Source of the DNA: Clostridiales bacterium
Lineage (GTDB): Bacteria; Bacillota; Clostridia; Caldicoprobacterales; UBA3941
NCBI GenBank assembly: GCA_012735575.1
Contig: JAAYGY010000063.1
Location: 1-42,300 of the forward strand
DNA: 42,300 bases
Direction: 5' to 3'
This document shows, piece by piece, positions 1 through 42,300 of this stretch (the first letter of the stretch is position 1; every line of letters begins with the position of its first letter). The notes under the pieces are model-generated. The model did no database searches, was not told the origin of the DNA, and was given only the letters and a program-made list of their open reading frames with translations. Both the position numbers and the translations under genes were made by a program.

Positions 1-65
1 CCCAGCTAGTTAAGTTGCTCCTTCAGCTTCTTTACTTCAGTTCCTCTACTACCTTTTTTAAGCAT
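1..65 (-). pseudogene. Peptidoglycan-binding domain protein, 5' end with early in-frame stop
   Basis: An ATG at 65-63 sits behind a strong AAGGAGG at 73-79. It opens a 19-residue frame reading MLKKGSRGTEVKKLKEQLN, which matches the start of the PG_binding_1 fold (usual pattern: LKxGSxGxxVxxLQxxLNxLG). The next codon, at 8-6, is TAG, and the frame then continues with Leu-Gly, exactly as the family pattern expects. A single change from AAG (Lys) to TAG would explain this. The ATG overlaps the stop of the upstream fragment by one base. The rest lies outside the window, so a broken gene is the simplest reading; a sequencing error is the alternative. Confidence 0.5.
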
Positions 66-280
66 TATTTTCCTCCTTTCTCTAGGTCACATAACGTATG
101 ATTTGCAACCTTCATATATCTTCTAATGGCAATAATTCGTATATTATCCTTGGTAATATTTACTGTTTGAAAATATAGACCATCTTGTAATAAAAGCACA
201 TCGCCAGGGGAAACTGTATCTGAAGCAATCAGGGCAGTAATATCAGTAAGAGGTGTAACGATATGTTTTAATATATGAAT
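65..280 (-). pseudogene. Remnant of a right-handed beta-helix (NosD/pectin-lyase-like) protein
   Basis: The minus-strand frame is open from just after a TAA at 283-281 to a TAA at 67-65. It encodes a recognisable beta-helix rung: around 120-220 the translation reads SDTVSPGDVLLLQDGLYF, followed by QTVNITKDNIRIIA. This is the usual pattern of a Gly-Asp turn, a hydrophobic strand, then a Lys-Asp-Asn turn and an IRII strand. No ATG, GTG or TTG with a ribosome site precedes this rung, and the only Met lies near the C-terminus. It therefore looks like the trailing end of a decayed or rearranged gene. Intact members are often extracellular polysaccharide-active or surface proteins. The distal peptidoglycan-binding fragment overlaps it by one base, as in a former operon. 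Confidence 0.45.
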
Positions 281-344
281 TTATATATCTTTAATAGCAA
301 TATATTCAATAATTCACAATATGCTACAGACTGCCAATCATAAA

Positions 345-393
345 AAATGCTCCTTTCTGGCTTTCATAAAACTTCCGCCAGAAAAGAGCATTT
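345..393 (-). terminator. Intrinsic terminator of the PocR-EAL gene
   Basis: The arms at 345-361 (AAATGCTCCTTTCTGGC) and 377-393 pair over 17 positions with one imperfect pair around a 15-base loop. On the minus strand the hairpin is followed by a run of T (341-347). It lies 24 bases beyond the stop of the EAL gene. The stretch 281-344 holds nothing recognisable. Confidence 0.8.
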
Positions 394-416
394 AATTCGC
401 CTTATAAAATATTTAA

Positions 417-1838
417 TTATACCTGAACAAATTTTCTTAAATCTAATCGTCCCCGCCTTAATATCCTTTCTACCTGTCCAGAAGGCAGAGGTTTGCTAAA
501 GATATATCCTTGAATTATATCACAGTTTTTGCTTACCAAGGCACGTAACTGTTCTTCAGTCTCTACTCCTTCTGCAATCACCTCTAAATTTAACCTATGT
601 GCTAATTGTATTATGGATTCTGCTATATAGCTTTTATTCCTATCCTTAGCAATATCTTGTACAAAAGATTTATCTATCTTCATATTATTGATAGGTAATT
701 GCTGCAGATAATTCAAGGATGAATAACCTGTGCCGAAATCATCCAGGGCAATTCTTACTCCCATCTGCCTCAATCGATCCAGTATTTCAATAGTCTCTTC
801 CATAGACTGCATTAGACTGTTCTCAGTAATTTCCAGTTCTAAATAGCTGGGATCCAGTTGAACTTCTTCCAAAATTCTCTCCAATAAGTTTATAAAATCC
901 CATCGCCTTAGTTGAAGAGGTGATATATTAACTGACACACGAACGGGTTTAAAACCTCTATCCTGCCATTGTTTATTTTGCTCACATGCTGTACGCAGTA
1001 CCCACTCCCCAATGGGTATAATAAGTCCCGTATCCTCGGCAATGGGTATAAATTGGTTTGGCGATATAACGCCTCTTTCTGGATGCCTCCATCTAATTAA
1101 AGCTTCAACAGCCTCTACTCTACCGGTCTTTGAGTTGACCTGGGGCTGGTACAGGAGATAAAACTCCCCCCTATCCAGAGCCTTCTTTAAATCTCTTTCT
1201 ATTTCTATCTTCTGAAATGCTCTATCATCAGTTGGCAAATCACAAATTTCATAAAGACCTGCTAGTTCTTGAAATCTGAGGTCTGCTATTTCCTGATTTT
1301 CATTCAATTCTATTTTATAACTGCACACCTGGCCTAATAAATCAGCTATACAGGCGGCAAACTCCATAAACTTTTGCACTTTTTCCTGAGAATAAACAGG
1401 CAGCTTCTCTAAGGACCTTAAATATTCCCTTTCAGATAGACCAAGGGTTAAAGCTTGTTTTCTAAAATAATCTAAATCAGGAGATGACAATAAAAATTGG
1501 GACATATAAATGTAAGCCAGTACCCTGCCCTGCAGCAAAACAGGAGTAACAGCATGATTAATTCCATTTTTACACTTATAGCATACATATTCCTTTTGGC
1601 CGGATATATTTGAATTAGAAACTAATTCAGAATACACATTTGTAGATTCAATACATCTATGTACTATATCAGGATTACTCCTATGAAATTCATTACAAAA
1701 ATCAGTCCAACCTGTTTTGGTGAGAGTTGTACCGTCATTATCAGCTACCCCTGCAACTACGCCTGTTATCTCATATAGTTTGTCAAACAACTCCTGCAAT
1801 TTGTTAATATCAATCAGGTCGGATAACTTATAGTTCAC
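417..1838 (-). CDS. PocR sensory domain - EAL c-di-GMP phosphodiesterase
   Basis: Predicted cytoplasmic enzyme hydrolysing cyclic di-GMP to pGpG, gated by an N-terminal ligand-binding domain. Numbering is from an upstream ATG at 1859. Residues 11-180 form a PocR domain with a Cys cluster (C54, C69, C93, C96). Residues 222-468 are an EAL domain with the working motifs in place: E252-A-L, N311, E342-x-T-E, DDFGTGYSSL at 373-382, K394, E430-G-V-E433 and the QGYIFSKPLP end. There is no GGDEF domain. The ATG at 1859 has no ribosome site, whereas GTG at 1838 follows AAGGTGG (1853-1847) by 8 bases, so GTG is preferred and removes 7 residues. PocR domains are known or proposed to bind small diols such as propanediol, so a fermentation product may be the signal (inference). 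The gene appears monocistronic. Confidence 0.9.
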   Translation of the reverse strand: MNYKLSDLIDINKLQELFDKLYEITGVVAGVADNDGTTLTKTGWTDFCNEFHRSNPDIVHRCIESTNVYSELVSNSNISGQKEYVCYKCKNGINHAVTPVLLQGRVLAYIYMSQFLLSSPDLDYFRKQALTLGLSEREYLRSLEKLPVYSQEKVQKFMEFAACIADLLGQVCSYKIELNENQEIADLRFQELAGLYEICDLPTDDRAFQKIEIERDLKKALDRGEFYLLYQPQVNSKTGRVEAVEALIRWRHPERGVISPNQFIPIAEDTGLIIPIGEWVLRTACEQNKQWQDRGFKPVRVSVNISPLQLRRWDFINLLERILEEVQLDPSYLELEITENSLMQSMEETIEILDRLRQMGVRIALDDFGTGYSSLNYLQQLPINNMKIDKSFVQDIAKDRNKSYIAESIIQLAHRLNLEVIAEGVETEEQLRALVSKNCDIIQGYIFSKPLPSGQVERILRRGRLDLRKFVQV

Positions 1839-2011
1839 ACCACCAGCCACCTTATACATATATTATCTTATTAAACTTGTAAAAAAATAAAATCATTTGC
1901 ATACATGATTCAATTATAATATAAAATGTGCCAAAAAGAAATACTAATCGCGATTCTTTCTCAAAAATAGGAGATTATTCCTACAATTCAACAAAAACTG
2001 ATTTTATAGTT

Positions 2012-2461
2012 TTAGTTTAATGGCAAAGCTATAGATTTGATCATAAAATTACAGTTTCCTAAAGGGGTTTTAGCAGTAACTTTATCACCTATCTTTTTAA
2101 GCAGCAAGGCATGACCTACTGGTGAGAGACATGAGGCACAATCCAGTTTTGTAGTATTATCCTCAAAAAAGGGTGGCACTATCTTCAACTTGTCTACGAT
2201 GTCATAATCTAAATCCTGTACTTCCACAATGCTTCCTATAAGGACAAATGGCCATTGTTCACTTCCCATAAAATCTATATTAGCATTCATAAAATCCTTT
2301 ATATGACTGATATACTCTTCGACCATACGTTTAAAATTATCCCTATCCTCAGTACACGCCTCATAAAATTCTTTCAAAATATGGTTTCTAGTACTTTCAA
2401 TCTTCTTTAGATGTCCATTCAAAAAGTCAATAATCTGCTGCCGGTCATAATTTCCTTGCAT
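2012..2461 (-). CDS. GreA/GreB C-terminal-domain-like protein
   Basis: A 149-residue protein. The N-terminal 60 residues are charged and helical, and the C-terminal 45 contain the GreA/GreB fingerprint LSPVGHALLLKKIGDKVTAKTP, matching the SPxGxALLGKKxGDxVxxxTP of GreA. Gre factors enter the RNA polymerase secondary channel and stimulate cleavage of backtracked RNA, but here the N-terminal coiled coil is shorter and lacks the usual GreA sequence. It may be a secondary-channel factor of different action (inference). Translation starts at ATG 2461 behind AAGGAGG (2475-2469); a longer frame reaching 2560 would run through the promoter and is rejected. There is no partner gene: SpoIIP lies upstream and the EAL gene downstream. 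Confidence 0.7.
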   Translation of the reverse strand: MQGNYDRQQIIDFLNGHLKKIESTRNHILKEFYEACTEDRDNFKRMVEEYISHIKDFMNANIDFMGSEQWPFVLIGSIVEVQDLDYDIVDKLKIVPPFFEDNTTKLDCASCLSPVGHALLLKKIGDKVTAKTPLGNCNFMIKSIALPLN

Positions 2462-2510
2462 TGCTATCCTCCTTATGATTACATTTAATGGAAATATCAT
2501 AATGCATAAT

Positions 2511-2542
2511 AAGGCATTCCATGGAGTTCCACGAAATGCCTT
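2511..2542 (-). promoter_or_regulatory. 5'-leader hairpin of the GreA-like gene
   Basis: Perfect 8-bp arms AAGGCATT (2511-2518) and AATGCCTT (2535-2542), with a possible small inner stem (TGGA 2522-2525 with TCCA 2528-2531). It begins within a few bases of the transcription start expected from the promoter at 2551-2579, so the mRNA would start with this stem-loop. There is no T run after it on the minus strand, which argues against a terminator. Confidence 0.45.
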
Positions 2543-2550
2543 CCATGACA

Positions 2551-2579
2551 ATATTATCATCTATGTAAATCATTGTCAA
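2551..2579 (-). promoter_or_regulatory. SigA-type promoter of the GreA-like gene
   Basis: Consensus -35 TTGACA (2579-2574), 17-base spacer, and -10 TAATAT (2556-2551, 4 of 6). The start of transcription would be near 2544, about 83 bases before the ATG. Confidence 0.55.
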
Positions 2580-2592
2580 GCATGGTAATATA

Positions 2593-3750
2593 TCACTTAT
2601 TTTCAATAACCTCACTTAAGATTTCAGCCAGATATTTTGCCGTCCTTTTTGCCTCAGCATAGGTTGTTAAATGGTTTCCTATCTCAATTAGAATAGCTCT
2701 GTTTGATATATGCTGGTTGTATCGTCCTGTACGAACCATAATATCATCAGCCAATCCAGGATATTTTTCATTGGCTTTATTGGTAATTTTTAATGCAAAC
2801 TGATAGTTTCCCCTCCAGTTAGGCTTTTGACTAAATCCCCCACTAATTCCTTCTCCAGTACCAATTAGTATAAAAAACTTGGCCACCCTCTCTCCATCTA
2901 TTATAACCACTTCCTTGTCTGGATCTTTCAGCTTCTCATTATAATTTCGATGGATATCCAAGAATATTTTCAACGATTTGTGCTCCTTTATCCTTTTCTG
3001 TATGGTTTCCAAAGATCGGGGATAAAGTCCAGACTTCCAAGGATATACCTCATGATCAGTTTTGTCATGTAATACTGGAATGTTTCGTGCCTGAAGCTGT
3101 CTGGCTAATTCCTCTCCAACTCCTACTACAGTTTGGCTTAGATCATTAGATCGAAAGGCAGCAATAGCATTATATGGGTTATTTGGATCCTGCCTGTAAG
3201 CTTCTCTCGAATGAGTATGATAAATAAGAATCTGTGCCCCTTCGCCAGAAAGATTGACAGAGGGTAAATTATCATCTATGTTTTTTATCTGTATTTGTAT
3301 ATCTTCAGATACCTCTGTCTCTTCTTCTACTTCAAACTCCTGGCGGTAAAATTCATCACCTGACGGTCGTTGACTTTGCCGTGAGGTTTCTTGGTTCTGA
3401 TTGGCTGAAGCTATAACGGAGTTGTCCTGTTGGTCAAGCTCATCTAATGTATGTTGATGAGTTAGGTTTAAATAAGGCATATGAGAGGATATAATAACCG
3501 TAGGATCTGTAAAATCCAGTCCCTTTATGCGCGTCCATATTTCAGAAAAAAAATCCTTTTTGTCTTCCCTTTTATATCTTCCTTCTTCTTCTAAAGAATT
3601 CTCAGAACTCACGGAAGAATTATCAAGTGACAAAAATAATCTGCTATTGGACAAAAGGCGATAGCTTAAAAATATTATAGCTGCAACCAGTGTAATAATG
3701 ATAATATTATAGGCTAAACTGGACTGTGAATTTATCCTTATTCTTTCCAA
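2593..3750 (-). CDS. spoIIP: Stage II sporulation protein P (SpoIIP amidase/endopeptidase)
   Basis: SpoIIP is the peptidoglycan amidase/endopeptidase that, with SpoIID and SpoIIM, thins septal peptidoglycan and drives engulfment of the forespore. The 385-residue protein has a membrane anchor at 14-32, a low-complexity acidic linker to about 165, and a catalytic domain at 172-383. Conserved features visible are IYHTHSREAY (H178, H180, E183), FLDIHRN (D265, H267) and LIEIGN (E356). It starts with TTG, placed 4 bases after GGTGAGG; an ATG further upstream is quickly closed by a stop in its own frame. It stands alone here. A SigE-like promoter is visible at 3795-3825, in keeping with mother-cell expression in Bacillus. 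Confidence 0.92.
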   Translation of the reverse strand: MERIRINSQSSLAYNIIIITLVAAIIFLSYRLLSNSRLFLSLDNSSVSSENSLEEEGRYKREDKKDFFSEIWTRIKGLDFTDPTVIISSHMPYLNLTHQHTLDELDQQDNSVIASANQNQETSRQSQRPSGDEFYRQEFEVEEETEVSEDIQIQIKNIDDNLPSVNLSGEGAQILIYHTHSREAYRQDPNNPYNAIAAFRSNDLSQTVVGVGEELARQLQARNIPVLHDKTDHEVYPWKSGLYPRSLETIQKRIKEHKSLKIFLDIHRNYNEKLKDPDKEVVIIDGERVAKFFILIGTGEGISGGFSQKPNWRGNYQFALKITNKANEKYPGLADDIMVRTGRYNQHISNRAILIEIGNHLTTYAEAKRTAKYLAEILSEVIENK

Positions 3751-3794
3751 AAAACCTCACCACTTTCCATAGCATAAAAAGTAAACTCTTTTTA

Positions 3795-3825
3795 AATATA
3801 TTAAATCAAAGTGATGAAATATGAC
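3795..3825 (-). promoter_or_regulatory. Possible SigE-type sporulation promoter of spoIIP
   Basis: GTCATATT (3825-3818), a 15-base spacer and AATATATT (3802-3795) resemble the SigE consensus (KMATATT, 14-15 bases, CATACANT; 6 of 8 in the -10). The position, about 45 bases upstream of the TTG start, fits. AT-rich DNA makes chance matches common. Confidence 0.35.
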
Positions 3826-3843
3826 TGGATTTTTTTATTCAAA

Positions 3844-3872
3844 AAAAGAGTAGCCACATTAGCTACTCTTTT
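3844..3872 (-). terminator. Terminator of the NlpC/P60 gene
   Basis: Perfect 11-bp stem AAAAGAGTAGC (3844-3854) with GCTACTCTTTT (3862-3872) and a 7-base loop. T-runs follow on both strands, the longer on the minus strand. It lies 24 bases after the stop of the hydrolase gene. Confidence 0.85.
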
Positions 3873-3895
3873 ATACATAATTTTTGGTACTAAAG

Positions 3896-5317
3896 CTAGT
3901 CGAAAATTCTTCTGGCTGTCACATATCTTTGAGGATATTTGCCATCCTTTAGGCTGCTTATCTTAACGCCAGTCTTATAAGTAGAGGCATGCACAAACTT
4001 TCCTCCTCCAATATAGATACCCACATGGTTAGTATTCTTAAAGCAAACTATATCACCAGGTTGTAATTGAGATTTAGGTACATATTTCCCCACAGAACGC
4101 TGAGCTACAGAACTAGAAGATATACTAACCCCAAACTGCTTATATACATAGCTGGTAAATCCAGAACAATCAAAACCACTAGGGCCCTTACCATTTCTCT
4201 TATAGGGATAGCCAACGAATTTCAATGCATAATTGGCTACATCTTTACCTTTTCTGCTTCCCCTATTAGCTGGTACAGGAGCACTTGAAGATTTTCCTGA
4301 GTTTGAATTTCTAGATGAAGAACTATTAGATGACCTGGAAGTACGAGTAACTACTTTAGTTCCCTTAGCCTCAATATGTTTGACTGGCTCTTTTATAACC
4401 TTTTCCTCAATAATTTCTCGCTTTATCTCTTGTCCATCTTCTTTGGTCACCAAAGCTATGATTTCCTTCTCACCTTTTTCCCCTTGCTGGATAACCTTGG
4501 TTTTACCTTTTTCCAAGGTATTATCTTCTCTTACTTCTGTTTCAAAAGGCACTTCTTCAGAGTATTCTATTTTCTCTTCGGTTACAACTGTTAATAATTT
4601 TCGCTGCTGGCATATTTTTACAATATCTCCCGGCCTAATAAGTTCATCTTCTATTTCAGGGTTTGCAAGCTGCAGATCTTCGACTTTAACATTATTTGCA
4701 TTAGCTATAGACCAAAGAGAATCTCCTTCCTTGACCTCATATTCCTCTATGCCTTCACTTCCATGTAAAATTAATTCTACAGCTTTTTCACTACTAATTA
4801 CATTTTTCTCGGATACCAGCTCCATTTCAAAACTAACATCCTGTTTTAAGGATATCTCCTCTAGCTGGCTGTTATCCTTCTTCTCTATAGCTTCTATGTA
4901 TGGTTTTTTAATATCTTCTACTACTTTATGAGCCTCTTGGGAAGATGGCACATAGCATATCTTATCCCCGTCTATGACTATAGCATAGGCATTTACTTTG
5001 ATATCTATAGCTTCTTCAATAGCACTAGCCAATACCGTATCATTGGTGATTCCATTGGCACCAATTTTTGCCTCTCTAAAATAAACATTAGAATCAATAA
5101 ATATATCTTCTTCATGCTGTTCTCTTAGCTTCTGTTCCACCCTGTCATAAATAGCCAGTGCCCTAGCTGCAAATCTTACCACTCCCACTTCTTGGTCATT
5201 TACATACATGGTGTACACAAGGGACCGGTGTCCAGTGTATGCCTCAACAGGAACAATAAATCCAACCAGCATTAACAGGGATAGAACCATACACCAAAAG
5301 AACTTTATACTCTTCAT
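3896..5317 (-). CDS. Secreted LysM-G5-NlpC/P60 peptidoglycan endopeptidase
   Basis: Predicted secreted cell-wall hydrolase cutting stem peptides. In order: signal peptide (1-26, ending PVEA), a region of unknown type (30-190), one LysM domain (192-236, YEVKEGDSLWSIA...IRPGDIVKI), a G5 domain (238-317), a Ser/Arg-rich linker (325-350) and an NlpC/P60 domain (355-473). The catalytic Cys is C384 in FDCSGF, the His is H431 in NHVGIYIG, and H443 lies in FVHAS. LysM and G5 both bind wall glycans, so the enzyme should stay on the wall. The ATG at 5317 has GGAGG 6 bases upstream. Such architectures are common in Clostridia, with roles in cell separation, germination or spore cortex work; which applies here cannot be told. 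Confidence 0.9.
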   Translation of the reverse strand: MKSIKFFWCMVLSLLMLVGFIVPVEAYTGHRSLVYTMYVNDQEVGVVRFAARALAIYDRVEQKLREQHEEDIFIDSNVYFREAKIGANGITNDTVLASAIEEAIDIKVNAYAIVIDGDKICYVPSSQEAHKVVEDIKKPYIEAIEKKDNSQLEEISLKQDVSFEMELVSEKNVISSEKAVELILHGSEGIEEYEVKEGDSLWSIANANNVKVEDLQLANPEIEDELIRPGDIVKICQQRKLLTVVTEEKIEYSEEVPFETEVREDNTLEKGKTKVIQQGEKGEKEIIALVTKEDGQEIKREIIEEKVIKEPVKHIEAKGTKVVTRTSRSSNSSSSRNSNSGKSSSAPVPANRGSRKGKDVANYALKFVGYPYKRNGKGPSGFDCSGFTSYVYKQFGVSISSSSVAQRSVGKYVPKSQLQPGDIVCFKNTNHVGIYIGGGKFVHASTYKTGVKISSLKDGKYPQRYVTARRIFD

Positions 5318-5332
5318 AATAATCCTCCATTC

Positions 5333-5369
5333 CAGACAGCCTGTCTGTTAAAGTTCTATTTCGAACTTT
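5333..5369. promoter_or_regulatory. Two adjacent palindromes upstream of the NlpC/P60 gene
   Basis: CAGACAG-C-CTGTCTG (5333-5347) is a perfect hyphenated palindrome. AAAGTTC (5350-5356) and GAACTTT (5363-5369) form a second one. Both lie just upstream of the ribosome site, in the expected 5' leader or promoter of the hydrolase gene. They could be operators or leader hairpins. Confidence 0.35.
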
Positions 5370-5456
5370 TTACGAAATTGTTACGATATTAAATATATAT
5401 TCTACGTATCTATTAAATATCCTTCTTAGTTTTGTATTATTTCCAAAAAAATTTTA

Positions 5457-6287
5457 TTAATTAAATTCTCGCTGTCTGGTTATCTCATATAATATAATGG
5501 AAGCTGCACAGGCAACATTGAAGGAGGTCATTTTTCCGTACATGGGTATCTTAACAAGGAAATCACAAAGTTGCTTATAGCTATGACTTAATCCATAAGT
5601 TTCATTACCTATTACTAAAGCCATAGGTCCCTTGCTTAAATCTGACTCCATTATAAACCGGTCTCCTTTAGAAGATGAGCCTATTATCTTAAAATCATTA
5701 TACTTTTGCCTCATACGATCAAACCATGGCAATAGTTGATTATGAGACTGCAATCTAATGGTTGGGACAGCAAAAAGGGCTCCCATACTAGCTCTTATGG
5801 TTTTAGGGTCATATATATCTATGGAATGACCGGTAACAATTACCCCATCAACTTTCAGTGCCTCACATGAACGTATTAGTGTTCCAAAATTCCCATGACT
5901 GGAAGGCCTATCAAAGATCACAACCAGCATATTATCTTTAATTTTTATCCGTGATAGATCGTCCTCGGGAATAGAAACAACAGCAATGAGCTCTGATATA
6001 TCTTCTTCCTTATCACTAAGTTTTTCCATTAGTCTAAGGGGCAACTCAAAATGAGTTTGCGCACTAGAATTTTCTAATATTTCCTTTGCCCATTTTGAAA
6101 GAGGTCTTTCTGTAGAATAAGCAAAGGATTTAATGTGCCAATTATTTTCTATAGCAGAATTAATAGGTTTTACCCCTTCTACGAAAAACTCCTTGTACCT
6201 GCTTCTTTTTTTTCTATTCCTTTTCAATACTTCCATTCGTTGAAAATCATTATTTTCGTTATATATCTTTTTTACAATTGGTTTCAT
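5457..6287 (-). CDS. SpoU/TrmH-family RNA 2'-O-methyltransferase
   Basis: A SPOUT-fold AdoMet-dependent enzyme methylating a ribose 2'-OH in tRNA or rRNA. The N-terminal substrate-binding part (about 1-110, FFVEGVKPI) is followed by the knotted domain with all three motifs: HGNFGTLIRS (N133, G135, R139), LVIGNETYGL (G227, N228, E229) and IPMYGKMTSFNVACAASIIL (S255, N257). Length is 276 residues, usual for the family. The start ATG follows AAGGTTGG, which overlaps the stop of the isomerase gene just upstream (10-base gap), so the two are translationally coupled. The substrate base cannot be assigned. Confidence 0.88.
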   Translation of the reverse strand: MKPIVKKIYNENNDFQRMEVLKRNRKKRSRYKEFFVEGVKPINSAIENNWHIKSFAYSTERPLSKWAKEILENSSAQTHFELPLRLMEKLSDKEEDISELIAVVSIPEDDLSRIKIKDNMLVVIFDRPSSHGNFGTLIRSCEALKVDGVIVTGHSIDIYDPKTIRASMGALFAVPTIRLQSHNQLLPWFDRMRQKYNDFKIIGSSSKGDRFIMESDLSKGPMALVIGNETYGLSHSYKQLCDFLVKIPMYGKMTSFNVACAASIILYEITRQREFN

Positions 6288-6297
6288 AAGACCAACC

Positions 6298-7170
6298 TTA
6301 TATAATTTCTAAATATTTTTTCAGGTTCTGAAGCCCTATTCTTACAGCTAATACGGGATCCTCCATACCTTCAAATTCTATTGATAGTACTCCGTTATAA
6401 CCATAACCCTTCATTATCTTCATGCATTGGAATATAGGTACATCTCCATGGCCTATTATAGATCCCCTCAGATAATTCCCGCCTCTGGATCTAAACCAGC
6501 CTTCACCGGGATCTGGCAGCATTCCAGATTTAATATGAAAATCTTTGGCATGAACATGGAATGCATAAGGTAATAGTTTACCAATAGCCTTTTCCGGCTC
6601 TTCATCTACACATACAAAGTTACCCATATCCAATAATAGCCCAAAATTAGGGTGGTTTACCTGATTGATTAATTTCTCAACTCTATCGCTATCCTGGCAG
6701 AAAAAGCCGTGATTTTCTATCATGGTTTTAATTCCAAACTGATGGGCGTACTCAGTTACAGCCCTACAACCCTCTATAAGCCTGGGTAGAGCAGCATCAA
6801 AATCCCTAGGTCCCACATGGTCAGCAGGGAATCCGATAGTGGCATCGTGTCTCATGGTCTTAGCACCTAAGATCCTTGCAATATCCACTTCCCTTTTAAC
6901 TCTTTCGATCTCTGCATTCAAATCTCCGTCAGAGCCATTTATAAAATCAGCACCTACAGTATAGCTGCCTATCTCAATGCCTACCCTTTCACACTCTTCT
7001 TTAGCTCTTGCAGCAAACTCTTCGCTAGTCTCCCCCTTCTCTAATATAAAGGGTATGAACTCGATGACGTCAAAGCCAATATCCTTGGCCAAGGATATTA
7101 CATCAATCTGTTTAATGCTACCATTGTTTACTAATTTAATTAAGCTATATGAGCTTACTCCTATTTTCAT
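6298..7170 (-). CDS. Sugar phosphate isomerase/epimerase (xylose isomerase-like TIM barrel), copy 1
   Basis: A 290-residue AP_endonuc_2/xylose-isomerase-like TIM barrel. The probable metal ligands are E152 (MIENHGF), D181 (LLDMGNF), H207 (FHVHAKDF) and E265 or E267 (LSIEFEG). Members include hexulose and inosose isomerases/epimerases, and the exact substrate is not predictable. It is a close paralogue of the protein at 10503-11396: E152, D181 and H207 fall at the same residue numbers and the phrases NHGF, GNYLRGSIIG and VEFEGMED or IEFEGMED recur. The ATG follows AGGAGG. It is coupled to the downstream RNA methyltransferase although the functions are unrelated. Confidence 0.85.
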   Translation of the reverse strand: MKIGVSSYSLIKLVNNGSIKQIDVISLAKDIGFDVIEFIPFILEKGETSEEFAARAKEECERVGIEIGSYTVGADFINGSDGDLNAEIERVKREVDIARILGAKTMRHDATIGFPADHVGPRDFDAALPRLIEGCRAVTEYAHQFGIKTMIENHGFFCQDSDRVEKLINQVNHPNFGLLLDMGNFVCVDEEPEKAIGKLLPYAFHVHAKDFHIKSGMLPDPGEGWFRSRGGNYLRGSIIGHGDVPIFQCMKIMKGYGYNGVLSIEFEGMEDPVLAVRIGLQNLKKYLEII

Positions 7171-7268
7171 AGCCTTATCCTCCTAATCTTTTTACATATA
7201 TTCTACACCATTCTATATTCTATACTATATTTAATGAGTTTTCCATAATATTATCAAAAAACTTTGTC

Positions 7269-7296
7269 TTGACATTTTCATTGAATTTGATATTAT
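7269..7296 (+). promoter_or_regulatory. glyS: SigA-type promoter of the T-box/glyS transcript
   Basis: TTGACA at 7269-7274, a 16-base spacer and TATTAT at 7291-7296. Transcription would start near 7303, just before the T-box stem I. Confidence 0.6.
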
Positions 7297-7302
7297 TTGA
7301 GA

Positions 7303-7530
7303 TATAGTTTAGACAACAAAATATTACTGATTAATCATATTGCTATGACGGGAAGGAGTAGTTGAATCCTCTGTCTTCAGCGACTCGGGGATGGTGAAAG
7401 CCCGAGGATATGATCCAACGAAGGCGTCCCAGAGCAATTTATTTATGAGTGGATCTATTTTATTATAGATCAAAAAGGGTGGAACCGCGGAAGATAAGTC
7501 TTTCGTCCCTTTGAGGGATGAAAGGCTTTT
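7303..7530 (+). promoter_or_regulatory. T-box riboswitch, glycine-specific (GGC specifier)
   Basis: A complete T-box leader. Stem I carries the AGTA (about 7357-7360) and GAA pair that forms the loop-E motif, and the codon after GAA is GGC at 7423-7425, a glycine specifier matching the downstream glycyl-tRNA synthetase. The T-box sequence AGGGTGGAACCGCGG is at 7476-7490. The competing terminator pairs 7498-7509 with 7515-7526 around a 5-base loop and ends in a T run at 7527-7531. Uncharged tRNA-Gly would stabilise the antiterminator and raise glyS expression. Confidence 0.95.
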
Positions 7531-7565
7531 TATATTATCAACTTTCTGTAAAGGAGGAGTAGAAA

Positions 7566-8957
7566 TTGACTAAAGAAATAACTATGGATAAAATCGTAGC
7601 CCTGTGTAAAGGTCGTGGTTATATTTTCCCAGGTTCTGAAATATATGGTGGTCTTGCTAATACTTGGGATTATGGACCTCTTTGTGTAGAATTTAAAAAC
7701 AATGTAAAAAAAGCATGGTGGAAGAAGTTTATTCAGGAACATCCCTACAACGTAGGTATGGATTCAGCTATACTGATGAACCCACAAACCTGGGTTGCTT
7801 CCGGACACGTGGCAGGTTTTGCAGATCCTTTGATGGACTGCAAGGAATGTAAATCCCGTTTTAGAGCCGATAACCTCATAGAAGACTATATGAAGGCACA
7901 AGGCGATGATAATCCTCAAGTAGATGGATGGGAGAATGAAAAATTAGAAAACTATATCCGCGATAACCAAATTCCCTGCCCAAAATGCGGTAAACATAAT
8001 TTTACTGACGTAAGAAAATTTAATCTTATGTTCAAAACTTACCAGGGCGTTACCGAGGATTCCCAGTCTGAAATTTATTTAAGACCAGAAACTGCTCAGG
8101 GTATTTTTATAAACTTTAAGAATGTCCAACGCTCCTCCCGAAAAAAGATACCTTTTGGCATTGGTCAGATTGGAAAATCCTTTAGAAACGAGATTACTCC
8201 CGGTAACTTTACTTTTAGGACCAGGGAGTTTGAACAAGCAGAGTTGGAGTTTTTCTGTAAGCCTGGCGAGGATATGGAATGGTTTAATTATTGGAAGGAT
8301 TTTTGCAAAAAATGGCTGATAAGCCTAGGGATGAAAGAAGAGAATATACGTACAAGAGACCACAGTCCCGAGGAACTATCCCATTACAGCAAAGCCACTA
8401 CAGACTTTGAATATCTGTTTCCCTTTGGCTGGGGAGAACTATGGGGAGTAGCTAACAGAACAGATTTTGACTTAAAACAGCATAGTGAACACTCTGGAGA
8501 AAACTTCTCCTATATTGATCCTGTTACAAATGAACGCTATATTCCCTATTGTGTAGAGCCTTCAGTAGGTATAGACAGGGTAGCACTGGCTTTCCTATGT
8601 GATGCGTATCATGAAGAGGATCTGGAAAATGGCGATACAAGAGTTGTATTGAAGCTGCATCCCTATCTTGCCCCCTATAAAGCAGCGGTACTCCCCCTAT
8701 CTAAAAAGCTTAGCGAGAAAGCTGAAGAAGTTTACCTTAAATTATGTAAGAAGTTCCCTGTGGACTATGATGAATCTGGTAGTATCGGTAGAAGGTACCG
8801 TCGTCAGGATGAAATTGGTACACCTTACTGTATTACTGTTGATTTTGATACTCTTGAAGATAACAGTGTTACCATAAGAGATAGAGATACTATGGAACAG
8901 ATTAGACTGAATATAGATGAATTGGAAAGCTACCTGGAAGAAAAAATCGTCTTTTAA
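7566..8957 (+). CDS. glyS: Glycyl-tRNA synthetase, dimeric (alpha2) type
   Basis: Charges tRNA-Gly with glycine. The 463-residue class II enzyme is of the single-chain dimeric type rather than the alpha2beta2 type. Motif 2 is [13 protein letters not shown] (207 on), motif 3 is GIDRVALAF (335 on), and the C-terminal anticodon-binding domain spans about 365-460. Two Cys pairs (C92/C95 and C138/C141) suggest a zinc site in the insertion. The start is TTG at 7566, 8 bases after AAGGAGG; an in-frame ATG six codons later lacks its own ribosome site. Expression is under the T-box just upstream. Confidence 0.96.
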
Positions 8958-8976
8958 TTATACTTCTTAGCACAAC

Positions 8977-9015
8977 AAAGGCCGGCAAGCATATTAAATC
9001 AAGCTTCCGGCCTTT
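8977..9015. terminator. Bidirectional terminator between glyS and loaP-like gene
   Basis: AAAGGCCGG (8977-8985) pairs with CCGGCCTTT (9007-9015), a 9-bp GC-rich stem. On the plus strand it ends glyS with CCTTTTCTC. The stop codon of the convergent gene lies in the loop (9001-8999), so its last codons form one arm. Confidence 0.8.
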
Positions 9016-9529
9016 TCTCATTTTTACTGGGAACAACCATATTTGCTCCTAAATCAACCCGCTTGTATTCTCCTAAAAACTCTATACATACTTTAACTCT
9101 TTTTTTCCTGTGGTCAAATTTTTCAATTATACCTTCCATACCTTTTAGGGGACCACTTAATACTTTTATCTGATTACCCTCTTTATAGACTTCAGACAGT
9201 TCTATAATCTCCCCGTAGCGAGTCAGGCTAAGTATCATACTCATCTCCTCATCCCTTATGGGTATAGGCTCACATTCATCCTTTAAAACTCTATATACTG
9301 CAGGTACCGCCTTTAGTTTGTAATAAAGCTCATCACTCATACTAGTATAGGTTAGAACGTATCCTGGTATTAAAGTCTTTATAGTTTCATAGGTTTTTCC
9401 CTGCTTACGTTCTATTAACTTTCGTTTGGGCACTAAAGTACGTATCTCCTCATCGGGAAATAAAAGCTCTATAAACTTTTGTACTTCCTCCTCACGCCCG
9501 GTCTCTACAAATATTGCATACCATTCCAT
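8999..9529 (-). CDS. loaP: LoaP-type NusG paralogue, transcription antitermination factor
   Basis: A 176-residue protein with an NGN domain (1-105, starting MEWYAIFVETGREEEV) and a KOW domain (about 115-165, with VLSGPLKGMEGII). NusG-family proteins bind the clamp helices of RNA polymerase. The LoaP branch in Firmicutes promotes read-through of terminators in particular long operons, mostly polysaccharide or natural-product clusters, via an RNA hairpin in the leader. The WYAIFVETG start and short length fit LoaP better than core NusG, which is normally beside secE/rplK. The ATG has GGAGGG 7 bases upstream. It has its own promoter, and its target operon is not obvious from position. Confidence 0.75.
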   Translation of the reverse strand: MEWYAIFVETGREEEVQKFIELLFPDEEIRTLVPKRKLIERKQGKTYETIKTLIPGYVLTYTSMSDELYYKLKAVPAVYRVLKDECEPIPIRDEEMSMILSLTRYGEIIELSEVYKEGNQIKVLSGPLKGMEGIIEKFDHRKKRVKVCIEFLGEYKRVDLGANMVVPSKNEKRPEA

Positions 9530-9833
9530 TATTCAACCCTCCAGCAGCATAGTATGCTTACTAGTCAGAACATGTCCTGAAAGAATGCTCAAGGGATTAT
9601 TATACTATATTACTTATCCAAAAACAAAAGAATTTAAAATTGGAAATCCAGATTTTACCCTTATTCTTTCCATTGTTTTCTATGTATTTACGCTAAATTC
9701 TCATCTTCTTCAAAAAAGAAAGCACTGAATCATCAAAACAAAAAAGCCGTATATACTTTTTTCAGGGAAAAACTATATATAAAGCTATTCCCGGGTAAAG
9801 CATACACAGCTAAGTCACAAGTTTAGTGCTATT
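9530..9833. other. Intergenic region upstream of loaP-like gene
   Basis: Contains the loaP-like promoter and leader, including a GCATAGTATGC palindrome at 9548-9558 next to the ribosome site. The rest (9630-9833) is AT-rich with no supported gene; a weak inverted repeat around 9748-9785 is the only other structure seen. Confidence 0.4.
9599..9627 (-). promoter_or_regulatory. Promoter of the loaP-like gene
   Basis: TTGTTT (9627-9622), 17-base spacer and a perfect TATAAT (9604-9599). The start would be near 9592, giving a leader of about 60 bases. Confidence 0.5.
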
Positions 9834-10400
9834 TCAGGCTTTATACAAAATATCATCATAGGACATGGAATAAAGCCTGTAGGAACTTAGGCTCCCTTCA
9901 TAAATCAAAGTCAGTTTTTCACAGTTTCTAAAGTCCCTGGGGCAAACCAGGGCTGGATCTTTCATGAAAACATCTATTCCGCTGTTTCTCAGCAGTGTTG
10001 CAACAAATTGAGAGCAAAAATATCTGTTATTTCTTTGTATAGGTATATGAAACATAACACCTATTAAACCTAAAAAATTATATCTGTATTTTGTACTATT
10101 TTTTACAAAATTGTTTAACTCAGCTCGTAAACTGTGATATTGCTGCTGAGTTACAGTTAAGGAATATACTGCACACTGAGTTTTGGGAAATCTGCCAAAG
10201 GTTCCATATACAATATCCTCCCTGACAAATCCCCCCAAAATTGGGTTTGAAGGTTTTAGCCTTCCAAAGCTATATAATTCATTTAGATCTGGATCTAAAG
10301 CAATAGATACATGAGAATAAGGCTCCCTGGTATACATCCTTATAAGTTTGGATGGCAAGGAGCCGCTATGACTTAATAATATATATATTGTATAATTCAT
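9834..10400 (-). CDS. Permuted papain-like (YiiX/NlpC-P60-related) cysteine hydrolase
   Basis: A 188-residue protein with the layout of a circularly permuted NlpC/P60 fold: the His comes first (H30 in REPYSHVSIALD) and the Cys later (C129 in RYFCSQFVATLL). Related proteins are amidases or peptidases acting on cell-wall peptides or lipids. No signal peptide or membrane segment is seen, so it probably acts inside the cell. The start ATG is preceded by AAGGAA at unusually short spacing. Its neighbours (loaP-like gene and an isomerase) give no functional hint, and it seems to be transcribed alone. Confidence 0.65.
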   Translation of the reverse strand: MNYTIYILLSHSGSLPSKLIRMYTREPYSHVSIALDPDLNELYSFGRLKPSNPILGGFVREDIVYGTFGRFPKTQCAVYSLTVTQQQYHSLRAELNNFVKNSTKYRYNFLGLIGVMFHIPIQRNNRYFCSQFVATLLRNSGIDVFMKDPALVCPRDFRNCEKLTLIYEGSLSSYRLYSMSYDDILYKA

Positions 10401-10502
10401 TTCCTTATTGATCCTTTCTAATAAGTCGGCTTACTAAGTATGGCAATGATATTATACAATATATTATATATCTAATAAATACATAAAACTATTAAATTTT
10501 CT

Positions 10503-11396
10503 TTACACCTCGTCCCATATTCGTCTGGCATTAGCCATGCCCACTTTTGAGCCCATCTTACAATCTTCCATACCCTCAAATTCAACGGAAATATATCCGT
10601 CATATCCGGATTTCTTAATAAGCTTTAGGATCTGCCACATATCCAAGTCTCCCTGACCTATTATAGATCCTCTTAGGTAATTGCCATTTACAGTGGTAAA
10701 CCATTGACCAGCGCAATCAAACTCTGTGGTATCGCCTGGATCACGATGGGAGGGACGATAATAGAAATCTTTTAAATGGACCATATTAGTATAGGGCAGG
10801 CATTTCTTAACACCTATAACAGCGTCTTCATCCACGCATAAAAAGTTCCCTACGTCCAATGTCATTTTATAGTTGGAACGATTTACCTCATGGATTAATT
10901 GTATTACCCTATCGCTTCCATTTACATAAAAACCATGGTTTTCTACCGTTGTAGTTATGCCATATTCTGCAGCATAATCTGCAATTCTTTGGCAGCCTTC
11001 AACCATTTTAGGCAAGTCTTTTACATAATGTATAATAGTATTCTGGTTTGCTGGACGTCTAAAAGCAGATACATCATGACGCATCATTTTCACACCTAAC
11101 TTATGGGCAATATCCACTTCATTCATCAGCCTTTTTATTTCATTTTCATAAGCTTCATCGTCTTCCTGAATTAAATTAGCTAGTATAGCATAATTGGAGA
11201 TCTCGATTCCTACGTCTTCAGCCTTTTTTCTAATGTCTTCAATCAGCTTGTCATTATCCACTAGCTTATATCCAAAAGGTACAATCTCTACGTGTTCACC
11301 ACCATTATCTGCTATCCATTGGATAACATCCAACACGCTCATTTCACCAGAATTAATTGCTGGCAGCATACTATAAGTACTTAGACCAACTTTCAT
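10503..11396 (-). CDS. Sugar phosphate isomerase/epimerase (TIM barrel), copy 2
   Basis: A 297-residue paralogue of the protein at 6298-7170. The likely metal ligands are E152 (TVENHGF), D181 (LDVGNF), H207 (MVHLKDF) and E272 or E274 (VEFEG). It has a longer loop near 213-232 (PSHRDPGDTTEFDC). Its position as the last gene of the ABC importer operon (lplB-like, ytcP-like, lipoprotein, isomerase) suggests it processes a sugar released from the imported oligosaccharide. The ATG has GGGAGG 8 bases upstream. A strong hairpin separates it from the lipoprotein gene and may lower its expression. Confidence 0.85.
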   Translation of the reverse strand: MKVGLSTYSMLPAINSGEMSVLDVIQWIADNGGEHVEIVPFGYKLVDNDKLIEDIRKKAEDVGIEISNYAILANLIQEDDEAYENEIKRLMNEVDIAHKLGVKMMRHDVSAFRRPANQNTIIHYVKDLPKMVEGCQRIADYAAEYGITTTVENHGFYVNGSDRVIQLIHEVNRSNYKMTLDVGNFLCVDEDAVIGVKKCLPYTNMVHLKDFYYRPSHRDPGDTTEFDCAGQWFTTVNGNYLRGSIIGQGDLDMWQILKLIKKSGYDGYISVEFEGMEDCKMGSKVGMANARRIWDEV

Positions 11397-11432
11397 AAAG
11401 CTTATCCTCCCAACTTACTACTTTGTATTCAT

Positions 11433-11469
11433 ATTAGAGGCTAGGGTTTTAATGCCCCTAGCCTCTAAT
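11433..11469 (-). other. Perfect 14-bp hairpin between lipoprotein and isomerase genes
   Basis: ATTAGAGGCTAGGG (11433-11446) pairs without mismatch with 11456-11469 around a 9-base loop. On the minus strand no T run follows, so it is not a typical intrinsic terminator. In binding-protein operons such hairpins often protect the upstream mRNA or partly stop read-through (family knowledge); that role here is inferred. Confidence 0.7.
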
Positions 11470-11484
11470 ACATTATATCATAAA

Positions 11485-13209
11485 TTATTTTTGTTTAAAG
11501 TTTGTATCGTATGCTTCCTGAATTATTTCTACATATCTGTCTATACCCATGTCTTCCAGTGTGCTAACGTAGTTATCCCAATCGTTTTCTAAGTCAGCAT
11601 CTCCTGTGATAAATCGAGCAACCATCTGTTCTACATAATCCTGTATAGTCTTTTCTAGATCTGCTAGCTCATTGGACTGCTCCTCAGTAAATACAAGAGG
11701 AGGCAGTACCTCTGTGTAATCTGGTCTAAAGGGTTCGTATTGCTTAGTAGCTTCATATAGTATGATTTCTAATGGCTCGTCTGGATTGGCCATTTCTCCC
11801 AGACGGAATGTATCTGTTCTAGCTTGAGGACCACTCTGTACCCAGCAGTAGTTCTGAACAGTCTCAGACCATGGTACTAATAGTTTATATAAAGCCTGTT
11901 CACCGTTAAGTCCGATTTCGCCTTCTTCAGCCCATCTCCATTCTTGATCTGGACGACCGAATAGAGATCTCATCATGGTCTCAAGCTCATAGAAACCATC
12001 TAGCCACTTAAAGGCCAATTCAGGATTTTCACATTTGTCAGTGATTACACTGTCAAATCCTGTCATATATGGATTGTAATAGCATGTGGGGCTTGTTCCT
12101 TCTGGTCCTTGGAGAGGTGGAACTATAACATAATCAAGCCATCTTCCGCTTTCACCATAGAACTGTGTGAAAACGCCTGTATGTCCTCCAACACCTGAAC
12201 CAAGAATAACTGCATCTGGGTTTTCACCCATTTGTCTATATTGGTCTCCATCCTGAGTGAAGGCCTCTGAGCTAATCAGACCTTCAGCATATAGATCTCT
12301 CAAATATGCCAGTCCTTCTTTATACTCAGGTTTGTTTACACTGATATCAATAACACCATCCTTAATAAACATATTTCTGTCATGATCAGCGTAAATAAAG
12401 GAACATATAAAGAATGGGTGTAGTCTGGATAACCATCCATCAGTAGCTGCTGCTAGAGGAATTTCGTCAGCTTGACCATTACCATTTGGATCCTGAGTCT
12501 TAAAGGCTATAAGTATTTCTTTATATTCATCTAATGTTTTGGGAACATCATACCCTAGTTTATCAAGCCAAGGCTTATAGATCCATAGTTTTTGTGCCAT
12601 ACTACAATGGTAGCACTGGTTTATGTCTGGCATAGTATATATATTTCCATCTGGGAAAGTAATTAGATCTTTTACATAGGCCATACTTTCATCCTCGAAT
12701 ACCTTCTTGATCTCAAAACCGTGCTCTTCGATCATGTCATTCAGAGGAATGAAAGCACCCTGTGCTCCATAGGACATAATCTGGGACGCAGATAGTCCAG
12801 CGCTCATTATAATATCAGGATAGTCGCCACTGGCAAGTATAAGATTTAACTTCTCATCACCGTCTTTTGTTGGTAATACTTCAAATTCTGCATGTACATT
12901 GGTTTTCTCTTCATACCATAGAGTAAAGTCATTAGTATTAAAATCTTCTACTGCAGGATTTCCGCCTATCAAAACTTTCAAGTTAGCCTTATCTTTTACA
13001 AGCGGATACTCACCGGGTGCAGATAACTCTCCTCCTCCACCACCGGTGTCAGCTGTCGTGTCTTCATTGTTGTTTGTAGTATCTTCGGTTTTCTGTCCGG
13101 TGTCTGCTTTGTTGTTTTCAGAAGAGGTTGGAGCCTTGCCGCCGCAGCCAGCGAGAAAAAGTACTGCTACAAGGCATAATGAAATAAATACCAGTATGCT
13201 TCTTTTCAT
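11485..13209 (-). CDS. Extracellular solute-binding lipoprotein of an Lpl/Ytc-type sugar ABC importer
   Basis: Lipid-anchored substrate-binding protein of a carbohydrate ABC transporter. Residues 1-22 are a lipoprotein signal peptide with lipobox LAGC (C22 would be lipidated), followed by a Thr/Asp/Gly-rich linker to about 65 and a large family-1 binding domain to 574. This large size is typical of binding proteins paired with LplB/YtcP permeases, which import oligosaccharides such as pectin or xylan fragments in Firmicutes. The glycan is unknown; the neighbouring fucosidases make a fucosylated or rhamnosylated oligosaccharide plausible. The ATG lies 8 bases after AGGAGG. It is third in its operon, after both permeases. 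Confidence 0.92.
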   Translation of the reverse strand: MKRSILVFISLCLVAVLFLAGCGGKAPTSSENNKADTGQKTEDTTNNNEDTTADTGGGGGELSAPGEYPLVKDKANLKVLIGGNPAVEDFNTNDFTLWYEEKTNVHAEFEVLPTKDGDEKLNLILASGDYPDIIMSAGLSASQIMSYGAQGAFIPLNDMIEEHGFEIKKVFEDESMAYVKDLITFPDGNIYTMPDINQCYHCSMAQKLWIYKPWLDKLGYDVPKTLDEYKEILIAFKTQDPNGNGQADEIPLAAATDGWLSRLHPFFICSFIYADHDRNMFIKDGVIDISVNKPEYKEGLAYLRDLYAEGLISSEAFTQDGDQYRQMGENPDAVILGSGVGGHTGVFTQFYGESGRWLDYVIVPPLQGPEGTSPTCYYNPYMTGFDSVITDKCENPELAFKWLDGFYELETMMRSLFGRPDQEWRWAEEGEIGLNGEQALYKLLVPWSETVQNYCWVQSGPQARTDTFRLGEMANPDEPLEIILYEATKQYEPFRPDYTEVLPPLVFTEEQSNELADLEKTIQDYVEQMVARFITGDADLENDWDNYVSTLEDMGIDRYVEIIQEAYDTNFKQK

Positions 13210-13260
13210 TTCTCTCTCCTCCTGATTTTTTTATTTATTTCCATCCCAAAGGATGAAATT

Positions 13261-14199
13261 CTAACCCTTAATAGATCCGATCATGACACCCTTGACAAAA
13301 TGCTGTTGGACGAATGGATAAATAGCAAGTACCGGTACACTAGCTACAACTATCAAAGAGTATTTTAACCGTACTTTCAAAGCCTCTCTTGCCATAGCAT
13401 CCCTTACATCGTACATGGACAGTTGTGCGGCATCTATTTCGTTTTGAATCAATATGTCCCGCAGGATTATTTGCAGAGGATATAATTTATGATTCCTTAG
13501 AAATATCAACGCATCAAAGTAAGAGTTCCAGTGACCTACTGCATAGAATAAAGTGTTTACGGCAATAATCGAAGCAGACAAGGGTATTACTACACTCCAT
13601 ACAAAACGGAAATCTGAGCATCCATCTAACTGTGAGGCTTCCAGTAGCTCATCAGGTATAGTGACCTGGAAGAAGGTACGGGTCAATATTACGTTCCATA
13701 CTGCCATAGCATTAGGAATAATCATAGCCCAACGAGTGTCCAACATTCCAAGATCCCTAACTAATAGATAATAAGGAATTAAACCACCGCTAAACATCAT
13801 AGTAAACACAAAGACAAACATCCATATGTTCCTACCTACGAAGTCTTTTCTCGATAGAGGATATGCTGCAAGAATGGTCAATGTCACATTTATAAAAGTA
13901 CCCGTAACCATATATAAAAATGAATTGAAAAAGCCTGATCCTATACCTTTGTGGTTAAAAACAGCTTCATATCCCTCTAAATCCCATCCAACGGGCCATA
14001 ACCACACTTCTCCTGATACCACAGCCTTTGATGAACTAAAGGAAGAGCTCACCACATAGATAAGAGGATATAAAACTATCATCAAAATCAAGGTTAATAG
14101 TAAAGTGTTTACAATATCAAATATCCGGTCAGCAAATGGTTCTTTTATTTTTTTTCTTCCTACTGCTTTCTTTGCAGCACCACTTTTCATTTCTACCAT
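13261..14199 (-). CDS. Carbohydrate ABC transporter permease (YtcP/MalG-type)
   Basis: Inner-membrane permease with about six transmembrane segments; the first spans about 34-54. The EAA loop, EASQLDGCSDFRFVWSVVIP (182 on), contacts the ATPase, and the C-terminus HFVKGVMIGSIKG is typical of YtcP. Its start overlaps the end of the upstream permease gene by 7 bases, indicating translational coupling. No ATPase gene is present in this operon, so a shared MsmK-like ATPase elsewhere is expected. Confidence 0.93.
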   Translation of the reverse strand: MVEMKSGAAKKAVGRKKIKEPFADRIFDIVNTLLLTLILMIVLYPLIYVVSSSFSSSKAVVSGEVWLWPVGWDLEGYEAVFNHKGIGSGFFNSFLYMVTGTFINVTLTILAAYPLSRKDFVGRNIWMFVFVFTMMFSGGLIPYYLLVRDLGMLDTRWAMIIPNAMAVWNVILTRTFFQVTIPDELLEASQLDGCSDFRFVWSVVIPLSASIIAVNTLFYAVGHWNSYFDALIFLRNHKLYPLQIILRDILIQNEIDAAQLSMYDVRDAMAREALKVRLKYSLIVVASVPVLAIYPFVQQHFVKGVMIGSIKG

Positions 14200-15131
14200 A
14201 AGGTACTACCCCCTAGTCTCTCAGCTATCTTGTTCACTACTGCTATTAAGAATAGGTTGACTACGGATTTGAACAGACCTACTGCTGTCGGGTATGAATA
14301 GTTAACCGTTTGAGAAGCCAGTCCTACCTGGTATACAAATGTATCTATTACCTCTGATGTACGCATGTTCATAGGATTTTGCATAAGTAGTATCTTTTCA
14401 AAGCCAGTATTTAATATTTGCCCGGTATTTAGTATTAGTAGTATAACAGCTGTTGGCATAATGCCTGGTAGATCTATGTGTCGGATCCTTTGAAGCTTAT
14501 TGGCACCGTCTACAATAGCAGCTTCGTGCAACGTTGGGTCTATGCCGGCCAAAGCAGCTAAATAAATAATAGCGCCATACCCTGTTCCTTGCCAGATTCC
14601 AGACCAAACATAAATAGATTTGAAGTATTCAGGGACAGCCATAAAATTAATTGCCTCTAATCCTAGCAACTCTCTCATTATATTAATTATTCCTACTCTG
14701 GGTGATAGAAACTGTAAAATCATACTTACCATTACAACAGTAGATATAAAGTATGGTGCATAGGTTACCATCTGAACAGTTTTCTTGAACTTTGTACTTC
14801 GAGCATAGTTTAATAGGATAGCTAGTATAATAGGAAAAGGGAAACCAGCTACTAAATTATAAATGCTTATTCCTAAGGTATTCTTCATAAGATTCCAGAA
14901 TTCATGAGACTTAAAGAAACGTTCAAAATGTTTGAAACCTGCCCATGGGCTTCCACCAATACCTAATGTAAACTTATAATCCTTGAAAGCTATCTGTGCT
15001 CCATACATAGGAATGTACTTAAATATGATCACATATGCTAGTGGAAGTATAAATAGTACATAGAGTTGCCAGCATTTTTTTAGGTCTAAGAGTAGTCTTG
15101 GTAGTCCCTTTTTCTTACTGGTATTTACCAT
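14193..15131 (-). CDS. Carbohydrate ABC transporter permease (LplB-type)
   Basis: A 312-residue permease and the first gene of the importer operon. Typical LplB features are YVIIFKYIPMYGAQIAFKDY near the N-terminus and the EAA loop EAAIVDGANKLQRIRHIDLP (about 207-226). About six transmembrane segments can be read. It pairs with the overlapping YtcP-like permease. The ATG at 15131 follows GGTGGGATGGGGG. A good promoter lies 48 bases upstream. Confidence 0.93.
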   Translation of the reverse strand: MVNTSKKKGLPRLLLDLKKCWQLYVLFILPLAYVIIFKYIPMYGAQIAFKDYKFTLGIGGSPWAGFKHFERFFKSHEFWNLMKNTLGISIYNLVAGFPFPIILAILLNYARSTKFKKTVQMVTYAPYFISTVVMVSMILQFLSPRVGIINIMRELLGLEAINFMAVPEYFKSIYVWSGIWQGTGYGAIIYLAALAGIDPTLHEAAIVDGANKLQRIRHIDLPGIMPTAVILLILNTGQILNTGFEKILLMQNPMNMRTSEVIDTFVYQVGLASQTVNYSYPTAVGLFKSVVNLFLIAVVNKIAERLGGSTLW

Positions 15132-15178
15132 ACCCCCATCCCACCTTTTTTCATAATAAGTCTAGAACTGTTAGTTTA

Positions 15179-15207
15179 ATTTTAGCACCGTGATAAAATC
15201 ATGTAAA
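15179..15207 (-). promoter_or_regulatory. Promoter of the ABC importer operon
   Basis: TTTACA (15207-15202), 17-base spacer, TAAAAT (15184-15179), each 5 of 6 to consensus. Just upstream, at about 15251-15282, an AT-rich inverted repeat (ATATTGTTTAA with TTAACAATAT) and a further ATTGTTAA near 15321 could be regulator sites for the AraC-family proteins encoded next door (inference). Confidence 0.65.
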
Positions 15208-15376
15208 TATTCTTTATTTTTGTGCTATTCATTTTTTATCATCTCCCATATTGTTTAATTATTTTTTTATTTAACAATATTTTTTTCACACTACATTTTT
15301 TACGATCAGCAAATTAAGTAATTGTTAAATCCTACTATATCCCTTTAAGGAAACACTTGATGCAATATAAGTAGCT

Positions 15377-17698
15377 CTATACTCTATTTAGCTGCCTATA
15401 CTGCCCGGGTGTAATTCCAAATTTTCTTTTGAAGGCGCGGGAAAAGGAATTTGGAGAATTGTATCCTACTTCGTATGCAATCTTTTCTATAGATCGATGG
15501 CATTCTCTTAGCAATCTCATAGCTTCGGCCATTCTGATTTCCTCCAAATAAGTAGAAAAATTGCTGCCAAACTGTTCTTTAAAGAATAGGGAAAGATAAG
15601 CTGGAGAATAATTGAATTTTTCAGCCAGCATCCCTAAAGATAGATTCCTGTCTTCAAAATTACTCTTTAGGTACTCCTCTATTTCAAGCATCAATTTAAT
15701 ATTTTGATTTTGCTTTCGTTCATTTACCATTTCACACAGACATATAAAATATCCATTAATATGATCAAATATCTCTTCATAAGATATATTTATATCTCCC
15801 CTTGTATGAATTGTATCGGACAACTTATAAAATTCCTCATTGTCTATTGAAAGATCTTGAGAAATCCTTATTAAAGTTCCATATAATTGATATATGAACA
15901 TGCGAAGCATATTGGGAGATAGCTTTCTCCTAATCAGATTATTAATCTCTAATTGCTTAAGAATTTCTGAAACTCTCTCATAATTTCCATCCTTTGTAAA
16001 GTTGATTAATCTGTTTTCTACGTCTCTAGGATAATAGAATCCAGTTTCTTGTACTATAATTTCATGACACCAAAGGTAAGGAGAATTTATCTCGCTTATT
16101 TGAGCTTGATTAAGTATATGGAGCTCCTTCTGTATGCTATTGGTCAGATCCATGGCACTATTATATATCTGATCCAGGGCAAATCTAACCTCTATAGAAT
16201 AAAGAGACTTTACTTCATTTCTTACACTTTTTGTATATTTATCAGCTTCTCTTCTATAAAGGTTAAAGTCAGCATCATCCATAACAAATATTACTAGTAA
16301 GTGTTCTCTGGATATTTCATGTATATAGCCCTTGGTAAATCTATATTTCAACAGGGTTTCCCTAACCTGCATGCGCCTGATATTCAGTTCTTTTAATATT
16401 TCCTTATCAGTACTGTCAGTACCATGCCCATAACCTAATAATTGAACTAAACATGCGCCATAGGCAGCTCCATCCAATTCTATTCCTATATTGCCAGCAG
16501 CTACTTTGAGATTGGATTCATTAGAAAAATCACCGTTAATAAGTTGTTGGAAAAATGAGTTTCTAAGAAAGGTAATCTGCTGATCGACTGTATCTCTTAA
16601 TAGTTCATAGTCTTCAATCACTTCATAAATTGAATTCTGAATAAACTCATAAGGATCCTTTTTTAATTCATATCTAATTTTATTCTGTGGGAATAAATCA
16701 AATGTCTTAATTATGGAATGGCTATATTTATTAGACCAAATATAGGCTAAAAGCATACCAATAATAAGCGCCAAAGCAAAGACACTATACCCTATATATT
16801 TTATGCTTAACACCTTTTGCATAACATTTTCATAGGGCTGTGCAACAACATATCTCCAACCTGTATTCGAGGACACAACATAAGTAAAAATTGTTTTTTG
16901 GTTCTCATAATCCTGTATTCTATATCCATTTTCTTCTATATCTAACTCTTGATTATGACTGAATCTCTCTAAGTTTAATGGATAGCTACTCAACACCTGA
17001 CCAGTTTCATCAGCTATATAAGCCCATCCGCAGTCAATTGAATCAAACCCTTCTAAAAGCTTTCTAATTTCATCAGCCTTTAGCAGAAACATTATCTTAC
17101 AACTTCTGCCCCTACTAGTACCAGACAAATCTCTTATATAGGTTATAAGATTATGTCTTTTATCCTTAAAATAAGCTTGCCTTTCTGGTATAAAAGTACC
17201 CCTATTATATGATGAAGAAATTTCTTTATACCATGTATCATAATCAACACCTTTATAGGAAAAAAAGTTTTTGTAAAAGGGCGCAATTCTATATACTTTA
17301 TTGGGACCCATAAGTATACCACTGTTTAAGTAGATAACATAATAATCATAGATTAAATTATGAGTCAAACTATAATTATATAGTTCAGAACAGGTCTCTA
17401 AGGTCCTGTATGTGTTAGCACCTTCAAAGGGCTGATTCACGTTCATGTAGCGTATTATCTTTGTATTCCAGCTAACCTGTTCGGCAATACTATCCAACTC
17501 AGAAATTCGGTCTTCTAAAATTTCACGTGTTTTTTCCAGCATATTTATATTTGAGCTGATAATATCATTTTCAATTATTTTAACAGAATTAATATAAATC
17601 ATGGAAAATAGTATAAAGGGAATTAATAGTATCATTACATATCTAATCATAAAATTTATTATCACACGAATTCTTAAGTTATCATTAAAGAATTTCAA
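15377..17698 (-). CDS. Membrane-bound AraC-family regulator with extracellular sensor domain
   Basis: One-component membrane regulator. Numbered from TTG 17713: transmembrane segment about 20-44, an extracytoplasmic Cache-like sensor (about 45-300), a second transmembrane segment (305-326), a cytoplasmic linker, and a C-terminal AraC-type double helix-turn-helix (about 680-778, with LAEKFNYSPAYLSLFFKEQF and IAYEVGYNSPNSFSRAFKRK). Such proteins commonly sit beside Lpl/Ytc importers and activate them on sensing extracellular oligosaccharide. TTG at 17698 follows GGAGGG by 6 bases and is preferred over the upstream TTG at 17713, which overlaps that ribosome site. It is co-directional with, and just downstream of, a second AraC-type gene. 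Confidence 0.9.
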   Translation of the reverse strand: MKFFNDNLRIRVIINFMIRYVMILLIPFILFSMIYINSVKIIENDIISSNINMLEKTREILEDRISELDSIAEQVSWNTKIIRYMNVNQPFEGANTYRTLETCSELYNYSLTHNLIYDYYVIYLNSGILMGPNKVYRIAPFYKNFFSYKGVDYDTWYKEISSSYNRGTFIPERQAYFKDKRHNLITYIRDLSGTSRGRSCKIMFLLKADEIRKLLEGFDSIDCGWAYIADETGQVLSSYPLNLERFSHNQELDIEENGYRIQDYENQKTIFTYVVSSNTGWRYVVAQPYENVMQKVLSIKYIGYSVFALALIIGMLLAYIWSNKYSHSIIKTFDLFPQNKIRYELKKDPYEFIQNSIYEVIEDYELLRDTVDQQITFLRNSFFQQLINGDFSNESNLKVAAGNIGIELDGAAYGACLVQLLGYGHGTDSTDKEILKELNIRRMQVRETLLKYRFTKGYIHEISREHLLVIFVMDDADFNLYRREADKYTKSVRNEVKSLYSIEVRFALDQIYNSAMDLTNSIQKELHILNQAQISEINSPYLWCHEIIVQETGFYYPRDVENRLINFTKDGNYERVSEILKQLEINNLIRRKLSPNMLRMFIYQLYGTLIRISQDLSIDNEEFYKLSDTIHTRGDINISYEEIFDHINGYFICLCEMVNERKQNQNIKLMLEIEEYLKSNFEDRNLSLGMLAEKFNYSPAYLSLFFKEQFGSNFSTYLEEIRMAEAMRLLRECHRSIEKIAYEVGYNSPNSFSRAFKRKFGITPGQYRQLNRV

Positions 17699-17723
17699 AT
17701 GATTTCCCTCCAAGCTCCTGTTT

Positions 17724-18542
17724 TCACGTATTCCTATATTCCAATGGGGATAGTCCTATATCTTTCTTAAACTTTTTTGAGAAGTAACTGGCATCATTAA
17801 ATCCTGTAAGATCAGTAATTTCTTTTATACTAAGATTAGTTGCTTTTAAGAGATTTTTAGCCTTCTCTAGCCGCATCCTGTTTATGTACTGAATAGGTGA
17901 GCAGCCCATATGATCGCGAAAAAACCTGATAAAATAATTAGGATGGAAGTGTATAATATTGGATAGCTGTTCTATTGTTATATCCTTGGATAGATTATCC
18001 TCTATATATTTTAATACTTTTAGCAAATCATTGGCAAATGAATATGATTGTAAATTTATATCCCTTATATTTACCTGTTCAAATAGCCAGGCCAGAAGTT
18101 CTAGCATTATTCCTCTGGTCTTAAGTATGGAATAAGGGGTTCCTTTCCCGTAGTAATATAATAATCGTTGGAATAAGTTATTTAATTCTCTTTTATCAGT
18201 TACATTTAAGAAATCAGGTATATTAAGTATGTTAAATATATCTATATTGTTTATTCTGGCTGTAAAATGGCACCAATATTTAAGAAAGGTATTTGGGCTT
18301 ATGGATGAATATGATTGAAGTTCCCCTGAAGGCATAAAGTAAAGCTGTCCAGGTTGGGGATAGTATTCCCTGTCACCAATTTTTAACCATCCCTCTCCAT
18401 CTATAATAAAATATATTTTATTATATTCAGGTCTGTATTCAATATCACACCAATCTATAGGGCATTTTGTATATCCTACCATTTTGACGTCCACGTTTAG
18501 ATGTGAAAAGAAGTTCTTCATTAGAAGTTCCTTGTCATGCAA
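17724..18542 (-). CDS. AraC-family transcriptional regulator with cupin sensor domain
   Basis: A 272-residue soluble regulator. The N-terminal cupin (AraC_binding, about 20-110, with GEGWLKIGDREYYPQPGQLYFMP) should bind a sugar. The C-terminal pair of helix-turn-helix motifs (170-270) ends with LTGFNDASYFSKKFKKDIG. Two starts are possible: TTG at 18542 behind GGGGGG, or ATG at 18521 behind AAGGA; the ATG gives a protein shorter by 7 residues. It lies between a membrane AraC-type regulator and a divergent fucosidase gene, so control of the fucosidase and the importer is likely (inference from position). Confidence 0.9.
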   Translation of the reverse strand: MHDKELLMKNFFSHLNVDVKMVGYTKCPIDWCDIEYRPEYNKIYFIIDGEGWLKIGDREYYPQPGQLYFMPSGELQSYSSISPNTFLKYWCHFTARINNIDIFNILNIPDFLNVTDKRELNNLFQRLLYYYGKGTPYSILKTRGIMLELLAWLFEQVNIRDINLQSYSFANDLLKVLKYIEDNLSKDITIEQLSNIIHFHPNYFIRFFRDHMGCSPIQYINRMRLEKAKNLLKATNLSIKEITDLTGFNDASYFSKKFKKDIGLSPLEYRNT

Positions 18543-18738
18543 TGCTAACCCCCCGAATCAATGGATCAAGAATTGTATTAAAAGTTAGAATTATACAAGA
18601 TTAGGTTAGAAAATTACATTTTAATTATATCATAAACTAATTAGAATTTTATGTAGAAATAAATTTTCATACTTTTTTTAATTTTTTTCTCAATGATTCC
18701 CCATGTTTGTTATTATTTTAATATTAGGAGGGCTGTAA

Positions 18739-20010
18739 ATGCAAGATAAACAAGATCGCATTAAGTGGTTTATGCATGATCGGTTTGGCATGTTCATTCA
18801 CTGGGGACTATACGCTATCCCAGCTAGAGGTGAATGGGTTAGAAGCAGGGAAAAACTGACCATTGAAGACTACCAACCTTTCTTTGAAGAGTTTGATCCA
18901 ATCTATTATAATCCAAGAGAATGGGCAAAGGCAGCTAAAAATGCGGGAATGAAGTATGCTGTTATGACCACCAAACACCATGATGGTTTTTGCCTCTTCG
19001 ATAGTAAGCTTACAGATTACAAAGCAACCAATACTCCTGCTGGAAGAGATCTAATCAAAGAATATGTAGAAGCCTTTCGTGCTGAAGGCTTAAAAGTAGG
19101 CTTTTACTACTCCTTAATCGACTGGCATCACCCAGATTATCCTGCTTATGGTGATAGAACCCATCCTATGAGAGATAATGAAGATTGGAAAGATAAAGAG
19201 AAGGATAAGGATTTTTCACGATATATTGAATATCTTCATGGCCAGGTTAAAGATCTTGTCACCAATTATGGTAAAATAGACATTATGTGGTTTGATTTTT
19301 CCTATGATGATATGGTAGGTGAAAAATGGGAAGCTACCAGGTTAGTTGAAATGATAAGATCCATACAGCCACATATAATTATTGACAACCGTCTTACACT
19401 CCATGGTGACTTTGACGATCCAAAACCCTATTCAGGAGATTTTGCCTCACCTGAACAGATTATACCTCCAGAGGGCATAAGAAATTCAAAAGGTGAACTT
19501 ATCCCCTGGGAAGCCTGTATAACAATGAACAATCACTGGGGATATGCATCAAGTGACAAGGACTTTAAATCCCCAAAACAACTTATCCGTGCTTTAGTAG
19601 AATGTGTTAGCAAGGGTGGCAACTTGCTCCTTAACGTAGGACCTGATGCCAAGGGACAAATACCAAAAGAATCATTGGACATACTTGCTGAAATTGGTGA
19701 ATGGATGAAACAAAACGGCGATAGTATATACGGTTGTGAAATAGCTGAACTACCTAAACCTGAGTGGGGCCGCTATACCCAAAATGGCAACAAACTATAT
19801 GCTCATATTTTTGACAGAGGAATTGGCCCAATCGCTGTCCAAGGCCTTAAAAAGAAAGTAAAGAGAGCCCGCCTACTAGCTGATAAATCAGAAGTCAATA
19901 TTCAAACCCCCTGGACATCCATGCACTATGGTGATGCAATCTTCATTAATCTGCCAAGCTCTCAATTACCTGATGACAGGGATACAGTAGTAGAGTTAGA
20001 GTTTGAATAA
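18739..20010 (+). CDS. GH29 alpha-L-fucosidase, short form
   Basis: Retaining alpha-L-fucosidase of family GH29 (423 residues). The barrel opens with RFGMFIHWGLYAIPARGEW, the active-site phrase TTKHHDGFCLFDS is at 77-89, the likely nucleophile is D186 in DIMWFDFSYDD, and SKGGNLLLNVGP is at 291-302. A short beta domain follows. No signal peptide is present, so it should act in the cytoplasm on imported oligosaccharides. The ATG has AGGAGG 8 bases upstream. It is transcribed divergently from the AraC-type gene and apart from the large fucosidase operon. The acid/base residue, variable in GH29, may be E239 or E245. Confidence 0.93.
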   Translation: MQDKQDRIKWFMHDRFGMFIHWGLYAIPARGEWVRSREKLTIEDYQPFFEEFDPIYYNPREWAKAAKNAGMKYAVMTTKHHDGFCLFDSKLTDYKATNTPAGRDLIKEYVEAFRAEGLKVGFYYSLIDWHHPDYPAYGDRTHPMRDNEDWKDKEKDKDFSRYIEYLHGQVKDLVTNYGKIDIMWFDFSYDDMVGEKWEATRLVEMIRSIQPHIIIDNRLTLHGDFDDPKPYSGDFASPEQIIPPEGIRNSKGELIPWEACITMNNHWGYASSDKDFKSPKQLIRALVECVSKGGNLLLNVGPDAKGQIPKESLDILAEIGEWMKQNGDSIYGCEIAELPKPEWGRYTQNGNKLYAHIFDRGIGPIAVQGLKKKVKRARLLADKSEVNIQTPWTSMHYGDAIFINLPSSQLPDDRDTVVELEFE

Positions 20011-20014
20011 ACTT

Positions 20015-20039
20015 ATAGCGGACTAAAATAGTCCGCTAT
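20015..20039. terminator. Terminator after the GH29 gene
   Basis: Perfect 11-bp stem ATAGCGGACTA (20015-20025) with TAGTCCGCTAT (20029-20039) and a 3-base loop. It lies between convergent genes and may serve both; the T tract is weak. Confidence 0.65.
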
Positions 20040-20056
20040 TATTATCTACATGATAT

Positions 20057-20359
20057 CTAGCCAAATTTTACTTTAAAGGGCTTATCTTTTAAGTTTAAGG
20101 CTTCTTTAAAAACCGGAGGCAACTGTTCCCAAAAAACTTCTTTCTTCCCCTGATTTTTTAGCTGACTAAAATACTCGAAAAACTCCATATATGTCCTCTT
20201 CAATACAGCTGACCTATGAATCATACATGGCGCTGGATCATTAAAGAACTCAATGCTTCTTTTTATTACAAACTCCTCTTTAAGGGGAAGGGCTGTTAGT
20301 TTTTTATCCAAAATTACCTGGTCATCTTCTCCCACTATACATATTCTAGTTTTCCGCAT
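20057..20359 (-). CDS. Conserved hypothetical protein, 100 residues
   Basis: Not recognised. The protein starts MRKTRICIVGEDDQVILDKK, has a charged middle with HRSAVLKRTYMEFFEYF, and no membrane segment or signal peptide. The ATG at 20359 has a good GGAGG upstream. It follows the thioredoxin/CcdA gene by only 13 bases, so the two are almost certainly co-transcribed. A single Cys in the N-terminal strand and one in DPAPCMIH are the only thiols. A link to the redox function of its partner is a guess from position. Confidence 0.6.
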   Translation of the reverse strand: MRKTRICIVGEDDQVILDKKLTALPLKEEFVIKRSIEFFNDPAPCMIHRSAVLKRTYMEFFEYFSQLKNQGKKEVFWEQLPPVFKEALNLKDKPFKVKFG

Positions 20360-20372
20360 CTTATCGCCTCCA

Positions 20373-21854
20373 TTAGAACCATACCCAAATTATTATGCCA
20401 AACAAAATAAAGACAACAGCATTAATTAACTTAATAAGGGGCATCCTTTCCCGCATCCATTCTGTTAAATCAAATATCTCCCGTCCTTTGTGAATAAATA
20501 CAGTTATGAGTATGAGAGGAAGAACAAAAGCTGCTCCATATATTAAAAAATATATCATAGCCCTAAAATCTAAAGCTTGGCCGCTTTGAAGAACGGTTAT
20601 TATAGTAGCCAGGTAGATCTGTCCGGTACACAAAAATTCGCCAACGGATATTATGGCCCCTAAGCCAAAGCTTAACGGCATCAAAACCTTATCCTGCTGG
20701 ATGTTAGTTAACCTTTTTATCCATTGATGATTGATCTTCCTCAAAAAGGTAGGCAGCTGCATCTTTACCTTGTCATATTCTTCCCTTCGGGCAGCAAACA
20801 GATCCCTAAGGTTAAAAAGTGCTATAACAAAAAGCACCATAATCATAATCATCTTAACCCATTTGTCAAACCAAGGTATGTTCAGCTTTGCAAATATATT
20901 AAAAAACAGGGTACCTAAAAGGAAGTATGTGATAAATTTTCCTGCAATAAAAGTAAACCCCATTTTCAGTGGACTTACATTTCTGGCCATTAGTATAGAA
21001 AGGAAAAATAACAGCATTGATACAGAACAAGGATTTAAACCATTGACTAAACCAGTCAACAGCACGCCAAATGCATCATATCCAACAAGCCTGTCTTCTA
21101 AGACTTGATCACCTTCTACAGCCTCTATGGGCGGTGTATTCAGATGCACTCCCTCTTTGATTTTCGTAATTAAGGATTCTTTAATAGCCTTTTCCCCTGC
21201 AAGATAAGTATCACCTATAAATATAATAGGTACAGATTGTTCTTCTTCGGGAACTTCATAGGCCTTAAAATACATTTTGATTAAATCCAAATTTTCTGCA
21301 TCGCTTATATTTAACTTTTTGACATCTATGTCATGGATGCTATCTAAAAATCTGTCTACTTCAAGGCAGGAACTACAGCCTGTGATATAAAAATACTGAA
21401 GAGCTGGTACACTGGATGGTGATACAGATAATAAGTCCTGCATAAGGGAATCTTTGACTTTAATAAACTCATCCTTTAAGCGATTTTCAATCTCTTTCTG
21501 TCCTGACAAGAATGAATCACCAATGAATACCATGGTCTTACTTTGCTTATCTTCTGGAACATCAAATTTTTGCAAATAGTCATCCATGAGTTTAGCACCA
21601 CTGTCATGAAAAATATTATGCATGGAAACCTCTACTTCTATACCCTCTTTATGGTCTCCGACTAGTTGATTGAAAAGATCAATAAATTCTTTTTCAGGAT
21701 TACATGAACCACAAACATTTTCATAGAAATATGTTATTGTGACCTTAGGATTATTTGACTGTGATAATGCACTTGCAGGAAACAGTAAAAATAAAAATAT
21801 CATTAGAGAAAATATTGCAAAGCATATCTTCCTTTTATCTTGCAGTTTAATCAT
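20373..21854 (-). CDS. Fusion of two thioredoxin/glutaredoxin-like domains with a CcdA/DsbD-type membrane domain
   Basis: Predicted membrane thiol-disulfide transporter. After a signal peptide or anchor (1-30) come two thioredoxin-like domains, each with a CxxC: C48-G-S-C51 (about 38-130) and C160-S-S-C163 (about 148-230). Each ends in a similar phrase (VFIGDSFLSGQK, IFIGDTYLAGEK), suggesting domain duplication. Residues 255-493 form about six transmembrane helices of the CcdA/DsbD family with the expected Cys pair, C276 in GLNPCS and C409 in FLCTGQIYL. Electrons would pass from cytoplasmic thioredoxin through the membrane Cys pair to the outer domains. The ATG follows AGGAGG by 7 bases. It is unrelated in function to the flanking glycan genes. 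Confidence 0.85.
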   Translation of the reverse strand: MIKLQDKRKICFAIFSLMIFLFLLFPASALSQSNNPKVTITYFYENVCGSCNPEKEFIDLFNQLVGDHKEGIEVEVSMHNIFHDSGAKLMDDYLQKFDVPEDKQSKTMVFIGDSFLSGQKEIENRLKDEFIKVKDSLMQDLLSVSPSSVPALQYFYITGCSSCLEVDRFLDSIHDIDVKKLNISDAENLDLIKMYFKAYEVPEEEQSVPIIFIGDTYLAGEKAIKESLITKIKEGVHLNTPPIEAVEGDQVLEDRLVGYDAFGVLLTGLVNGLNPCSVSMLLFFLSILMARNVSPLKMGFTFIAGKFITYFLLGTLFFNIFAKLNIPWFDKWVKMIMIMVLFVIALFNLRDLFAARREEYDKVKMQLPTFLRKINHQWIKRLTNIQQDKVLMPLSFGLGAIISVGEFLCTGQIYLATIITVLQSGQALDFRAMIYFLIYGAAFVLPLILITVFIHKGREIFDLTEWMRERMPLIKLINAVVFILFGIIIWVWF

Positions 21855-22229
21855 GAAATATCCTCCTGTAATACGACTTACATGCAGCTTTATTCCATGT
21901 ATCAGATAAATTTTTCTTTTAGAAGTGGATATCTATCTTTATTCTAACATGTACTTTGTTAGCCTACAAGCATATTAGACTATTGACAGTGTAAATTTAT
22001 TTAAGGGAAAACTCTGGTAGAGTTGAACCTCCCTATGGCATGACAATAACCTTGCTGTCATAGAATCTATTTATAAAATGATGAGCGTAAGGTTTAGATA
22101 TCCTTACGCTCCTAAATCAAAGCTTATTCCAAATCGTTGATTATACTATCAAAAAACTCCTTCATTTTTCTATAAATGAAGTCTTATATCTCTCTTGGGA
22201 AAAATATAATGTAATGCAATATTTAAATT
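21855..22229. other. Gene-poor spacer with several hairpins
   Basis: No open frame is supported here. Visible structures are AACTCT/AGAGTT around 22011-22025, ATGACA/TGTCAT around 22036-22057, a perfect 10-bp stem GAGCGTAAGG (22083-22092) with CCTTACGCTC (22102-22111), and the terminator at 22148-22185. The transcript of the thioredoxin/CcdA gene probably begins in this spacer. Confidence 0.45.
22148..22185 (-). terminator. Terminator of the fucoside operon
   Basis: CTTCATTT (22160-22167) pairs with AAATGAAG (22174-22181), and on the minus strand the stem is followed by GAGTTTTTTG. It lies about 50 bases past the stop of the aldo/keto reductase gene, the last of the operon. Confidence 0.75.
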
Positions 22230-23267
22230 TTAAACAGTGGGAATAGTTCCGTCTATGTCCCATAAATCAGTCCAGTCTTTGGCACCTTCCCATAAGAATA
22301 CCTGTCCCTTAATCAGGCGGCAATTTCTGTCTATGCCTTCGATTGCCTTCATCTCCTCCTCTGTAAGAGGATCTTTCACTGTAGCCTGTATATTGCTTAA
22401 GTATTCATTACGATAGATGGAGAAAGGAATAGGCACTTGACCTCGTTGTACAGCCCATTTTACACATACCACTGCAGGATGAACATTTAGTCTCTCTGCT
22501 ATTTTTATAATAACTGGATCTTCAATAGGTGATGTATCTTCAGGTGTCTTATCCCTATCAGGTCGTGTAGGTGAACCTATTGGAGCAAAACCCACGGGTA
22601 CAATTCCATTGTCCATGACAAACTTAAAGAACTCAGGCTGCTGGAAGTGAGGATGAAGCTCCATTTGATTGCATGCCGGTTTTATTTTTGCATCTCTTAA
22701 TAATAGCTTTAATTTGGGTATGGTCATATTGGAAGTACCAATATGCCTTACAAGACCCGCTTCCACCAATCTTTCCATCTGACGCCAGGTCTTCATAAAA
22801 TTCTCATGAATATAGGGTTTTGCATTGGGATCACGGGAATCTACGTCAGCCCCTGGAGCATGATAATTAGGAAATGGCCAGTGAACAAAATACATATCCA
22901 GATAGTCCAGCTTCAGATCCTTCAATGTTTGAGCTACAGCTAAAAGGACATCTCCATCCCCATGCATATCATTCCACAGTTTAGAGCTAATCCACAATTC
23001 TTCCCTCTTTATACCCGCATCCATAACCTCTTGAAGAACTTCACCTATTAAATGCTCATTTCCATATACTGCTGCACAATCAATATGCCTGTAACCTACA
23101 GAAATAGCACCTCTTACAGCCTTAGCAATATCTTCCCCTGAAAAACGGTCTGAACCAAAAGTCCCCAGTCCGATGGCTGGCATTTCAGCCCCGGTGTACA
23201 ACTTCCTTTTTGGTACTAAATTAGGATCTACTCCATCAGGAGCAATAGTAAATTTCTTATCTTCCAT
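22230..23267 (-). CDS. Aldo/keto reductase
   Basis: NAD(P)H-dependent oxidoreductase of the AKR superfamily (345 residues). The catalytic tetrad is intact: D63 and Y68 (HIDCAAVYGNE), K96 (SSKLWN) and H129 (FVHWPFPN), numbered from the ATG at 23267. AAGGAG lies 10 bases before this ATG; the TTG at 23273 is too close to it. Some AKRs oxidise L-fucose or D-arabinose (aldose 1-dehydrogenase) and others reduce sugars or lactaldehyde. Because it follows the L-fucose mutarotase gene by 27 bases at the end of a fucosidase operon, free L-fucose or an aldehyde made from it is the likely substrate; the direction of the reaction is open. Confidence 0.88.
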   Translation of the reverse strand: MEDKKFTIAPDGVDPNLVPKRKLYTGAEMPAIGLGTFGSDRFSGEDIAKAVRGAISVGYRHIDCAAVYGNEHLIGEVLQEVMDAGIKREELWISSKLWNDMHGDGDVLLAVAQTLKDLKLDYLDMYFVHWPFPNYHAPGADVDSRDPNAKPYIHENFMKTWRQMERLVEAGLVRHIGTSNMTIPKLKLLLRDAKIKPACNQMELHPHFQQPEFFKFVMDNGIVPVGFAPIGSPTRPDRDKTPEDTSPIEDPVIIKIAERLNVHPAVVCVKWAVQRGQVPIPFSIYRNEYLSNIQATVKDPLTEEEMKAIEGIDRNCRLIKGQVFLWEGAKDWTDLWDIDGTIPTV

Positions 23268-23294
23268 AAACAATCATCTCCTTTACTATAAAAG

Positions 23295-23726
23295 TTAATC
23301 TGTGACAACGCCTTTTTTCAATATAATATTGGCATATAAGGCGGTTTCACCTGTAGCAACAATAGCATAGGCTTTTTTAGCACGCTCATAAAAGGCAAAA
23401 CGCTCTACGTGCTCAAAGTCACTTGCCTTTCCACCGTGCTTTTCAACAATCTTATGATATTCATCCCAAATCACTGGCTCTACTGGATCTCCAGGTACCA
23501 CTTCCATTAGAGCAACAGGATGCTCTACATATGTATCTAGTGGGAACAATTGTAAGATTGCATCTAAAATTTCTGGAACTCCATGGCCATCGCATCTAAC
23601 TAGCCTTTGAGCCAGGCTGGCTGCTGGGAAGTTCCCATCAGAAATCACAATCTCGTCCCCATGGCCCATCTCCATAAGGATCTTAAGAAGATCAGGTGAT
23701 AATATAGATGGAATACCTTTTAACAT
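23295..23726 (-). CDS. fucU: L-fucose mutarotase (FucU/RbsD family)
   Basis: Interconverts the alpha and beta anomers of L-fucose. The 143-residue protein carries family signatures: the N-terminal MLKGIPSILSPDLLKILMEMGHGDEIVISDGNFPA (His and Asp of the active site, H22 and D30), VRCDGHGVPEILDAIL, and the C-terminal FAFYERAKKAYAIVATGETALYANIILKKGV. The phrases CDGH and FYERAKKA fit the FucU branch rather than RbsD. The ATG follows AAAGGAG. It sits in an operon of fucosidases, which release the fucose anomer it acts on. Confidence 0.93.
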   Translation of the reverse strand: MLKGIPSILSPDLLKILMEMGHGDEIVISDGNFPAASLAQRLVRCDGHGVPEILDAILQLFPLDTYVEHPVALMEVVPGDPVEPVIWDEYHKIVEKHGGKASDFEHVERFAFYERAKKAYAIVATGETALYANIILKKGVVTD

Positions 23727-23769
23727 TCTGTCATTCTCCTTTCAAATTTTATTTATGATTCTAAGACTT

Positions 23770-25191
23770 TTATTTAAATGCCTTTTCAATTTTAAAAGCA
23801 TAGGCATTCCCGATAGGTAAATGTTTGGCAGGATATGTTGGTACTTTAATATATAACTCATTATCCCTGTAAACGGAATCCAGTTTTTCCGGATATCCTA
23901 GAAGCCTAACTACAGGATCCTGCAGATCCAGATTAGGAATATTAAGCTTTAAATCCTTCTCAGGCCAATCCAGGCATATTGCATAAAGATGTCTGTCATT
24001 CCTGGTAAACCGTACATTGTCATTATATGAGCTATATGTCCAACTATATGTCCAGGGCTTGGTACCATATATTGCTTCCCCGTTTATTTTGAGCCAATCA
24101 CCTATCTGCAGCAGGCGCTCTTCCATAATAACAGGGATGGTACCATCCGCTGCAGGACCTATGTTCAGTAACAAATTCCCGCCCTTACTAACTGTATCTA
24201 CTAACAAATGAATAAGCTCCGTTTCAGTCATATAATCTTTTAAATTCTCGTTTCTGTTATATCCAAAGGATGAACCTATACCCCGGCATTCTTCCCATTT
24301 TCTCATACCTTCTGCATCTTCATAGTCCAACTCTACACCTGGCGTTACCTCTCCATATTCTGTCGTATAATAGCCTCCATGCCGGCTCCTGGTTTCCTTC
24401 CCCCACCTGTCATTTACAACAATCTGATCCCTGACTTTTGATTCATTGAAAAGCCAGGTTAAAAACTCCTGACTGCGCCATACATGGCTAGAATGATCCC
24501 ATTCCCCATCGGTGAAAAGAAGATCAGGAGAATAGGTGTTAATTATATCCTTCATCTGCGGAATCATGTGTTTGGTAGCATATAAGCTGGGATCCTGCAA
24601 ATACAGTGGGTTATCCCACTCCATTAATGAATAATATAATCCCATTTTTAAATTTCGCTTTCTTACAGCTGCTGTTAACTCTCCAACAATATCCCTCCTG
24701 GGGCCAACATCACAGCTATTCCAATTTGGACTTTGAACACTGGGCCATAAGCAGAAACCATCATGATGCTTGCTTGTCAATACTACATAGCCAGCACCTG
24801 CTTCTTTAAAAAGCTCAGCCCAGCTGTCTGCATCAAAAAGCTCGGCTCTAAACATTGGAGCAAAATCCTTATATTCGAATTTTTCTCCATAAGTTTCTTT
24901 ATGGAATCTATAAAAATCAGAATTAGGATCCTTTATGGCATGACCATACCATTCAGCATAAGCTTTTTTAGGTCCCCACGCGGGTACAGAATACACTCCC
25001 CAGTGGATAAATATTCCAAACTTAACATTATCAAACCAGGCCGGTATCGGCCGCCTATCTATTAACTCCCATCCCTTTATTTCCCTTAATCCTTCCACTT
25101 CTACACTTTTCCTTTCCCAAATACTAGTTTCTGTCATATATTTATAGGAAAACTTAGATTTAGACTTTATCTGGCCTTTACATCTAGCCAT
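23770..25191 (-). CDS. GH29 alpha-L-fucosidase, GH29-A-like
   Basis: A 473-residue GH29 fucosidase. Barrel landmarks are KFGIFIHWGVYSVPAWG (57-73), TSKHHDGFCLWPS (139-151), nucleophile D228 in PDLLFTDGEWD, and SKGGNLLLNIGPAADG (335-350). The TDGEWD form resembles the broad-specificity GH29-A enzymes of animals and plants. A beta-sandwich tail follows. The ATG at 25191 overlaps the end of the preceding fucosidase gene by 8 bases and has no ribosome site of its own, so translation probably relies on coupling; M19 is an alternative start, also without a clear site. There is no signal peptide. Confidence 0.93.
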   Translation of the reverse strand: MARCKGQIKSKSKFSYKYMTETSIWERKSVEVEGLREIKGWELIDRRPIPAWFDNVKFGIFIHWGVYSVPAWGPKKAYAEWYGHAIKDPNSDFYRFHKETYGEKFEYKDFAPMFRAELFDADSWAELFKEAGAGYVVLTSKHHDGFCLWPSVQSPNWNSCDVGPRRDIVGELTAAVRKRNLKMGLYYSLMEWDNPLYLQDPSLYATKHMIPQMKDIINTYSPDLLFTDGEWDHSSHVWRSQEFLTWLFNESKVRDQIVVNDRWGKETRSRHGGYYTTEYGEVTPGVELDYEDAEGMRKWEECRGIGSSFGYNRNENLKDYMTETELIHLLVDTVSKGGNLLLNIGPAADGTIPVIMEERLLQIGDWLKINGEAIYGTKPWTYSWTYSSYNDNVRFTRNDRHLYAICLDWPEKDLKLNIPNLDLQDPVVRLLGYPEKLDSVYRDNELYIKVPTYPAKHLPIGNAYAFKIEKAFK

Positions 25192-26881
25192 CTATGGATG
25201 TTATGTAAGCAGATTCAAATTTTAATTCAATATCCTTAGTAGCATAAGCCGGTTCGTCAAGGGTAATTGTAAAAGGAGTAATCTCATTAGCGGGAACCGT
25301 AAATGGTCCTATTTTTTCCTTAGTCAATTGCTGGCCTGTAACAACATAAGAATCCTTACCAATCTGTACACGATATTTTTCATCAGGGTTTGCCTCTCCA
25401 TTTAGTTGTAGGTACACCTGATTATCCTTTAAGCAGCATATATAGGCAGTTTGTCTAATAACAGTCTGTCTTACATTAAAATAATTGCCTTGATCTGCAT
25501 AACTGCGCCCTAGATAAATATGTTCAGGATATATAGTCCATGTTCCATCTTCAGATGGGGTAAGGGTTTTTTCTGGCTTTATACGCAGTTCTCCAGATAG
25601 TTTAACCCTTATAACAGGAAGTATTGAATCTTTGGGCTTTTCTGGTAAGCTGATTATAAGATCGCTGCCTTCTTGTTTCCATTCCAGCTCATTGGAGTCT
25701 CCATCCTCCTGTACTTTGACTACCCTGGTCATTAATCCGGAAAGTTTTAATTCTCCTGTTTCAGGCCAATTAATAACATGGAGGAATAAGTCACGATTAT
25801 TTAATGTTATCTCACCCCAAGGTTGTCCTCCAAAGCGAGTTGCCGATGCACCTATTACTGCGTTTGGATGACGCTTAAGCCAGGCTTCTATTTCCCTCAA
25901 AACATCAGCTTCAAATTCAACTACGGAACCGTCTCCACGAGGCCCTATATTTAAAAGATAATTTCCTCCACGGGCTGTTATACTGGCTAAGCCAGTAACA
26001 AGTTCCCTTACCTTGCCTTCAAAATCATCCCGTACTTGCCAGCTTCGATAACCCCAGGTTGAATGATAGATGGAAGCAGGAGTCTGCCATGGACCATCTA
26101 AGGTTGTGTCTGGAACCTGGTTGTCTCCTAAAGTTCGAAAATCGCCTATGTTATTGAAGATTCGGCTATTTATAGCGGCTTGGGGCTGCAGCTCTCGAAC
26201 TATATTTGCAAATTTACAGCTTTGCTCCGGGGTTGGTGAAGACATATCAAACCATACCTCAACGATTGATCCATAGTTGGTCATTAGCTCACGCAGCTGT
26301 TGTTCAATTAATGGCTCCATGGACTCTGGTATGGGATTACAGTTTCTTTTATCAAAGGTATGGCCCTGACTCCAGTCAACCAGGGAAAAATAAACACCAA
26401 AACCTAATCCCTGTCTGCGGCATTCCTCTGCCAGTTCTTTTAAGGGATCCTTTTTGTAAAGAGTACTGTCCACAATATTATAATCTGTAGTAGCTGTATC
26501 AAACATGGCAAAGCCATCATGATGTTTGGAAGTAATTACAATATACTTCATTCCGGCCTCCTTGGCCAGGGAACAAATTTCTTTAGGATTGAACTTCTCG
26601 GCAGTAAAATATCTGGCTACCTGGAGATAATCTTCCTTAGGTATGTTTGCCCACATTTGAATCTGTTCACTATAACCCTCTTTTACTGGTTCATTATTCC
26701 AAACTCCACCAAACTGAGAATATATTCCCCAGTGAATAAACATACCGTATTGCAAACGCTGCCATGCAGCGATTCTTTGATCTGAACTATATCCTATCTC
26801 GCCCTTTATACCTTTAATATGGTTTTCTATTGTCTGTCCATTATTATAATTGTTCATACAAGTTGATTTATTATCAGACAT
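25184..26881 (-). CDS. GH29 alpha-L-fucosidase, long form with C-terminal beta domains
   Basis: A 565-residue GH29 enzyme. Landmarks are QYGMFIHWGIYSQFGGVWN (44-62), TSKHHDGFAMFDT (117-129), likely nucleophile D212 in VEVWFDMSSP, and ARGGNYLLNIGPRGDG (303-318). After the barrel come a beta-sandwich (about 350-450) and an extra C-terminal module (about 455-565) not present in the two other GH29 proteins of the window, perhaps glycan-binding. The three GH29 proteins differ clearly around the nucleophile, suggesting different linkages. ATG 26881 has GGAGG 8 bases upstream. No signal peptide. Confidence 0.92.
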   Translation of the reverse strand: MSDNKSTCMNNYNNGQTIENHIKGIKGEIGYSSDQRIAAWQRLQYGMFIHWGIYSQFGGVWNNEPVKEGYSEQIQMWANIPKEDYLQVARYFTAEKFNPKEICSLAKEAGMKYIVITSKHHDGFAMFDTATTDYNIVDSTLYKKDPLKELAEECRRQGLGFGVYFSLVDWSQGHTFDKRNCNPIPESMEPLIEQQLRELMTNYGSIVEVWFDMSSPTPEQSCKFANIVRELQPQAAINSRIFNNIGDFRTLGDNQVPDTTLDGPWQTPASIYHSTWGYRSWQVRDDFEGKVRELVTGLASITARGGNYLLNIGPRGDGSVVEFEADVLREIEAWLKRHPNAVIGASATRFGGQPWGEITLNNRDLFLHVINWPETGELKLSGLMTRVVKVQEDGDSNELEWKQEGSDLIISLPEKPKDSILPVIRVKLSGELRIKPEKTLTPSEDGTWTIYPEHIYLGRSYADQGNYFNVRQTVIRQTAYICCLKDNQVYLQLNGEANPDEKYRVQIGKDSYVVTGQQLTKEKIGPFTVPANEITPFTITLDEPAYATKDIELKFESAYITSIDG

Positions 26882-26988
26882 TTAGTACCTCCTTCATGCT
26901 CTACCAATCCATACATACCCTAGACTTCTTCTTTCCATGCAATGGAAGTTTTGCATATCTCAAATCTTTTTATGAAAACCAGCATACT

Positions 26989-27016
26989 CCCGGGCATTTA
27001 ATACTAAATGCCCGGG
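26989..27016 (-). other. Perfect 12-bp hairpin between GH151 and GH29 genes
   Basis: CCCGGGCATTTA (26989-27000) pairs with TAAATGCCCGGG (27005-27016) around a 4-base loop. On the minus strand the sequence after it lacks a T run. A second small hairpin (TTCCAT-GCA-ATGGAA, about 26932-26946) follows before the GH29 start. Likely an mRNA-stability or partial-attenuation element inside the operon. Confidence 0.65.
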
Positions 27017-27024
27017 AAATTTGT

Positions 27025-28998
27025 TTATTCAAATACCACCATTTGATGACCTACAATTTCAGGAACTACTACATGAACATATTTGCCATCATAGGTAAAT
27101 TGTAATTCCTCCATAGATGGTGCACAGTATACCTTGGCAGGCTCCTTATCCAACATTATCTTTAGATCAACATTATATAGTGGGATCACATCCTCTATAA
27201 TATCGATGCTCTCACATCTTCTCTCTGGTATATAGTGTAGAATATGAGCCACATATCTGTCATGTTCAGACTGATAATTCAGGCTGACCTGTGCTGTAGT
27301 AGGTGCATTAGTTACCACAAGCTTATCATCAAGGAGCAGGTCCAGGGTATTTAATACAAGCTGCTTGTATATTCTTGCACCATGTCTGTAGTACATGGAG
27401 AATATAGGATGAGCGAAATATATTACATTTTTTCTACGTGTAATGGCTGGGTATTCACTTTTCTTTTCTACTGGAGTCTGGAAATGAGAGCAAAAATGCT
27501 TGTAAGTTCGGTTGAAGTAAGGATTCCAGATATCTGCAAGAGTCTCTGTTCCTTCTTCAGGTTTTACCCATAAACCCCGATCATACATAACATATTCCGT
27601 ATCCATAATATCTTTATCTATAGCTGCTCCTGTAACTACATAATCCGGACAATATTCTGCTTCTCCTGCCAGTTCAATTCCTAGATCTTCAAGAAGGAAT
27701 TCAGTCTCATCTCTGTTCATTCCTGATTTATAGGAAACTAATATTTTGCCCCCATTATTTAAATAATCCTCAATCTTATTCTTTAATTCATCATCCAGTG
27801 TTATAACATCAGGAAGTATGATAACCTTGTATTTGTTAAAATCCATACAACCATCTATAATATCAAACTGGTAGTGAGCCTCGGTAAGCATTCGGAATAC
27901 TCCCTGGATGGAAGGATGAAGCCTTATATGGCCCTCTTCAATGGCCTCAGGAGTAAATACGGCAAGCTCAGTAACAGCAGTAACATCATCACACCAGGCC
28001 TCTTTTTCCTTAACCTGGTTAAATACACTGCCAATAAGCTTATAGGTAGCCTGATTTATAGCTCCTGATGGATGTAGTTGATCCCCTATGGAACATTTTG
28101 CACCATAGGCTAAGCTCATAAAGCATTCATATTCCAGGGATGCCTGATTTTTAAATCCACCAAAGTCTGCCCAGGATTTGTGGAATTTGCCTGTCATACC
28201 CAGGTACTCCTTACCCAAATTACGTGCAAACCTTACTGTGATGGGGAAATGGCTGTATCCCCAGCCTCCACTAGGCAGGGATTCCAGCTCTAAGTGACTA
28301 TATGTATCAATAGTCTCTCTTATAGAAGGACCTACATGACCAGCATTATAGAATATTGTACAGTCCTTATCATACTGCCTTACAAGAGCTGTCATATTCT
28401 TCTTAAAATCATTAATTACTCTCTTTGCATAAGCTTTCACATCATCTATGCTTTCTGGATCCAGACCTTCCTCCAGCATACCCTCCATGCAGTATCTGCA
28501 ATAGCAGGGGGCTTGTGAAATAATATCAAAAAACAGTCCATCTACCTGACCTTCAAACTTTTCTAATACCTCTACTGTCTGTTCTCTTACATAATCAATA
28601 TAGGGCGAATTAAAGCAAAGCTTTTTCCAGCCTGCTTGAAGAGGTCCAGCACCTTGTGGAGTGCCATCAGCGTTACGCGCCAGCCACTCTGGATGACGAT
28701 TGGCTATATATTCGTCCCAGCCTACAGTAATATATATGGGGACATTGATACCTTCTTCATGGCATGCCTCTATCTGCGCTCTCAAAAGATCAAATTTAAG
28801 CCCGGGGTGTTTAGCAGGAAACTTGGTGTCATAATAGATCATTCCATGATGACATCTGGCAAAGCAGGTAATAGAGTTTACCCCAGCTTCTTTTAAGGTT
28901 TTGGCAAATAATTTTGGATCAAAGTCCTCCCCAATCCCCATTATTTGTTCTGAAGTATGAAAGTCCAGGTGAACTTGACGGAAACGTAATTTACCCAT
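27025..28998 (-). CDS. Probable GH151 alpha-L-fucosidase (TIM barrel with trimerisation-type domain)
   Basis: A 657-residue protein beginning RFRQVHLDFHTSEQIMGIG. The N-terminal 350 residues form a (beta/alpha)8 barrel (CFARCHHGMIYYDTKF at 45-60, PIYITVGWDEY at 87-97, GLFFDI with D158 as probable nucleophile). A region like the GH42 trimerisation domain follows (about 370-570, YKVIILPDVITLDDELKNKI) and then a small beta domain. A Cys cluster PCYCRYC (C165, C167, C170) is conspicuous. This layout fits the GHL6-type barrels and family GH151, in which alpha-L-fucosidases are described; the fucosidase operon supports this. ATG follows AGGAGG. No signal peptide. Family assignment is from memory of the fold, so moderate certainty. 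Confidence 0.72.
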   Translation of the reverse strand: MGKLRFRQVHLDFHTSEQIMGIGEDFDPKLFAKTLKEAGVNSITCFARCHHGMIYYDTKFPAKHPGLKFDLLRAQIEACHEEGINVPIYITVGWDEYIANRHPEWLARNADGTPQGAGPLQAGWKKLCFNSPYIDYVREQTVEVLEKFEGQVDGLFFDIISQAPCYCRYCMEGMLEEGLDPESIDDVKAYAKRVINDFKKNMTALVRQYDKDCTIFYNAGHVGPSIRETIDTYSHLELESLPSGGWGYSHFPITVRFARNLGKEYLGMTGKFHKSWADFGGFKNQASLEYECFMSLAYGAKCSIGDQLHPSGAINQATYKLIGSVFNQVKEKEAWCDDVTAVTELAVFTPEAIEEGHIRLHPSIQGVFRMLTEAHYQFDIIDGCMDFNKYKVIILPDVITLDDELKNKIEDYLNNGGKILVSYKSGMNRDETEFLLEDLGIELAGEAEYCPDYVVTGAAIDKDIMDTEYVMYDRGLWVKPEEGTETLADIWNPYFNRTYKHFCSHFQTPVEKKSEYPAITRRKNVIYFAHPIFSMYYRHGARIYKQLVLNTLDLLLDDKLVVTNAPTTAQVSLNYQSEHDRYVAHILHYIPERRCESIDIIEDVIPLYNVDLKIMLDKEPAKVYCAPSMEELQFTYDGKYVHVVVPEIVGHQMVVFE

Positions 28999-29021
28999 TA
29001 GCCTTCCTCCTTACATTTATT

Positions 29022-29035
29022 TTAAATCGGTCCAA
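29022..29035. promoter_or_regulatory. Degenerate second LacI operator before the GH151 gene
   Basis: TTGGACCGATTTAA on the minus strand matches the palindrome TTGAACCGGTTCAA at 30118-30131 in 11 of 14 positions, keeping the central ACCG. It lies 24 bases upstream of the GH151 start codon. Roadblock or looping control by the LacI-type protein is the likely role. Confidence 0.55.
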
Positions 29036-29046
29036 TTAAAGTTAAT

Positions 29047-29071
29047 ATAATAGCCTTCTCCCAGCTATTAT
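29047..29071 (-). other. Hairpin at the 3' end of the lacI-type gene
   Basis: ATAATAGC (29047-29054) pairs with GCTATTAT (29064-29071). The stem includes the stop codon of the regulator gene and is followed by a modest AT-rich tail (TATTAACTTTAA), so it may partly terminate transcription before the GH151 gene. Confidence 0.4.
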
Positions 29072-30087
29072 GAGTTGATGGGAGAAGAAATTGAATCCCG
29101 AATCAGGAGTTTGGTTGGAACTTGTTGATGAATAGGAAAGTCTGAATAGTCGCCTTTAAGTCGTCTAAGAATTATTTGGCCTGCTAATCTTCCCATCCTA
29201 GAGGCAGGCTGTTCGATAAGAGTTAGTGTAGGCTTTATAACCTCTGATAAGGGAAATCTATCAAATCCAATGATTGATAATTCCCGAGGGATACTTATAT
29301 TTAATTCTTGAACAGCTGCTATAGCACCTAGAGTCATATAATAATTGGTTGCAAAAATGGCAGTTGGAGGCTTATAACTAAGTAACATCTTTTTAGCAGC
29401 GGAATAGCCACCATGATTGGAATAATTCCCCCATTTTATTATGTCCTCATCCACATCAATCTGGTATTTTTGCAAAGCTTTTAGATATCCCGCATATCTT
29501 TCCTTGCTGGTATATGAGTTTTTTTGTCCATTAATAATGCCAATTCTTTTGTGTCCCATTTTAATTAATTTCTCTACTGCCTGAAATGAAGCATTCATAT
29601 TGTCAACCAAAATTTTATCCGTTTCCAGAGTAGGAAAATCATCATCAATAACAACGACAGGTATGTCATCGCGCAAATAATCATTTACACTTTCAGTAAT
29701 TTCATTAGGCCATATGCTGGGAAATAAGACTAATGCATCGACAGACCGATCTCTGAGAAATTGGAGTTTATACTTTAATCTGTCTAGATCGTTCTCATAA
29801 TCGCATAAAATAATACTATAATTTTCCTTTTCTACTGTTCTCTCTAAAGCAGTTACTATTGATGTGCCAAAAATATCAGTCAAACTTACTATAACCACAC
29901 CTATGGTCATAGATCGATTGTTTTTAAGGCCTTTAGCTATTATATTTTCTTTAAAATTTAATTCCTTTATTGCTTTTTCTACCTTGATCCTATTGTGTTC
30001 TCTAAGCTTAAGCCCGTTTAAGTATCGTGAAACTGTTCCTACAGAAACACCTGCTTTTTGTGCTACATCTCGAATTGTTGGTTTCAT
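29068..30087 (-). CDS. LacI-family transcriptional repressor of the fucoside operon
   Basis: A 339-residue DNA-binding regulator. The N-terminal helix-turn-helix is typical (TIRDVAQKAGVSVGTVSRYLNG, residues 3-24) with the hinge helix after it (about 46-58, ENIIAKGLKNNRS). Residues 60-335 form a periplasmic-binding-protein-like sugar sensor. It is the first gene of the operon and should respond to L-fucose or a related sugar (inferred). Autoregulation is well supported: a perfect palindrome TTGAACCGGTTCAA lies directly downstream of its own promoter's expected start site. The ATG is preceded by GAGGAG at a rather long spacing of 11 bases. Confidence 0.92.
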   Translation of the reverse strand: MKPTIRDVAQKAGVSVGTVSRYLNGLKLREHNRIKVEKAIKELNFKENIIAKGLKNNRSMTIGVVIVSLTDIFGTSIVTALERTVEKENYSIILCDYENDLDRLKYKLQFLRDRSVDALVLFPSIWPNEITESVNDYLRDDIPVVVIDDDFPTLETDKILVDNMNASFQAVEKLIKMGHKRIGIINGQKNSYTSKERYAGYLKALQKYQIDVDEDIIKWGNYSNHGGYSAAKKMLLSYKPPTAIFATNYYMTLGAIAAVQELNISIPRELSIIGFDRFPLSEVIKPTLTLIEQPASRMGRLAGQIILRRLKGDYSDFPIHQQVPTKLLIRDSISSPINS

Positions 30088-30117
30088 AAAAGGATTGTCT
30101 CCTCTATGACATTATAA

Positions 30118-30131
30118 TTGAACCGGTTCAA
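30118..30131. promoter_or_regulatory. LacI-type operator, perfect palindrome
   Basis: TTGAACCGGTTCAA is a perfect 14-bp palindrome with the central CG typical of LacI/GalR operators. It lies at about +4 to +17 of the transcript expected from the promoter at 30142-30170, a position that would block initiation or early elongation. Confidence 0.85.
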
Positions 30132-30141
30132 CTTAATTTTT

Positions 30142-30170
30142 AGTATATCCTCTTCTATAGCCAATGTCAA
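30142..30170 (-). promoter_or_regulatory. SigA promoter of the lacI/fucoside operon
   Basis: Consensus TTGACA (30170-30165), 17-base spacer and TATACT (30147-30142, 5 of 6). It is the strongest promoter-like sequence in this part of the window and reads into the lacI-type gene. Confidence 0.8.
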
Positions 30171-30209
30171 GATTGAACTACTGGTATTAAGAACGGGAAA
30201 AAAGCCAAA

Positions 30210-30250
30210 AAATACTAGTTTACCTGGCAAAACCATGTAAACCAGTATTT
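30210..30250 (-). terminator. Second terminator upstream of the fucoside operon
   Basis: The 14-base arms at 30210-30223 and 30237-30250 pair with one position that is G-U only in the minus-strand RNA; the hairpin is followed on that strand by TTTTTTGGCTTTTTT. It lies about 110 bases beyond the terminator of the oxidoreductase gene. The stretch between (30255-30357) holds no visible gene. Confidence 0.75.
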
Positions 30251-30357
30251 ATAAAAACATTCTATTATTTTTTATTTACTACCTATTAATGCAAACTTTC
30301 TTATCAAGGGTTTAGCAGTCGCTTCCAATACCCTAAAGGTATTTATATATGGCTTGT

Positions 30358-30396
30358 AAAAATGCTTAGCCTAAGCTTGTAACCTAGGCTAAGCAT
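30358..30396 (-). terminator. Terminator of the Gfo/Idh/MocA gene
   Basis: Perfect 11-bp stem ATGCTTAGCCT (30362-30372) with AGGCTAAGCAT (30386-30396), followed on the minus strand by TTTTAC. It lies 12 bases past the stop codon. Confidence 0.8.
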
Positions 30397-30407
30397 CTCT
30401 AAAAGCT

Positions 30408-31472
30408 TTACAACACAACTTCTCTTCCCAGTCTAGCAGACTCATATATAGCGTCCATTGTTTCAGCTGTAATTATTATATTATCCACGTTAGCACGATC
30501 CTTTCTGTTGGCTACAGCGGATTTTAGGAAAGTATCGATTTCCTCATAGAACATGTTCTTAGTTTGATAGGATGGTTTTATCTCCTGCAGCATACCATTC
30601 TTTGTAGTATAGAATGTAAAGTTACCGCCATATTCTAATTTTATACCACCCTTGTCACCTAAAAACTCTATAAACATGGCTGGCTCTCCTATGTTTTGAG
30701 CCCATGCTCCATTAAAGCTTATAGTAGAACCATCAGTTCGAATTAGACCAGTAACAAACTCCTCAACATCATATACACCATCATAATCTGGCGGCCCTGC
30801 CCACATGTCCACAAAGGTATAATCCTTCAAATCCTTTACTAATTCGCTATATGTATTGCTGGATACGGATATCACCTTTTCAGGGTTTATACAATAGAAT
30901 ATGAGATCCAGGAAATGAACACCCCAGTCTATAAGCACTCCGCCCCCAGACACCTCTTTGTTGGTAAACCAACCGCCTAACCCTGGTATGGAGCGATGTT
31001 GACGGAATGAGCAGTATATATGATATACTTTTCCTAATTCTCCTGCTTCGATCATGGCTTTAATATGGTTAACCGCTGTATTGAAACGATTAACTACGCC
31101 AATATTTAAAATTTTATCGTTGCGATCAGCAGCCTCTTTCATCTTTTTAACAAGATCTGCATTAACGGCAGCGGGCTTTTCACATAAAACATGTTTACCT
31201 GCATTTAGACAGTCAATGGTTATAGGGGCGTGAGTATCGTTGGGAGTGCAGACAGATACAGCTTCTACCTCTGGGTCCTGCAAAATTTCCCTATAGTCTG
31301 TAATAATATGAGGCACTCCATACTTCTCTCCTAAAGCCTTAGCCTTTTCGGGCTTTATATCTACTACATATTTTACCTCAGCCATAGGGTTACTTGCATA
31401 AGATGGCATATGAGCATCCCTAGCTATGGTACCACACCCTATGACTGCAACTTTAACCTTTCTCATTCTCAC
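30408..31472 (-). CDS. Gfo/Idh/MocA-family NAD(P)-dependent oxidoreductase
   Basis: A 354-residue sugar or polyol dehydrogenase. It has a Rossmann domain with VIGCGTIA (10-17), VCTPNDTHAP (74-83) and the catalytic Lys in CEKP (K99), then a C-terminal alpha/beta domain with GGGVLIDWGVHFLDL. Family members oxidise myo-inositol, glucose, 1,5-anhydrofructose and others; the substrate here is not predictable. The start is GTG at 31472 or ATG at 31466, both after AGGAGG; the ATG gives the longer spacing. It stands in its own transcription unit next to the fucoside operon. An origin in fucose or rhamnose oxidation is possible but rests only on position. Confidence 0.9.
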   Translation of the reverse strand: MRMRKVKVAVIGCGTIARDAHMPSYASNPMAEVKYVVDIKPEKAKALGEKYGVPHIITDYREILQDPEVEAVSVCTPNDTHAPITIDCLNAGKHVLCEKPAAVNADLVKKMKEAADRNDKILNIGVVNRFNTAVNHIKAMIEAGELGKVYHIYCSFRQHRSIPGLGGWFTNKEVSGGGVLIDWGVHFLDLIFYCINPEKVISVSSNTYSELVKDLKDYTFVDMWAGPPDYDGVYDVEEFVTGLIRTDGSTISFNGAWAQNIGEPAMFIEFLGDKGGIKLEYGGNFTFYTTKNGMLQEIKPSYQTKNMFYEEIDTFLKSAVANRKDRANVDNIIITAETMDAIYESARLGREVVL

Positions 31473-31627
31473 AATACCTCCTAAATTCCTTATGTAATTT
31501 TTAGTGTCTAAATTATATCATACCAAATCTTTAATTAAAATACACATTGTCACAGCTGCCCACACTATATATCTATATCGATTTTATATTGCTATAATTC
31601 CCTTATTATTCTCATTCCATATTATAT

Positions 31628-31807
31628 TTAATCGGATGTTCTGGCATCCTTATCAGTTTCACTTCCACATACCCTTATCTTCATATATTCCACAATATAT
31701 TTATCCAGTTCCATGCTCAATCTTAATATTTCATTATTATCCATCTCTTTGGCAGACAAGGCTCTTTCCAGGTTCTTTCTTAATTCATTAATCTTTTTTA
31801 TGAGCAT
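31628..31807 (-). CDS. Spo0E-like aspartyl-phosphate phosphatase
   Basis: A 59-residue, two-helix protein. The pattern IKKINELRKNLERAL, then ILRLSMELDKYIVEYMK, matches the Spo0E family (xLSxELDxLIxxY). These proteins dephosphorylate Spo0A-P and so delay sporulation. ATG at 31807 has GGGGG 5 bases before it, while the ATG at 31819 has no ribosome site. The C-terminal tail (RVCGSETDKDARTSD) is not conserved in the family. Monocistronic. Confidence 0.8.
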   Translation of the reverse strand: MLIKKINELRKNLERALSAKEMDNNEILRLSMELDKYIVEYMKIRVCGSETDKDARTSD

Positions 31808-31961
31808 ATTATCCCCCATTCATGCTGGTTTTGGAAAAAGGTAGGCTATATTACTAACTTACAGGACATGAGTATCTATTTTATAAACCGTATTGTTTCC
31901 TTTAAACGGGGTATTCCCATATAATTCTATTTTTTTTACACCTTTTTTTAAAATACTGAAA

Positions 31962-31979
31962 AGCATCCTTTCGGATGCT
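31962..31979 (-). terminator. Terminator of the GNAT gene
   Basis: AGCATCC (31962-31968) with GGATGCT (31973-31979) and a TTTC loop, 45 bases past the acetyltransferase stop; TTTCAGTATTTT follows on the minus strand. Confidence 0.6.
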
Positions 31980-32023
31980 CTTTCTAATTCTCATATTTAT
32001 TTTCTTAATCAATTAACTATATA

Positions 32024-32527
32024 TTAATATTCCAATCTTTTTTCCATTTTATAATCATCCATTACAAAACCATTACCAATATCCTGTACTAACTCTTCTA
32101 TCTTCTTAAATCCAAATCTTTCATATGCTTTTATAGAATTATCATTATATTTATTTACAGTTAGCCATATCCTGTTCAGTCCATGGGTTCTACAAATATC
32201 TTCCATATAAGACAGGCATTGCTTACCTATCCCTTGGCCTCTAAAGTCTTTGGCTACATAAAACTTACTAAGAAATAAAGACTTATCTTTTGAATTAGCT
32301 TGTACGGCAAAGTATCCTACAGCCTGTCCATTGCAATAAGTTAAAAAATATCTATAGCCTTCATCCATTTGCTCCTTAATGGCTTGTTCACTTTGAAAAT
32401 TAGCCAGCATATAATCTACCTGTTCCTTGCCTATAATGGGGGTATAGTGCTGATTCCATATACTGTGCGCCAGCATTGCCGTTTCCTTGATTTGATTAGA
32501 ATCCATCACTTCAACTATATCAATCAT
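32024..32527 (-). CDS. GNAT-family N-acetyltransferase
   Basis: A 167-residue acyl-CoA-dependent acetyltransferase. The acetyl-CoA loop is FYVAKDFRGQGIGKQCLSYM (Q/RxxGxG/A type), followed by LTVNKYNDNSIKAYERFGFKKIEE, the usual motif B region. ATG 32527 stands 8 bases after GAGG; a GTG at 32536 directly abuts it and is unlikely. The acceptor is unknown. It has no co-transcribed partner. Confidence 0.85.
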   Translation of the reverse strand: MIDIVEVMDSNQIKETAMLAHSIWNQHYTPIIGKEQVDYMLANFQSEQAIKEQMDEGYRYFLTYCNGQAVGYFAVQANSKDKSLFLSKFYVAKDFRGQGIGKQCLSYMEDICRTHGLNRIWLTVNKYNDNSIKAYERFGFKKIEELVQDIGNGFVMDDYKMEKRLEY

Positions 32528-32738
32528 TTCTCTCACCTCATGTATTTCTTTCTAGAAAGTGGGTATAATATAAATATATATGTCTTTTATTTTACCACTT
32601 ATTTTACTTTACTGCATCATAATAATAGCACGATAAATAAATGTATTATTCAAAATGCACAAATTTTTTGACTTTTTTAACACATTTTGTAGATTCTTTT
32701 AATTTTAACCTGGATTTTACTGAGATTTTTCTTTGTAA

Positions 32739-32747
32739 TGGTATAAT
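32739..32747 (+). promoter_or_regulatory. Extended -10 promoter of the HPr-like gene
   Basis: TGGTATAAT (TG-N-TATAAT) with a perfect -10 at 32742-32747 and no good -35. It reads towards the ATG at 32812. Confidence 0.5.
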
Positions 32748-32811
32748 AATAGTGACAAAGAGCATAAAATAGATAATTGACTGCTAAGTAGACAGAAAGG
32801 CAGGTGAATGT

Positions 32812-33048
32812 ATGTACAGTATTGAAAAACAAATACGCTTAGGCGAGTTAACTGAAGTCCGGGATTTTGTTGTCCTTGCATCTAAATATCAATGTGATGT
32901 AAAGGTAAAAAGCAAGAATTCTGTGACTGATGGTAAAAGCATACTGGGAATCTTATCCCTAGGATTATGGCGTCCTATAACAGTAACTGCATCTGGTGTA
33001 GATGCCAAAAAATTCGAAAAAGGACTTGAAAGATTTGAAGCACAGTGA
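32812..33048 (+). CDS. HPr-like protein lacking the phosphorylatable histidine
   Basis: A 78-residue protein with the HPr fold signature in its second half: DGKSILGILSLGLWRPITVTASGVDAKKFEKGLERF, matching the (N/D)xKSIxGxxSL region with the regulatory Ser46 equivalent. The first half (IRLGELTEVRDFVVLASKY) replaces the GLHARP active site, and the whole protein contains no His, so it cannot carry phosphate as PTS HPr does. It may act as a regulatory paralogue, as Crh does in Bacillus with Gln in place of His15. The ATG follows GGCAGGTG. Monocistronic, with its own promoter and terminator. Confidence 0.75.
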   Translation: MYSIEKQIRLGELTEVRDFVVLASKYQCDVKVKSKNSVTDGKSILGILSLGLWRPITVTASGVDAKKFEKGLERFEAQ

Positions 33049-33050
33049 AT

Positions 33051-33087
33051 AAGGTACCTTCGTTATTTATAATGAATAAGGTACCTT
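33051..33087 (+). terminator. Terminator of the HPr-like gene
   Basis: AAGGTACCTT occurs at 33051-33060 and 33078-33087; as each copy is itself a palindrome they also pair with each other to a 10-bp stem, followed by TTATCTTTT. Beyond it, up to 33243, the spacer holds no gene. Confidence 0.7.
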
Positions 33088-33243
33088 TTATCTTTTCATC
33101 ATAAATTATCCCTTCCGTATTAAACGTAATTAAATGTAAAATTCATAATTCTCCTATATTGCCATTATTTATAAATACTTTTTCTATTTGGTGATTCTAC
33201 TCCCTTCTCTTAGATTTTTTTAATTTACCTTAATATTATTGGC

Positions 33244-33271
33244 TTTACACGGTCAAGATTTGATATAATAT
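33244..33271 (+). promoter_or_regulatory. Promoter of the GH4 gene
   Basis: TTTACA (33244-33249), 16-base spacer, TAATAT (33266-33271); a perfect TATAAT overlaps at 33264-33269 with a shorter spacing. Its leader of about 70 bases shows no clear structure. Confidence 0.45.
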
Positions 33272-33349
33272 AGATTAAAATCAGAGTTTATAAATACGTA
33301 TTTCCTCTTCATAATATTACAAATAAAAACTTAATAAGGGGGCGCTGTC

Positions 33350-34855
33350 ATGTCTTTTAAAGTTGCTTTTATAGGTGCTGGAAGTATAGGTTTTACCAGA
33401 GGTCTTCTAAAAGATTTGCTTTCGGTACCGGAATTTCATAACATCCAGGTGGCTTTTACTGATATTAATGAACATAATCTATCCATGGTTACCCAGCTTT
33501 GTCAAAGAGATATTGATGCCAACGGACTTGATATTAAGATCCAATCAACAACCGACCGTAGAGAAGCTCTTAAAGACGCCAAATATGTTTTTAATGTTGT
33601 GCGAATAGGAGGGCTGGAAGCTTTTGAACTGGATATAAATATTCCATTAAAGTATGGCATTGACCAATGTGTCGGAGATACTCTGTGTGCCGGTGGTATC
33701 ATGTATGGACAGCGAGGCATTCCGGTAATGCTAGACTTTTGTAAAGATATTAGGGAAGTTGCTCACCCTGATTGCCTGTTGCTGAATTATGCCAATCCCA
33801 ATGCCATGATTACCTGGGCCTGCAATAAATATGGTAAAGTTAATACTATTGGCCTTTGCCATGGAGTTCAGGGCGGACATCAACAAATTGCTGAAGTTCT
33901 TGGGCTAGACCAGGATGAAGTAGATATTATCTGTGCAGGTATCAATCATCAAACCTGGTATATATCCGTCAAGTATAAAGGTAAGGATATGACTGACAAG
34001 CTCTTAGAAGCCTTCGAAAAACATCCCGTATATAGCAAAACTGAAAAGGTGCGCATAGATATGCTTCGACGTTTCGGCTACTACAGCACCGAGTCCAATG
34101 GACATCTAAGCGAATATGTACCATGGTACAGAAAACGTCCTGAGGAAATTATGGATTGGATAGATTTAAGTGTTTGGATACACGGTGAAACCGGTGGCTA
34201 CTTAAGAGTATGTACCGAAGGCCGCAACTGGTTTGAAACCGACTTTCCCAATTGGTTAAAGGAAGAACCGAAGAAATTTGACCCTAAAGACAGAAGTCAG
34301 GAGCATGGCTCATACATAGTAGAAAGTCTGGAAACTGGGCGATTATACCGTGGACACTTTAACGTAGTAAACAATGGAACAATAACCAACTTGCCCGATG
34401 ACGCTGTAGTTGAGGTTCCAGGCTATGTGGATTACAATGGAATTAATATTCCAAAAGTGGGAGATCTGCCCCTTGGATGTGCAGCTGTATGTAATGCCAG
34501 CATCTCAGTACAGAGACTGTCTGTAGAAGCTGCTGTTCATGGCGATGATTTACTCCTTCGTCAGGCTATGATGATGGATCTCTTGGTAGGAGCCGTCTGC
34601 AATCCTCCCGAGATTTGGCAGTTGGTAGACGAAATGCTAGTAGCCCAGGCACAATGGTTGCCACAATATAAGGATGCTATTGAGGAAGCCAAAAAGAGAT
34701 TGGCATCTGGAAAACTAATCCCTACAAGAGACGACTATAAAGGCGCAGCAAGACTCAAAATCAAAACCGTTGAAGAGATGGCAAAAAACCGAAAAGCAGC
34801 TACCGAAAATGCTAAAGCTGCTGATAAAGCTAAGAGACTACCTTCAGCTGAATGA
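33350..34855 (+). CDS. GH4 family glycosidase (alpha-galactosidase/alpha-galacturonidase-like)
   Basis: NAD+- and Mn2+-dependent glycosidase of family GH4 (501 residues), which cleaves by oxidation at C3 and elimination. The Rossmann motif is IGAGSIGFTRGLLKDLL (8-24), the likely metal ligands are C170 in GLCHGVQGGHQ and H200 in AGINHQTW, and NYANPNAM (146-153) lies in the active site. Closest in look are the MelA and LplD-type members. The LplD-like alpha-galacturonidases accompany Lpl/Ytc importers, as found in this window, but substrate cannot be decided. The Lys/Ala-rich C-terminal tail (from about 470) is unusual. ATG follows GGGGG. It stands alone, with its own promoter and terminator. 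Confidence 0.88.
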   Translation: MSFKVAFIGAGSIGFTRGLLKDLLSVPEFHNIQVAFTDINEHNLSMVTQLCQRDIDANGLDIKIQSTTDRREALKDAKYVFNVVRIGGLEAFELDINIPLKYGIDQCVGDTLCAGGIMYGQRGIPVMLDFCKDIREVAHPDCLLLNYANPNAMITWACNKYGKVNTIGLCHGVQGGHQQIAEVLGLDQDEVDIICAGINHQTWYISVKYKGKDMTDKLLEAFEKHPVYSKTEKVRIDMLRRFGYYSTESNGHLSEYVPWYRKRPEEIMDWIDLSVWIHGETGGYLRVCTEGRNWFETDFPNWLKEEPKKFDPKDRSQEHGSYIVESLETGRLYRGHFNVVNNGTITNLPDDAVVEVPGYVDYNGINIPKVGDLPLGCAAVCNASISVQRLSVEAAVHGDDLLLRQAMMMDLLVGAVCNPPEIWQLVDEMLVAQAQWLPQYKDAIEEAKKRLASGKLIPTRDDYKGAARLKIKTVEEMAKNRKAATENAKAADKAKRLPSAE

Positions 34856-34879
34856 AAATTTTAACTTATAATCATTATT

Positions 34880-34924
34880 AAAAGGGATAGGCCTATGATT
34901 TATATACTTAGGTATATCCCTTTT
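34880..34924 (+). terminator. Terminator of the GH4 gene
   Basis: AAAAGGGATA (34880-34889) pairs with TATCCCTTTT (34915-34924), extended by an imperfect inner stem, and is followed by TGTTTT. Confidence 0.8.
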
Positions 34925-34980
34925 TGTTTTCCTATTTTATCACTCTACTTACTCTCTACTGTATTCTACCTAGATTCTAA

Positions 34981-35253
34981 CTAGTATTTACTTTTATCAA
35001 ACTCATCATAGGCTTTGGCTATGCGCTTAAAGCCTAGTTTTTCTAATACTTCTACCACAATCTTTTTGATTTCAGCAGAATCTATTATACTCTTTCCGGT
35101 TTGAATAACCTTTCTTTCTATCTCTTCAGTTAATAAACTTAAATCTGATCCTGTAAGTGGCTGATTTAAATCATCTGATATACACTCCAAAGTTAATCTA
35201 ATTTTATCAATGGAAAAAGCCTGAATACTTCCGTTTCTTTTCCTTACTTTCAT
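34981..35253 (-). CDS. Stand-alone ATP-cone domain protein
   Basis: A 90-residue protein that consists only of an ATP-cone: KVRKRNGSIQAFSIDKIRLTLECI at the start, then helices to KKIVVEVLEKLGFKRIAKAYDEF. ATP-cones bind ATP or dATP and usually sit at the N-terminus of ribonucleotide reductases or in NrdR; here nothing follows it. ATG 35253 stands 8 bases after GGGAG; the GTG at 35262 overlaps that site. It is divergent from dinB and shares the intergenic region with the LexA box. A role as nucleotide-sensing regulator is possible but not shown. Confidence 0.8.
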   Translation of the reverse strand: MKVRKRNGSIQAFSIDKIRLTLECISDDLNQPLTGSDLSLLTEEIERKVIQTGKSIIDSAEIKKIVVEVLEKLGFKRIAKAYDEFDKSKY

Positions 35254-35308
35254 GCTTTTCACTCCCTTAACATAATTTTAAAACATAGTCATGTTAAACT
35301 TTTTCCTC

Positions 35309-35337
35309 TTTACATCGAACATATGTTCTGATATAAT
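35309..35337 (+). promoter_or_regulatory. dinB: Promoter of dinB
   Basis: TTTACA (35309-35314), 17-base spacer, TATAAT (35332-35337). The spacer contains the LexA box. Confidence 0.8.
35316..35329. promoter_or_regulatory. LexA (SOS) box of Gram-positive type
   Basis: CGAACATATGTTCT agrees with the Bacillus/Clostridium consensus CGAAC-N4-GTTCG in 9 of 10 fixed positions and lies wholly between the -35 and -10 of dinB, where LexA would block RNA polymerase. Confidence 0.9.
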
Positions 35338-35361
35338 AAAGATACTCGAAGGAGGAATATC

Positions 35362-36615
35362 ATGGAAACTAAAAACCGGATCATATTCCATATTGACGTA
35401 AACTCAGCCTATTTATCCTGGGAGGCGGTTTATCGCCTGCAACATGGTGATACTCTTGATCTTCGAACTATCCCATCAGTAGTAGGTGGGGATGTTACTG
35501 CCCGAAGAGGCATAGTTCTTGCAAAATCTATACCTACCAAGCCCTACAAGATTAAGACGGGGGAATCCTTGTTTTCTGCTAAACTAAAGTGCCCTGATTT
35601 GGTAATTGTTCCCCCCAGGTATCATCTATATATGCAGTGCAGTAAAGCCTTGATTTCCATACTTGAAGAATATTCCCCCTCTATACAGCAATTCTCCATA
35701 GACGAGGTTTTCCTCGACTTTACTAATATGGAGGTTCACTGGGGAGATCCCATACAGGCTGCTCATAGAATCAAGGAACGTATCAAAAAGGAATTGGGGT
35801 TTACAGTAAATATAGGTATTTCCAATAATAAACTCCTTGCCAAAATGGCATCGGACTTGCAAAAGCCTGATAAAGTACATACACTCTTCCCCCATGAAAT
35901 TGGTGACAAAATGTGGCCCCTGCCCGTAGAGGAACTGTTTATGGTAGGGCGATCCACTACCTTTAAACTTCATAAAAAAGGTATATTTACCATAGGAGAT
36001 CTTGCCGCCACAGATCCCAAGCTGCTGATGCAATGGTTTAAAAGTCATGGCCGTCTTATCTGGGAATTTGCCAACGGCATAGAGAATTCACCTGTTCGTC
36101 AAGATTTTCCTGTAAAGGGGCTGGGCAACTCTTCCACCATAGCTTTTGATATAGAGGACAGAAAGACCGCCCATAGAGCATTATTGTCCCTTACCGAAAC
36201 TGTCGCTATGCGTCTTAGGGATATAAGGAAATCAGCAAGGGTTCTATCGGTGTATATAAAAGACCGGGATTTTGAATCCTGCTCCCATCAGCGGAAATTG
36301 GATGTCCCTACCAACTCCACCAACATCCTATACCAGGTTGCATGCCAACTGTTTGATGAATTATGGCAAGGGCAACCTTTACGGCATCTGGGAGTTCGGA
36401 CTACTGAACTATATAGTGATGATTTTTATCAGCTGTCTTTCCTTGAAGCAGATATTGAAAGGCAGAAAGCTCTAGACGCCGCCGTTGATCAGATTAGAAA
36501 CCAATACGGCTGGGATTCAATTGTACGCTCATGCTTTTTATATTCCCGGCTAAGTCCTATGATGGGCGGTGTTATACAGGAAGAAGAGTATCCCATGATG
36601 TCTAGTATGCTATAA
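35362..36615 (+). CDS. dinB: Y-family DNA polymerase IV (translesion polymerase)
   Basis: Error-prone lesion-bypass polymerase induced by DNA damage. The catalytic carboxylates are visible: D12 in FHIDVNSAYLSWE and D114-E115 in FSIDEVFLDF. The palm/finger parts, the helix-hairpin-helix thumb (LFMVGRSTTFKLHKKGIFTIGDLA, about 191-217) and the C-terminal little-finger domain follow, 417 residues in all. Some Firmicute members (UvrX/UmuC type) look similar, so the DinB name is at family level. The ATG follows AAGGAGG. Its promoter holds a LexA box, which shows SOS control. The next gene lies 41 bases on. Confidence 0.9.
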   Translation: METKNRIIFHIDVNSAYLSWEAVYRLQHGDTLDLRTIPSVVGGDVTARRGIVLAKSIPTKPYKIKTGESLFSAKLKCPDLVIVPPRYHLYMQCSKALISILEEYSPSIQQFSIDEVFLDFTNMEVHWGDPIQAAHRIKERIKKELGFTVNIGISNNKLLAKMASDLQKPDKVHTLFPHEIGDKMWPLPVEELFMVGRSTTFKLHKKGIFTIGDLAATDPKLLMQWFKSHGRLIWEFANGIENSPVRQDFPVKGLGNSSTIAFDIEDRKTAHRALLSLTETVAMRLRDIRKSARVLSVYIKDRDFESCSHQRKLDVPTNSTNILYQVACQLFDELWQGQPLRHLGVRTTELYSDDFYQLSFLEADIERQKALDAAVDQIRNQYGWDSIVRSCFLYSRLSPMMGGVIQEEEYPMMSSML

Positions 36616-36656
36616 TTGTGCTTTTAATTACTACTAATTGAAATTATGGTGATATT

Positions 36657-36920
36657 ATGAAAGTGTTAATGAAACCCATAGAAATGATTGCATGGTTTAC
36701 CCAAGACGGGCTGCCCACCCCTGTCCGTTTTCGGATGGAGCAGCCCGATGGGAGTTATATAGTGATTAGGGTGGCCCGTACCATAACCCGAAAAGAGGAA
36801 AGACTAGCCGGCAACCCCATGATAATATTTACTTGTCAAAGTATAATTAATGGAATAGAAAAACTCTACGAAATCCGCTATGAATTAAGAACTTGTAAAT
36901 GGTATGTCTATAAAATCTAG
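36657..36920 (+). CDS. Small conserved protein co-transcribed with the Y-family polymerase
   Basis: An 87-residue protein I cannot name. It starts MKVLMKPIEMIAWFTQDGLPTPVRFRM and continues with short beta-strand-like segments (SYIVIRVARTIT, MIIFTCQSIIN) and ends KLYEIRYELRTCKWYVYKI. No membrane segment. The compact all-beta look and its place right behind the polymerase gene (41 bases, same strand, no terminator between) suggest a partner in SOS mutagenesis; similar short proteins accompany Y-family polymerases in Firmicutes, though it does not look like YolD. Its stop codon is separated by one base from that of the convergent DUF438 gene. Confidence 0.7.
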   Translation: MKVLMKPIEMIAWFTQDGLPTPVRFRMEQPDGSYIVIRVARTITRKEERLAGNPMIIFTCQSIINGIEKLYEIRYELRTCKWYVYKI

Positions 36921-36921
36921 G

Positions 36922-38151
36922 CTAGTCTGACAGAAGTCTTTTCTCTCCTTCAAGTTTTTGGAAGGGTGCAATATCCTGGGAAACTTCTACGGTTCCTAAA
37001 TATTGTCCGTTTTTATCCCTTACTGCAAAATATCTAATAAGAACGAATTTCTCACCCATTCTAATCCAAAAATCCTCGTGATCCTTGGCGCCACTCTTAA
37101 AGTCTTCTACTATCTTGTTTACTACATGGATACTGGATGGAGGATGGCAGTTTTGGACGGTTCTTCCTATTACACTCTTAGGTCTGGGGAAGATTCGCTC
37201 GCTACTTTGAGAAAAATACTTTACCCTATCATCTTTATCCACAAAGGTAATGTCTATAGGTAGATGATTAAGCAAAGTCTCAAGCTCATGAACAGACATA
37301 AAGCCTGTTTCAAAGCGTATTACACCAGATTCTATATCTGCTTTTTCCTCCTCTTGCTGTTCTTTATCAAAATCCGCCCTCTCAGGTTTCCATTCCGCCG
37401 TGGGGGTTATAAAGGTATATCCTATCTCATCACTATCCCTGTAGACAGTCAGCCATTCATCCTCGCTTAGAGTATCCACCATTAGAGGAAACAGTATATT
37501 TTCCTCCTTAAATATCATTTCCTTAACCTGATCAATAGCCTCATCAGCCTTTTGTGCCACCTCATTCTTATTACCTTTATAATCCTCCAGTAGTACTTTT
37601 ACTTCCTTTAGCAGGTCTCGAATATCATCGTCCACTCCCCACATTACCTTGGGCGGGGCAGTAATGCCTGCTTTCTCCAGGAATGGGAATACTAGGTTTT
37701 CCTTGCGGCTGTAATGCTTATCAATTTCCAGCATTTCAGTAAAACTTTCAAGAAGTTTCCCCACATTTTCCTCACTATCAGACTCTTTAAAGGCTTCTAA
37801 TGCTGGATTAACCTTTGTTTCGATTCTCTTTTCTATTTCCTTATTCTCTAGTTTAAAGGTGTGCATGGGATGCCCTGGTATTTGTTCTAAAGAAGCTGGC
37901 TTGTGTATATCTTCAATGGAGCCTTTAAAAACAGCAGCATGTACATCACAAAGCCTTTGAACTTCTTCAACAGGCATACCTTCCATAATAAGCCTTTGTT
38001 CCAGCTCAGAAATCTCGGCTACAGATACACCTTCAATAAGTTTTTCAAAGCGTTCTTTTACATCATCAACGCTTTTTCCTTCATGGAGCTCCATAATTAG
38101 CTCTTTTAGTACCTTTTGCCTATATTCGCGGTTATTTATAAGTTCACTCAT
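36922..38151 (-). CDS. DUF438 - hemerythrin-like - PAS domain protein
   Basis: A 409-residue cytoplasmic sensor protein without output domain. Residues 1-75 are DUF438 (KELIMELHEGKSVDDVKERFEKLI). Next is a hemerythrin-like HHE domain (about 95-245) with candidate ligands in PGHPMHTF, HYSRKENLVFPFLEK and KEENILFPLM. A C-terminal PAS domain follows (about 285-400, LPIDITFVDKDDRVKYFS... YLGTVEVSQDI). Hemerythrin-like domains bind di-iron and sense oxygen or NO; the PAS domain may bind heme or a flavin. The function is probably redox or NO response. The ATG follows AGGAGG by 7 bases. It is monocistronic and its 3' end abuts the small gene behind dinB. Confidence 0.88.
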   Translation of the reverse strand: MSELINNREYRQKVLKELIMELHEGKSVDDVKERFEKLIEGVSVAEISELEQRLIMEGMPVEEVQRLCDVHAAVFKGSIEDIHKPASLEQIPGHPMHTFKLENKEIEKRIETKVNPALEAFKESDSEENVGKLLESFTEMLEIDKHYSRKENLVFPFLEKAGITAPPKVMWGVDDDIRDLLKEVKVLLEDYKGNKNEVAQKADEAIDQVKEMIFKEENILFPLMVDTLSEDEWLTVYRDSDEIGYTFITPTAEWKPERADFDKEQQEEEKADIESGVIRFETGFMSVHELETLLNHLPIDITFVDKDDRVKYFSQSSERIFPRPKSVIGRTVQNCHPPSSIHVVNKIVEDFKSGAKDHEDFWIRMGEKFVLIRYFAVRDKNGQYLGTVEVSQDIAPFQKLEGEKRLLSD

Positions 38152-38290
38152 CTAATCATCCTCCTACGTTTCTACGCATTGTTTATCTACAATGCTTATG
38201 TCTCATTACATAAATAACCTTTTCTCAGTCTATTCAATCATTTATATTATCCGCAATTATAGGCAAGCTATCCCACAAGAGGCTTAAATG

Positions 38291-39802
38291 TTAACTATCC
38301 TCTTTTATGTGTGAAAGACTTGACTTTGGAGAGCAGCCCACAATTAATCGGTTTCCGTCAGAATAACCCTCTTCTCTGCCTTCTAATTCTTTAATAAGAA
38401 TTTTTCTGAGATAATTTATTCTGTGGCTATACTCCTTATCTTTTATTCCATTGTGTAGTTCCATGGGATCCTTTTCAAGATCAAAATATTGTTCTTCCCC
38501 GGTTTGTGAATACCATATATATTTATCCTTCTTAGTGACAATATAGTGGTTTGAAGCAACGCCAAAAGAATGTTCTCCATGGAGATATTCTCTCCAGGGA
38601 GTTTCCTCTTCCCTCGCCAAGGGCATTACGCTCATTCCCTCTACTTTTTCCGGAATCTCTACTCCTGCAGCATCTAATAGGGTGGGCATAATGTCTTTAA
38701 GCTCCACTATATTATTAATAACCGCACCTGATTTTATCCCTAAGTTATTACCTGGGTCATAAATAATAAAGGGTATAGAGGTGCTTCCTTCATAAGGAAT
38801 GGATTTTCTAACCCAATTATGATCTCCCATCATATCCCCATGATCTGATGTAAAGAGGATAATGGTATTGTCTAATACATCCTCATCAAACATAGCCTGT
38901 AAAAATCTGCCTATCTGATGATCAATATGAGTGATGCTACCATAATAAGCTGCTCTTGCCCTTTGTAGTGCGCTATCCGTAAGTTTACCGCCGTATCCAT
39001 TATAAACCAGAGCATCCCTCATACCGTCGTCTTCTTCTTCAACCCAGTCGCCTATAGGTGGAGCCGGCATTTCCCTATTGATATACATATCATAATAATA
39101 CTGAGGTGGATCTAAAGGTGAATGAGGCCTTACAAAGGACATCATAAGAAAGAAGGGCTTGGTAGGATCCCGCCGCCTTAGAAAATCTATAGATTGGTCT
39201 ACTAACCAGTTGGTAGGATGAAGATGCTCAGGATAAGGCCATGATCTGGCTACCCAGGAATTACAGTCCAAACCGGCATCAATAATGTCTGCATTGTAAT
39301 ACCCAAGTTTTTCCCTTAGCCAGGGCAGATAATCATCGGTGTTAAACCAGCTTTCTGTAGCACTAGACTTTTTACTCCGATAAGTGTGGAGATATCCATC
39401 ATGAAGAATTACATTGTGAAATCCACACAGGAATCTGGCAGGATGCACATGCATCTTTCCAATAGCCTGGGTATGGTAGCCTGCTTTGGCCAATTCACCA
39501 GCTAAATAATGGTCATAATTCCATTCAACCCTGTCTTCATACCCCACGCGTCCATGACTTTTTTGAGAAAGACCGGTCATAATTGCTGCCCTGGAAGCAA
39601 TACAGGACGGTACTGCCGAATAAGCATTGGTAAATATTGCACCATTATGAGCCATGGTATCCAGATGAGGAGTTTCCACCACAGGATGTCCAAGAATACC
39701 AAGACAGTCTCCTCTCATCTGATCCGTTGTTATAAGTAAAATATTAGGTTTTTTCTTTAGTTTTTTCAATGATACCTTTCTCTCCCTTCCAAATATGTAC
39801 AA
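38291..39802 (-). CDS. Sulfatase (formylglycine-dependent, type I)
   Basis: Hydrolyses sulfate esters, probably of a glycan. The modification motif is C67-I-A-S-R71 in [15 protein letters not shown]; it carries Ala where Pro is usual, which still fits the C-x-(P/A)-x-R rule for anaerobic (anSME) or FGE maturation. Metal-binding parts are [13 protein letters not shown] (20-32) and [15 protein letters not shown]. Length 503 residues. Two TTG starts compete, 39802 (after GAGG) and 39769 (after AAAGG); the second would give a start at MKKLKKKPN. No signal peptide, so it acts inside the cell. Together with fucosidases, a sulfated fucan or mucin glycan is a reasonable substrate. No maturase is in the window. 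Confidence 0.9.
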
Positions 39803-39847
39803 TATATCCTCATATTTTATTGATCACTTAGTTGGTTTATTATTTAT

Positions 39848-39861
39848 ATTCCAATTGGAAT
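39848..39861. promoter_or_regulatory. Palindromic operator candidate upstream of the sulfatase
   Basis: ATTCCAATTGGAAT is a perfect 14-bp palindrome, 46 bases upstream of the first possible start codon. It does not resemble the LacI operator of the fucoside operon and would belong to another regulator. Confidence 0.4.
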
Positions 39862-40077
39862 TTGATGTTTTATACTAATTAATCTAATTTTTATAGTAGC
39901 CTTCAAATATATTTGATTTGTCCTTAATTGATATATATTATATCATTATGTTTCATGATAGACCAATTTTTACTTTATACCTGACACATGTAATCTTATG
40001 TTGTAATTCTTCTAACAGTTACAGTACTGGAATTAAAATCATAATATGGACATGATAGAAACTACAAAGCATAAATA

Positions 40078-40107
40078 GAAAACCCCGAAATTTAACTCGG
40101 GGTTTTC
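40078..40107 (-). terminator. Terminator after the VOC gene
   Basis: Perfect 11-bp stem GAAAACCCCGA (40078-40088) with TCGGGGTTTTC (40097-40107). The T tract is the 3' arm itself. It ends the rhamnosidase-isomerase-VOC gene group. Confidence 0.8.
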
Positions 40108-40131
40108 CATAGTCATTTGCTTAATCTCTAC

Positions 40132-40587
40132 TTAATCATTTTCCAATAGTTCAATCATTACCTTTAACTTTTCCCTTGCATCTATATATGCATAGCGTCC
40201 ACCGGTATATTCACCTTTCTGAACAAGAGGCATACCATTTCTTTCAAGGAGCATAATTTTTTCTTTCATACCGTCTATAACAAAAGCTATATGATGAAAT
40301 CCTTCACCATACTTGTCCAGATCCTCCCTCCAGGTACTAGGGTTCTTGTCCGGCTCAATTAGTTCAATAGCAAGATTATCTCCTACATTGAAAAATGCTA
40401 GCTTTGCCCTAGCATTGCAGGGCTCTCCCTTGTATTCTGCTTTAGTCTTGTCAAAAGTATCGGTTATAGTGTATCCTGGGTTTTCTACACCTAAAAATTC
40501 AGCATAGTCCTGGCAAGCCTTTTCAATATCATTTACCAAAATGCCAATCTGTGTAACAACTCTGGTTCCTAAAATAGGTTTACTCAT
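40132..40587 (-). CDS. VOC-superfamily protein (glyoxalase/epimerase-like)
   Basis: A 151-residue metal-dependent enzyme of the vicinal oxygen chelate fold with two beta-alpha-beta-beta-beta modules (TQIGILVNDIEKACQDYAEFLG; FHHIAFVIDGMKEKIMLLE). It looks most like the methylmalonyl-CoA epimerase/glyoxalase group. Of the usual ligands, Glu (AIELIEP), His (HHIAF) and Glu (VMIELLE) are present, but the first His is Gln (TQIGI). ATG 40587 follows GGAGG by 9 bases; the ATG at 40596 abuts that site. It follows the TIM-barrel isomerase gene by 50 bases, so a joint role in a sugar pathway is likely. Confidence 0.8.
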   Translation of the reverse strand: MSKPILGTRVVTQIGILVNDIEKACQDYAEFLGVENPGYTITDTFDKTKAEYKGEPCNARAKLAFFNVGDNLAIELIEPDKNPSTWREDLDKYGEGFHHIAFVIDGMKEKIMLLERNGMPLVQKGEYTGGRYAYIDAREKLKVMIELLEND

Positions 40588-40637
40588 TTTTCTCATCCTC
40601 CATAATTCATATTAAAAATATTTTAAATAGGTTTTCT

Positions 40638-41474
40638 TTACCTTAATTTTATATTGTTTTCATGGACTACACCTTTGATATAGTTAAAAGCTTCAATATA
40701 TTCTTCATGGGTTTCCAAGTGCTCTATAAGAACCGGCATTTCTGGGTCTAGATTTTCCACTTCCCTTAAAAATACAGAATAGTCTAATGTACCTTTACCA
40801 GGTGCTACCTCCTTGATCATGGTAGTGAACTGATTACTCATAATCACATCCTTGGCATGACAACTTTTTATATAGGGTCCAAGCTTTTTAAAACACTCTT
40901 TGATAAAACTATCATTAAATAGATATCTCTTAGGATTATTAATCATATTTACCACGTCTAAATGTACAGCAAATTCTTTCCGGTCTATATCCTTGATCAG
41001 CTGTAAGTAGTTGTCAGGGGAGTCTGGATACATCCAGGGCATGGGCTCTAGAGTGTAAAAGGTGTTCTTTGGCTTTACATCATCTATAATTTCACGTACA
41101 GTATCCACTATAAGGGCATATGTATCCTCACTATAGTTGTCTCTATAAAATCCGTCCCATATCTCTCCCCTTGCCCCGGCTATATTGACACAGCATCTTG
41201 CACCAATTCTATCGGCCAGGTTTAACTGATTTTTGCAATAGTCTAATACCTTTTTGCGAGTATCATCATCTAAAGTTAAGGGATTGCTCCATGCACCCAC
41301 CTCTGCTATCATAACATCGGCTCTTTTTGCTTCTTTTACATACTCATCTATCAACTCATCAGGGTCATTATAATTCATTGGTGCCATGACAGCGCTATAT
41401 CCTAGCTCCTTTACCAGCTCTATCCACTCCTGCGGGGTGTTGTAGCCCCTTACAATAGCTCCACCCAGTCTCAT
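40638..41474 (-). CDS. Sugar phosphate isomerase/epimerase (TIM barrel), third and divergent copy
   Basis: A 278-residue xylose-isomerase-like TIM barrel, only distantly related to the two other copies. Probable metal ligands are Glu in FYTLEPMPWM, Asp in AVHLDVVNMI, His in KSCHAKDV and Glu in LIEHLETHEEY. ATG 41474 follows GGAGGG by 8 bases; the frame is open up to 41498, but that ATG lies before the ribosome site. Position between a GH78 rhamnosidase and a VOC protein suggests processing of a rhamnose-derived or related sugar. Confidence 0.82.
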   Translation of the reverse strand: MRLGGAIVRGYNTPQEWIELVKELGYSAVMAPMNYNDPDELIDEYVKEAKRADVMIAEVGAWSNPLTLDDDTRKKVLDYCKNQLNLADRIGARCCVNIAGARGEIWDGFYRDNYSEDTYALIVDTVREIIDDVKPKNTFYTLEPMPWMYPDSPDNYLQLIKDIDRKEFAVHLDVVNMINNPKRYLFNDSFIKECFKKLGPYIKSCHAKDVIMSNQFTTMIKEVAPGKGTLDYSVFLREVENLDPEMPVLIEHLETHEEYIEAFNYIKGVVHENNIKLR

Positions 41475-41681
41475 TAAAGCAACCCTCCTTTTCCTCATAT
41501 ATATTTTTTGTTTTCAATAAATAATTACTTTCAAGCCATGGTTAATCTATGTTCTATACACATAAGTGGAGTATAAAATGGCCTAAATCGTTGAATCGTT
41601 CCATCACTATGTATATAATGGCTATTAATAAGTGAACTCCTTGGCTGATTTGGCTTTAGAAAACCTGGCCTATGGGATGGA

Positions 41682-41700
41682 GAAAAGCTGTAGGCTTTTC
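41682..41700 (-). other. Short hairpin after the rhamnosidase gene
   Basis: GAAAAGC (41682-41688) with GCTTTTC (41694-41700), 31 bases past the stop codon and without a T run on the minus strand; a weak terminator at best. The rest of 41501-41730 holds nothing recognised. Confidence 0.3.
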
Positions 41701-41730
41701 AAATGGAAAATTATTGCTTTATTATGACTG

Positions 41731-42300
41731 TTATTCCTTATAGGGATAAACGAACCTATAAACCCCTGACCCTATCTCGGCTTCACTTCCACCACAGCAG
41801 GCTGTAAAGCTTATACCATCTCCATCTATAGCCTCTGGATCAGCACCCGGAAGGATCACATGAGCTGTTGTATTATGAGGCACTTCTATATCCACAACCA
41901 TCTTGTCACCCTCTATAGCCCACTTAATGGCTGCCTTGCCATACACACTCTTATACTCAGCCTGAGCATATGTTAAACCACCGCCAGGCTGAGGCCTCAT
42001 AAGTATACGCTTAAAGCCAGGCTTATCTGGGTCCGTATCCAGACCAGCAACTACACCATACAACCAGTCGGCTATGGCACCATAGGCGTAATGGTTGAAA
42101 GAGTTCATATCCGGACTCCACATGGAACCATCAGGCTTGATACCGTCCCAGTGCTCCCATATGGTGGTAGCGCCCATCTTCACCTGATACAGCCAGGATG
42201 GATAGTCCTCTTTTAGGAGTAAATCATAAGCCTCCTTAAGCCTTCCATTTTGGCTAAGTACATGGCAGAAATATGGTGTGCCCAAAAAGCCTGTTGTAAG
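41731..42300 (-). CDS. GH78 alpha-L-rhamnosidase, C-terminal part (continues beyond the window)
   Basis: The frame is open to the right edge, and the first codons read LTTGFLGTPYFCHVL, a conserved GH78 stretch, so the start lies outside the window. Seen here are the end of the (alpha/alpha)6 barrel (MGATTIWEHWDGIKPDGSM, then SFNHYAYGAIADWLYGVVAG) and the C-terminal beta-sandwich (PQPGGGLTYAQAEYKSVYGK to the end). These are diagnostic of inverting alpha-L-rhamnosidases that release terminal rhamnose. The general acid and the other N-terminal domains cannot be examined. The isomerase and VOC genes follow on the same strand. Confidence 0.9.
   Translation of the reverse strand, partial: LTTGFLGTPYFCHVLSQNGRLKEAYDLLLKEDYPSWLYQVKMGATTIWEHWDGIKPDGSMWSPDMNSFNHYAYGAIADWLYGVVAGLDTDPDKPGFKRILMRPQPGGGLTYAQAEYKSVYGKAAIKWAIEGDKMVVDIEVPHNTTAHVILPGADPEAIDGDGISFTACCGGSEAEIGSGVYRFVYPYKE

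Follow-up and report, generated by a model that had tools for sequence, protein, structure and literature searches.

The gene at positions 32812–33048 of the window, i.e., of the whole analysed DNA stretch of 42,300 nucleotides from a Clostridiales bacterium, probably encodes a serine-only, PTS-independent output (signal) protein of HPr kinase (HprK), by which it would be phosphorylated. The product appears to be a signalling protein of the HPr fold whose His phosphocarrier site was removed by a deletion and whose Ser46 site is retained. The gene belongs to the Caldicoprobacter-related branch A of a family of loop-less HPr-like proteins, of which B is the class-wide branch. The features of the locus are as follows:

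32720..32747, + strand: sigma-70-like promoter match, CTGAGA-16-TATAAT preceded by TG, 10/12 positions matching
32797..32806, + strand: RBS-like AAGGCAGGTG upstream of the ATG, found by eye, without statistics
32812..33048, + strand: loop-less HPr-like CDS, ATG start, 78 aa (ORF translation)
32839..32883, + strand: residues 10–24, the stretch after strand 1 plus helix A (model helix 13–24); the His15 loop before the helix is deleted
32938..32940, + strand: codon of Ser43, the equivalent of HPr Ser46 and predicted HPr kinase site (alignment to B. subtilis HPr)
33051..33087, + strand: terminator-like hairpin 3' of the stop codon, −15.4 kcal/mol, z −3.37

The gene is solitary: according to Pfam, it has a GNAT acetyltransferase gene on the opposite strand on one side and a GH4 glycosidase gene on the other. 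The promoter match is weak, since 8 such sites were found in the region versus 6.1 expected from shuffles. Equal folding of the hairpin was reached in 1/200 shuffles, and a simple terminator scan missed it, probably because the stem is bulged. The branch A gene is present in 20/30 genomes of the order, with the window's own genome counted; it was not found in the other 10/30, including a genome of the same genus (G001, 95% complete). In five of six pairs of its orthologues from family f1, dN/dS is 0.05–0.19, the sixth pair being saturated, which rules out a chance ORF. With its presence in two thirds of the order's genomes, purifying selection and 3' hairpin, the window ORF is a real gene.

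The protein belongs firmly to the HPr superfamily and fails as a phosphocarrier HPr. The Pfam profile PTS-HPr (PF00381) matches it with E 2e-8 (34.6 bits against a cut-off of 23); the match is restricted to profile positions 20–78 and does not reach the stretch that bears the active-site His. The cut-off of TIGR01003 is missed (29.2 bits vs 47.9). Two HPr-like paralogues of the same genome pass it, the whiA-linked one with 98.7 bits and the GLHARP-type one with 87.3, and the B paralogue fails with 24.1. The closest solved relatives by sequence are the HPr chains 3oqm_S and 2fep_S (E 1.6e-5), and the counterpart of TDGKSILGILSLGL of the window protein in B. subtilis HPr (1kkl_H) is the Ser46 region. 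The AlphaFold2 model, built from a 23-row alignment, has a mean pLDDT of 92.4 and the element order E-H-E-E-H-E-H. A Foldseek search at E ≤ 0.001 returned 30 matches, which are HPr or Crh chains. The VIA Z-scores of the model are 12.0 to 3lnw, 11.3 to HPr in the CcpA complex 2fep, 11.2 to HprK-bound HPr (1kkl_J) and 11.1 to Crh in the CcpA complex 1zvv_J; structure alignments with the HPr proteins of Thermoanaerobacter and B. subtilis show 27–31% identity. Another fold in structure prediction, which the earlier note had named as a refuting outcome, is disfavoured because the model, the Foldseek matches and the Z-scores are all HPr-type, and this candidate was rejected.

Relative to canonical HPr, the window protein shows a five-column gap in place of the KSGLH-type residues and a second gap of two columns, by which the turn after helix B is two residues shorter. 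To follow these positions, an alignment of 150 distinct sequences was used, each labelled A, B, H or W by the nearest of four queries from the window's own genome (G000); the window protein itself and a truncated sequence are among the 22 A-labelled ones. At the His15 column, 22/22 A-labelled and 70/70 B-labelled sequences have a gap, and because of this gap in 92/92 sequences we consider the His15 loop deleted rather than mutated. The same column holds His in all 42 H-labelled (GLHARP-type) sequences; the 16 W-labelled ones, which are nearest to the whiA-linked HPr, have Q, H, N, T, S or R there. The translation of 32812–33048 contains no histidine, as the earlier note had read together with the loss of the GLHARP site; the change is larger than a substitution of the His, the entire loop being gone. 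A histidine is present elsewhere in 17/22 A-labelled sequences, and none whatsoever occurs in 5/22 A-labelled and 14/70 B-labelled ones. Judging from the alignment, the total absence of His is incidental, and the universal trait is the gap at the His15 column.

The kinase serine is kept in 22/22 A-labelled and 69/70 B-labelled sequences (91/92 loop-less), which bears out the reading of a well-kept Ser46 region; in the window protein it is Ser43, located in a DGKSILG segment, and the kinase-site segment is the best-kept part of the loop-less family. One loop-less gene (L196, G021:C146) has Ala for the kinase Ser (VDGKALLG), and an ordinary B copy is present in the same genome. The equivalents of Arg17 and Pro18 are lost in the window protein; Arg17 of HPr is presumably a contact to CcpA.

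The phylogenetic tree was based on 109 of the 150 sequences, with the short rows L026, L113 and L198 left out, as were B and H rows that nearly duplicate others. A branch with a length of about 1.2 and support of 100/99 separates all 57 loop-less rows (A+B) from canonical HPr in this tree, for which the program warns of few columns. Within the loop-less clade, branch A (support 93/85, below the program's 95/80 mark) comprises 19 rows, which come from three families of the window's order (f1, f2 and f4), including the named species Caldicoprobacter algeriensis and C. oshimai besides several MAGs. Branch B is spread across the class. L029 and L047, A-labelled by best match, are placed with B in the tree. 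The clade shows a single origin, lacks the His15 loop and keeps the kinase Ser, in agreement with its own definition; on the sequences compared, it appears to be a widespread clostridial family, defined here.

As for the surroundings of branch B, its gene is head-to-head with an mtaB-like gene (tRNA methylthiotransferase) at 27/58 distinct loci; among the loci from the class search, the mtaB-like gene is beside B at 26/34, from 12 families (e.g., L213, L217, L030 and L053). An RNase R-like gene was found at 10/64 loci given for branch B. Both identities come from NCBIfam, with one protein each. The mtaB-like neighbour was not seen at the B gene of the window's genome or at branch A.

The loop-less HPr tracks hprK, not Enzyme I. 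The class sample consisted of 391 genomes, in which the loop-less gene was counted at E ≤ 1e-15 with the profile of A2, a cut chosen after two score groups were visible. By this count, 220 genomes carry the loop-less gene, 306 hprK and 156 Enzyme I. Among the carriers, hprK is found in 209/220 (odds ratio 14.5) and Enzyme I in 82/220 (odds ratio 0.78, p 0.25); the Fisher p-values here are descriptive, because genomes share ancestry and the counts ignore kinship. The association with hprK is equally strong in both kinds of genomes: with Enzyme I, 80 genomes have both genes, 2 the loop-less gene only, 52 hprK only and 22 neither; without Enzyme I, the corresponding numbers are 129, 9, 45 and 52. 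When only the 306 hprK-bearing genomes are considered, those with Enzyme I have the loop-less gene somewhat less often (odds ratio 0.54, p 0.013). A further 63 genomes fell between E 1e-15 and 1e-6 and were scored as lacking the loop-less gene, and 51 of them have hprK; if they are scored as carriers instead, hprK is present in 260/283. There is hprK without a strong loop-less match in 97 genomes, and therefore hprK has no need of the loop-less gene. The eleven carriers without an hprK match are 61–95% complete, and for ten of them an hprK-bearing genome of the same family is present in the sample. In the genome searches, scoring is limited to the top candidates of a first look. B. subtilis, one of 14 control genomes, possesses hprK and gave no match in the hprK search (PF07475), so some of the hprK absences may be misses.

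The window's genome (2.59 Mb, 96.3% complete) contains one hprK match, and hprK is present in 30/30 genomes of the order. A check for hprK and ptsH had been suggested in the earlier note; in addition to hprK, four HPr-like genes were found, namely a whiA-linked one with GLTARP, a GLHARP-type one, a B-type one and the window gene. A fifth match has E 0.7 and is within a 658-aa frame. The N-domain of Enzyme I (PF05524) has no match in this genome, while 7/14 control genomes matched, E. coli and B. subtilis among them. Its sole match to the PEP-utiliser C-domain (PF02896) is in an 887-aa frame, which by its length would be PPDK-like (pyruvate phosphate dikinase). The same N-domain was not found in 26/30 genomes of the order, only G004, G014, G023 and G026 having one. 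Enzyme I was also not found in 17/20 A-bearing genomes; the window-type protein therefore persists where no Enzyme I is found. Since the window protein has no His, its His15 loop is deleted and Enzyme I was not found in its genome, it is no His phosphocarrier, as had been claimed from the sequence.

The GLHARP-type HPr of this genome (L002, G000:C89, 1477–1761) and its orthologues have His15 in 29/29 genomes of the order that were read, and 25 of these 29 have no Enzyme I match. The whiA-adjacent HPr (L001, G000:C91, 1462–1746, − strand) has Thr for His15 (GLTARP), and a RapZ-like gene is also adjacent to it; the whiA linkage was checked in this genome. In the nearest relatives of this protein, the position is occupied by N or S (f1), Q (f2), R (G007) or His (G013 and G016).

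Ser phosphorylation and dephosphorylation by HprK are known to be controlled by glycolytic intermediates for HPr and Crh. Most likely, HPr kinase/phosphorylase would phosphorylate Ser43 of the window protein when glycolytic intermediates are high and take the phosphate off when they are low. A partner would then be affected solely via the Ser state of the protein, without the PTS. In the window's genome, this partner is probably not a classical CcpA; a different regulator may take this place or, by analogy with the action of Crh on MgsA, an enzyme of metabolism. A wider proposal, close to balanced and advanced tentatively, is that a second dedicated output of HPr kinase exists in Clostridia: an ancient HPr-fold family in which the phosphocarrier loop was deleted once and only the serine switch is left, and which would serve PTS-less organisms as a carbon-status signal with its own partners. 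HprK is usually discussed in connection with PTS sugar uptake and CcpA. The loop-less family, occurring with hprK and not with Enzyme I, could show a role of HprK in the absence of the PTS, and one organism offers a small testable set of proteins (A, B, whiA-linked and GLHARP type). It is also a warning that clostridial HPr-family proteins can be incapable of carrying phosphate on His.

Several alternatives concern what the serine state acts on. A minor but real possibility is that the protein is a CcpA-independent enzyme regulator, one Ser state of which binds and inhibits a metabolic enzyme. Its model would be unphosphorylated Crh, which, according to excerpts of PMC9631020, inhibits the methylglyoxal synthase MgsA independently of CcpA; by analogy, this inhibition is a fair model for the partner of the window protein. 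Structures of E. coli HPr bound to glycogen phosphorylase (9s8k) are among the matches of our model, and a CcpA-like partner is not evident in the window's genome. However, no gene is constantly beside clade A across families.

A classical Crh-like co-repressor, whose Ser-P form binds a CcpA and tightens its grip on cre sites, is unlikely. The Ser46 helix is well preserved, His15 is absent from Crh too (excerpts of PMC9631020), and 6/9 LacI genes from other genomes of the order (one per genome, the best-scoring) carry the Tyr and Arg of the CcpA contact motif. These six are all from family f2 (L247, L248 and L250–L253). However, the Arg contacting Ser46-P, which is Arg304 in B. subtilis CcpA according to excerpts of PMC4591507, occurs in 0/12 LacI-family genes found in the window's genome. 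These genes, aligned to a CcpA sequence, were found with the CcpA model as 13 matches, with one gene in two pieces and one with an internal stop; LacI genes below E 0.001 with this model would escape. The strict NCBIfam cut-off for CcpA, passed by 2/14 control genomes, is reached by no gene of the 30 genomes of the order, and the CcpA partner proposed in the earlier note was thus not recovered. The loss of the Arg17 equivalent also speaks against this role. A scan of both strands of the window for a cre pattern with one mismatch allowed gave one place and no exact match, which is chance level (34/100 shuffles equal). A CcpA role is possible in f2; in the window's genome, no partner for it is visible among the LacI-family genes found.

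The same genome also contains a better Crh candidate than the window protein, the whiA-linked Thr15 HPr. Crh of Bacillus and the window protein share the HPr fold, the lack of His15 and the Ser46 site, and in both an HprK substrate without a PTS role is expected. However, Crh retains the His15-region loop, and crh of B. subtilis adjoins whiA; the window gene is flanked by the GNAT and GH4 genes, and it is another HPr of its genome that is located at whiA. Thus, Crh is resembled by the whiA-linked HPr in its position and its substitution, and not by the window gene. In Crh, His15 is replaced (by Gln in P. thermoglucosidasius, excerpts of PMC9631020), whereas in the window protein the loop is deleted. 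The description of the protein as a more divergent Crh holds for the principle of a serine switch and does not hold for descent, the whiA-linked HPr being in the canonical half of the tree and the window protein in the loop-less clade. The window protein is Crh-like in principle and should not be filed as Crh. With HPr (PtsH) of Firmicutes it shares the fold and the Ser46 helix; unlike it, PtsH has the His15 loop and two residues more after helix B, passes TIGR01003 and needs Enzyme I as a phosphate donor, an enzyme that was not found in the genome of the window protein.

It is improbable that the protein is a kinase decoy, which would compete as a substrate of HPr kinase or anchor it and so tune the Ser-P received by the other HPr paralogues, although four HPr-like genes accompany one hprK match and the kinase-site segment is the part best kept. 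Least of all can it be a decaying functionless paralogue: the active site is lost and the A gene was not found in a third of the order's genomes, but the low dN/dS, the Ser in every A-labelled sequence and the class-wide retention of the sister branch B make this very improbable.

The open-licence full-text literature yielded no study of the function of any loop-less HPr-like protein, although one may be in print. The family is unmentioned in the excerpts of PMC2405797, PMC3526391, PMC6952197, PMC3656788, PMC4591507, PMC12175519, PMC10766802, PMC4634974, PMC8730811, PMC9674922 and PMC9631020. In excerpts of PMC3656788, Clostridium (Ruminiclostridium) cellulolyticum is said to be without an HPr orthologue or a cognate PTS enzyme II, and a role as a Crh-type signal is proposed for its Ccel_0806, which we liken to the window protein by description, not by sequence. 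In Thermoanaerobacterium saccharolyticum, BLAST is reported to have given a match to Crh (excerpts of PMC3526391), so Crh-type proteins of clostridia had already been noted earlier. For HPr of T. aotearoense, Ser46 phosphorylation and CcpA binding are shown in excerpts of PMC4634974, and Ser45 phosphorylation of C. difficile HPr is reported in those of PMC8730811 and PMC9674922.

The place of A is largely conserved within families and differs between them. In f1, it is found beside GNAT, PHP-type and Y-family polymerase genes, in f2 beside genes for MATE and an aminopeptidase, and in f4 beside those for dCMP deaminase and of the rpoD region; the relatives' neighbours were identified by reading the sequences and the window genes by Pfam. 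Genes for fucose, rhamnose and sulfated sugars are abundant in the window, and this abundance does not travel with A. A functional tie to the sugar genes of the window was rejected, because the neighbours of A change between families f1, f2 and f4; the suggestion that the protein is the carbon-status signal of this sugar window is not borne out. Plasmid carriage and a defence link were likewise rejected, as PLSDB and PADLOC gave no match.

A Y-family DNA polymerase gene is located near the HPr-like gene in the window (35362–36615), the two being immediate neighbours in L038, where the polymerase gene comes second, and the gene just after the GLHARP HPr gene is also of this kind (L002, 1792–2841); the presence of such a polymerase beside two HPr genes is probably a coincidence. 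In addition, the window contains three alpha-L-fucosidase (GH29) genes (18739–20010, 23770–25191 and 25184–26881), which are accompanied by RbsD/FucU, a sulfatase and the end of an alpha-L-rhamnosidase and form a region of deoxy-sugar use.
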